Made by a program: the position numbers and the translations under genes. The notes beneath the pieces were generated by a model. It was given only the letters and a program-made list of their open reading frames with translations, had not been told where the DNA came from and did no database searches. A stretch of 47,707 nt of DNA from Sphingomonadales bacterium (GTDB lineage: Bacteria; Pseudomonadota; Alphaproteobacteria; Sphingomonadales; Govanellaceae), in contig JACFMS010000013.1 in assembly GCA_019455285.1 (NCBI GenBank), positions 1-47,707 on the forward strand, read 5' to 3'. Positions 1-47,707 of this stretch are shown in pieces. Positions within the stretch are counted from its first letter, which is position 1, and each line of letters begins with the position of its first letter.

Positions 1-404
1 TTGATCTCGGGCTGGCCGAACTTGGCGTTGTCGGCGGCGATGATGAAGTCGCACATCATGGCCAGTTCGCAGCCGCCGCCCAGGGCGTACCCCGCCACCG
101 CCGCGATCACCGGCTTGCGGCAGCGGCTGGCCGCCTCCCAGTTCGTGGTGATGAAATCCTCCATGAACACGTCCATGTAGGATTTAGCTTGCATTTCCTT
201 GATGTCGGCGCCGGCGGCGAAGGCTTTTTCCGAGCCGGTGATCACCGTGGCGCCGATGGCGGCGTCGGCCTCGATGGCGCGCAAGGCGGCGGTCAGTTCG
301 TCCATCAACTGGCCGTTGAGGGCGTTGAGCGCCTGCGGCCGGTTAAGGGTGATGACGGCGACCGCGTCCAGCCGCTCGACGATAATGTTTTCATAGTGTT
401 GCAT
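1..404 (-). CDS. Enoyl-CoA hydratase (crotonase family), cut by the window edge
   Basis: The reverse strand opens with [20 protein letters not shown] and carries crotonase hallmarks: the GADIKEM oxyanion-hole loop, then [17 protein letters not shown], then AKFGQPEI at the window edge. The two acidic residues expected from crotonase catalysis (Glu in GGGCELA and Glu in GQPEI) are both present, so a hydratase acting on 2-enoyl-CoA in fatty-acid beta-oxidation is the natural reading. About 135 residues are visible; roughly 120 C-terminal residues lie outside. I chose the ATG at 402-404 because a GGAG stands 9 bases upstream. The ATG at 411-413 would have GGAG touching it. Other crotonase members cannot be fully excluded, but both glutamates favour a hydratase. 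Confidence 0.9.
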
Positions 405-467
405 GTGACCCATCTCCAAAATTCTTCTCTGTTCTTAGAGTTCTTACACCACACCCCAAGGCTTTTT

Positions 468-1304
468 TCAACGCTGGCAGGCCGGACAATAGAAGGTCGA
501 GCGGCCGCTTTGCACGATGCGGCGCACTGGCCGGCCGCAGCCGGGCGTCACGCACGGCTTGCCCTCCTGGTCATAAACCCGGAAAGCATGCTGGAAATAG
601 CCAAGTTCGCCGTCGGCCTGGACATAGTCCTTCAAAGTGGAGCCGCCGGCGGCAATGGCGTCCTCGAGCACCGCCTTGATGGCGTCCGCCAGGCGCGCGG
701 CGCGCGCCGCGCCGATGGTGTGGGAGGAGCGGCGCGGCGAAATGCCGGCGCGATAAAGCGCTTCCGAGACATAGATGTTGCCCAGCCCCGCCACCACCCG
801 CTGGTCAAGGAGCGCCGCCTTGATCGGCGTGCGGCGACGCATGAGCGCCGCCGCCAGCACGTCAGCCGCGAACGCCTCGCTGAGCGGCTCGGGACCCAGG
901 TCTTTCAGCTCCGCCGTCTGATCGAGCCTGGCGGTTTCGGCCAGGGTCATCAGCCCGAAGCGGCGGGGATCATTGAACACCAGCCGGTCGCCGGCTTCGG
1001 TATCGAATACCGCGTGGTCGTGCGGCGTCAAGATATTGCCGCCGGCGCCGCCGGGCTTGACCACGAAGCTGCCCGACATGCCAAGATGCACCAGGAGCGT
1101 CTCGCCGCTGTCCAAGGCCAGGGTCAGATACTTGGCCCGCCGGCCCACGGCCTCCACCCGGCGGCCCTCCAGCCGGGCGACAAAGCCCGCGGGAAACGGC
1201 ACGCGCAGATCGGCCCGGCGTTGAAGCACACGGATCAGGCGGCGGCCTTCCAGCACCGGCGCGATGCCGCGGCGCACGGTTTCAACCTCGGGCAATTCGG
1301 GCAT
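468..1304 (-). CDS. mutM: Formamidopyrimidine-DNA glycosylase MutM (Fpg)
   Basis: Base-excision-repair enzyme that removes 8-oxoguanine and other oxidised purines and nicks the abasic site. The product (278 aa) starts [13 protein letters not shown], the invariant N-terminus whose Pro2 is the Schiff-base nucleophile and Glu3 the catalytic acid. A helix-two-turn-helix region follows ([20 protein letters not shown]), and the C-terminus is a complete four-cysteine zinc finger (CVTPGC ... FYCPACQR). The frame stays open upstream, but MPELPEVE fixes the start because Pro must follow the initiator Met. Divergent from ubiE with about 64 bp between starts. Length is normal for the family. Confidence 0.97.
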
Positions 1305-1368
1305 GGCTGATGCTTTGTCTCCGTCAGAACGGTTCCATATGTTGGCACGATGCTCTATGGTGCCGCTC

Positions 1369-2175
1369 ATGTCCGAGCATAGCGACGCGCCAGTAACTGA
1401 CAAGCCGCACGATGACGGGCGAAAGACCGCCTCCTTCGGCTTTCGCGACGTGCCGGCGGCGGAAAAGGCATCCCTGGTGCGCCAGGTGTTCGACAACGTG
1501 GCCGACCGCTACGACCTGATGAACGATCTGATGAGTCTGGGCGTGCATCGGCTGTGGAAGACGGCGCTGGTGGATGCGCTGGCGCCCCGGCCGGGGCTCG
1601 CCCTCCTCGACGTGGCGGGCGGCACCGGCGACATCGCCTTTCGCGTCATCGAGAGGGTGAAAAAGCGTTGGCCGGACGCGGCCTTGGACATCACGGTCTG
1701 CGACATCAACCCGGCGATGCTGGCGGTAGGGCGCGATCGCGCCATCGACCGCAACCTAATGAATGACATCCGCTGGCTGTGCGGCAATGCCGAGGCGCTG
1801 CCGCTGCCCGACGCCAGCGTCGACGCCTATACCATCGCCTTCGGCATCCGCAACGTCACCCATATCGACCGCGCCCTGGCCGAGGCGCGCCGCGTGCTAA
1901 AACCCGGCGGCCGCTTTCTGTGCCTGGAATTCTCCCACGTCGTGCTGCCCGGCCTGGATAAGCTCTACGACGCCTATTCTTTTAACGTCATTCCAGCCTT
2001 GGGCGAGATGGTCACCGAGGACCGCGAGTCTTACCAGTATCTGGTGGAAAGCATCCGCCGCTTCCCGACCCAGGCCCGCTTCGCCGAGATGATGATGGCG
2101 GCGGGACTGGCGCGCGCCGGTTACCGCAACCTGTCGGGCGGCATCGTGGCGCTGCACAGCGCCTGGCGGCTTTAA
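1369..2175 (+). CDS. ubiE: Ubiquinone/menaquinone C-methyltransferase UbiE
   Basis: SAM-dependent C-methyltransferase of the quinone pathway. FGFRDV and [19 protein letters not shown] are typical of the UbiE/COQ5 N-terminus. SAM motif I is [15 protein letters not shown], and later blocks [11 protein letters not shown] and [13 protein letters not shown] match the family. The start is uncertain: the frame is open well upstream with in-frame ATGs at 1339, 1357 and 1369 and no convincing Shine-Dalgarno. The ATG at 1369 gives 268 aa, closest to the usual 250-260. ubiB follows after 12 bases, so the two are probably one transcript serving ubiquinone synthesis. Confidence 0.95.
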
Positions 2176-2187
2176 AAAGTTCAAGCC

Positions 2188-3753
2188 ATGGCCGGCGCGC
2201 TTCGACATTCCTTCCGGCTTCTCGCCATCGCCCGCATCCTGGCGCGCCATGACGCGCTGTTCATTCTCGATCTCTTGGGTCCGAAGCCCCGCTCGGCGCA
2301 GCTCGCCCTGGCGCTGCTGAAGCTGTCGGTGCGGCGACAGACCAGCGACGCCCGACCGGGCCAGCGGCTGGCGGCGGCGCTGCAGGCCATGGGGCCGACC
2401 TTCATCAAGGCTGGGCAAGCGCTGTCCACCCGCCCTGACTTGGTGGGCGAGGAGCTGGCGCTTGATCTGGCCGCCTTGCAGGACCGCCTGCCGCCGTTTC
2501 CCGGCACTGCGGCGCGGCAAACCATCGAAGAGCAACTAGGCAAGCCGATCGGCCAGCTGTTCGCCCGTTTCGAGGACGAGGCGGTGGCCGCCGCCTCCAT
2601 CGCCCAGGTGCACTTCGCTGAAACCATCGACGGCCAGCCGGTGGCGGTCAAGGTGTTGCGGCCGGGCATCGAGCAGTCCTTTCAGCGCGACCTTGCCTCC
2701 TTCCGCTGGGCGGCGGCCAAGCTGGAGCGCTTCGAGCCGGGCTTGCGCCGGCTGCGGCCCACCGCGGTGATCGACACCTTCGCCCAGACCGTGGCCATGG
2801 AGCTTGACCTGCGCTACGAGGGCGCGGCGGCCTCCGAGCTGCGGCAGAACTCCGCCCAAGACCCCTATTACAGCGTGCCGGCGGTGATCTGGCCGCTGAC
2901 CGCCCGCCGGGTTTTGACCCTGGAGCGGGTCTACGGCATTCCGGTGGGCGACCGCCCGGCGCTCGTCGCCGCCGGCGTCGATCTGCCGGCGTTGGCCGCC
3001 CATCTGGTACAGACCTTCCTGTCCCAGGCGCTGGTCCATGGCTTCTTCCATGGCGACCTTCATCACGGCAATCTGTTCGCCAGTCCTGACGGCCGGCTGA
3101 TCGCCGTCGATTTTGGCATCATGGGCCGGCTTGATACGGAAACCCGGCGCACCATGGCCGAAATCCTCTATGGTTTCCTGGAACGCGACTACGAGCGGGT
3201 GGCGGACGCCCATTTTCGCGCCGGCTACGTGCCGGCGAGCCAATCCCGGGCCAAGTTCGCCCAGGCCCTGCGCGCCATCGGCGAGCCCATCGCCGATCGG
3301 CCCTTGCGCGACATATCGCTCGGTAATCTTCTGGCCCAGCTGTTGAAGACCACCGAAACCTTCGCCATGCAGACCCAGCCGCAGCTGTTGCTCCTGCAAA
3401 AGACCATGGTCATGGTGGAAGGGGTCGCCTCCCAGCTCGATCCGGAAATCAATATGTGGGAAGCCTCGCGGCCGGTGATCGAGAAATGGATCAAGGATAA
3501 CCTCTCGCCCGCCGCCCGCCTGAAGACCCTGGGCGAGGCGGCGCTTCATGCCGCCGAACGATTGCCCGCCGCGCTCGCCAACCTGGATGCGGTCTTAGAG
3601 GAAAGCCGCGCGGCCGGTTTCAAGCTGTCGCCCGAAACCCTGGCGCAACTCCGCACCGTATCGCCCAATCCCAGCCCATGGCGGCCGATGATCTACGGAT
3701 TCTTGGGCGGGCTTATCGCTGTAATGGCGGCCGTGGCCCTTTTGCTGCGCTGA
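2188..3753 (+). CDS. ubiB: UbiB family atypical kinase, ubiquinone biosynthesis
   Basis: ABC1/ADCK-family protein-kinase-like ATPase required for ubiquinone synthesis. In 521 aa it shows the family-specific KxGQ motif (FIKAGQALSTRPD, residues 72-84), the alanine-rich nucleotide loop (AAASIAQVH), the VAVKVLRPG lysine strand, the catalytic-loop equivalent HGDLHHGN and the metal-binding AVDFGIMGRL. The C-terminus ends in a hydrophobic stretch (IYGFLGGLIAVMAAVALLL) that should anchor it in the inner membrane. I see one clear C-terminal segment; E. coli UbiB has two. It lies 12 bases after ubiE, the common proteobacterial pairing. Confidence 0.96.
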   Translation: MAGALRHSFRLLAIARILARHDALFILDLLGPKPRSAQLALALLKLSVRRQTSDARPGQRLAAALQAMGPTFIKAGQALSTRPDLVGEELALDLAALQDRLPPFPGTAARQTIEEQLGKPIGQLFARFEDEAVAAASIAQVHFAETIDGQPVAVKVLRPGIEQSFQRDLASFRWAAAKLERFEPGLRRLRPTAVIDTFAQTVAMELDLRYEGAAASELRQNSAQDPYYSVPAVIWPLTARRVLTLERVYGIPVGDRPALVAAGVDLPALAAHLVQTFLSQALVHGFFHGDLHHGNLFASPDGRLIAVDFGIMGRLDTETRRTMAEILYGFLERDYERVADAHFRAGYVPASQSRAKFAQALRAIGEPIADRPLRDISLGNLLAQLLKTTETFAMQTQPQLLLLQKTMVMVEGVASQLDPEINMWEASRPVIEKWIKDNLSPAARLKTLGEAALHAAERLPAALANLDAVLEESRAAGFKLSPETLAQLRTVSPNPSPWRPMIYGFLGGLIAVMAAVALLLR

Positions 3754-3845
3754 AATAATCTTAAGTACAGTTCTTTGCCGTGGAAAGGTTGCGATTCCAC
3801 CTCAAAGCCAGTAGTTTTGTCGGAAGCGGACACATTGGATATCCC

Positions 3846-5051
3846 ATGAACGACCAACAGCGCGTACTGCTGATCATCGGCGGCGGGATTGCCGCCTATA
3901 AGTGCCTGGACCTGATCCGCCGTCTGCGAGACGCCGGCATCGCGGTGCGGGTCATCCTGACCAAGGCCGGGGCGGAATTCGTCACCCCGCTGTCGGTGGC
4001 GAGCCTGGCCGGCGATAAGGTTTATGGCGATCTCTTCTCGCTCACCGACGAATCGGAAATGGGCCACATCCGGCTGTCCCGCGAGGCGTCCCTGGTGGTG
4101 ATGGCGCCAGCCACCGCCGATCTTATCGCCAAGCTCGCCAACGGGCTGGCCAATGACCTTGCCTCCACCGCCCTCTTGGCCACCGACAAGCCGGTGATCG
4201 TCGCCCCGGCAATGAACGCCCGCATGTGGCTGCACCCGGCGACCCAGCGCAACGTCGCCACGTTGAAGGGCGATGGCGTGACGGTGATCGAGCCCGGCGC
4301 CGGCGCGCTCGCCTGCGGCGAGACCGGGCCGGGTCGCATGGCCGAGCCCGACGCCATCCTGAGCGTGATCCTCGACCGCTTGGCGGACGCGCCGCGCCCC
4401 TTGGCCGGCCGGCATGCCCTGGTCACCGCCGGACCGACCTGGGAAGCCATCGACCCGGTGCGCTATATCGCCAACCGCTCGTCGGGCAAGCAGGGCTACG
4501 CCATCGCCGAAGCGCTGGCCCGTTTGGGCGCCCGCACCACGCTGATTTCCGGCCCCACCGCGCTCGACGCCCCCGCCGGAGTCGAGCGGGTATGCGTCGA
4601 ATCGGCGCGCGACATGCTGGCGGCGACGGAAGCGGCGCTTCCCGCCGACGTGGCGGTGTGCGTCGCCGCGGTGTCCGACTGGCGGGCGGCCGTCGGCGGC
4701 GGACAGAAGCTGAAAAAGAACGGCGCGCCGCCATCCCTGGAGCTGACCGAAAATCCCGACATCCTGACCACGCTGTCGCGCCACAATCGCCAGCGCCCGG
4801 CGCTGGTGGTGGGCTTTGCCGCTGAGACCGAGCGCGTCATCGCCTATGCCCAGGACAAGCTTGCCCGCAAGGGCTGCGACTGGATCGTCGCCAACGACGT
4901 CAGCCACGACACCGGCGTCATGGGCGGCGAGCGCAACACCGTGCACCTGGTGACGGCGGAGGGCGTGGAAGACTGGCCCACCGCCAGCAAGAGCGAGGTT
5001 GCCGCCCGCCTGGCGACGCGTATCGCCGGCGTTTTTGCAAGAAAGCCCTAA
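3846..5051 (+). CDS. coaBC: CoaBC, phosphopantothenoylcysteine synthetase/decarboxylase
   Basis: Bifunctional CoA-pathway enzyme: the CoaB half joins phosphopantothenate to cysteine using CTP, and the FMN-dependent CoaC half decarboxylates the product to 4'-phosphopantetheine. The N-terminal flavodoxin-like half has GGGIAAYKCLDLIRRL, the substrate loop APAMNARMW and the active-site region ACGETGPGRMAEP. The C-terminal half has GPTWEAIDPVRYIANRSSG, the KLKK loop and NDVSHDTGVMGGERN. I start at the ATG at 3846 (401 aa); an upstream in-frame start at 3780 adds residues unlike the family. dut follows after 3 bases, as is common (dfp-dut). Confidence 0.96.
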   Translation: MNDQQRVLLIIGGGIAAYKCLDLIRRLRDAGIAVRVILTKAGAEFVTPLSVASLAGDKVYGDLFSLTDESEMGHIRLSREASLVVMAPATADLIAKLANGLANDLASTALLATDKPVIVAPAMNARMWLHPATQRNVATLKGDGVTVIEPGAGALACGETGPGRMAEPDAILSVILDRLADAPRPLAGRHALVTAGPTWEAIDPVRYIANRSSGKQGYAIAEALARLGARTTLISGPTALDAPAGVERVCVESARDMLAATEAALPADVAVCVAAVSDWRAAVGGGQKLKKNGAPPSLELTENPDILTTLSRHNRQRPALVVGFAAETERVIAYAQDKLARKGCDWIVANDVSHDTGVMGGERNTVHLVTAEGVEDWPTASKSEVAARLATRIAGVFARKP

Positions 5052-5054
5052 GCC

Positions 5055-5525
5055 ATGGACATGATCGCCGTGGACAGTGTTACCGTCGCCGTCAGCCGCT
5101 TGCCCCACGGCGAGGGACTTGAGCTGCCGGCCTATGAGACGCCGCACGCCGCCGGCATGGATCTGCGGGCGGCGCTGCTTGACGGCGAGACGATCACGCT
5201 CGCCCCGGGCGCGCGGGCGCTCATTCCCACCGGGATCGCCATCGCCTTGCCGCCGGGCTATGAGGCGCAGGTGCGGCCGCGCTCGGGGCTTGCCGCCAAG
5301 CACGGCGTCACCGTGCTCAACAGCCCCGGCACGGTGGATGCCGATTACCGCGGCGAGATCAAGGTGATTCTGATCAATCATGGCGCTGAACCGTTCGCCG
5401 TCAGCCGCGGCATGCGCATCGCCCAGATGGTGGTGGCGCCGGTCACCCAAGCGCGCTGGCGCGCGGCAACGGCGCTGCCCGACAGCGTGCGCGGCGGCGG
5501 CGGCTTCGGCTCGACGGGGATATGA
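5055..5525 (+). CDS. dut: Deoxyuridine 5'-triphosphate nucleotidohydrolase (dUTPase)
   Basis: Trimeric dUTPase that hydrolyses dUTP to dUMP and pyrophosphate, keeping uracil out of DNA and feeding dTMP synthesis. All five family motifs are visible in 156 aa: AAGMDLRA (1), [11 protein letters not shown] (2), [14 protein letters not shown] (3), RGMRIAQMV (4) and the glycine-rich C-terminal arm [10 protein letters not shown] (5). The catalytic Asp lies in GTVDADYRG. The start codon is 3 bases beyond the coaBC stop, implying translational coupling. Confidence 0.97.
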
Positions 5526-5550
5526 CGCATCAAGCAGGGTTTGAGGGGAC

Positions 5551-6006
5551 ATGTTTCGGCTATCAAAGAAAATGATCTATGCGTTGGAAGCGGTGGTGGA
5601 CATCGCCTACAATGGCCGCGCCGAGCCCGTGCAGTCGAAAGACATCACCCGCCGCCAGGGCATCCCCCAGCGCTATTTGGAGCAGGTGATGCAGCAACTG
5701 GTGCGCGCCGGGGTACTGAAAGGATTGCGCGGTCCGCGCGGCGGTTATTTCTTGGCCCGCGAACGGCGGCGCATCACGGTGGGCGAGATCATCGACGTGG
5801 TGAGCGCGCTGGAAGGCGGCTCGGAGCGCAATGAATATGATTCGCAATCCGAACTTGGCAAAAAAGTCATCTGGCCGTTCATCGATGAGATCAACCGCGA
5901 CATCACCCTGCGCTTGCATTCGGTTACCATCGAAGAATTGTGCGACGCCGCCGATAATCGCGGTATTCAGATCGAGGCGGCCAATAGTCTCGATTTCAAC
6001 ATTTAG
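5551..6006 (+). CDS. Rrf2-family transcriptional regulator lacking Fe-S cysteines
   Basis: The 151-aa product has the Rrf2 winged helix: KKMIYALEAVVDIAYNG, then a recognition region (KDITRRQGIPQRYLEQVMQQ) and the LRGPRGGYFLARE wing. IscR, NsrR and RirA bind an iron-sulfur cluster through three conserved cysteines. Here the only cysteine is near residue 131 (EELCDAAD), so cluster binding of that kind looks impossible. The gene sits 30 bases upstream of cysK in the same direction. This suggests a CymR-like regulator of cysteine synthesis (CymR is a cluster-free Rrf2 repressor that works with CysK in Firmicutes). The family call is firm; the regulatory role is inference from position. Confidence 0.9.
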   Translation: MFRLSKKMIYALEAVVDIAYNGRAEPVQSKDITRRQGIPQRYLEQVMQQLVRAGVLKGLRGPRGGYFLARERRRITVGEIIDVVSALEGGSERNEYDSQSELGKKVIWPFIDEINRDITLRLHSVTIEELCDAADNRGIQIEAANSLDFNI

Positions 6007-6036
6007 ACCCCACGCAAAAAATTCATGAGGTGATCC

Positions 6037-6996
6037 ATGACGGTTACAACGGAAGGCACCAAGGGCCGCGGCAAGATTTACGACAGCATCACGGAAACCA
6101 TCGGCAATACGCCGCTGGTGCGCCTCAACCGCATGACCAAAGGGATGGGCGCGGAGGTGGTCGCCAAGCTGGAGTTCTTCAATCCCATCGCCTCGGTCAA
6201 GGACCGCATCGGCGTTTCCATGATCGAAGCCTTGGAAAAAGCCGGCAAGATCAAGCCAGACACGCTGATTGTCGAGCCGACCTCGGGCAACACCGGCATT
6301 GCGCTCGCCTTCGTCTGCGCTGCCAAGGGCTATAAGCTCATACTCGTCATGCCCGAGAGCATGTCCATCGAACGGCGCAAGATGCTGGCGCTTTTGGGCG
6401 CGCAATTGGAATTGACGCCGGCGGCGCAGGGCATGAAGGGGGCGATTGCGCGGGCCAATGAAATCCTGGCGCAAAATCCCAACGCGGTGATGCCGCAGCA
6501 GTTCGATAACCCGGCCAATCCCGCCATTCACCGGCTCACCACGGCGGAGGAGATTTGGAACGACACCGGCGGCCGCGTCGACGTGGTGATCTCCGGCGTC
6601 GGCACCGGCGGCACGCTGAGCGGCGTCGGCGAGGTGCTTAAAAAACGCAAGCCCTCGGTGCGCATGGTGGCGGTGGAGCCCGAGGACAGCCCGGTACTGT
6701 CCAAGGGCCAGGCGGGGCCGCACAAAATCCAGGGCATCGGCGCCGGCTTCGTGCCGTCCATCCTCGACACCAAGCTGATCGACGAAGTGATCACCATCGG
6801 CAATGAAACCGCTTTCGCGGTGGCGCGCCAGGTGGCGCGGGAGGAAGGCATTCCGGTGGGCATCTCCTCGGGCGCGGCGGTGGCCGCCGCCTTGGAAGTG
6901 GCGAAGCGGCCGGAGATGAAAGGCAAGCTCATCGTCACCATCATTCCCTCATTCGCGGAACGTTACCTGACGACTGCGCTGTTTGAGGGGTTGTGA
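6037..6996 (+). CDS. cysK: Cysteine synthase (O-acetylserine sulfhydrylase)
   Basis: PLP enzyme that makes cysteine from O-acetylserine and sulfide. The PLP lysine is Lys55 in [11 protein letters not shown], the substrate loop is [11 protein letters not shown], the phosphate-binding glycine loop is [12 protein letters not shown], and [11 protein letters not shown] supplies the pyridine-contacting serine. At 319 aa it has the standard length without an extra CBS domain. The ATG at 6037 has a strong GAGGTGA Shine-Dalgarno. It follows the Rrf2 regulator gene and precedes the moeB-like gene by 10 bases, so regulator, cysteine synthesis and sulfur-carrier activation may be one operon. CysK versus CysM cannot be settled rigorously by eye. 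Confidence 0.95.
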
Positions 6997-7006
6997 TCGA
7001 CCATCC

Positions 7007-7765
7007 ATGGATCTTTCCGACGACGAGCTGGAGCGCTACGCCCGTCACATCGTGCTCAAAGATGTTGGCGGCGCTGGCCAAAAGGCGTTTTTATCATCGC
7101 GCGTATTGGTGATTGGCGCCGGCGGCTTGGGCTCGCCGCTCTTGCTCTATCTTGCCGCCGCCGGCGTCGGCGTCATCGGCATCGTCGATGACGACCGGGT
7201 GGCGCTGTCCAACCTGCAGCGCCAAGTGGCGCACGCCACCGCCGCCATCGGCGAATTGAAAACAACGAGCGCGGCGCGCACGCTCGCCGCCATCAATCCC
7301 GGCGTTAAGGTCATCGGGCATCCGGTCAAGATCACCGCGGACAATGCCGGTGCGATCATTGCCGATTATGATGTGGTCGCCGAAGGCTCAGACAATTTCG
7401 CCACCCGCTTTGCCGTCAACGACGCCTGCGTGCGGCAGAAAAAAATTCTCGTCTCCGCCGCCTTGAGTCAATTCGAGGGGCAATTAGCGACCTTCAAGCC
7501 GTTCGCCGGCGACGATCTGCCCTGCTATCGCTGCTTCGTGCCGGAAGCGCCGCCGCAGGTGCAAAATTGCGCCGAGGCCGGCATCCTGGGCGCGGTGGCC
7601 GGCGTGATGGGAACTTGGCAGGCGGTGGAAGTGCTCAAGGAGATCATCGGCATCGGCGACAGTCTCGCCGGTCAGTTGATTCTTTATGATGCGCTATCGG
7701 CGCGCACCCGCAAGGTAAAGCTGAAGCGCGATCCCAAATGCCCGTCGTGCGGGCCTTACAGATAA
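7007..7765 (+). CDS. moeB: MoeB/ThiF-family adenylyltransferase (sulfur-carrier activating)
   Basis: E1-like enzyme that adenylates the C-terminal glycine of a ubiquitin-like sulfur carrier (MoaD for molybdopterin, ThiS for thiazole). The 252-aa product starts MDLSDDELERYARHIVL, has the ATP loop VIGAGGLGSPLL, the Asp/Arg block VDDDRVALSNLQRQVAH, two zinc-binding CxxC pairs (Cys173/176 in LPCYRC, Cys245/248 in CPSC) and Cys188 in QNCAEAGILG. There is no rhodanese domain. The TTG at 6983 would overlap cysK, so I prefer the ATG at 7007. MoeB and ThiF are hard to separate by sequence; no moaD or thiS is nearby. Its 3' end overlaps the convergent dehydrogenase gene by 10 bases. Confidence 0.9.
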   Translation: MDLSDDELERYARHIVLKDVGGAGQKAFLSSRVLVIGAGGLGSPLLLYLAAAGVGVIGIVDDDRVALSNLQRQVAHATAAIGELKTTSAARTLAAINPGVKVIGHPVKITADNAGAIIADYDVVAEGSDNFATRFAVNDACVRQKKILVSAALSQFEGQLATFKPFAGDDLPCYRCFVPEAPPQVQNCAEAGILGAVAGVMGTWQAVEVLKEIIGIGDSLAGQLILYDALSARTRKVKLKRDPKCPSCGPYR

Positions 7766-8757
7766 AGATTATCCTGCCAGTCGCTGAGCACGCGATCGGG
7801 CGGGGTATGGCCATCGACGAACGTCTTGATGTTGATGATCACCTTCTCGCCCATGTCGAGGCGGCCTTCCAGGGTCGCTGATCCCATATGCGGCAGCAGC
7901 ACCACATTGGGCAGCTCCAGAAGTTTGGGATTGATCGCCGGCTCGTGCTCGAACACATCAAGACCGGCGCCGCCGATCTTGCCGTCGCGCAACAGCCGCA
8001 CCAAGGCGTTCTCGTCGATCACTTCGCCGCGCGAGGTATTGATGACGAAGGCGTGCGGCTTCAAAAGATCGAGCCGCCGGCTGGACAGCAAATGATAGGT
8101 GGCCGGCGTGTGCGGACAGTTGACCGACACGATATCGACCCGGGCCAACATCTGATCGAGGCTTTCCCAGAATGTCGCTTCCAGCTCCGCCTCGATATCC
8201 TCACCGACCCGGCTGCGGTTGTGATAGTGGATGGAAAGCCCAAAGGCGCGGGCGCGGCGCGCCACCGCCTGGCCGATGCGGCCCATGCCGATGATGCCCA
8301 GCCGCTTGCCCCAAATCCGGTTGCCCAGCATGCCGGTGGGCGACCAGCCCTGCCATTTGCCGGCGCGCAACAGGCGTTCGCCCTCGGTCAGGCGGCGCGG
8401 CACGGCCAGCATCAAGGCCAGCGTCATATCGGCGGTATCCTCGGTCAGGACGCCGGGGGTATTGGTGACGGTGATGCCGCGCTGGCGGGCTGAGGCCAAG
8501 TCGATATGGTCGACGCCGGTGCCAAAATTGGCGATCAACCGTAAGTTAGGGTTGGTGTGCGACAGGATGCCAGCGGTGATGCGGTCGGTGACCGTCGGCA
8601 CCAGGATGTCCGCCGTTTTGACCGCCTCGATGAGATCGCGATCGCCGAACGGCTTATCTTCGACGTTGAGCCGAACGTCAAAGAGTTCCGCCATTCGTGT
8701 CTCGATCTGATCGGGAAGCTTTCGCGTCACGATGACGAGAGGCTTCTTCTGGCTCAT
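7756..8757 (-). CDS. D-isomer-specific 2-hydroxyacid dehydrogenase (glyoxylate reductase-like)
   Basis: NAD(P)-dependent reductase of 2-keto acids; the overall pattern is closest to glyoxylate/hydroxypyruvate reductase (GyaR type). The 333-aa product has ANFGTGVDHIDL, the Rossmann motif GIIGMGRIGQAVARRARAFG and the catalytic trio: Arg in NTSRGEVIDE, Glu in FEHEPAINP and His in LPHMGSAT. The start is supported by AGAGGAAGG just upstream of the ATG. Substrate cannot be read from sequence. The gene converges on moeB with a 10-base overlap and diverges from the SH3-protein gene across about 220 bp. Confidence 0.93.
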   Translation of the reverse strand: MSQKKPLVIVTRKLPDQIETRMAELFDVRLNVEDKPFGDRDLIEAVKTADILVPTVTDRITAGILSHTNPNLRLIANFGTGVDHIDLASARQRGITVTNTPGVLTEDTADMTLALMLAVPRRLTEGERLLRAGKWQGWSPTGMLGNRIWGKRLGIIGMGRIGQAVARRARAFGLSIHYHNRSRVGEDIEAELEATFWESLDQMLARVDIVSVNCPHTPATYHLLSSRRLDLLKPHAFVINTSRGEVIDENALVRLLRDGKIGGAGLDVFEHEPAINPKLLELPNVVLLPHMGSATLEGRLDMGEKVIINIKTFVDGHTPPDRVLSDWQDNLYL

Positions 8758-8894
8758 ACCTTCCTCTTTGACTGATACCCTGAACCCCGGACGGCCTTGC
8801 TAAAAAAGCGCCCGTTTCTACCATCCTTTTGCGGCTGGCGATACGATCTTAAATCTTGTGTAGCAGAACTGGTTTGGGCTTTCAAATAATGAGA

Positions 8895-8904
8895 TGTCCG
8901 GACA
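8895..8904. promoter_or_regulatory. Perfect 10-bp palindrome between divergent genes
   Basis: TGTCCGGACA is a perfect palindrome in an AT-rich stretch of the 220-bp gap between the dehydrogenase gene (minus) and the SH3-protein gene (plus). It could be an operator for a dimeric regulator. It occurs once in the gap and could be chance. Nothing else in this gap (8758-8978) looks like a gene or a clear terminator. Confidence 0.3.
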
Positions 8905-8978
8905 AATTTTAATACCTTGTGGCGCGCCGTCGCAAGCGGCTTGACCGCCCGGCGTCTTGGCCCCTAAACAATTCCCTC

Positions 8979-9530
8979 ATGAAACCCTCAAGAAACCCCC
9001 CGTACCGCCGCCGCGCCGCTGTGCTCGGCTTGCTGGCGGCCAGCCTGTTCTTGGCCCCGGCCGGGGCGGCGGAGAGCGATCCGACGCCCCTCAAGGTCGG
9101 GGCTTCGGGGCTGCCGGTGCCGCGCTTCGTCTCGCTGGGCGCCCGCGAGGTCAACATGCGCACCGGCCCCGGCACCCAGTATCCCATCAAATGGCTCTAC
9201 GGCCGGCGCGGCCTGCCGGTACTGGTGGAGGCCGAATACGACATCTGGCGCAAGGTGCGCGACCGCGACGGCGAGGTGGGTTGGATACACGGCAGTCTGC
9301 TGTCCGGCCGGCGCACCGTGGTCATCGCCGGCGGCCGGGAGGGGGTGCGCACGCTTTATGAATCCCCCCACCCGGCGAGCGTGCCGGTCTTGCGGGCCGA
9401 GGACGGGGTGATCGGCGATCTGGACGGCTGCCGTCTGGGCTGGTGCAAGATCAAGATCGAGGGCAAGAGCGGCTGGCTGACCATGGACGCGCTATGGGGC
9501 GTCCTGCCGGCTGACGATAAGCCGGAATAA
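8979..9530 (+). CDS. Secreted bacterial SH3-domain protein
   Basis: The 183-aa product starts with a signal peptide: MKPSRNPPYRRRAAVLG, then LLAASLFLAPAGAAES, with probable cleavage after AGA. The mature part holds two SH3b-like repeats. The first is VNMRTGPGTQYPIKWLY ... YDIWRKVRDRDGEVGWIH; the second is YESPHPASVPVLRAEDGVIG ... GWCKIKIEGKSGWL. Such domains bind cell-wall peptides or other periplasmic ligands; the actual role here is unknown. An upstream GTG at 8919 would bury the signal peptide, so I start at the ATG at 8979. It ends 4 bases before the convergent irr stop. Confidence 0.85.
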   Translation: MKPSRNPPYRRRAAVLGLLAASLFLAPAGAAESDPTPLKVGASGLPVPRFVSLGAREVNMRTGPGTQYPIKWLYGRRGLPVLVEAEYDIWRKVRDRDGEVGWIHGSLLSGRRTVVIAGGREGVRTLYESPHPASVPVLRAEDGVIGDLDGCRLGWCKIKIEGKSGWLTMDALWGVLPADDKPE

Positions 9531-9534
9531 CCGC

Positions 9535-10041
9535 CTATTTCGGTTGGCGGCGGACTCGGATCACCACGTCAACCCCCACCACCGTCGAGCCTTCGGGCGG
9601 GGCGGGCATTTCCGCAAAGCGGACGTTGCTGGCCGAGATGTCATCGAGCCGGCCTTCATCCTCGAAGAAGAAATGATGGTGGTCGCCAACATTGGTGTCG
9701 AAATAGGCGCGGCCGCAATCGACCACCACCTCCCGCAACAGACCCATGTCGGTGAACTGATGCAGGGTGTTGTAAATGGTGGCCAGCGACACCTTGGCCC
9801 CGGTGGCCTGCACCTCTTCATGCAGCGCCTCGGCGGTGATGTGCCGCTCCATGCCGCGATCAAAGAGGAGCCGCGCCAGCGCCAGCCGCTGGCGGGTCGG
9901 CCGCAAGCCCACCGAGCGCAGGCGTTCCAATGCCCGCGCATAAGGTTGAGGCTTGATTTGATCCATCTGAGGCTTCATGTCCGCCTGGCTTCCTTGAATT
10001 CGCGAATCGCCTACCCGCGACACAACTGCTTGATTCACCAT
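9535..10041 (-). CDS. irr: Iron response regulator Irr (Fur family)
   Basis: Heme-sensing Fur-family regulator of iron and heme metabolism in alphaproteobacteria. The winged helix is GLRPTRQRLALARLLF ... KVSLATIYNTLHQFTDMGLL, and His121-123 in GDHHHFFFEDEG form the HHH heme-related motif typical of Irr. There is only one cysteine, so the structural zinc CxxC pairs of canonical Fur are missing. The N-terminal Cys-Pro heme motif of Bradyrhizobium Irr is also absent. The start is uncertain: the ATG at 10041 gives 168 aa, the ATG at 9978 gives 147 aa, and both are plausible. It lies 50 bases downstream of the nitronate-monooxygenase-like gene in the same direction. Confidence 0.92.
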   Translation of the reverse strand: MVNQAVVSRVGDSRIQGSQADMKPQMDQIKPQPYARALERLRSVGLRPTRQRLALARLLFDRGMERHITAEALHEEVQATGAKVSLATIYNTLHQFTDMGLLREVVVDCGRAYFDTNVGDHHHFFFEDEGRLDDISASNVRFAEMPAPPEGSTVVGVDVVIRVRRQPK

Positions 10042-10091
10042 CTAAGATGGCTTTCCGGTTATTAAAAATCAAGCGCAGCTATGAAAAGCCC

Positions 10092-11483
10092 CTAATCGCC
10101 GGTCAGGATGCGGTCCACCAGCTGGCGCACGGTGGGCACGAAGCCGTTGGAATAAAAGGGATCGGAGGCGAATTTATAGGCATTGTGCCCGGCAAACATC
10201 AGGTTGCGCTCGACGTCGCCGCCATGGGCGATCTCCTGCAGGGTCTTTTGGATGCAAAAGCTGCGGGGATCGGCCTTGCGGCCGGTGGAATTGGTCTCGT
10301 TATCGGCCCAGTTGGAAAACGAGCACTGGCTTAAGCAGCCCATGCAGGCGGCCTGGTCGGCGCGGATTTCCTCGCGCTTCTCGGGGGTGACGAAAATCAG
10401 CGTCTGATCCGGGGTCGACAAGGCTTCGCTAAAGCCGTCGCGCATCCAGGCCAAGGCATGCACGCGATCGGCATGAGCAACGAAAACCTCGCGCTTGGCC
10501 AGTTGCAACGCTTCCGTCAGCTCGCCCACCGGCAAGGGCGCGAACGGAATCTGCCGCTCGCTGCGCGCCACAAGTTCGTCCAGGAAAGCGTTCTTGACCG
10601 CCGAGGAGTAAAACCCGGTGGGGCTGAAACGGTGCAGCAGCACGTCGCCTTCCTTCAAGGTTAGAAGCTTTTGCTTCCAGGCTTCGGGAATGGGGCTTTC
10701 CTGGGTCAGCAGCGGCCGCGTGCCGTACTGGAAGGCGATCGGCCCCAACTCGGGGTTGTCGATCCAGTTGGCCCAGTCGCGCAAGTACCACACCCCGCCG
10801 GCCATGATGATCGGCGTCTCGCCGAGGCCGAATTCACGCATCTGCTGACGCAGCGCCAGCACCCGGGGATAGGGGTCTTCCGGCTTGGCCGGATCTTCGG
10901 AATTCGACAGGCCGTTATGGCCGCCGGCCAGCCACGGATCCTCGTAGACCACGCTCCCTAGCCATTCGGCGTATTTGCGGTAGGCGCGCTTCCACAGCGC
11001 ATTAAAGGCACGCGCCGAGGACACGATGGGGTGGTAGTGGACCTTGAATTCGGCGGCGATTTCCGAGAGCCGGTACGGCATGCCGGCGCCGCAGGTGACG
11101 CCGTGCACCAGCCCCTTGGTCTTTTCCAGAACCGCGCGCAATACCCGCTCGGCGCCGCCCATCTCCCACAGCACGTTGATGTGCAGGCGGCCCTGGCCGC
11201 TGGCGATGTCATAGGCTTTCTTGATCTGGGCGATGCCGCCTTCGATGCCGTACTTGACCAGTTCCTCGTGCCGCTCGCGGCGGGTGGCGCCGCGATAAAT
11301 CTGCGGAATGATGTTACCGAAGACATCGAAGGCGTCGGCGTTGACGCAGGATACCGTGCCGACCCCGCCGGCCGCCGCCCAGGCCCCCGAGGAAACGCCG
11401 GTGGTCACCGAGACGCCCTTGCCGCCTTCAATGAGCGGCAGCACCTCGCGTCCAGAAATCAACAACGGTTTCAATGCCTTCAT
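10092..11483 (-). CDS. Nitronate monooxygenase-like flavoprotein with C-terminal four-Cys motif
   Basis: The 463-aa product resembles 2-nitropropane dioxygenase/nitronate monooxygenase flavoproteins. Glycine loops GVSSGAWAAAGGVGTVS and CGAGMPYRLSE, then PIIMAGGVWYLRDWANW, match an FMN TIM barrel. Unlike plain NMO enzymes it carries Cys380, Cys383, Cys387 and Cys410 (ACMGCLSQC, then SFCIQ), a C-x2-C-x3-C-x22-C pattern that could hold a metal or iron-sulfur cluster. An in-frame ATG at 11540 sits at the predicted transcription start, so I take MKALKPLLISG at 11483, preceded by AAGG. It is followed by irr. True substrate unknown; a trans-acting enoyl reductase role is another possibility. Confidence 0.8.
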   Translation of the reverse strand: MKALKPLLISGREVLPLIEGGKGVSVTTGVSSGAWAAAGGVGTVSCVNADAFDVFGNIIPQIYRGATRRERHEELVKYGIEGGIAQIKKAYDIASGQGRLHINVLWEMGGAERVLRAVLEKTKGLVHGVTCGAGMPYRLSEIAAEFKVHYHPIVSSARAFNALWKRAYRKYAEWLGSVVYEDPWLAGGHNGLSNSEDPAKPEDPYPRVLALRQQMREFGLGETPIIMAGGVWYLRDWANWIDNPELGPIAFQYGTRPLLTQESPIPEAWKQKLLTLKEGDVLLHRFSPTGFYSSAVKNAFLDELVARSERQIPFAPLPVGELTEALQLAKREVFVAHADRVHALAWMRDGFSEALSTPDQTLIFVTPEKREEIRADQAACMGCLSQCSFSNWADNETNSTGRKADPRSFCIQKTLQEIAHGGDVERNLMFAGHNAYKFASDPFYSNGFVPTVRQLVDRILTGD

Positions 11484-11546
11484 CAACTCAATCCTTACCA
11501 AACCAGCAACAAAGGCGCCGGAGGATACCCCCAGCGCCATTAGATT

Positions 11547-11575
11547 AGTATACAGTTGAAAGCCGACTGCGCCAA
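11547..11575 (-). promoter_or_regulatory. Sigma-70-type promoter for the NMO-like gene (and perhaps irr)
   Basis: On the minus strand TTGGCG (11570-11575) and TATACT (11547-11552) are separated by exactly 17 bases. The -10 matches consensus at five of six positions, the -35 at four. Transcription would start near 11540, giving a leader of about 57 bases before the ATG at 11483. It begins only 12 bases after the pnp stop. Found by inspection; no mapped start site. Confidence 0.6.
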
Positions 11576-11586
11576 TGCGTTACCGC

Positions 11587-13728
11587 TTAGGCGTCGGCCT
11601 CTTCCTTGGCGCGGGACTTGTCGGCCGGTTCAATGGCCTCGCCGGTCTCCTGATTGACCACTTTCATGCTCAGCCGCACCTTGCCGCGCTCGTCGATGCC
11701 CAGCACCTTGACCTTGACCGCATCGCCTTCGTTGACCACATCGGTCACCTTGGCCACCCGGCGCGGCGCCAGTTCGGAGATGTGCACCAAGCCATCGCGG
11801 CTGCCGAGGAAATTGACGAAGGCGCCGAATTCGACGACCTTGACCACCTTGCCGTCATAGACCACCCCAACCTCGGGTTCGGCGACGATGCCTTGAATCC
11901 ACTTCACCGCCTGCTTGATGGCCTCGAGGTTGGCCGAGGCCACCTTGATGGTGCCGTCGTCCTCGATGTCGACCTTGGCGCCGGTGACTTCGCAGATCTC
12001 GCGGATCACCTTGCCACCGGTGCCGATCACTTCGCGAATCTTGTCGCGGTTGATCTTGAAGGTCTCGATGCGCGGCGCGTGCACGCTCATTTCCTCACGC
12101 GCGCCGGACAGCGCCTTGTCCATTTCACCGAGGATATGCATGCGGCCGCCGTTGGCCTGGGCCAGCGCCTTTTTCATGATCTCCTCGGTGATGCCGGCGA
12201 TCTTGATGTCCATCTGCAAGGCAGTGACGCCCTTGGCGGTGCCGGCAACCTTGAAGTCCATGTCGCCCAGATGATCCTCGTCGCCAAGAATGTCGGACAG
12301 CACCGCATAGCGATCGCCTTCCAGAATGAGCCCCATGGCGATGCCCGATACCGGTTGCGTAAGCGGTACGCCGGCATCCATCATCGACAAGGACGCGCCG
12401 CACACCGAAGCCATGGAGGACGAGCCGTTGGACTCGGTGATTTCCGACACCACGCGGATGGTGTAGGGAAAGGTTTCCTTGTCCGGCAGCACAGCCTGAA
12501 CTGCCCGCCACGCCAGTTTGCCGTGGCCGACTTCGCGCCGCCCGGTGAAGCCGACGCGGCCCACCTCGTTCACCGAATAGGGCGGAAAGTTGTAGTGCAG
12601 AAGGAAGCGCTCGCGGTATTCACCTTCCAGCGCGTCGATAATCTGCTCATCGTCGCCGGTGCCCAGCGTGGTGACCACCAGCGCCTGGGTTTCGCCGCGG
12701 GTGAACAGCGCCGAGCCGTGCGAGCGCGGCAGCACCCCCACCTCAGCGACGATCGGCCGCACGGTGACGAGATCGCGGCCATCGATACGCCGGCCAGTGT
12801 CGAGAATATCGTTGCGAACGATATCCTTCTCCAGCTTCTTCAGCAGATCGCCGATAAGGATAGGATCATGGCCCGCCTCATCGATGAGGGCGGTTTTGAC
12901 GCGAGATTTCGCTTCGTCGATCTTGGCGACGCGAATCTGCTTGCGGGTTTCCTTGTAGGCGGCGCGCAGATCGGCCTCCGCCAGATCGGCGATGGCCTTC
13001 TTGATGGCCGATACATCGGCCGCCGGCGGCAGATCCCAGGGATCCTTGGCGGCGACGCCGGCAAGCTCGATAATGGCGTCGATCACCGGCGCCATCGCTT
13101 GATGACCAAACATCACCGCGCCGAGCATGACTTCTTCGGAGAGCTCCTTGGCTTCCGATTCAACCATCAGTACGGCGTCGCGGGTGCCGGCGACCACCAA
13201 CTCCAGATCGCTGGTCTCCAGCTGATCCTTGGTGGGATTGAGAATGTACGCGCCATCCTTGTAGCCGACCTTGGCGGCGCCGATGGGACCGAAGAAGGGA
13301 ATGCCCGACAGGGTCAGCGCCGCGCTCGCCCCAACCATGGCGACGACATCGGCGTCATTTTCGATGTCGTGGCTCAACACCGTGCACGTGACCTGGGTTT
13401 CATTGCGGAAATCATCGGCGAACAGCGGCCGGATCGGCCGGTCGATGAGGCGGGAAACCAGGGTTTCCTTTTCGCTCGGGCGGCCTTCGCGCTTGAAGAA
13501 GCCGCCGGGGATCTTGCCGGCGGCATAGGCGCGCTCGATGTAGTTGACGGTGAGCGGGAAAAAATCGATCCCGGCTTTTGGTTGCTTGGCGGCGACGGCG
13601 ACGCACAGCACCGTGGTGCCGCCATAAGTGGCGAGCACCGCGCCATCCGCCTGGCGGGCGATATGCCCGGTTTCCAGAACGAGCTTGCGGCCGCCCCAAT
13701 CTAATTCCTTGCGATAGATTTCAAACAT
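11587..13728 (-). CDS. pnp: Polynucleotide phosphorylase
   Basis: 3'-5' phosphorolytic exoribonuclease of mRNA decay, usually a trimer. The 713-aa product begins [21 protein letters not shown]. The first RNase PH domain has [14 protein letters not shown] and [21 protein letters not shown]. The second has [33 protein letters not shown], the catalytic-core block [12 protein letters not shown] and [19 protein letters not shown] domain ([19 protein letters not shown]) and an S1 domain ([18 protein letters not shown]) close the protein. It is last in the rimP-to-pnp block, behind rpsO and a hairpin-bearing spacer. Confidence 0.98.
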
Positions 13729-13796
13729 GCTTCTTTCCTATACGAACCTGCAGCGACCGTAGCGCCGATGAGCAGTTCAGGCGTGAGCAAATCAAC

Positions 13797-13837
13797 GGCA
13801 TCGGTGGCCTTGGCATTTACTTGCCCGCCTCGATGCC
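13797..13837 (-). promoter_or_regulatory. rpsO-pnp intergenic hairpin (possible RNase processing site)
   Basis: GGCATCG (13797-13803) pairs perfectly with CGATGCC (13831-13837), and an inner GGCA (13812-13815) pairs with TGCC (13822-13825), making a long two-part stem. In the minus-strand transcript no run of T follows, so it is not an intrinsic terminator. In E. coli a stem at the same place is cut by RNase III and mediates PNPase autocontrol. That role is inferred here from position and shape only. Confidence 0.6.
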
Positions 13838-13856
13838 CTGCTCGCGCGCGTCACCG

Positions 13857-14126
13857 CTACTTGCGCAGCCCAAGCCGCTCGATGAGTTGAGCATAGCGCC
13901 TCTCGTCGCCGCTCTTTAAATAGTCAAGGAGACGACGGCGCTGATTGACGAGCTTCAAAAGCCCGCGGCGCGAATGGTTGTCCTTGACATGGGATTTGAA
14001 GTGATCGGTGAGATTGTTGATCCGTTCGGTCAGGATCGCCACCTGCACTTCGGGTGAGCCCGTATCGCCGGGCTTGGTTGCGAATTCATTGATCAGCGAT
14101 TGCTTACGCTCAGCAGCTATCGACAT
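13857..14126 (-). CDS. rpsO: 30S ribosomal protein S15
   Basis: Small-subunit protein that binds 16S rRNA early in assembly of the central domain. The 89-aa product is a textbook match: [18 protein letters not shown], then [20 protein letters not shown], then [20 protein letters not shown] and the LGLRK end. An ATG five codons upstream is in frame, but the ATG at 14126 has AAGGAG seven bases ahead and gives the exact family length. It sits 20 bases downstream of truB. Confidence 0.98.
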
Positions 14127-14146
14127 CGGTTGCTCCTTCAAACCGT

Positions 14147-15049
14147 TTAGATGTTGAACACACGCAGGGGCCGCAACAGACCGTCGTCCACTTCGCCCAA
14201 AGCAATAAGAGCATCGCCCGAGCGAACCTGGACGATGCCCTGCTTTCGGCTAGGGACGCGGAGCGGCTGCCCCGCCTTGAGGCGTTCCGCCTCACCGCCG
14301 GTAATGGCCAGGGCCGGGATGTCGTCCAGCGCGGTCTTTACCGGAAGTAGTACGCTATTAAGCGGCGCACTATGGACCAAATCGGCGAGCCGATCCAGAG
14401 AAATCGCCTGATCCGCCTGAAACGGCCCGACCCGGGTGCGCCGAAGCGCCGCCACATGGCCCACCGTGCCGAGGGCCCGCGCCAGGTCGCGAGCCAGCGC
14501 GCGTACATAAGTGCCCTTGCCGCATACCACATGAAAAGTCATGTGGTCGGCGTCGTCCAAAGCCCCCCTAGCCGGGGTAAAGGCGCGCACGGTTACGGTA
14601 CGGGGCTGGAGCGCCACCTCATCCCCCCGGCGGGAGATGTCATAGGCCCGCTCACCAGCCACCTTGAGGGCGGAGAAGGCCGGCGGCAGCTGGGTAATGT
14701 CGCCGATGAAGGCGGGAAGGGCAGCCTCGACATCGGCTCGGGCGGGGCGCTTTTCCGAGGTTGCGACCACCGCGCCTTCGGCGTCGTCGGTATCCCGTTC
14801 CTCGCCCCAGCGGATGGTGAATTCGTATTCCTTCTCGCCGTCCATGACATAGGCGACGGTCTTGGTCGCCTCGCCGAGCGCGATGGGCAGCACCCCGGTG
14901 GCCAAGGGGTCAAGCGTCCCGCCATGGCCCACTTTCTGGGCGTCAAGCAGGCGGCGCACCGCGCCCACTGCCTGGGTCGAAGTCATGCCGGCCGGCTTAT
15001 CGAGGTTGAGCCAGCCGGAAATCGGCCGGCCGCGGTTGCGTTTTGCCAA
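14147..15049 (-). CDS. truB: tRNA pseudouridine(55) synthase TruB
   Basis: Makes pseudouridine at position 55 in the T loop of most tRNAs. In 300 aa the N-terminal [19 protein letters not shown] leads into the catalytic motif [18 protein letters not shown] with Asp47. RIKAALLD-like and [13 protein letters not shown] blocks follow, and the C-terminal PUA-like part ([20 protein letters not shown]) is present. It starts 11 bases after the rbfA stop, so the genes are probably co-transcribed. Confidence 0.97.
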
Positions 15050-15060
15050 GGTGATGGTCC

Positions 15061-15468
15061 CTATTCTTCGTCCGGCGGCGTTTGCTCGTGCTCAAGATCG
15101 CGGGCGACTCGGGGGTCGCGCAACAGCTTCTCGATGCGATCGGCGGTGTCAAACGACGGATCGAGGCGGAAGATGAGCTTGGGAAAAAACTTCATCCTCA
15201 CCCGCTGCGCCGCGTGGCTGCTCAAATAGCCGGCAGAGCGGGCCAGCCCATCGAGCACCTCGTCAGTATCCTTGCCGCCCAACGGCATGATGTACACCGT
15301 GGCGTGGCGCAGGTCGGCGCTGGGCCGCACCTCGGTCACCGTTACCGACGCCCCCTCCAGCGCCGGATCGCGCAGATCGCCGCGCATCAAAATATCGGAT
15401 AGGGCATGGCGCAACGCCTCGCCCACCCGCAACAACCTATGGCTTTGCCCGGCGCGCATCGCAAGCAT
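15061..15468 (-). CDS. rbfA: Ribosome-binding factor A
   Basis: KH-like factor that binds the pre-30S subunit and helps mature the 5' end of 16S rRNA, important in the cold. The 135-aa product shows RVGEALRHALSDIL, then VTVTEVRPSADLRHATVYIM, then the C-terminal FRLDPSFDTADRIEKLL typical of RbfA. An ATG three codons inside could serve as an alternative start. It lies between infB (29 bases upstream) and truB. Confidence 0.96.
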   Translation of the reverse strand: MLAMRAGQSHRLLRVGEALRHALSDILMRGDLRDPALEGASVTVTEVRPSADLRHATVYIMPLGGKDTDEVLDGLARSAGYLSSHAAQRVRMKFFPKLIFRLDPSFDTADRIEKLLRDPRVARDLEHEQTPPDEE

Positions 15469-15497
15469 CCTTTGGTTCGTGAAATCGCCGCCAATGT

Positions 15498-18113
15498 CTA
15501 AAGCGTGCGCGTGACTTCTTCGACGGTGTAGACCTCGACCACGTCGCCGGCCTTCATGTCGGTGTAGTTCTTAAACGCGATGCCGCACTCGGTGCCGGCC
15601 CTGACTTCCGCGACTTCGTCCTTGAAGCGGCGCAGCGACGACAATTCGCCGTCGAACACCACCACGTTGTCGCGCAACAGGCGCGCCTTGGCATTGGCGC
15701 GAATGACGCCGTCGGTAACCAGACAGCCGGCAGCGCGGCCGGCCTTGCCGGCGGAGAACACCTGCAACACCTCGGCGGTGCCGAGAATGGTTTCGCGGCG
15801 TTCCGGCGTGAGCAAGCCCGACAGGGCCTTCTTCACATCGTCGACGAGATCGTAAATTACCGAGTAGTAGCGGATCTCGACGCCGTCGTGCTCCGCCAGT
15901 TCTCGCGCCTGTTTGCTGGCGCGCACGTTGAACGCCATGATCGGCGCGTGCGAGGCTTGCGCCAACGTCACGTCGCTTTCGGTGATGGCGCCCACCGCGC
16001 CGTGGATGAGGCGCGCTTCCACTTCCTCGGTGCCGAGCTTGTCGAGGGCGGCGGCGATGGCTTCCACCGAGCCTTGGGCATCGCCCTTGATCACGATCGG
16101 CAGGAACTTCACTTCGCCCGCCTTCAAGCGGTCGAACATGGTCTCCAGCGTCGCCGGCCGACCGATGGCGTGACGGCGTTCGCTGCGCTGACGGCCGCGG
16201 AAATCGGCAATCTCCCGCGCCCGCGCCTCATTCTCGACAACGATGAAGTCATCGCCGGCGCCGGGCGTGCTGTTAAGGCCTAAGATTTCCACCGGTTGCG
16301 CCGGCGCGGCGGCGTCCACGCGCTGACCGCGATCGTCCATCAAGGCGCGCACCCGGCCCCATTCCGAACCGGCCACCAACACGTCGCCGACTTTCAAGGT
16401 GCCGCGACGGATCAGCACGGTGGCCACCGGACCACGGCCCTTGTCGAGTTTTGCTTCCACCACCACGCCTTCGGCGGCGCGATTGGGATTGGCTTTCAGT
16501 TCGAGGATTTCCGATTGCAGGAGGATTGCTTCCTCCAGCTTATCAAGGTTGGTCTTCTTGATCGCCGACACCTCGACATCGAGAATGTCGCCGCCCATGT
16601 CCTCCACCACCACGCCATGCTGGAGGAGCTCCTGGCGCACCCGATTGGGATTGGCTCCCGGCTTGTCGATCTTATTGATGGCAATAATCATCGGCACTTC
16701 GGCGGCGCGGGCGTGATTGATCGCCTCCACGGTCTGCGGCATGACGCCGTCATCGGCGGCCACCACCAAGACCACGATGTCGGTGACTTTTGCGCCGCGC
16801 GAGCGCATGGCGGTGAACGCTTCGTGGCCCGGGGTATCGAGGAAGGTGATCTTGGCGCCCGATTTCATCTGCACCTGATAGGCGCCGATGTGCTGGGTGA
16901 TGCCGCCCGCTTCACCGGCCGCCACGTCGGTGGTGCGCAGCGCGTCGAGGAGCGACGTCTTGCCGTGATCGACGTGACCCATGACGGTGACGATGGGCGG
17001 CCGCGACCGTAAATCCGCTTCGCGGTCGGCTTCGCCTTCAAGACCAATCTCCACGTCCGCCTCGCTCACCCGCTTCATCTTGTGGCCGAATTCATTGACC
17101 AGGAGTTCGGCGGTATCGGCATCAAGCACGTCATTGATGGTGGCCATGACGCCCATTTTCATCAGCGCGCGGATGACGTCCACCGAACGTTCCGCCATGC
17201 GGTTGGCCAGTTCCTGCACCGTGATGGCTTCCGGAATGATGACGTCGCGCACCACTTTTTGCGGCAGCTGGGAGTCATTGCGCAGATGACGCTTTTCCTT
17301 CTCGCGGGCGCGGCGAAGCGCGGCCAGGCTGCGCGGCCGCGGACCTTCCTCGTCATCAGTCAAGGCCTTGGTGACCGTCAGCTTCGGCGCGCGGCGCTTT
17401 TCCTCGCCCTTGCGCGCCGGCGGCGGCCGATGCACCGCCACTTTGCCGGGCCGGCGAAAGGCCGTTTCCTCGACTTCTTCTTCCTCCACCTCGCCCGAGG
17501 CGGGGCGGCGGCTTTCCAACTTCTGCTTGGCCTGGACGCCGGCCTGCCGGGCCTCGTCCTCGCGCTTTTTCGATTCTTCTTCCTGTTTGCGGCGTTCTTC
17601 CTCGCCGCGCCGACGGTCTTCCTCCTCGGCCTTGCGCTTGGCGTCCTCCTCGCGACGGCGGCGCGCTTCCTGAGCGGCGCGGTCCTCGGAATCGCGGCGC
17701 GCCTGCTCCTCGGCGAAGCGGCGGGCGATCTCCTCTTCGTGGCGGCGCATCTCCTCTTCGGCATGCTTGGCGCCTTCCAGCGCCCGCAGGCGGGTCACCC
17801 GCTCTTCCTCGGTCAAGCTGCGGGCGGGTTCTTCGCTGACCGGCTCGGGCGCGGCCTTTTCCACCCGTTTCGGCTTCAACAGGGAAGGATCGAAGGTCTG
17901 GACGGGAGGCTCCTGCCGGCCAGCCGGCTGGGCCACGCCGGGACGGCCAACCACCGCCCGCTTGCGCTTGTGCTCGACGATGACCGTGGGCTTGCCGCGG
18001 CCGCCGGACGCAAACCCGCCCCGCGAGGGACCGCCTTCCAGCGGCCGCTTCAATTGCAGCGTCCGTCGGCCCTCGCTGGTCTTGGTATCGTCCTGGCTAT
18101 CGGTATCACTCAT
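15498..18113 (-). CDS. infB: Translation initiation factor IF-2
   Basis: GTPase that delivers fMet-tRNA to the 30S subunit and promotes subunit joining. The 871-aa product has a long charged N-terminal part, with Glu/Arg/Lys-rich coiled coil at about residues 110-195. An IF2-N region follows ([20 protein letters not shown], near 297-316). The G domain has GHVDHGKTS (379-387), DTPGHEAF (426-433) and NKID (480-483), then the C-terminal domains. The low-complexity N-terminus is normal for alphaproteobacterial IF-2. Its first 8 bases overlap the end of the ylxR-like gene, so translation is probably coupled. Confidence 0.98.
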
Positions 18114-18792
18114 TCCTACTTGCCTTTAGTGCTGATGGGCGACGCGGTTTATGGCCGCCTGCCGCCCGTTTCCTCCCGGTTGCCGTCGTCTGCTCGCTGG
18201 GCTTTGCCGCCTGGTAGGCGGCCAGCCGGCGCGATACGGCGACGAAACGCGCCCCGACCCCTTCCGGGACCAGGGCAGCATGTACCACATTTTCCCGCCC
18301 CAACGCCAAACTCAATTGCTCGCGGTCGAAAAGATCGACCACCTGGCGGTCGCGACGGACCAGCTTGCGCCGGCCGTCCAAGCTGCCGTCAGCGGCGAAA
18401 ACCAACAGCGCATCGGGACGCTCCGCCAGCACCGCCTTGGCCTTTTCAAAGCCGGTGGACACCAGCCCTGCCCGCTTGGCCAGGCCCAGGAGGCCAAGGG
18501 CGTTCTTTGTTAGCAGATCACCGATCTGTTGGCCAAGACGCTCATCCGCCGTGACCGGGCCGCTGATGCCAGCGCGGGCGGCGGCGGCTTGAAACAGCTT
18601 TTTCTTGACGGCCGTATCGACGGCATCGTGCCGTAGGGTCACCCAAAAGCCGCGCCCCGGCAGCTTGCCGGCCAGATCAGGCGTCACCGCGCCATCGGGG
18701 GCAATGACGAATCGCAACAGCCCATCGGCGGGACCGCTTTCGCCGGTCACCAGGCAGCGTCGTTCGCGCTCTGCCTCCTGGGGTTTGGCCAC
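18106..18792 (-). CDS. YlxR-type RNA-binding protein with L7Ae-like domain
   Basis: Small nucleic-acid-binding protein encoded between nusA and infB in many bacteria. The N-terminal half has the YlxR (DUF448) signature RRCLVTGE ... [10 protein letters not shown] and [10 protein letters not shown]. The second half ([21 protein letters not shown] ... [11 protein letters not shown]) resembles the L7Ae/L30e fold seen in alphaproteobacterial fusions. The tail is basic ([17 protein letters not shown]), in keeping with RNA contact. 228 aa. It overlaps infB by 8 bases and follows nusA by 32 bases. The precise function is not established. Confidence 0.92.
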
Positions 18793-18824
18793 GCCGGGTG
18801 CATCCTTCTTCGGCTCGTAAACGG

Positions 18825-20372
18825 TTAACCGGCCGCGCCGCCGGTCGCCGCTTCCTCATCGGCAAACCAGTGGGCGCGGGCAGCCATGATGATGGCGTTG
18901 GCCTCCTCCTCGCTTAGACCGAAGTCGCGCAGGATGCCGTCCTCCGCGCCAATGAGCTCGTCGCTGGCCAGATCGCCCAGGTCATCGATGGTCTTGACGC
19001 CCGCCTCGCCCAAGGCGACTAGCATCTGCGGCGTCAAGCCCTCGATGGCGGCCAATTCATCGGATACGCCAAGGGCGACGCGCTTTTCCTCGGCTTCCGC
19101 CGTCTGCGCCGCCAAGGCTTCGCGGGCGCGCGATTGCAGCACGTCGACCAGCTCGGCGTCAAAGCCCTCGATGCTGGTGAACTCGCCGGCGTCGACGTAG
19201 GCCACGTCCTCCAGATCGGTGAATCCTTCGGCGACCAGGAGCTGGGCCAAGGTCTCGTCAACGTCGAGCGCGGCGACGAACTGCGCCGTGCGCTGCCTGA
19301 ATTCTTCCTGGCGGCGCTGCGATTCGTCGGCCTCGGTGAGAATGTCGATGATCCAACCGGTAAGCTGCGAGGCGAGCCGCACGTTCTGGCCGCGCCGGCC
19401 GATGGCGAGGCTCAATTGATCGTCGGGCACCACCACCTCGATGCGCCGGCTGTCCTCGTCCATCACCACCTTGACCACGTCCGCCGGCGCCAGCGCGCTG
19501 ACGACGAAGGTGGCGGGATCGGGCGACCACGGAATGATGTCGATCTTCTCGCCTTGCAGTTCGCCGACTACCGCCTGCACGCGGCTGCCGCGCATGCCGA
19601 CGCAGGCGCCCACCGGATCGATGCTGTGGTCGTTGGACATGACGGCGATCTTGGCGCGGCTGCCGGGATCGCGAGCCACCGCCTTGATTTCGATGATCCC
19701 GTCGTAAATTTCCGGCACTTCCTGCATGAAAAGCTTGGCCATGAATTCCGGCCGAGTGCGCGACAGCAGAATTTGCGGGCCACGCTGCTCGCGCCGCACT
19801 TCATAGATGAAGGCGCGCACGCGGTCGCCGTTGCGGAAATGCTCGCGCGGGATCAACTGATCGCGGCGGATGATGGCTTCGGCGCGGCCGATGTCGATGA
19901 TGACGTTGCCGTATTCGACCCGTTTCACCACGCCCGAGATGATATCGCCGACGCGATCCTTGAACTCGTTGTACTGGCGTTCGCGCTCGGCGTCGCGCAC
20001 CTTCTGCACGATCACCTGCTTGGCGGTCTGCGCCGCGACGCGGCCGAAATCAAGCGGCGGCAGACTGTCGGCGAGAAAATCGCCGATCTTGGCGTCGGCC
20101 TTGCGCGCCTGCGCTTCGGCGAGATCGATCTGGATCGCCGGATTTTCCACCGTCTCGACCACTTCGAGAATACGGAACAGGCGAATTTCGCCGGTCTTAC
20201 GGTCGATCTGGGCCTGGATCTCGTTCTCGGCGCCGTAGCGCGAGCGCGCCGCCTTCTGGATCGCTTCCTCCATGGCGCCCAAGACCACGTCCTTATCGAT
20301 GGTCTTCTCGCGCGCCACCGCATCGGCGATTTGCAAAAGCTCAAGCCGATTTGCGCTCACAGCCACTGCCAT
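18825..20372 (-). CDS. nusA: Transcription termination/antitermination protein NusA
   Basis: RNA-polymerase-binding factor that modulates pausing, termination and antitermination. The 515-aa product shows the N-terminal domain (LLQIADAVAREKTIDKDVVL), S1 region (DIISGVVKRVEYGNVIIDIG), KH1/KH2 block (DPVGACVGMRGSRVQAVVGE, LAIGRRGQNVRLASQLTGW) and two C-terminal helix-hairpin-helix acidic repeats. Alphaproteobacterial and E. coli NusA both carry such repeats. I choose the ATG at 20372, which has GGAG eight bases upstream; an in-frame TTG two codons earlier is less likely. rimP lies 47 bases upstream. Confidence 0.97.
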   Translation of the reverse strand: MAVAVSANRLELLQIADAVAREKTIDKDVVLGAMEEAIQKAARSRYGAENEIQAQIDRKTGEIRLFRILEVVETVENPAIQIDLAEAQARKADAKIGDFLADSLPPLDFGRVAAQTAKQVIVQKVRDAERERQYNEFKDRVGDIISGVVKRVEYGNVIIDIGRAEAIIRRDQLIPREHFRNGDRVRAFIYEVRREQRGPQILLSRTRPEFMAKLFMQEVPEIYDGIIEIKAVARDPGSRAKIAVMSNDHSIDPVGACVGMRGSRVQAVVGELQGEKIDIIPWSPDPATFVVSALAPADVVKVVMDEDSRRIEVVVPDDQLSLAIGRRGQNVRLASQLTGWIIDILTEADESQRRQEEFRQRTAQFVAALDVDETLAQLLVAEGFTDLEDVAYVDAGEFTSIEGFDAELVDVLQSRAREALAAQTAEAEEKRVALGVSDELAAIEGLTPQMLVALGEAGVKTIDDLGDLASDELIGAEDGILRDFGLSEEEANAIIMAARAHWFADEEAATGGAAG

Positions 20373-20419
20373 CTTCAAAACTCCATATCCTGCATATGAA
20401 ATCTAAAATCCTGTCTTAA

Positions 20420-20914
20420 TCACCCGCCGCGCTTGGCCGCCGCCAGCGCCTCGCTTGCGGCAAGCTTCGCCTTGGCGATGCTATCCAGGGCGAACGCCAA
20501 GCGCTCGCCCTCGACGTCGACGAGCACCGCCTCGCCGTCTAAGCCCAACAGCCGGCCCTTGAACCGGCGGCGGCCCGCCACCGGCTCGGTCGTTTCCAAC
20601 CTGACTTGTTGTCCGGCAAAACGCTCAAAGTCGCCGCGCCGCGTCAGCGGCCGGTCGATCCCCGGCGAGCTGACCTCCAGCACGTAAGCGCCGTGGATCG
20701 GATCGGTCGCATCAAGCCGCTCCGAAAGCGCCCGATTGAGCTTGGCGCAGTCGTCCACCGACATGCCGCCGCCCGGCCGCTCCGCCAGCACCTGGACGGT
20801 CACGCCTCGGCTGCGGCCCGGCGCTTTTAACACCGAGACGCGCACAAGCTCGAACCCTTCGGCCTCCACCCAAGGCGCGATCAGGTCTGCCAGCGGCTCT
20901 TTGTCAATCGCCAC
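20420..20914 (-). CDS. rimP: Ribosome maturation factor RimP
   Basis: Needed for late 30S assembly. The 164-aa product has LADLIAPWVEAEGFELVRV, then MSVDDCAKLNRALSERLDA and the diagnostic YVLEVSSPGIDRPLTRRGDF, ending in a small SH3-like domain. The start is a GTG (20912-20914) with GGGGAGA six to seven bases upstream; no ATG fits the conserved N-terminus. First gene of the rimP-nusA-infB block; the leader upstream contains a terminator-like hairpin. Confidence 0.96.
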   Translation of the reverse strand: MAIDKEPLADLIAPWVEAEGFELVRVSVLKAPGRSRGVTVQVLAERPGGGMSVDDCAKLNRALSERLDATDPIHGAYVLEVSSPGIDRPLTRRGDFERFAGQQVRLETTEPVAGRRRFKGRLLGLDGEAVLVDVEGERLAFALDSIAKAKLAASEALAAAKRGG

Positions 20915-20990
20915 GATGTCTCCCCGCCGCCGTGCGGCCCCGTCCGAGCCTCATCGGAACCGGCGCACCGCGATTTTGCGGGTCGACCCA

Positions 20991-21017
20991 ATAAAAAAGT
21001 GGGCCAATGACCCACTT
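20991..21017 (-). terminator. Intrinsic terminator between trmB and rimP
   Basis: On the minus strand AAGTGGG (21011-21017 complement) and CCCACTT (20997-21003 complement) form a 7-bp stem with a 7-base loop, followed directly by a T-rich tract TTTTATT. It lies 115 bases after the trmB stop and about 75 bases before the rimP start. It may end the metK-trmB transcript or act as an attenuator in the rimP-nusA leader. A perfect palindrome GGGTCGACCC (20980-20989) follows at once. Confidence 0.75.
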
Positions 21018-21064
21018 CCGATAAGGCTCGTGATCTACACGTCGGAGTCGACTGGCGGTAATAT

Positions 21065-21083
21065 AGTGATGCCGCGCATCACT
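21065..21083. promoter_or_regulatory. Perfect 8-bp dyad downstream of trmB
   Basis: AGTGATGC and GCATCACT flank a 3-base centre. No T tract follows on either strand, so it is not an obvious terminator. It could be an operator for the rimP block or a 3'-end stability stem of the metK-trmB message. The remainder of the 217-base gap 20915-21131 holds the terminator above and no gene that I can see. Confidence 0.4.
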
Positions 21084-21131
21084 GCAAGCGTTTCCTACTA
21101 TACCACCCCAGACGTCCTATTTACATAGCCC

Positions 21132-21824
21132 TCACGGCCGGCGCTGAAACGCCAGGTAGACCGCCCGGCCGCCGGCGGCCAGCGCCTTTTGCTCATAGCG
21201 GGTGGCGACCCAGCCGGCGGGCGGCCGCCGCCAGTCCTCAGGCTCCTCGGCGGTCCAGGAAAAAGCGCCGTGGCCCAAGACCTCGCGCAAGGTCCAGGCG
21301 CAATAGTCCATATGATCGGTGGCGAACAGGAACGCGCCGCCGGGACGTAAGGCGCGGGCGATCTCATTAAGATTGTCCCGGCTGACGAAGCGGCGCTTGT
21401 GATGACGGACCTTGGGCCAGGGATCGGGATAAAGGAGAAACAGCCGGTCCACTGAGGCGTCAGCCAGCCGGGGCAGCAGCCGACGCGCGTCCTCGTCGAA
21501 AATACGGATGTTTTTTAACCCCTTGGCGTCAATTTCCTGGAGCAAGCCGGCGACCCCATTCAAGAACGGCTCGCAGCCGATGAAATTGACTTGCGGGTGG
21601 GCCATGGCCTGGGCCGCCAGGTGCTCGCCGCGGCCAAAGCCGATCTCCAGCCACAACGGCCGCGACGGGTCGGGAAAGACCGCGCCCAGATCAAGGGGGC
21701 CAGCGGCGGGCAGGGTCAGACGGAGCTTGGGCAACAGGTTGTCCACCAGCATCTGCGACCAGGCGCGCAAGGGATGCCCCTTGCGCCGGCCATAGAAGCG
21801 ATGGTCGGTAGCCTGCGCCGTCAT
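21132..21824 (-). CDS. trmB: tRNA (guanine-N7-)-methyltransferase TrmB
   Basis: Methylates G46 in the variable loop of tRNAs using SAM. The 230-aa product has the N-terminal RRKGHPLRAWSQMLVDNLLP, the SAM motif LWLEIGFGRGEHLAAQA, NFIGCEPFLNGVAGLL and the family signature FLLYPDPWPKVRHHKRRFV. It starts 11 bases after the metK stop. The pairing links a SAM-using enzyme to SAM supply, and co-transcription is likely. Confidence 0.97.
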   Translation of the reverse strand: MTAQATDHRFYGRRKGHPLRAWSQMLVDNLLPKLRLTLPAAGPLDLGAVFPDPSRPLWLEIGFGRGEHLAAQAMAHPQVNFIGCEPFLNGVAGLLQEIDAKGLKNIRIFDEDARRLLPRLADASVDRLFLLYPDPWPKVRHHKRRFVSRDNLNEIARALRPGGAFLFATDHMDYCAWTLREVLGHGAFSWTAEEPEDWRRPPAGWVATRYEQKALAAGGRAVYLAFQRRP

Positions 21825-21835
21825 GGCGGGATGTT

Positions 21836-22999
<1,164 letters not shown>

Positions 23000-23086
23000 G
23001 CGCCACTTCTCCTTAGTTGGGCGGACAGGGGGCAGGCTGGCCGCCGGGTCGATCCCACTTACCGCCACGGGCGGCAAAACACAAGG

Positions 23087-23120
23087 ATAAAGATGATCTT
23101 ATATAAAGATTTCTTTATAT
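23087..23120. promoter_or_regulatory. Tandem AT-rich dyads upstream of metK (candidate SahR-type operator)
   Basis: ATATAAAGA and TCTTTATAT around a 2-base centre make a near-perfect dyad at 23101-23120. A second, imperfect dyad at 23087-23104 repeats the half-site ATAAAGAT, so the left arms recur 16 bases apart (23087-23094 and 23103-23110). The sequence stands out sharply from the GC-rich surroundings. Methionine-cycle genes of alphaproteobacteria are known to be controlled by the SAH-responsive ArsR-family regulator SahR, whose sites, as I recall, are similar AT-rich palindromes. No arsR gene lies nearby. Confidence 0.6.
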
Positions 23121-23147
23121 TTAATAGCGGCTGGATGCAGTTTGGCG

Positions 23148-23927
23148 TCATTCTTCTTGGTGGCTGAACGGCGTCACCTCGGCGAGCGCGGCCATGAGCG
23201 CCGCATCGCCATGGTCCATGGCCGACAGCAACCGCGCGCCTTGCGCTTGCAGCAGCGCCTCGAAGGCATTGGCCGGATGCATCGCCGATGCCGCCGCCAG
23301 GAGCGCGCGCGCTCCCTCGGCGTATCGGTCAGCGTCCAGGCGCAGCAACACTTTAGCGTATTCGACGCGGATCGCGGGATTATCGGGGGCCAGCGTCATG
23401 GCGCGCCCAAAAGCCGCGGTCATGCGCTGGCGGCTCGCGCCATAGAAAAGTTTCGCCAGAAAGCCGCCGGCGGCGGTGACCAGTTCGCCGTTCCAGCCGC
23501 CGGCGATGCCATGAACCCAGGGATCATCGGGCGCCAAGATCAGTGCGCGGGCGATCAACTGTTTGGCTTCCCGGCCATAGCCGGCGCTGTGCGCGGCAAG
23601 CGGCGACAGCTGCCGCGCCCGGTAGCCCAGGGCGATCACCAGATGCAGCATCGCTTCCACATGATCGGGATTGCGCTCAAGCGCGCGGCGCGCCGCCGTC
23701 TCGGCTTCGCTTAAATGGCCATTCCTCTCCGCCGGCGGCGCCAGATAGGCGGCGAGCACCAATTCGGCGCGGGCAACCAGCGCGTCGCCATCGGCGGTGT
23801 GCAGCGCGCCAGCCAGGACCGCCGCTTGCGCGAACTGTCCAGCGTTGAAGGCGCTTTCCGCATCAGCGAAAGTAGCGGCGCGCGCCGGCGCGGCAAAGAG
23901 CAGCAATAATATCGCCAGCGCCTTCAT
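23148..23927 (-). CDS. Periplasmic TPR-like protein
   Basis: The 259-aa product opens with a signal peptide (MKALAILLLLFAAPARA, cleavage after ARA) and continues as an alanine-rich alpha-helical repeat protein. TPR-like units include SAFNAGQFAQAAVLAGAL, EAETAARRALERNPDHVEAM and AFGRAMTLAPDNPAIRVEYA. No catalytic motif is visible. Its ATG overlaps the stop of the upstream lipoprotein gene (ATGA), so the pair is translationally coupled and the two proteins may work together at the cell envelope. Function unknown. Confidence 0.8.
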   Translation of the reverse strand: MKALAILLLLFAAPARAATFADAESAFNAGQFAQAAVLAGALHTADGDALVARAELVLAAYLAPPAERNGHLSEAETAARRALERNPDHVEAMLHLVIALGYRARQLSPLAAHSAGYGREAKQLIARALILAPDDPWVHGIAGGWNGELVTAAGGFLAKLFYGASRQRMTAAFGRAMTLAPDNPAIRVEYAKVLLRLDADRYAEGARALLAAASAMHPANAFEALLQAQGARLLSAMDHGDAALMAALAEVTPFSHQEE

Positions 23928-25363
23928 GGTTGAGATTCCGAAACGCGAAACGTCGCTTCGATCAGATCGGGATCATCGAAATGACGGACGCCGACGAAGG
24001 CGGTGGCGTGTCGGCCCCATTGCCGCATCGCGCCGGCGCTCTTGATCCCCATGGGCCAGAACAAAAACCGTTCGCCCCGCGCCGTGCCGGCGACCAGACC
24101 ATCGGGACGAAACAGGCTGCGCGTTCGCCCATCGCCCAGCGGCAACGCGCGCAGCCCGTCGTAATCGCGCAGCTCGTAGCGCCGCGCCGCAGCGCCGCCG
24201 GTCGTTACCTCGATATCCTTGATGTAGTGCGTGCCCGCTGCCAGGCGTACCGCGAGACGTTCGCCCTGCGCCAGCGCCGGCGCGCGCTGCGGCACGCTTG
24301 ATCCTTCATGCCACAACGACCATCGGTCGCGGCGGTCCCAATCGGCGACGGGAAAGAACAGGTGATAACAACCGCAGGGATGAATGCTGTCGTATAGAAG
24401 CGGTTGGCCATTCTCGTCCAACGTCACGCGCCAGATGAGGCCATCCAGCGCGCCGCCCAAAAGATCGATTTGGCCGCGCTTCGGCCGCTCGGCAAACCAG
24501 AACACATAGACCAGTTGCACCGCCACGCGGCCCCGATAGCGGGTATGGCTGACCAGCGTATAGGCGACGGGCGTTGCGTCCTCGACCACGGGCTTACCCG
24601 CCGCCGACCAGACGAGCGCGCCGATGCGGTCGGCGGTCGTCGCCTCATCCACCACCAACGCCGGCGCGTGCGCCGCCAACAGCGCCGCCTTATCGTCCGC
24701 GCTCAACTGCGGCATGCCCAGCGCATCGCGCGGCAGGGCGGCAAAATCAGGAATGGCGGTCACGGCCGGCGGCGGCGCGTACCTTATCAAATTACCCGTG
24801 ATCGGCAACGCCGCCACCGGTCCGGCGATATCGCGCGTCTCCCGTTGCCGCCATTGAAAAGCGCCCGCCGCGATGGGCATGGCGGTCAAGGGATAAAGGC
24901 CCAGAAGCCGCTGCCAGCGATCATAATCGTCGGTCACGCGGGCGGCTTTCCGCAGCGCCGCCCGGGCGGCGGGCGACGCCAGATCATGGGCCACCAGGTA
25001 GGCGCGGCAGCGGTTAAGATCGTCGATCTCGCCGGCCGCGCCAAGGTTTTGCATCTCCGCCGCGCGCGCCTCGGCGTCCAACGCCGCCAAGCGCTGCGCC
25101 CAGATGTCAAAAGCCGCACCCGTCACCTCCTGGCGGAACGAGGCGAGGAAACGCGAGACGCGCAAATAGGGAAACCCCACCACCCTGGCCGCCTGGGCAT
25201 CGCCGACGCCAGCCGCCGCCACTCGGCGATCAGCGTCCTGGAAATGGTCCAGGCAACGCGCCGCCTCGGTGGTGGCGTCGAGCGTGCGCCAAGAGGTATC
25301 CACCGTAGCGCAACCGGCAAGGAGCAGCGACAGTGCGGCGATCGCAAAGCCCAAGCGGCCCAT
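23924..25363 (-). CDS. Uncharacterised lipoprotein with a CGCYH motif
   Basis: The 479-aa product has a lipoprotein signal (MGRLGFAIAALSLLLAGC, lipid-accepting Cys18). The body has no domain I can name. Its most distinctive stretch is QIDLLGGALDGLIWRVTLDE, followed by LLYDSIHPCGCYHLFFPVAD with Cys330, Cys332 and His334 close together, which could bind a metal. Later blocks are LWHEGSSVPQRAP and GTHYIKDIEV. I take the ATG at 25361-25363, which has AGGAAGG upstream and gives the lipobox; the frame is open further. It overlaps the TPR gene by 4 bases. Similar conserved hypothetical proteins occur in other proteobacteria, from memory. Confidence 0.8.
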   Translation of the reverse strand: MGRLGFAIAALSLLLAGCATVDTSWRTLDATTEAARCLDHFQDADRRVAAAGVGDAQAARVVGFPYLRVSRFLASFRQEVTGAAFDIWAQRLAALDAEARAAEMQNLGAAGEIDDLNRCRAYLVAHDLASPAARAALRKAARVTDDYDRWQRLLGLYPLTAMPIAAGAFQWRQRETRDIAGPVAALPITGNLIRYAPPPAVTAIPDFAALPRDALGMPQLSADDKAALLAAHAPALVVDEATTADRIGALVWSAAGKPVVEDATPVAYTLVSHTRYRGRVAVQLVYVFWFAERPKRGQIDLLGGALDGLIWRVTLDENGQPLLYDSIHPCGCYHLFFPVADWDRRDRWSLWHEGSSVPQRAPALAQGERLAVRLAAGTHYIKDIEVTTGGAAARRYELRDYDGLRALPLGDGRTRSLFRPDGLVAGTARGERFLFWPMGIKSAGAMRQWGRHATAFVGVRHFDDPDLIEATFRVSESQP

Positions 25364-25440
25364 ATCGACCTTCCTACTTTCCCTCGCCCTATTAAGATCA
25401 TACCATTGTCCGGTCCCTATCGTCACAATGGTTTGCAAGA

Positions 25441-25923
25441 ATGTTGATGGACCTTATCGTTAACCCTACCAACCCGAAAGACATCGCCGCCGTCGACCGC
25501 CTGTTTCGCGATTATGCCGAGTGGCTGAAGGCCGATATTTGCCTTTACGACTTCGAGGAGGAAATGCAGCGCTTTCCCGCCCCCTACGTGCCGCCGTTAG
25601 GCGCGCTCTTTCTCGCCACGGAGAATGGCCGGGCGCTGGGCGCGGTGGGCGTCCGCCCCATCGCCGACAAGATATGCGAGATGAAGCGCATGTACGTGCG
25701 CGATGAAGCGCGGGGCAGCGGCCTTGGCCGCCGCCTGGCGGAAGCGACGCTTGCCTGGGCGAAAGACGCCGGCTATCACGTCATGCGGCTGGATACCTTG
25801 CCGAAATTGACGGCGGCGCGGGCGCTTTATGAAAGCCTCGGCTTTATCCCGTGCGCGCCCTACAACGTCAATCCGGCGGACAAGGTGTTGTTTTATGAAA
25901 AAGACCTGCGGCCTTCTCCTTGA
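25441..25923 (+). CDS. GNAT-family N-acetyltransferase
   Basis: The 160-aa product has the acetyl-CoA-binding signature RDEARGSGLGRRLAEATLAW and the fold strands ALGAVGVRPI and HVMRLDTLPKLTAARALYES. The C-terminal LGFIPCAPYNVNPADKVLFY matches small GNAT acyltransferases. The acceptor cannot be predicted. It diverges from the lipoprotein gene across 77 bases. The final residues (RPSP) and the stop codon lie inside the first hairpin of a palindromic repeat, so the natural C-terminus may have been altered by its insertion. Confidence 0.9.
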   Translation: MLMDLIVNPTNPKDIAAVDRLFRDYAEWLKADICLYDFEEEMQRFPAPYVPPLGALFLATENGRALGAVGVRPIADKICEMKRMYVRDEARGSGLGRRLAEATLAWAKDAGYHVMRLDTLPKLTAARALYESLGFIPCAPYNVNPADKVLFYEKDLRPSP

Positions 25924-26009
25924 GGAGAAGGTGTCACGCGCCAGCGTGACGGATGAGGTGAATTGTAATGAATATTCACCTCACCCTGACCCTCTCCTCA
26001 AGGAGAGGG
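25912..26009. repeat. Composite palindromic repeat (REP-like)
   Basis: Four stems follow one another. CCTTCTCC/GGAGAAGG has loop TTGA (25912-25931). GTCACGC/GCGTGAC lies at 25933-25950. TGAGGTGAAT/ATTCACCTCA lies at 25954-25983. CCCTCTCC/GGAGAGGG has loop TCAA (25990-26009). The two ends are inverted copies of each other around the central stem. The text TCACCTCACCCTGACCCTCTCC resembles a dispersed intergenic repeat seen in many proteobacterial genomes (from memory). It lies between GNAT and lysK, may end both convergent transcripts, and has no second copy in this window. Confidence 0.8.
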
Positions 26010-26046
26010 TATTTCCTCTTCTATGTGGTATTATTCCTTGCTGACG

Positions 26047-27630
26047 CTATCCCAATGCTTCGCCGGCGATGGCGCGCTTCAACAGCGCCTTGGAATTATC
26101 CAGACCATACAATGCGAAGAACGAACCCATGCGCGGGCCTTGCGGCTGGCCCAAGAGAATTTCGTAAAGCGCCTTGAACCAGTCGCGCAGATTTTCATAG
26201 CCCGCCGCCTTGCCGACTTCATAGACCTCGAACTGAATGGCTTCGCCATCGGCGTTCGCCGGCAAGGCGTCCAGCTTTTGCAACAGCGTCGTCAAGGCCG
26301 CGCGTTCAGCCTCGCTAGCCAGACGATAGGCGCGGGTCGGCTTGACGAAATCCTCATAGTAGGCGATGGCGTAATCCACCGAGCGGTCGAGGAGCGGATG
26401 ATTGGCCGGCGACGCGCCCGGCGCGTAGCGACTGATGAAACCCCAAATCACGCTCTTGTCGTCGCTGTGCGCCGCGCCCACCAAATTCAATAACAAATTG
26501 AAGGTCACCGGCATGTCCTCCGCCGGCACCTTGCCGCCGTGAATATGCCATACCGGATTGTTGATCTGCGCCGCGCGGTCCTGGGTCGGATAGGCAGCGA
26601 GATGCGAGATATATTCGTCCACGGCTTTCGGGATGACATCGAAGTAAAGCCGCTTGGCCTTACGGGGACTTTGATACATGTAAAGCGCCAGGCTTTCCGG
26701 GCTGGCGTACCTGAGCCATTCATCGATGGTCAGTCCATTGCCCTTGGACTTCGATATCTTCTCGCCCTTCTCATCAAGAAAAAGCTCGTAGTTGAAGCCC
26801 TCGGGCGGCGTACCGCCGAGGATTTTGCAGATTTTGCTCGATAGCGTGACGGAATCGATCAGATCCTTGCCCGCCATTTCATAGTCGACGCCCAAGGCCA
26901 CCCAGCGCATCGCCCAATCGGCCTTCCATTGCAGTTTGCAATGGCCGCCGGTGACTGGCACTTCCGTTTTCGATCCGTCCTCGTCTTCATAAACGATGCT
27001 GCCGACCGCTAGATTGCGCTCGACCACCGGCACTTGCAGCACGCGCCCGGTTTTCGGACAGACGGGAAGAAACGGACTGTAGGTCTTGCGTCGATCCGGC
27101 CCCAAGGTCGGCAGGATGACGTTGATCACCGCGTCGTAATGCTCAAGCACGCGCAGAAGCGTCGCATCGAAACGGCCCGATTTATAGCACTCGGTGGCGG
27201 AATAAAATTCGTATTCGAAACCGAAGCGGTCGAGAAAGGCCCGCAGCCGCGCGTTGTTGTGATGGGCGAAGCTTTCGTGGGTGCCGAAGGGATCGGGGAC
27301 CATGGTCAACGGCTTGCCCAGATGCTGCGCCAACATCCCCTTGTTGGGCACGTTATCCGGCACCTTGCGCAGGCCGTCCATGTCGTCGGAAAAAGCGATG
27401 AGCCGGGTTTTCACGTCCGAGAGCAGCGAGAAGGCGTGACGCACCATGGTGGTGCGCGCCACCTCGCCGAAGGTGCCGATGTGCGGCAGGCCCGAGGGGC
27501 CATAGCCGGTTTCGAAAATCACTCGCTCTTTCGGCGCGCGGCTGAGGCGCTCCACCAACTTTTGCGCTTCCTCGAAAGGCCAGGCTTTGCTGGCGCGGGC
27601 GATGTCGGCGTCGCTCATGGGTTTTGACAT
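26047..27630 (-). CDS. lysK: Lysyl-tRNA synthetase, class I
   Basis: Charges tRNA-Lys with lysine. The 527-aa product is of the archaeal-type class I enzyme rather than class II Lys[13 protein letters not shown] (45-56) holds the HIGH-like motif and EKISKSKGN (290-298) the KMSKS-like motif. Other class I LysRS blocks are [14 protein letters not shown] and [16 protein letters not shown]. Alphaproteobacteria commonly use this form. I begin at [19 protein letters not shown] (27630); the frame is open for about 20 more codons without family similarity. It diverges from the helicase gene across about 104 bases. Confidence 0.97.
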
Positions 27631-27734
27631 AATCTCTCGTTGCGGGTAGCCCGCGGGACCATAGGAGGAAGCGCCTTTATCGTCAACCACGACACTGGCC
27701 GAGCCGCCGAAGCGTCCTTATAGTCGATGATCGC

Positions 27735-30512
27735 ATGATGTCAGAACGCCCCCTGCCCGCCGACTTGGATGCCCGCCTGCGGGAGATGAGCGCTGTTGCC
27801 GTCGGTCCCGGCGGCGCGGTGATCGTCCATGGCCGGGGCGAAGTCGAAACCCTGCCCCGCCAAGGCTTGGGCGCCCGGCTCCTCCGCCTGCCGGCGATCG
27901 TCTGCAACCAGCAGGCCGTGGCGCGCCGCGCCGGCCTCGCCGAGCCGCGTTTCCTTGATGTGCTGGAGCTCTTTGCCTTTATTCGCCCGGCCGCGCCGTT
28001 TCTGCCGACGCCGCGCGGGCTGGCCGCCGCCCTCGGGCTGAGCGTACCGCCCCACGACCTGATCATCGAGGCCAGGTTGATTCTGGAGGTCACCCGGCGC
28101 CTGATCGCCGACCTTGTCGCTCCCGCCTATCCCTACCGACCGGGCCTGGCGCGGGAGGCGGCGGCCATGGCCGCCGCCGGCTGGCCGTGGGCGAGCCTTG
28201 TCGCCGAGGCGCTGGCGCATCTGCCCGAGGTGCGCCGCGAGCGCGAGGTGTGGGACGCGCTGCCTGAATGGGAGGACGAAGCGCTGCCGCCGCCGCCCGG
28301 CGACGCCCCGGTGAGCGCGCAAGAAACGACGGCGCGGCTCGCCGCCTTGGTGGGTCGAAAAGCCGAGGACCGCGCCGATCAGCGCGCCTACGCCGTGGCG
28401 GTGGCGGACGCCTTCGCCCCGCCCTTGAACGCCCAGGCCCCCATCGCCATCCTGGCCGAGGCCGGCACCGGCATCGGCAAGACTCTGGGCTACATCGCGC
28501 CGGCGAGCCTGTGGGCGGAGAAGAACAAGGGCGCGGTGTGGCTCGCCACCTACACCAAGAACCTGCAACGCCAGCTTGATCAGGAACTGGCCCGGCTGCA
28601 CCCCGAACCGAAAGCGCGCGCCCGCAAGGTGGTGATCCGCAAGGGCCGCGAGAATTACCTCTGCCTCCTCAACCTGGAAGAGCGCAGCCGGTCGCCGCAG
28701 TTGGCGGGCACAATTCAGGTCATGCTGTCCCTGGTGCGGCGCTGGGCGCGCTATAGCCGCGACGGCGACATGATCGGCGGCGATTTTCCTGCCTGGATCG
28801 GCAGCGCGCTCGGCATGGGGCGGATGGCGGGGCTGACCGACCGGCGCGGAGAGTGCATCTATTCCGCTTGCGCGCACTATCGCAAATGCTTCATCGAGCG
28901 CGCGCAACGCAAAAGCCGGCACGCCGATCTGGTGGTGGCCAACCACGCCGTGGTGATGGTGCAGGCGGCGCGCGGACGCGGCGAGAACGAAACGCCGCGC
29001 CGCATCGTGTTCGACGAAGGCCATCATCTGTTCGATGCCGCCGACAGCGCGTTTGCCATCGAGCTCTCGGGCGCGGAAGCGGTGGAACTGAGGCGCTGGG
29101 TGCGCGGCAATGACGGGGCATCGGGCCGGGCGCGGGGCTTGCAAAACCGCGTCGGCGATCTGGTGGCCGATGACGAGGCGGCGAGCGCGCACCTACGCGA
29201 TGCGCTCACCGCCGCTCAAGGCCTGCCCGCCGACGGTTGGCTGAAGCGCCTGCAGGAAGGCGACCCATGGGGACCGGCGGAGTGTTTCTTCGCCCACCTG
29301 CGCCTGCAAGCGCACGCCCGCGCCAGCCGTCCCGACGATCTGCATGGCCTGGAAGCGGCGGTCAACGATCCGGTGCCGGGACTGACGGTGGCGGCGGTCG
29401 ATTTCGCCGACACGCTGCGCGCGCTCGCCCGGCCGTTGATGGGATTGAGCACGAGACTGTTGAAAAAACTCGACGACGACGCCGAGACGCTCGATACCGC
29501 CACGCGCAACCGCATCGAGTCCACGGCTCGCGCCATCGCCCGCCGGGTGGAACTGATCGAGCAGGGCTGGCGGCCGATGCTGGAGGCGCTGGGCGGTCCG
29601 CCGGCGGAGCTTTTTTGCGACTGGTTTGCGGTTGATCGCGCGCAGGGCCGCGAGATCGACATCGGCATGCATCGCCATTGGATCGACCCGACGCGGCCTT
29701 TCACCGAAGCGGTGCTGGAGAGCGCCCACGGCGTGGTCGTCACTTCCGCCACGTTGCGCGATCACGATGCGGAATCGACGGAAGACGATGATTGGCAAAG
29801 CGCCGAGCTGCGCACCGGGCTTAATCACTTGGTGATTCCGCCCAAGCGCGCCGCCTTTCCCTCGCCTTTCGATTACGCTGCGGCGACGCGGGTATTGGTG
29901 GTCACCGACGTTGGCCGCGCGCAGATGGATCAGGTGGCCGCCGCCTATCGTGAGTTGTTCCTCGCCGCCGGCGGCGGCGCGCTGGGGATTTTTACCGCCA
30001 TTGCGCGCTTAAAAGCCGTGTACGAGCGCATCGAGGGGGCATTGGACGCCGCCGGGCTGGCGCTTTATGCCCAGCATGTGACGCCGATGGATACCGGCAG
30101 TCTGGTCGATATCTTCCGCGCCGAGGAGGACAGTTGCCTGCTTGGCACCGACGCGGTGCGCGACGGCGTCGACGTGCCGGGCCGCGCGCTCTGCTTGATC
30201 GTGTTTGATCGCGTGCCGTGGCCGCGGCCGACCATTTTGCATCGCGTGCGCCGCGACGCCTTCGGCGGCCGCGGGTACGACGACATGTTAACCAGGCTGC
30301 GTATAAAGCAGGCCTACGGCCGCCTGGTGCGCCGCGCCGGCGATCGCGGCGTCTTCGTCATGCTCGATGCGGCGACACCCTCGCGCCTCCTTACCGCGTT
30401 TCCGCCGGGGGTGGCGGTCAGGCGCCTGGGGCTTGCCGACGCCATCGCCGAGACGCGGGCGTTCTTAAGTCATGCAGTGGTCAGAGATATATCTTCCCCG
30501 CCAAATACGTAA
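27735..30512 (+). CDS. DinG/XPD-type ATP-dependent DNA helicase with Fe-S cysteines
   Basis: Superfamily 2 5'-3' helicase. In 925 aa it has Walker A EAGTGIGKT (242-250), the DEGH box (VFDEGHH, near 426-431), motif V DGVDVPGR and motif VI QAYGRLVRRAGDRG. Cys310, Cys374, Cys379 and Cys385 reproduce the cluster-binding spacing of E. coli DinG (four then five residues between the last three), so a [4Fe-4S] cluster is very likely. The roughly 215 residues before the helicase core are not a recognisable exonuclease and appear lineage-specific. Its 3' end overlaps convergent phzF by 32 bases. DinG versus YoaA cannot be decided. Confidence 0.93.
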   Translation: MMSERPLPADLDARLREMSAVAVGPGGAVIVHGRGEVETLPRQGLGARLLRLPAIVCNQQAVARRAGLAEPRFLDVLELFAFIRPAAPFLPTPRGLAAALGLSVPPHDLIIEARLILEVTRRLIADLVAPAYPYRPGLAREAAAMAAAGWPWASLVAEALAHLPEVRREREVWDALPEWEDEALPPPPGDAPVSAQETTARLAALVGRKAEDRADQRAYAVAVADAFAPPLNAQAPIAILAEAGTGIGKTLGYIAPASLWAEKNKGAVWLATYTKNLQRQLDQELARLHPEPKARARKVVIRKGRENYLCLLNLEERSRSPQLAGTIQVMLSLVRRWARYSRDGDMIGGDFPAWIGSALGMGRMAGLTDRRGECIYSACAHYRKCFIERAQRKSRHADLVVANHAVVMVQAARGRGENETPRRIVFDEGHHLFDAADSAFAIELSGAEAVELRRWVRGNDGASGRARGLQNRVGDLVADDEAASAHLRDALTAAQGLPADGWLKRLQEGDPWGPAECFFAHLRLQAHARASRPDDLHGLEAAVNDPVPGLTVAAVDFADTLRALARPLMGLSTRLLKKLDDDAETLDTATRNRIESTARAIARRVELIEQGWRPMLEALGGPPAELFCDWFAVDRAQGREIDIGMHRHWIDPTRPFTEAVLESAHGVVVTSATLRDHDAESTEDDDWQSAELRTGLNHLVIPPKRAAFPSPFDYAAATRVLVVTDVGRAQMDQVAAAYRELFLAAGGGALGIFTAIARLKAVYERIEGALDAAGLALYAQHVTPMDTGSLVDIFRAEEDSCLLGTDAVRDGVDVPGRALCLIVFDRVPWPRPTILHRVRRDAFGGRGYDDMLTRLRIKQAYGRLVRRAGDRGVFVMLDAATPSRLLTAFPPGVAVRRLGLADAIAETRAFLSHAVVRDISSPPNT

Positions 30513-31278
30513 CTGCCGCGCCGTTGAGCGTGACTGTATCGCCGCCGTCATAGATCACTGTCACGTTGCCGCCGCGCTTTGATACCTGCCGCGCGCGAAG
30601 CGTCGATTTTTTCAATCGTCCCGCCCAATAGGGCGCCAGGGTCGAGAACGCCGAGCCGGTTACCGGGTCTTCCGGAATGCCTTGCGACGGCGCGAAAAAA
30701 CGACACACGAAATCCAGACCATCATCGCCCGGCGCGGTGGCGATCACGGCAAAATGCGGCAGCTTCATTAGCGCCGTCATGTCTGGCGTCAAGGCGCGCA
30801 CGGTCTGTGCGTCAGCAAATACCGCCATGAGATCCCGCGCCTTTAACAGTAGGCGAGGGGTCGCGCCCAGCGCACGTGACACCGCATCGTCATGCATGAA
30901 CGGGTTGCCCGGCCGGGCGGGCAGCTCCATGGCCAGACTGTCGGTGGTTTTCGTGACCGTGAGCACGCCGCTCTTGGTCATAAATCGCACTGCCTTATTG
31001 GTAAATCCCCTGTGTTCGAACAACACATGAGCCGACGCCAACGTCGCATGGCCGCACAAATCGACCTCCACCGACGGCGTGAACCAGCGCAGTTGAAAAT
31101 CGGCGTCCGGGCTGTTGGCTGGAATGAAATACGCCGTCTCCGCCAGATTGTTCTCCATGGCGATCGCTTGCAGCGTGGCGTCCGGCAGCCAGGCATCAAG
31201 CGGCACCACCGCCGCTGGATTGCCGGCAAACACCTTGTCGGCGAAGGCATCAACTTGATAAAGGGGTAAGCTCGTCAT
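30481..31278 (-). CDS. PhzF-family isomerase/epimerase
   Basis: Member of the PhzF/diaminopimelate-epimerase fold family. In 265 aa it has YQVDAFADKVFAGNPAAVV, the presumed catalytic Glu47 in NLAETAYF, SVEVDLCGHATLASAH and the second-lobe GIPEDPVTGSAFSTLAPYW. Family members isomerise or cyclise small metabolites, phenazine synthesis being one case; most genomic copies have no known substrate and no phenazine genes are present here. It follows the alpha/beta hydrolase gene by 9 bases and is last in a P450-hydrolase-PhzF run. The end overlaps the helicase gene tail to tail. Confidence 0.92.
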   Translation of the reverse strand: MTSLPLYQVDAFADKVFAGNPAAVVPLDAWLPDATLQAIAMENNLAETAYFIPANSPDADFQLRWFTPSVEVDLCGHATLASAHVLFEHRGFTNKAVRFMTKSGVLTVTKTTDSLAMELPARPGNPFMHDDAVSRALGATPRLLLKARDLMAVFADAQTVRALTPDMTALMKLPHFAVIATAPGDDGLDFVCRFFAPSQGIPEDPVTGSAFSTLAPYWAGRLKKSTLRARQVSKRGGNVTVIYDGGDTVTLNGAAVTYLAGKIYL

Positions 31279-31287
31279 GGTGATCCT

Positions 31288-31914
31288 TTATATCTTATTC
31301 ATAAACTCTGCAACGCGATCCATCGCAGCGCGCCAGCACTCGTCTTGCGTGCGGCCGCTGCGCTTTAAGGGTTTCAGATCATGATCGCCATCCTCGATCC
31401 AGGCAATCTCGATCGACGGCGACAGCGCATAGCCGGCAACGTCCGTCCGCCCGCCCAACGGATCGCGGGTTCCCTGCACGATGAGGGCGGGCGTTTTCAA
31501 GTCCGCCAGATGCGTGATGCGCGTTTGCGCCGGCTTGCCCGGCGGATGAAACGGGTAGCCCAAACACGCCAAGCCGCGCACGCCCAACGTATCGGCAACC
31601 ATGCTCGCCAGACGGCCGCCCATGGATTTGCCGCCGATGACCAATGTTTCGCGATGCCCCAACGCCTGCACCGCGCGCGCCCACGCATCGAGGAGAACCG
31701 GTTGGCGGTCGGGCGGCAACTTGCGCCCCGTGTTGCGCCGCGCCGCCATGTAAGGAAACTCGAACCGCGCCACACGAATGCCGCGCGCGCCCAGCCCTTC
31801 GGCAAACGCGGTCATGAACGGGCTGTCCATGGGCGCGCCGGCGCCGTGCGCCAGCGCCAGACGCTGGGATGCGTCCGCTGGGCCATCAAATAGAAATTTT
31901 ATCGCCTCGCTCAT
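31288..31914 (-). CDS. Alpha/beta hydrolase (TEX30/KANL3-like)
   Basis: The 208-aa product has the alpha/beta-hydrolase triad: nucleophile Ser97 in GGKSMGGR, acid Asp151 in QGTRDPLGG and His178 in EDGDHDLKP. LAHGAGAPMDSPFM near the N-terminus, and the short length without a cap domain, fit the dienelactone-hydrolase-like TEX30/KANL3 group. The substrate is unknown. It lies 27 bases after the P450 stop and 9 bases before phzF, so the three are probably co-transcribed. Confidence 0.9.
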   Translation of the reverse strand: MSEAIKFLFDGPADASQRLALAHGAGAPMDSPFMTAFAEGLGARGIRVARFEFPYMAARRNTGRKLPPDRQPVLLDAWARAVQALGHRETLVIGGKSMGGRLASMVADTLGVRGLACLGYPFHPPGKPAQTRITHLADLKTPALIVQGTRDPLGGRTDVAGYALSPSIEIAWIEDGDHDLKPLKRSGRTQDECWRAAMDRVAEFMNKI

Positions 31915-31941
31915 GCCGTCCGGCTCCTGCCGGGCGTCACT

Positions 31942-33303
31942 TTACACGCTCCGCGGCCGGGCGCGAAAGCATAACGGCAAGCCGCTGTCGGCGCGCAAGG
32001 TGATGCGCGCCACCGGGGAAATGACGGCACTGGCGACGCTCTCCACCCGGTAGCGCCGCAAGACCTCCCGCAACGCGATGCGGATGATCAGGTCCGCCAG
32101 CACTGCGCCCAGACAGACGTGCGGGCCGCCGCCGAAGGGAATATGGGCGAAGCGATGGGGACCGATCTCCTCTGGGTGCAGCGGATTGCGCCAAAAGCGG
32201 GCGGGTCGGAAGCGGTCGGGCTCTTGCCATACCGCAAGGTGACGGTGCGTCACCCACGGACTGATGAGGAGCGTATCGCCCTTGGCGATATGCGCATCGC
32301 CCAACGTATGATCCAGCCGGCTGTCGCGGGCCATGACCAAGGACGGCGGATAAAGCCGCAGGCTTTCGGTGATCACCCGCCCGGTCCAGGTGGCAAGCGC
32401 CGGCGCGCCGCTGGGAAACGCCGCCGGATCATAGGAATTCAGTTCCGCCCGCACCCGCGCTTGCGCCGCCTGGTCGAGGCTCAAGAGATAGAGCGTCCAG
32501 GCGATGGCGCTCGCCGTCGCCTCATGCCCGGCGAACAGCAGCGTCGCCATTTCATCGATCACCGAGGATGTTTCTTCACCGCGCAGCAGACTCAAGACCG
32601 AGCCGTCGGCCGCGCGCGGCGTTTCCACCACGTCCCGGATCAGGGCGCGCAGGCGGCCTACCGCCCGGCGCGCGCGCAGCATGCCGCGTTTCGGGACCCA
32701 GGGCGGCAGCATCAAGGCGTCGCCCAGATCGGGCTTGCCCATGATCTCAAGATAGGTCTCCAGCGCTTCGTAAAGTTCTGCGCTGCGCGTCGCCATCGCT
32801 TCACCGCCGGCGAGACGAGCGATCAGGCGAAACACCGCCGGACGAAAGACTTTGTCCGCATCGCGCACCGCGGCTTCTCGCCCCCAGCCGTCCAAGAGAT
32901 CATGGAACACGGCGGTAATCTCCGCCGTTCGTTCGGCCACGGCGGCGGGGCGAAATAGCGGCGCCAGCAACAGCCGGCGCTTGCGCCATCCCTCGCCCTC
33001 GCTGGCCAGAAGCCCGTTGCCGATGAGCGGGCCGAGGAGCCGTTCCTGCAAGCGGCTTTTGCCGTAGTGGCCGGCGCGGTTGCGCAGCACCTGCTCGATG
33101 AGGTTGGGGGCCAGCACATAGTGGACGCGCCGGACAAGCACGCGAAAGGACACCGTGGCTTCCTGAAAAGCTGCTTCTGGCGCCGCCGCGAGGGGATTAT
33201 CAAGCGCCCGGCTGAGGGCGGCGAGCGGAGACGCATCTGCCGGCAACGCTGCCGGCCGCGGCGGCATAATGGGAGCGTCGGGCAATCGACAGGGCGCGGT
33301 CAT
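31942..33303 (-). CDS. Cytochrome P450
   Basis: Heme-thiolate monooxygenase of 453 aa. The oxygen-activation I-helix is FAGHEATAS (near 257-265), the K-helix ExxR is ESLRLYPP (from residue 313), and the heme-ligand loop is FGGGPHVCLG with Cys397. There is no N-terminal membrane anchor and no fused reductase, so soluble redox partners must come from elsewhere. The ATG at 33303 is preceded by GGAGG and, 17 bases upstream, a perfect TATAAT on the minus strand (33320-33325) without a good -35. Substrate unknown. First gene of the P450-hydrolase-PhzF run; acs lies upstream across a 257-base gap. Confidence 0.95.
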   Translation of the reverse strand: MTAPCRLPDAPIMPPRPAALPADASPLAALSRALDNPLAAAPEAAFQEATVSFRVLVRRVHYVLAPNLIEQVLRNRAGHYGKSRLQERLLGPLIGNGLLASEGEGWRKRRLLLAPLFRPAAVAERTAEITAVFHDLLDGWGREAAVRDADKVFRPAVFRLIARLAGGEAMATRSAELYEALETYLEIMGKPDLGDALMLPPWVPKRGMLRARRAVGRLRALIRDVVETPRAADGSVLSLLRGEETSSVIDEMATLLFAGHEATASAIAWTLYLLSLDQAAQARVRAELNSYDPAAFPSGAPALATWTGRVITESLRLYPPSLVMARDSRLDHTLGDAHIAKGDTLLISPWVTHRHLAVWQEPDRFRPARFWRNPLHPEEIGPHRFAHIPFGGGPHVCLGAVLADLIIRIALREVLRRYRVESVASAVISPVARITLRADSGLPLCFRARPRSV

Positions 33304-33360
33304 GGCGGACCTCCAATTTATTATAGGGATGCACGCTGAAGATGCGCGCATGAGGAGTAT

Positions 33361-33471
33361 ATGAAGATCCGGAACTTTCGTCTATTGGTTGTGTTTATTG
33401 TGATAATTACAATTATTTATAATCATCCCCAAGCCCTGACGGCGCCCAGCGGGAACAGAGCATCCCATTGA
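33361..33471 (+). CDS. Candidate 36-aa single-pass membrane microprotein
   Basis: An ATG at 33361 with AGGAG three bases upstream opens a 36-codon frame in the gap between the P450 and acs genes, on the opposite strand. The product has a basic start (MKIRNFR), a hydrophobic span LLVVFIVIITIIY, then a short polar tail ending RASH. The region is much AT-richer than its surroundings and the frame is not antisense to a known gene. It could equally be chance; conservation is untested. The Shine-Dalgarno spacing is a little short. Confidence 0.35.
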   Translation: MKIRNFRLLVVFIVIITIIYNHPQALTAPSGNRASH

Positions 33472-33497
33472 TAAATAATATAAAAATTGCTCAGAAC

Positions 33498-33513
33498 GGC
33501 GGCGTAGGCCGCC
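33498..33513 (-). terminator. Weak stem-loop after acs
   Basis: On the minus strand GGCGGC and GCCGCC flank a 4-base CTAC loop about 48 bases past the acs stop. A short T5 run follows only about 10 bases later, so termination efficiency is doubtful. It separates acs from the P450 gene, supporting separate transcription. Confidence 0.4.
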
Positions 33514-33560
33514 TGCCGCCGTCCACACTAGAGGCTGCACACGCGACGGTAGAGGAACCG

Positions 33561-35507
<1,947 letters not shown>

Positions 35508-35572
35508 CTTATATATCTCCACTCTTTGGCAGCGCCGGATCATAAGGAAGAAAGCGGCGGTCGCCAACCCCG

Positions 35573-35959
35573 TCAGGCGGCGTATATCATGCCCTTTGCC
35601 ACTTTTACGCCCACCGGCTGCAAAAAAGCCCCGGCGCACGGACCGGATAGGCAGAATCCGTCATGGCGGCGAAAACGCGCGCCATGAACCGCGCATAAAA
35701 ACACGGTTCCCGTGGAATCAAGAAACCGGTTGGGCTGCCAATCCAACGGCGCGCCGGCATGGGGACAGCGGTTGTGAAAGGCAACGACGTCATCGCCGAG
35801 GCGATGCAGGAAAATTTCCAGGCGCTTATCGCCGTCGCGAAATTCCAAGGATCGCGAAGTGTTGTCCGCCATCTCGGCCAGCATGCCCAATGCCGTTCCC
35901 GGCGGCGGCGCGCCGGGGATATCGGTGAACGACAATAGGGACGCGCGTCCTTCGATCAT
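35573..35959 (-). CDS. Rieske [2Fe-2S] ferredoxin-like protein
   Basis: The 128-aa product has a Rieske cluster motif: Cys65-Pro-His67 in [12 protein letters not shown] and Cys89-x2-His92 in LCAVHGARF. The second loop is followed by [10 protein letters not shown], whose cysteines often form the lid disulfide. The 21-residue gap between the two ligand pairs is slightly longer than usual. Electron-carrier role inferred. The ATG overlaps the YciI stop (ATGA) and has no separate Shine-Dalgarno, so it should be translated by coupling. Confidence 0.92.
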
Positions 35960-36258
35960 GCGGAAGCGGCCCACGCCCCCACCGCGGCCCGCCAGGGCGA
36001 TACCGTCACCTGATCGAACAGATCGCTTAAGGCATAGGGATCGGCCTGGGCGAAGGCTTCCGCCGCCGCCAGATTTTCCGCCTCGAAAATGATCAGCGAG
36101 CCGCAAGGATCGCCGGTGGCCTGATCCAGAATGGGTCCGGCGACTTTCAATCGCGCGCCCAACGACGCCAGGTGTTCCAGATGCTTCGGTCGCGCCGCCA
36201 TGCGATCGGCAAGCTTGCCGGCCTTGTCGTGGGCATAAAGGACAAATAATGCCGCCAT
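35956..36258 (-). CDS. YciI-family protein
   Basis: The 100-aa product has the ferredoxin-like fold of YciI/muconolactone-isomerase-type proteins: ALFVLYAHDKAGKLADRM, then RPKHLEHLASLGARLKVAGP, then GSLIIFEAENLAAAEAFAQA and DPYALSDLFDQVTV. Conserved His and Asp residues suggest an active site, but the function is unknown. It is coupled to the Rieske gene by a 4-base overlap and follows gpsA by 23 bases. Confidence 0.9.
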   Translation of the reverse strand: MAALFVLYAHDKAGKLADRMAARPKHLEHLASLGARLKVAGPILDQATGDPCGSLIIFEAENLAAAEAFAQADPYALSDLFDQVTVSPWRAAVGAWAASA

Positions 36259-36281
36259 GGGATTTCCTTCCTTGCAAAAAA

Positions 36282-37277
36282 TTATTCTTGAACCTCGGGC
36301 CGGAATGGCCGATGGAGCAGATCTTCGATCACCGCGTCAATGGCGCGCCCGCCGGACAGAATTTCCGCCACTGCCGTGGAGATCGGCATGTAAAGCGACT
36401 TGTCGCGGGCGATCTGGGCGACGATCTGGGCGGTGTAGACGCCTTCGGAGACCGAGGTGCGCCCGGCCAATACATCGTCAAGTCTTTTGCCCTCGCCGAG
36501 CGCGATGCCCAACGACATGTTGCGCGACTGCGCGCTGCCGCAGGTGAGGATCATGTCGCCCAGACCTGAGAGCCCCATGATGGTCTCGGCCTCGCCGCCG
36601 GCTGCTGCGGCAAAGCGCAGCATCTCCGCCATAGCGCGGGTGATCAGCGCGGCGCGGGCGTTCTCGCCGAGCTTGCGGCCGACCACCACGCCGGCGGCAA
36701 TGGCGATGACGTTTTTCACCGCGCCGCCCACTTGCACGCCGATGATGTCGCCAGAGCCGTAGGGCCGGAAGGTCGGCAGGCCGATGGCGGCGGTCAACGC
36801 CGCTACCACGCGCTCATCGGGCGAGGCCAGCGTCACCGCCGCCGGCAGGCCCTTGGCCACCTCATGGGCGAAAGTGGGGCCGGAGAGCGCCGCCAACGGC
36901 CGGCGCGGCATGGTTTCCGCCACCACCTCGCTCAAAAGCTTGCCGCTGGACTGCTCGATGCCCTTGGCGCAGATCACCACCGGCACTTCGCTTTTCAGAT
37001 GCGGGTTGAGCGCCGCCGATACCGGACGAACGAACTGCGCCGGCGAGACCATCAGGATGGCGTCCGCTGCCTGAAGATCGGCAAGCTCGCCGGTGGCGCG
37101 AATGCCCGACGGCAATGTCACGCCCGGCAGAAAGGCCGTATTTTCTTTTTGCCCGTTGATGGCGGACACGACGTCGGCTTCGCGCGCCCATAACACCACC
37201 TGGCGCCCGGCCCGCGCTGCCACCGCCGCCAGCGCCGTTCCCCACGCCCCGCCGCCCACGACTCCGATGGTTTGCAT
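36282..37277 (-). CDS. gpsA: Glycerol-3-phosphate dehydrogenase [NAD(P)+]
   Basis: Reduces dihydroxyacetone phosphate to sn-glycerol-3-phosphate, the backbone for phospholipids. The 331-aa product starts MQTIGVVGGGAWGTALAAV with the NAD loop, has ICAKGIEQSSGKLLSEV, LSGPTFAHEVAKGLPAAV and the catalytic-lysine region GGAVKNVIAIAAGVVVG. A second ATG two codons upstream (37283) shares the same Shine-Dalgarno; I prefer 37277 for spacing. It follows tsaD by about 70 bases, an arrangement common in alphaproteobacteria. Confidence 0.96.
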   Translation of the reverse strand: MQTIGVVGGGAWGTALAAVAARAGRQVVLWAREADVVSAINGQKENTAFLPGVTLPSGIRATGELADLQAADAILMVSPAQFVRPVSAALNPHLKSEVPVVICAKGIEQSSGKLLSEVVAETMPRRPLAALSGPTFAHEVAKGLPAAVTLASPDERVVAALTAAIGLPTFRPYGSGDIIGVQVGGAVKNVIAIAAGVVVGRKLGENARAALITRAMAEMLRFAAAAGGEAETIMGLSGLGDMILTCGSAQSRNMSLGIALGEGKRLDDVLAGRTSVSEGVYTAQIVAQIARDKSLYMPISTAVAEILSGGRAIDAVIEDLLHRPFRPEVQE

Positions 37278-37346
37278 GCGCATCGTCCCTCACTAATGGT
37301 GATTCTGTTTAGCCGTCATCGCGACAGGCTGGCAAGCGCAACCGCC

Positions 37347-38423
37347 TCATGCCTTGACCCCGGCGCCGATGGCCGGCGGCGCGTGCGGGTCCAGCGGCCA
37401 GCGGGCGCGGGCCGGCAGATCGAGGCCATCAACAAGGCCAAGGCGCAAGCGCTCCAGCCCCGCCCAGGCGATCATGGCGGCGTTATCGGTGCACAACGAC
37501 TGCGGCGGCGCCGCCAGACGAAATCCTTGGCTGGCAGCCAGTTCCTCTAGGGCGCGGCGGATGTAGCCGTTGGCCGCTACCCCGCCGGCCACCACCAGGG
37601 TGGGCGAGGCTCCAAGCTGCGGCCGCGCCATCGCCATGGCGTGCGCGGTGCGGTCCAACAGCGCCTCGGTCAGCGCCGCCTGAAAGCCGGCGGCCAGATC
37701 GGCCACATCCTGAGAGGACAGCTTGCCGCCGAGCCGCTCTATTTCTCGGCGCACGGCGGTTTTCAAGCCCGAGAACGAGAAATCGGCGCCGGGACGGCCC
37801 TTCATCGGCCGCGGCAAGTCAAACCGCGCCGCATCGCCGGCACGGGCGGCGCGCTCCACCGCCGGCCCGCCGGGATAGCCGAGCCTTAAGATTTTCGCCG
37901 TCTTGTCGAAAGCCTCGCCGGCGGCGTCATCGATGGTGGTGCCGAGCCGCGCATAGCTTCCCGGCCCCTTGACCAGCAACAGCTGGCAATGGCCACCGGA
38001 GATCAAGAGCAAGAGATAGGGAAACGCCGCCTCGTCAATAAGCCGCACCGACAGCGCGTGGCCTTCCAGATGGTTGACGCCAATGAACGGCAGCCGGCGC
38101 GCCGCGGCGATAGCCTTGCCGGTCATCAGGCCGACGAGCACGCCGCCGATCAGCCCCGGCCCGGCGGTGGCGGCCACAGCGCTTAAATCCTCATACCCCA
38201 CCCCGGCCTTGGTCAGAGCCTCCCGGATGATGGCGTCCAAGTGTTCAATGTGGGAGCGGGCGGCGATTTCCGGCACGATGCCGCCGTAAGCCCGGTGTTC
38301 CTCGATCTGGCTTAAGGTGACGCTTGACAAGATCCGCTTGTCGCCGGCGACCACTGCCGCCGCCGTTTCATCGCAACTGGTCTCGATGCCGAGAACCAAC
38401 GTATGTGAGCCCGTGTTGCCCAC
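37347..38423 (-). CDS. tsaD: tRNA N6-adenosine threonylcarbamoyltransferase TsaD
   Basis: Transfers the threonylcarbamoyl group to A37 of ANN-decoding tRNAs with TsaB and TsaE. The 358-aa product has [29 protein letters not shown], the iron-binding [10 protein letters not shown] and [13 protein letters not shown]. It also has GAAAxAFDKxAK-like [19 protein letters not shown]. The start is a GTG at 38421-38423 with AAGG nine bases ahead. Divergent from hemC across 60 bases, which should hold both promoters. Confidence 0.97.
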
Positions 38424-38483
38424 GCCATCGCCTTTCTGCTAGAGCTTTGCCGAAAGCCCATGAGCCCTAACCCAGGATAGACC

Positions 38484-39431
38484 GTGACGCAACCAGCGAA
38501 AAAAATGATCCGCATCGGCAGCCGCGGCAGCCGTCTGGCGCTGGCGCAATCCGAACTGGTCAAGCGGCTCCTGGTGGCGGCGCACCCCGACCTTGACGAC
38601 CAGGAGGTGGAGATCGTCGTCATCTCCACCAAGGGCGACCGCATCCTCGACCGCCCGTTGGCCGAGATCGGCGGCAAGGGGCTGTTCACCGAGGAAATCG
38701 AAGCCCAGTTGATGGACGGCAGCATCGACCTGGCCGTCCATTCCCTCAAAGACATGCCAACGGCGCTGCCCGCCGGTCTGGAGCTCATCGCCATGCTGGA
38801 GCGCGAAGACCCGCGCGATGCGTTCTTAAGCGACAAGGCCTCACAGCTGACGGACCTGCCAACCGGCGCGGTGGTGGGCACGGCCTCGTTGCGCCGGCAG
38901 GCCCAGGTGCGCGCACTCAGGCCCGACCTGAAAGTGGTGACTTTTCGCGGCAACGTGCAGACTCGGCTGGATAAGTTAAAGCGCGGCGAGGTCGATGCGA
39001 CGCTGCTGGCGCTGGCGGGATTGAAGCGGTTGGGGCTGGCGCACTTGGCGCAGGAAATTCTCGATCCCGCCGTCATGCTGCCGGCGGCGGCGCAGGGCAT
39101 CATCACCATCGAGGCGCGATCCGACAATGCCGACATCCGCGCCCGCCTCGCCCCCCTCGATCATCGCGCGAGCCATCTCTGCGCGCTCGCCGAGCGGGCG
39201 TTGTTGGCGACGCTGGACGGCTCCTGCCGCACGCCCATTGCCGCCTTGGCCACGTTGGACGGTGAACGGCTGCATCTTACGGCAAAAGTCCTAAGCCCCG
39301 CCGGCGACGTCAGCCACGCCGTGACGTGTGACGGACCGACCTCAGACGCCGCCGCCATCGGCGCGGCGGCGGGCCGTAACTTGTTGCGCCTGGCCGGCGC
39401 TGATTTTTTCGCCGCCTTGAAAGCAATGTGA
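38484..39431 (+). CDS. hemC: Hydroxymethylbilane synthase (porphobilinogen deaminase)
   Basis: Joins four porphobilinogen units into hydroxymethylbilane. The 315-aa product has IRIGSRGSRLALAQSELV, IGGKGLFTEEIE, the catalytic-Asp block DLAVHSLKDMPT (Asp90) and VGTASLRRQAQV. The dipyrromethane-cofactor cysteine is Cys248 in LDGSCRTPIAA. The start is a GTG with AGGA upstream. First gene of hemC-hemD-mic60-hemY, with 1 base between hemC and hemD. Confidence 0.97.
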   Translation: MTQPAKKMIRIGSRGSRLALAQSELVKRLLVAAHPDLDDQEVEIVVISTKGDRILDRPLAEIGGKGLFTEEIEAQLMDGSIDLAVHSLKDMPTALPAGLELIAMLEREDPRDAFLSDKASQLTDLPTGAVVGTASLRRQAQVRALRPDLKVVTFRGNVQTRLDKLKRGEVDATLLALAGLKRLGLAHLAQEILDPAVMLPAAAQGIITIEARSDNADIRARLAPLDHRASHLCALAERALLATLDGSCRTPIAALATLDGERLHLTAKVLSPAGDVSHAVTCDGPTSDAAAIGAAAGRNLLRLAGADFFAALKAM

Positions 39432-39432
39432 C

Positions 39433-40149
39433 ATGCGCGTGCTCATCACCCGACCGCAGGGCGACGCTGAAATCTTGGCCGAGCGGCTACGGGCGGCCGG
39501 ACACGAGGTCATCCTCGCGCCGCTCCTCAACATCATGCCTCTCTCGGGTCCTGAGCTTGACTTGCGCGCCGTCGCCGCCGTGCTGTTGACTAGCGCCAAT
39601 GGCGCGCGGGCGTTGGCCAAGCGCACGGCAGCGCGCGATGTGGCGGTGTTCGCCGTCGGTGACGTCACCGCGCGGACCGCGCGCGATCTGGGGTTCATGA
39701 ATATCGCCTCCGCCGGCGGCGATGTCGCCGATCTCATTGCCCTGGTGCGGCGCGCGCTGCCGCCCTGCCGCCTTATCCATGTCGCCGCATCAGTCAGCGC
39801 CGGCGATCTGGCGGGCGAGCTTGGCAAAGCCGGTTTTAGCGTCGAGCGCGTGGTCGCCTACGAGGCGCGCCCGGTCGCTGTCCTGCCGGCGGCGGCGGCG
39901 CACGTGCTCGGCGCCGGCGAGGTAGACGTAGCGCTGTTTTACTCGCCGCGCACGGGACGCGTCTTTGTTGACCTGGTGCGCCAAGCCGGCCTGGAGCGCA
40001 AACTTGCCAAGGTGACGGCGGCAGCCCTGAGCGATGCCGTCGCCGCCACCTTACAATCGCTCTCCTGGCGGCGTATAGTGATCGCCAAAGAGCCGACCGA
40101 GGCGGCGTTGTTGTCCGCTATCGGCTTGAATGTTGGGGAAGCCACGTGA
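39433..40149 (+). CDS. hemD: Uroporphyrinogen-III synthase
   Basis: Closes hydroxymethylbilane with inversion of ring D. The family is poorly conserved, but the 238-aa product has the expected start MRVLITRPQGDAEILAERL, then LLTSANGARAL, FAVGDVTARTARDLG and the second-domain DVALFYSPRTGRVFVDLV. Position directly after hemC confirms the call. Its stop overlaps the GTG of the mitofilin-like gene (GTGA). Confidence 0.95.
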   Translation: MRVLITRPQGDAEILAERLRAAGHEVILAPLLNIMPLSGPELDLRAVAAVLLTSANGARALAKRTAARDVAVFAVGDVTARTARDLGFMNIASAGGDVADLIALVRRALPPCRLIHVAASVSAGDLAGELGKAGFSVERVVAYEARPVAVLPAAAAHVLGAGEVDVALFYSPRTGRVFVDLVRQAGLERKLAKVTAAALSDAVAATLQSLSWRRIVIAKEPTEAALLSAIGLNVGEAT

Positions 40150-41327
40150 CCACGGAACAGACACCGGGCGACGCTGCGCCGGCGCGCTCGCCATCGACGG
40201 ACTCCACCGCTGCGGCAAAACGCCGCGGCGTCTCTTGGGTTGGGGTGATCGTTGTCCTTGCCGCCCTGGCCATTGCCGCCGTCCTCATCCTGCCGGCGGT
40301 GCGGTCGTGGATACCCGCTCTTGATGAATTCTTGGGCGGCGCGGGAACCACCGATACCGCCGTGGAGGAGGAGCTTTCCGCCGTCGATTCCGCCTTAACC
40401 TCGCTCGCCCAGCGTCTGGAGGCCCAGGATCAGCGGCTCTCCAATCTCGCGGAGGAAGTGCTGAGCCACGGCTCATCCTTGAACGATCTTGACCGTCGAC
40501 TGGGCGCCATCGAAGAGCGCGCCGGCATCGTCCCGCCGGCGGGCGGCGTGCGCACCTCCACCGCCAACGTCATCACCCGCATCGAGATGCTGGCCGCCCG
40601 CGTCAGCCAACTGGAAAGCGCGTTCGTGCCGTTGCGCGACCGGGCGCAGGACGCCATCGACGCCGCCGACGCCTTGAAGGACCAGCTTGCCGCTCAAGAT
40701 CGCCTGGGCGCGCTGGTTTCCAGCCTGGAGCAGCGTATCGCCAGTTTGGAGCAATCGGCGGCGGCGGACGGCCGCGGCGCCATCATCGCCATCGCTTTTT
40801 CCGCCCTGCGCGACGTCGCCAACCGCGGCCGGCCGTTTTCCGTGGAATATGAAACCCTGCACGGCTTGCTGTCCGAAGGCAGCCGCGAAGAACTGGCCGC
40901 CGCCTTGCGCGCGATCGCACCCTTTGCCGCCTCGGGCGCGCCCACCCTCGCCGTGCTGCGCGCTCAGTTCTCCGACGCCATACCCGGCCTTCTGGAGGCG
41001 GCGCGCACGCCGGCGGATGCCTCGTGGTGGCGGCGCTTTACCGCCCGGCTGGCCAGCCTGGTCACCATTCGTCCGGTGGGCGAGGTGGCGGGCGCCGAGC
41101 CCCGCGCCGTCATGGCGCGGATGGAGCGCCGGCTGATCGGCAACGATCTGGCCGGAGCGTTGCGTGAATTTGCCGTCCTGCCGCCTGGAGCGCGCGCGGC
41201 GGCCGAGCCGTGGGCGGCGGAAGCGCGCAAGCGGCAGGCTCTGGACGAAGCCCTGGCCGCCTTCGCCGCCATCCTGCTGCGTGAGGTGGCGAACGGGCCA
41301 TCGCCGGCGGCGGCAGGGGACAAATAA
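40146..41327 (+). CDS. Mitofilin (Mic60)-like inner-membrane protein
   Basis: The 393-aa product has a polar N-terminus, one transmembrane span (VSWVGVIVVLAALAIAAVLI, near 29-48) and a long helical region rich in heptads. Examples are DSALTSLAQRLEAQDQRLSN and IEMLAARVSQLESAF. The C-terminal part has FSALRDVANRGRPFSVEYET and RMERRLIGNDLAGALREFAV, matching the mitofilin signature. Alphaproteobacterial homologues of mitochondrial Mic60 are known to be encoded beside hem genes and to shape membrane curvature. It takes the place that hemX has in enterobacteria. The start is a GTG overlapping the hemD stop. Confidence 0.85.
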   Translation: MTTEQTPGDAAPARSPSTDSTAAAKRRGVSWVGVIVVLAALAIAAVLILPAVRSWIPALDEFLGGAGTTDTAVEEELSAVDSALTSLAQRLEAQDQRLSNLAEEVLSHGSSLNDLDRRLGAIEERAGIVPPAGGVRTSTANVITRIEMLAARVSQLESAFVPLRDRAQDAIDAADALKDQLAAQDRLGALVSSLEQRIASLEQSAAADGRGAIIAIAFSALRDVANRGRPFSVEYETLHGLLSEGSREELAAALRAIAPFAASGAPTLAVLRAQFSDAIPGLLEAARTPADASWWRRFTARLASLVTIRPVGEVAGAEPRAVMARMERRLIGNDLAGALREFAVLPPGARAAAEPWAAEARKRQALDEALAAFAAILLREVANGPSPAAAGDK

Positions 41328-41330
41328 GCC

Positions 41331-42671
41331 ATGGCGCGGATGCTATTTATCATCCTTCTCGCCTTCCTGGCGGCGGTGGGCGCGGCATGGCTGGCCGACA
41401 ACCCCGGCCGCGCCGTCATCGACTGGAACGGCTGGCGGCTGGAAACCACGGCGGCGATCCTGGCCCTGCTGTTGCTGCTGGCCGTGGCGGTGCTCCTCAT
41501 CGTGTTCCGGCTGACCGTATGGCTGTTGCGCGATACGCCGTTTGCGCCGGAGCGGCGGCGTGAGCGGCGGCAGCGCAAAGGCGCCGTCGCCGTCAATCTG
41601 GCGCTGACCGCGCTGGCCGCCGGCCGCATTCGCGACGCCCATCGTCAGGCCGAGGAAGGCATGCGCCTTTTAGGCCCGACGCCGATCACCCTCCTGTTGC
41701 GCGCCCGCGCCGCCGAAATGAAGCGCGACAATCACGGCGTGCATGAAGCCCTGGTGGCGCTGGCGGGACGCGAGGACGGCGGCTTGATCGGCTATAAGGC
41801 ATTGTTGGTCCGGGCGCTGGCGGCCAAGGACTTGAAGGAAGCCAAGCGCCTTCTCCTGGAAGCCGCGGCGCGCGACCCGGAAGCGCCGTGGGTTGATGAA
41901 GCCTCGTTTGAGATCGCCGCCCGGGAGGGCCATTGGGAGGAGGCGCGTCAGCACTTGAAGGCGCTGCGCGCCTCGCATCTGATCAGCGATGCCGACGCCA
42001 AGCGGCTGGATGGCACGCTCGCCTTCCTCATCGCCCGCGACGCCGACCTGTCGGGTAAGAGCAACGACACCCTGCGCCTGGCGCGGGAAGCCTTGCGCGG
42101 CGATCCGCGCCTCACCCCGGCCGCCGTGCTGGCGGCGCGCGCCGCCCGGCGCGATGGCCGCGCCACCGCCGCCGACGACCTGCTCACCGCCGCTTGGCGG
42201 GAACGGCCGCATCCCGATCTCGTTGCCGCCGCCTTGGAAGGCTATGAAAACGAGACCGCCGCCGCCCGCTATCGCCGCATCGTCGATTTCGTCAAGACCG
42301 CGCCCGAGGCCGAGGAAAGCCGCCTGGCGCGGGCCGCCGCCGCCATTGAATGCGGTCATTGGCAGGATGCCCGCCGCGATCTGGCCGCGGCGATCAAGGA
42401 CACCCCTTCATCGCGCGCCTTCGAACTGATGGCCATGGTTGAGGAGGGCCAATCGTCGGATCGCGCCGCCGCCGCCGGCTGGCGCGACAAGGCGGCCGGC
42501 GCGCCGGCGGAACGACGCTGGATGTGCGGCAGTTGCGGCTCGGCCCGCGACCACTGGGTGGCCCGCTGCCCGAGTTGCGGCAGTTTCGCCACCCATGACT
42601 GGCGGCGGGGCGAGGAAGGGCCGCTATCCTTTGCCGGACAAGGCAACCGGGTGCTGCCTGATCTTCTTTAA
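41331..42671 (+). CDS. hemY: HemY-type TPR membrane protein with C-terminal zinc ribbon
   Basis: The 446-aa product has two transmembrane spans (MLFIILLAFLAAVGAAWLA and AAILALLLLLAVAVLLIVF), then the HemY N-region (RRQRKGAVAVNLALTALAAG) and TPR-like helices. The end is a zinc ribbon: CGSC, about a dozen residues, then CPSC (WMCGSC ... WVARCPSCGSF). This is the proteobacterial HemY of heme operons, not the Gram-positive protoporphyrinogen oxidase of that name. Its biochemical role is unsettled. The ribbon recalls the rubredoxin-like end of LapB. It starts 3 bases after the mitofilin-like gene. The stop codon sits in a 14-bp palindrome (42663-42676). Confidence 0.92.
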   Translation: MARMLFIILLAFLAAVGAAWLADNPGRAVIDWNGWRLETTAAILALLLLLAVAVLLIVFRLTVWLLRDTPFAPERRRERRQRKGAVAVNLALTALAAGRIRDAHRQAEEGMRLLGPTPITLLLRARAAEMKRDNHGVHEALVALAGREDGGLIGYKALLVRALAAKDLKEAKRLLLEAAARDPEAPWVDEASFEIAAREGHWEEARQHLKALRASHLISDADAKRLDGTLAFLIARDADLSGKSNDTLRLAREALRGDPRLTPAAVLAARAARRDGRATAADDLLTAAWRERPHPDLVAAALEGYENETAAARYRRIVDFVKTAPEAEESRLARAAAAIECGHWQDARRDLAAAIKDTPSSRAFELMAMVEEGQSSDRAAAAGWRDKAAGAPAERRWMCGSCGSARDHWVARCPSCGSFATHDWRRGEEGPLSFAGQGNRVLPDLL

Positions 42672-42693
42672 AGAAGGGACTGCCCAAGGCTTG
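42619..42693 (+). repeat. 3' end of hemY, first copy of an imperfect direct repeat
   Basis: This stretch codes the last residues of HemY (PLSFAGQGNRVLPDLL, stop) and about 22 bases beyond. It recurs imperfectly at 43608-43685. Over the first 53 positions, aligned without gaps, about 39 match by hand count. Near the stop it has the perfect palindrome CTTCTTTAAAGAAG. Confidence 0.75.
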
Positions 42694-42761
42694 ACGTCGG
42701 CTAGGGCGGCTAACTTGCAGCGCCGAGCTTAAGACATGGGTGATAGCAGCACCCTTACAAA

Positions 42762-43061
42762 TTACTTCTTGGCCATCATGTTCTTCACGACGCCGGCGAT
42801 GACGGTGAGGATAGCGCCGCCGGCGCCGCCGCCCACCACTTGGCCAATGAGGGAACCGACATCAAGGCCGCCTCCGGCCGCCCCGGCCAGCGCCGGGATC
42901 AGCGACTGCAAGATCTGCCCGCCGCCGACGCCGCCGATGGCGCCGGCAACGCTGTTGCCGACATTGCCCAGGCTGAAATTCTTGGCTGCGGACCCTGCTG
43001 CATTGCCGCCGATGGCGCCGGCAATGAGTTGAATGATCAGATTGACGATAGCGCCAGACAT
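42762..43061 (-). CDS. Small glycine-rich hydrophobic protein (glycine-zipper-like)
   Basis: The 99-aa product is almost entirely Gly, Ala, Ile, Val and Leu: IVNLIIQLIAGAIGGNAAGS, GNSVAGAIGGVGGGQILQSL and LIGQVVGGGAGGAILTVIAG. It ends in VVKNMMAKK. The repeating small-residue pattern suggests packed membrane-associated helices. Similar small conserved hypotheticals occur in rhizobia-type genomes (from memory); no function is known to me. The start is well supported by AGGAG seven bases ahead. It lies downstream of the DUF2853 gene on the same strand, with a strong hairpin between them. Confidence 0.8.
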   Translation of the reverse strand: MSGAIVNLIIQLIAGAIGGNAAGSAAKNFSLGNVGNSVAGAIGGVGGGQILQSLIPALAGAAGGGLDVGSLIGQVVGGGAGGAILTVIAGVVKNMMAKK

Positions 43062-43093
43062 GATTGTTCTCCTGCCCGTTTGTCTGCACCAGC

Positions 43094-43113
43094 GGGTTGG
43101 CGGCAGCCAACCC
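43094..43113 (-). promoter_or_regulatory. Hairpin between the DUF2853 gene and the glycine-rich gene
   Basis: GGGTTGGC and GCCAACCC form a perfect 8-bp stem with a 4-base loop. No T tract follows on the minus strand, so this is more likely an RNA-processing or stability stem than a full intrinsic terminator. Confidence 0.45.
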
Positions 43114-43128
43114 CCTCTGTCGAAATGT

Positions 43129-43450
43129 TCAATTAAATGCCGACAGCTTGCCGAATTTTTCGGCCAGCAAGTAATAGGTCGTAACCCGATTTTTACTGCG
43201 ATCGCCCTTCATCCGGTTGCTGACGTCCATGATGGCCTGATCGAGTTCAGGATCGGGAACGCTCAGCCCGAGCTTTTTTTTTCAGAAAATTTTCCCGCAC
43301 CCGGGCAAGCTCCGCCTTATCGCTGAACGAGACCAGCGACGAGTCCCTTTTCTGCAGCGCGATGCCGCAGTAACGCACGATGCCGGCAATCGCCTTGGCA
43401 TCCGCGTCAGGGGCGTACTTTCTCACATCGGCAGCCCAATCTTCCGCCAT
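43129..43450 (-). pseudogene. DUF2853 family gene, frameshifted in an A9 tract
   Basis: Reading starts MAEDWAADVRKYAPDADAKA and runs to ENFLKKK, then shifts out of frame into KARAERSRS. The remaining family sequence continues in another frame: LGLSVPDPELDQAIMDVSNR, then MKGDRSKNRVTTYYLLAEKF and GKLSAFN, with a stop at 43129-43131. Removing one A from the nine-A tract (43274-43282 on the plus strand as T9) restores a 106-aa DUF2853 protein. The Shine-Dalgarno (AAAGGAG) is intact. Causes could be a sequencing or assembly error, a recent mutation, or slippage-based switching. The rest of the frame is undamaged, which argues against old decay. Function of the family is unknown. Confidence 0.85.
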
Positions 43451-43607
43451 GACTTGCTCCTTTCATCAAAAGCGACCCGCCAGGGGGAGATTAAGCGCTT
43501 GATTTTATGTCATATCCCAATATTAAGGCCGCTATCAAACCTAGGCGATAGGCGACCCGCCGCCAATGACGCGGGTCAATGCCGTGGCGCCCGGCTGCCG
43601 CGGCTCT

Positions 43608-43685
43608 GGCCGCTGCCCCATGCCGGATCAGGCAACCGGGCGCTGACCGGCTTTCTCTAGAAAGGACTGGCCAAGCCAAGGCTTG
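43608..43685 (+). repeat. Decayed second copy of the hemY 3' end
   Basis: Matches 42619-42693 imperfectly. Translated in the same frame it gives PLPHAGSGNRALTGFL and a stop, against PLSFAGQGNRVLPDLL in HemY. The dyad near the stop is also kept in changed form (CTTTCT-CT-AGAAAG). After the stop it contains the perfect inverted repeat CCAAGCC-AA-GGCTTGG. The rest of the 290-base gap 43451-43740 holds a GACCCGC/GCGGGTC stem (43554-43577) and no intact gene. Confidence 0.7.
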
Positions 43686-43740
43686 GCAAGCGCCCGCGTT
43701 TTGGCGTATGGTGCCGCCGCTTTTCATCGGGGTGTCTAGG

Positions 43741-43816
43741 GCCGCAATAGCTCAGTTGGTAGAGCATCGCATTCGTAATGCGGGGGTCGGGGGTTCAAAT
43801 CCCTCTTGCGGCACCA
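43741..43816 (+). tRNA. tRNA-Thr (anticodon CGT)
   Basis: A full 76-base cloverleaf: acceptor GCCGCAA/TTGCGGC, D arm GCTC...GAGC, anticodon stem TCGCA/TGCGG around loop TTCGTAA (anticodon CGT, reading ACG), T arm GGGGG/CCCTC with TTCAAAT loop, and an encoded CCA end. Not part of a visible operon. A GC-rich stem AAGGGG/CCCCTT (43847-43863) follows about 30 bases later without a T run. Confidence 0.97.
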
Positions 43817-43867
43817 GATTTCTTTAGTCACGGCCATGCGTGGCTTAAGGGGCAATACCCCTTCAAC

Positions 43868-44236
43868 CTACATCCTGATCTTATAGTCCTGGATCAAGGC
43901 GCTGGCGGGAATGCCCATTTTGGCGTGCAGGTTGCGAATCATCTCAATAGAAAGCTTGCGCCGGCGGTTGAGGATTTCCGACACCCGGCTGCGCGAGCCC
44001 AAGATCGGCTCCAGATCCTTGCGCGACATGCCAAGGGCCTCCATGCGATGCTTTATGGCGGCGACGGGATCGGGATCGGCGATGGGAAAATGCCTGTCCT
44101 CATAAGCCGCCGCCAAGGTTGCCAGGATATCCAGCTCATCGCCCGCCGCCGTGCCTGCTTTGGCGCCCATCAGCTCTTCAATGCGCTTTAAGGCGGCGGC
44201 ATAAGCCTTTTTGGTTCGTACCGGCTTGATATTCAT
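43868..44236 (-). CDS. higA: HigA-type antitoxin, helix-turn-helix
   Basis: The 122-aa product has an N-terminal toxin-binding region and a C-terminal Xre/cro helix-turn-helix: AAIKHRMEALGMSRKDLEPI, then LGSRSRVSEILNRRRKLS. The layout matches the COG5499 group of HigA antitoxins. It follows higB by 15 bases; toxin-first order is the rule for higBA. It should neutralise HigB and repress the operon through the TTCCC-N5-GGGAA sites upstream. Confidence 0.92.
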   Translation of the reverse strand: MNIKPVRTKKAYAAALKRIEELMGAKAGTAAGDELDILATLAAAYEDRHFPIADPDPVAAIKHRMEALGMSRKDLEPILGSRSRVSEILNRRRKLSIEMIRNLHAKMGIPASALIQDYKIRM

Positions 44237-44251
44237 GCTCAGCGCTCTTTC

Positions 44252-44545
44252 TCAAATCTTCTCGACATCCGTTTCATCGTATTGCTTGTGGGTGCCGATA
44301 AAGCGGATATAGGCTATGCCATAAGCATAGTTGATCCACGCAACCAACCGATATTTGTTGCCGGCAATGTTAAAAACCACCCGGCCGCCTTTTAATATAG
44401 TGGCATTCCGGTACTGTTTCTTGACATCCTGCGGACCCTTCCAATCAGCCTCACCGGCAACTTTGAACCATGCCTTCAGCGGCTCCTCGGCGCCCGGATA
44501 GTCCGCCCAGAAATCTTTCAGCGTTTTGCGGGCGATAATTCTCAT
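44252..44545 (-). CDS. higB: HigB-type toxin (RelE superfamily mRNA interferase)
   Basis: The 97-aa product MRIIARKTLKDFWADYPGAE ... VFNIAGNKYRLVAWINYAYG matches HigB/RelE-like toxins, ribosome-dependent endoribonucleases. Typical basic and aromatic residues are present (KKQYRNATILKGGRV, YIRFIGTHKQYDETD). The ATG at 44545 is chosen by family alignment; a longer open frame reaching 44890 runs antisense-free into the glycosyltransferase gene and is not family-like. The predicted leader is only about 10 bases. Higher AT content than the neighbouring genes suggests acquisition. Confidence 0.92.
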   Translation of the reverse strand: MRIIARKTLKDFWADYPGAEEPLKAWFKVAGEADWKGPQDVKKQYRNATILKGGRVVFNIAGNKYRLVAWINYAYGIAYIRFIGTHKQYDETDVEKI

Positions 44546-44561
44546 CTCCGGCCTTTGCCGC

Positions 44562-44612
44562 ACTATACCTAATTCCCGTTTTGGGAACAAGAAGAAATTC
44601 CCAAAAAGGGAA
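44562..44612 (-). promoter_or_regulatory. higBA promoter with two tandem operators
   Basis: On the minus strand TTGTTC (44585-44590) and TATAGT (44562-44567) are 17 bases apart. Two copies of TTCCC-N5-GGGAA lie at 44573-44587 and 44598-44612, centres 25 bases apart. The first fills the spacer and overlaps the -35; the second lies just upstream. Both share the oriented extension GTTCCC-N5-GGGAATT. This is what an autorepressed toxin-antitoxin operon should look like. Confidence 0.8.
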
Positions 44613-44628
44613 CCATAGATGAGGCTGC

Positions 44629-45561
44629 TTACGGCAGCTTGCCGTGCCGGCGCGCCCGCACCGCCTCGGCGAAATAGCCGCTTAAGAAATTGACCTCCCA
44701 GCGGGCCTCCAGCGCTTGCGCCTCGCGGCGCTTGAGCATGGCCGACAGCAGGCGGCCGAGTTCCTTGACGAAGCGCCGCGCCAGCCATACCGGCACGCCG
44801 CAAAAAAGCGGCAGCTCGCGGGGGTAGCCGGCGGCCATTTCGCGCCGGCAGACGGCGCGGCCAAAGCGCCGGGCGCAGCGGAAAATCCATGACGTCGCCA
44901 GCTCATGCGGCCAGATCAAGTGATGCACCGCGGCTCCGGGGACGAACCAGGCGCGCTCGCCGGCGGCGCTGGCCTGTTGCAGAAAATCGGTTTCCCAGCC
45001 GATGTCGTTGTCTTCCGCGTCGCCGTCCTGCGCCTGAAAGCGGCCGAACCGCTCCAGCGCCTGACGCCGGATCGCCATGTTGGCGCCGCGAATAAGGGTT
45101 GGCGACACCGGACCTTCGGTCAAGGCCGGCGGCGTGATGCCGTAGGTGACGCTCAAGGGGATGTGATCGAGAATGCGCAGCCGCGGCGCGGCCGGCCAGC
45201 TCGGCGCCACCGCACCGCCGAACAGCGCGTAATCCGGATTGCGGCTGGCGGCGCTGCGCAGGGCGCGCAGCCAGTCCGGGGCGGGCACCGCGTCATCGTC
45301 GATGAAGGCCACCAGGTCGCCATCCGCCGCCGCGATCCCGCGGTTGACGGCGGCCGCCTTGCCCGACCCCGTCCCGCAAAGGAGGGTGATCGGCAACCGA
45401 TCGGCGAAGGCGCGGACGATGACCTCGCTGCCGTCGCTGCTGCCGCCGTCCACCACCACCAAGCGATAGCCGCCGACCGGCGGCTCCAGGCGGGCAAAGG
45501 CGTCGAGCACGATCGGCAGCGTGTGCCCGCCGTTCCTGGTTGTCATGACAACCGTCATCAT
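44629..45561 (-). CDS. Family 2 glycosyltransferase
   Basis: GT-A-fold sugar transferase of 310 aa. The N-terminal nucleotide-sugar region has MMTVVMTTRNGGHTLPIVLD, VVVDGGSSDGSEV and GKAAAVNRGIAAADGDLVAF. The metal-binding IDDDAVPAPDW is the DxD-like motif, and DNDIGWETDFLQQA is the later acidic block. No transmembrane span is evident. An ATG nine codons upstream (45588) is possible. Probably assembles a surface polysaccharide with the neighbouring deacetylase gene. The 186-base gap on its 5' side is AT-rich and holds a GCTGCC/GGCAGC stem (45595-45617) but no gene. Confidence 0.92.
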   Translation of the reverse strand: MMTVVMTTRNGGHTLPIVLDAFARLEPPVGGYRLVVVDGGSSDGSEVIVRAFADRLPITLLCGTGSGKAAAVNRGIAAADGDLVAFIDDDAVPAPDWLRALRSAASRNPDYALFGGAVAPSWPAAPRLRILDHIPLSVTYGITPPALTEGPVSPTLIRGANMAIRRQALERFGRFQAQDGDAEDNDIGWETDFLQQASAAGERAWFVPGAAVHHLIWPHELATSWIFRCARRFGRAVCRREMAAGYPRELPLFCGVPVWLARRFVKELGRLLSAMLKRREAQALEARWEVNFLSGYFAEAVRARRHGKLP

Positions 45562-45747
45562 GGCCTTGCTACCACCCCCATGACCCATTAGCCCGCTGCC
45601 TTATTTGTTCCGGCAGCTTGGTTCCCCTCACTTAATACCTTACATCTAATCTTTCAGAGAAGCAAAAAACACATAACCGCTTGTAAGACATTGAAAAGTT
45701 GCGCGGTTTAGAATTATGCAAGTGATGGTTGCGATTGGCTGAAATAG

Positions 45748-46860
45748 CTAGGCTTCACGGCGGAAACGGATGAGCGCCGCGAGGTGGCTTAAGACGCTCC
45801 AGAAGCCGCTAAGCTGCGCTTCGATATCAAGCTCGCTTAAGCTTTCGTGATCCAGGATGCGCTTTAAGGCCAGCGGCTCGGCATCGCGGCCATTGAGGCC
45901 GAACACGGTGGTGGTGGCGCTGCTGACGCCAAGCGCCCGCAACACCGGGAACACCTCCGGCCGATAGCGCCCGCTGGGATAACAGAAATGGCGAAAATCG
46001 CCGGGATCGCGGTCGAGCATGCGCGCTAGCTGGCGGCGGTTTTCCTGCACCTCGTCGATCACCAAGGCGCGGTCAAATTCACGCAACCCATGCTTGTGGG
46101 TGTGAAGCTCGATGGCAAAGCCGTCCGCGGCAGCGGCTTTCAGTTCCGCCGCAGTCATCAGATCGAACCAGCGGCCGTCGCTGGCCTGGCCGAGATCGAA
46201 GCGCAATAGATCGGCCACCCGCACCACTTCCGCCCAGCGGGCGTCGATGCCGTCAATCGCCATCAGCCGCCGATTGAGCTCATCGGCCACCGCCGCGCGC
46301 GCCGAGGCATCGGCCAGGTCCACTTGCCGATCCGCCGGGGCATCCGGAAACAGCGCCGTCCAGGATATCTGGCCGTTCAAGGTGCGGCTCATCATGAACC
46401 GCACCAGGAGGTTGAGCACCGGGCGCTCCTTGGCGATGTAATAGGTGGTGGCGTAAATGGTCGCCGGCAGCCGCGCCCGCCGCAGCGCCGGCAGCATGTG
46501 AAGATAGGTGCCATACCAGCCGTCGTCGATGGTGATCGCCACGGCGCCTGGCGGCAGCGTGCCGTCATAAAGCCGCGTCACCGCTTCCGCCAGCGGCAGC
46601 ACCGGATAACCGAGCCGCTTTATGAGCGCAAGCCGGCGTTCGAAGGTGGCGGCGCGCATGAACAGCGCCGGCGCAAACAGGGGATCATCGCCAAGCCAGA
46701 TGCCGTGATAGCACAGGATGCGCAGCTTCTTCGCCGTCAGCCGGCGACTTAAGGCAAACAGACCGCAGACCCGGGAAATTTTCAACAACAGTCGCCGCAC
46801 CACCGCCTCGTCACGCCAGCTCGTTCCAGTCAAACCCGATGCCGTTTGTGGCGCATACAT
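45748..46860 (-). CDS. Polysaccharide deacetylase (NodB-like)
   Basis: Carbohydrate esterase family 4-type protein of up to 370 aa. ILCYHGIW near the N-terminus, the metal/catalytic motif AITIDDGWYGTY and the metal-binding ELHTHKHGLREFD are all present, followed by FCYPSGRYRPEV. It should remove N-acetyl groups from a surface or extracellular polysaccharide. The start is uncertain. The ATG at 46860 overlaps the upstream gene by 50 bases and has no Shine-Dalgarno. A GTG at 46800 with GAGG five bases ahead gives 350 aa and may be the true start. Confidence 0.9.
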   Translation of the reverse strand: MYAPQTASGLTGTSWRDEAVVRRLLLKISRVCGLFALSRRLTAKKLRILCYHGIWLGDDPLFAPALFMRAATFERRLALIKRLGYPVLPLAEAVTRLYDGTLPPGAVAITIDDGWYGTYLHMLPALRRARLPATIYATTYYIAKERPVLNLLVRFMMSRTLNGQISWTALFPDAPADRQVDLADASARAAVADELNRRLMAIDGIDARWAEVVRVADLLRFDLGQASDGRWFDLMTAAELKAAAADGFAIELHTHKHGLREFDRALVIDEVQENRRQLARMLDRDPGDFRHFCYPSGRYRPEVFPVLRALGVSSATTTVFGLNGRDAEPLALKRILDHESLSELDIEAQLSGFWSVLSHLAALIRFRREA

Positions 46861-47707
46861 GGTTCAGCATATCAATAAACATCAGACGGGTCATGGTGTA
46901 GATGTGCTTTGGGGAAAAGATGCCAAGCCCGAGGTGGGCGAGCACGTATGCCGTATCCAGATAGCTCCGCCCCTCGCCCGTGGCGTAGCGCGCGATGGCG
47001 CGTAATATCCGCGCTCGCTCCTGGCGCGACACCTTGTCTTTCGGCTCCTCGGCCTTCATGTCCTTGTTATGGGGCAGGTCGACAAGATCGGGCGCCAGCA
47101 GCCGAAAAATCTCGCGATACGTCTCAAGGCCAAAATCCGCGTAAGGATAGGTTCGCTTCAGCGCGATCAGCTCGGGATCAAAATAAGGCAGGCACGGTTC
47201 CGCCTCATCCAGGTTCTGAAGGAAGTTGCGGGTGATGAGCGACCGCTGCCGGATATAAAGATCGAACGCCGTGATGCTGTGACAGCCCGAATTATACCGT
47301 GCCACGGTTTTTGCCGCCGAACCGAAGGCGCGCGCCAACGCCGCGCGGCGAATGGCCGGCTTGAGATAAGGCAGATCGGTGATGGCGTTTTTTTGCAGGA
47401 TGACGGTTACCGCTTCGCTCGTATCGGCGGCTTTCAGCGCCTTGGGCAGGATATGGTCCAGATGGCCGCGCACCACCGCGCCGGCCAGATAACCATCCAC
47501 CATGCGGGCCGGCCGAGCCTGGCGGAACACCAGCCGGGCCAGGCCTTTGGTGGTGGGAAATCCGTCCGGCCGGCAATGGAAGGAATTTTCTGGCGCATAA
47601 TGGCTGAGGCGATCGCCCGCCATGTCGACGACTTCCAAGGCAACGCCCAAGCGATCGGCAACGGTCTGCGCCATGAGCGTTTCGCTGCGCATGTTGCCGA
47701 CATTGAT
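46811..47707 (-). CDS. Asparagine-synthase-like protein, 5' end outside the window
   Basis: About 299 C-terminal residues are visible, entering in frame as INVGNMRSETLMAQTVADRL. It resembles the synthetase half of asparagine-synthase-family proteins: an ETLMAQTVADRLGV helix after the expected ATP site, then a C-terminal ERxxF-like block (LPYFDPELIALKRTYPYADF, then GLETYREIFRLLAPDLVDLP). The diagnostic SGGxDS loop lies outside, so the call is tentative. Such proteins often occur in polysaccharide and capsule clusters, consistent with the deacetylase and glycosyltransferase next door. Confidence 0.6.
   Translation of the reverse strand: MNVGNMRSETLMAQTVADRLGVALEVVDMAGDRLSHYAPENSFHCRPDGFPTTKGLARLVFRQARPARMVDGYLAGAVVRGHLDHILPKALKAADTSEAVTVILQKNAITDLPYLKPAIRRAALARAFGSAAKTVARYNSGCHSITAFDLYIRQRSLITRNFLQNLDEAEPCLPYFDPELIALKRTYPYADFGLETYREIFRLLAPDLVDLPHNKDMKAEEPKDKVSRQERARILRAIARYATGEGRSYLDTAYVLAHLGLGIFSPKHIYTMTRLMFIDMLNHVCATNGIGFDWNELA

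Follow-up and report, generated by a model that had tools for sequence, protein, structure and literature searches.

The window analyzed herein, a stretch of DNA of 47,707 nucleotides, carries two closely spaced inverted repeats (dyads) upstream of a toxin-antitoxin operon on the minus strand, raising the question of which protein binds them and what such binding would do to the operon. The features that bear on this question are, in the direction of transcription:

44598-44612, minus strand: distal operator O2 (candidate), TTCCC-TTTTT-GGGAA, upstream of the -35-like hexamer; minus-strand letters TTCCCTTTTTGGGAA
44585-44590, minus strand: -35-like hexamer TTGTTC, inferred from sequence
44573-44587, minus strand: proximal operator O1 (candidate), TTCCC-AAAAC-GGGAA; minus-strand letters TTCCCAAAACGGGAA
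44562-44567, minus strand: -10-like hexamer TATAGT, inferred from sequence, at 17-bp spacing
44252-44545, minus strand: higB, 97 aa, HigB_toxin PF09907 (1.8e-30, 105 bits, cut-off 27)
43868-44236, minus strand: higA, 122 aa, with a C-terminal helix-turn-helix (HTH_3, residues 61-112)

The answer that we consider very probable, from comparison of homologous loci, is that the two dyads serve as operators at which dimers of HigA, the antitoxin encoded downstream, would repress higBA. An initial annotation had described two exact TTCCC-N5-GGGAA dyads 25 bp apart that share a longer GTTCCC...GGGAATT context, and both the coordinates and the letters proved correct. Specifically, the dyad centers lie at 44605 (distal) and 44580 (proximal), that is, 25 bp center to center, and the extension GTTCCC-N5-GGGAATT is common to both. 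These two were the only exact copies of TTCCC-N5-GGGAA in the 3.30-Mb genome, in which the reversed pattern, serving as control, had four sites; from the latter, the chance of a second copy lying within 50 bp of the first was estimated at roughly 1e-4. The genome had 59 sites with one mismatch, versus 89 with up to one mismatch for the reversed control, and enrichment of the kind expected for a HigA regulon was not seen.

The dyads precede higB and higA, which are arranged with the toxin first and higA directly downstream on the same strand, and the PF09907 HigB is present as a single copy in the genome. The AlphaFold2 model of HigA (mean pLDDT 92) placed the recognition helix at residues 82-89, and its best matches in the PDB were 6kmq, 6kml, 6jq4, and 5ycl, at a TM-score of only ~0.5 and an rmsd >6; by sequence too, the E. 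coli and Shigella HigA structures ranked first. HigA thus combines an N-terminal dimerization part with a C-terminal HTH, as in the E. coli HigA fold (again with a TM-score of only ~0.5), and a palindromic operator, recognized from sequence only, lies in the higBA promoter. Based on the HigB and HigA domains and the match to E. coli HigA, we therefore assign the operon to the E. coli type of HigBA. The P. vulgaris/P. aeruginosa type was rejected because it requires an N-terminal HTH, whereas that of HigA is C-terminal. The operon adjoins a tRNA-Thr gene (43741-43816), and its G+C content (43868-44545) is 54.6% as compared to 64.5% for the window, both as expected for an acquired cassette.

With respect to the promoter, the spacer between the two hexamers (44568-44584) is 17 bp long, and the proximal dyad covers 12 of these 17 bp, overlaps the adjoining three bases of the -35, and ends 5 bp short of the -10. 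Hence, the TTGTTC and TATAGT hexamers and the 17-bp spacer that had been described were indeed present, but the description of the proximal dyad as filling this spacer did not hold. A promoter scan of the window did not list the higBA promoter, which scored under the threshold. The putative promoter is nevertheless backed by the same layout in relatives, in that 44 of 107 had TTG at the -35 place with respect to the operator (runner-up offset, 11), and in 21 of these 44 the best -10-like hexamer followed at 17 bp, more often than at any other spacing.

Homologous higBA loci came from whole-genome searches, a genome-contig scan (using a 7-row HigA alignment, with the best 80 loci kept), a viral-contig scan, plasmids, and E. 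coli K-12, resulting in 165 non-redundant loci from several phyla once duplicates were dropped; thirty loci were excluded, most because calling of the higB start was unreliable and two because of a short upstream region. A perfect 5+N5+5 dyad was located before higB in 126 of the 165, whereas dinucleotide shuffles gave 26.6 on average (at most 34) and coding controls 29. Neighboring odd gaps (1, 3, 7, and 9) were also enriched, as expected because the arms of the same dyads extend on either side, while even gaps were not. Dyads with C at position -4 and within the position limits were present in 107 loci, and the remaining 58 mostly had an imperfect dyad, about half a dozen being without a convincing one; since palindromicity was used to call operators, loci with poor dyads are under-represented in these counts. 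Related higBA loci without the dyads, which the initial annotation had named as evidence against its reading, were encountered for the distal dyad only, which is absent in most relatives.

If HigA is the ligand, the letters of the half-sites should follow its recognition helix, and among the 107 operators they did so to a large extent. Of the 65 operators whose HigA has S86, 53 had T at base -7, as compared to G in all 20 with Y86. At base -5, which was associated with residue 87, C occurred in 89 of 98 operators with E87, A in six of eight with D87, and G in the lone E. coli case with R87. In combination, N83/Y86/E87 was accompanied by GTCCC in 18 of 18 loci and N83/A86/D87 by AGACC in four of four, while E. 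coli, with S83/S86/R87, has TTGCC. Residues 83, 86, and 87 all fall within the predicted helix, and were picked after several helix positions had been inspected on these same data. Because relatives inherit both traits by descent, pairs of loci were banded by overall HigA identity, with the recognition helix excluded. In every identity band, pairs with the same residues at 83/86/87 had equal half-site letters at all five positions more often (44-78%) than other pairs (9-16%), although the pairs are not mutually independent, rendering the figures descriptive. Moreover, in a tree-based sign test nearly all pairs that differed in both traits went the predicted way, with only one to two supported independent pairs, such that the result was below significance.

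There were exceptions to these associations. Eight loci, most of them flavobacterial, combined E87 with A at -5, and in 12 of the 65 operators with S86 the base at -7 was A or C, mostly where residue 83 was A, G, or P. In flavobacterial loci such as L121, L144, and L155, TTACC-N5-GGTAA operators were found despite E87, and residue 81 was F or Y. The link between residue and base is an association seen across sequences rather than a measured contact. Still, because this tracking of residues 83, 86, and 87 persists when overall identity is matched, the dyads are probably bound by HigA. We see an even chance that there is a recognition code in C-terminal-HTH HigA of several phyla, in which residues 83 and 86 would set base -7 and residue 87 (with 81) base -5, so that operator and antitoxin would change together and higBA modules be kept from cross-regulating. 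A description of such a helix-to-base code, or of the operator letters seen here, was not found in the literature searched, which lay largely outside subscription journals.

We also examined the second dyad. The second-site scan listed 31 loci versus 4.7 expected from shuffled sequence; about 26 of these look convincing, and a few resemble chance matches. Spacings in relatives were mostly 24-50 bp, the commonest class being 24-27 bp, with 29 bp including E. coli and 33-34 bp forming another group. All three nearest relatives (L117, L118, and L119) had a second dyad, at spacings of 24-26 bp (24, 25, and 26), the distal copy being imperfect in L117 and L119. The sister species (G001) has a perfect proximal operator and a degenerate distal one; it has thus lost the distal dyad, and this dyad is optional. 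The same species has a truncated higB (L006:145-678, minus strand), cut after residue 53 and fused in frame via AQT to the whole of HigA, forming a 178-aa open frame that kept the perfect proximal operator. This predicted fusion would mean that the toxin is lost and the antitoxin retained, with misassembly possible given that the genome is in contigs. Finally, the second dyad of L090 and L109 (TCACC/TCGCC-N5-GGTGA) is centered on the higB start codon, 27 bp beyond the first in the downstream direction, indicating that a second site can also be downstream of the first.

The dyads had been predicted to place two HigA dimers on nearly the same helical face, which did not hold. With 10.5 bp per turn, a spacing of 25 bp corresponds to 2.38 turns, setting the dimers ~137 degrees apart, and 23 hand-picked spacings in relatives had no common helical phase (Rayleigh p ~0.33).

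Among other readings of the dyads, the one that survives best is that the proximal dyad alone is functional and the distal dyad a relic or a low-effect accessory. Most relatives have a single recognizable operator, in keeping with this, as are the imperfect and lost distal copies noted above. The distal copy in the window is, however, exact, and a 24-26 bp pair recurs in all three nearest relatives as well as in several further ones, for which reason the distal dyad seems maintained, and we regard the single-operator reading as rather unlikely. Less likely again, and in our view improbable, is that the distal dyad is the intrinsic terminator of the upstream glycosyltransferase gene, in place of an operator or in addition to being one. 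It is located just past that gene (stop 44629) on the same strand, could form a hairpin of 7 bp (-8.2 kcal/mol, z -3.2), and was flagged by a terminator scan. However, the tract that follows it, TTTCTTCTTG, is a poor T-run, and the scan itself yielded fewer such sites than shuffles (one versus a mean of 3.0), making for a weak terminator candidate. Moreover, the proximal operator has exactly the same arms, the upstream gene persists in the sister species even though the dyad is lost there, and the near-equal spacing of the second dyad in the nearest relatives also speaks against termination. That a regulator other than HigA, such as LexA, is the ligand of the dyads, with higBA under an SOS promoter as in Caulobacter, where both LexA and HigA repress higBA (PMC13384398), is very improbable, since the GTTC motifs that do occur in the sequence form no LexA box of the alphaproteobacterial type (GTTC-N7-GTTC or (T/A)TGTTC-N6-TGTTC) within 44541-44640, and a host regulator would not explain half-sites that vary with the HigA helix.

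HigA autorepression, the reading that we prefer, has precedent in E. coli, where HigA acts as a repressor of the higBA promoter in vivo (PMC2814082). Together with the occurrence of dyads in most homologous loci and the tracking of the HigA helix by the half-sites, this supports the proposal that the dyads are HigA operators. The E. coli K-12 locus (ygjNM) resembles the one here in being a toxin-first operon with a PF09907-type HigB and a C-terminal-HTH HigA, and in having two tandem 5+N5+5 dyads before higB, TTGCCAATCTGGCAA and TTGCCAATTTGTCAA, as read from the sequence. It differs in its half-site (TTGCC, versus TTCCC here) and spacing (29 versus 25 bp), and the proteins are only 26% (HigA) and 31% (HigB) identical. 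In Salmonella SehAB, a HigBA homologue, dimers of the SehB antitoxin contact a DNA that carries two palindromes, located at the putative -35 and -10 boxes (PMC7160566), a likeness in paired promoter palindromes that is drawn from the published description. The XRE-type antitoxin dimers of P. aeruginosa HigBA and P. putida GraTA likewise use two palindromic sites, with two dimers binding cooperatively on opposite DNA sides (PMC6987408), but have an N-terminal HTH, a TTAAC GTTAA palindrome, and overlapping sites. V. cholerae higBA2 has a single operator (PMC11006873). The closest plasmid toxin, from an Acinetobacter higBA (L199; HigB 66-68% identical), also has a dyad before higB, although there is one clear operator, AGTCCC-N5-GGGACT, consistent with Y86 in its HigA. 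Given Salmonella SehAB and P. aeruginosa HigBA, paired operators at higBA are a known arrangement, and the correspondence of residue to base is the sole part that is possibly new.

Under HigA autorepression, HigA, alone or with HigB, would occupy the proximal operator over the -35 and spacer, blocking RNA polymerase, and the distal operator would take a second HigA dimer, probably making repression stronger. By analogy to E. coli HigBA (PMC2814082), degradation of HigA would then open the promoter, and both genes would be made. HigB may act as a corepressor, and two operators are compatible with the conditional cooperativity that had been suggested as a possibility, in which the toxin:antitoxin ratio would switch operator binding between strong and weak. 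At this locus, the arrangement points to ordinary autoregulation. More broadly, the conserved geometry, often TTGNTCCC-N5-GGGA ahead of the -10, together with the link from helix to base, would predict the operator from the HigA sequence, and this link would allow testing of which higBA modules in one cell cross-regulate.
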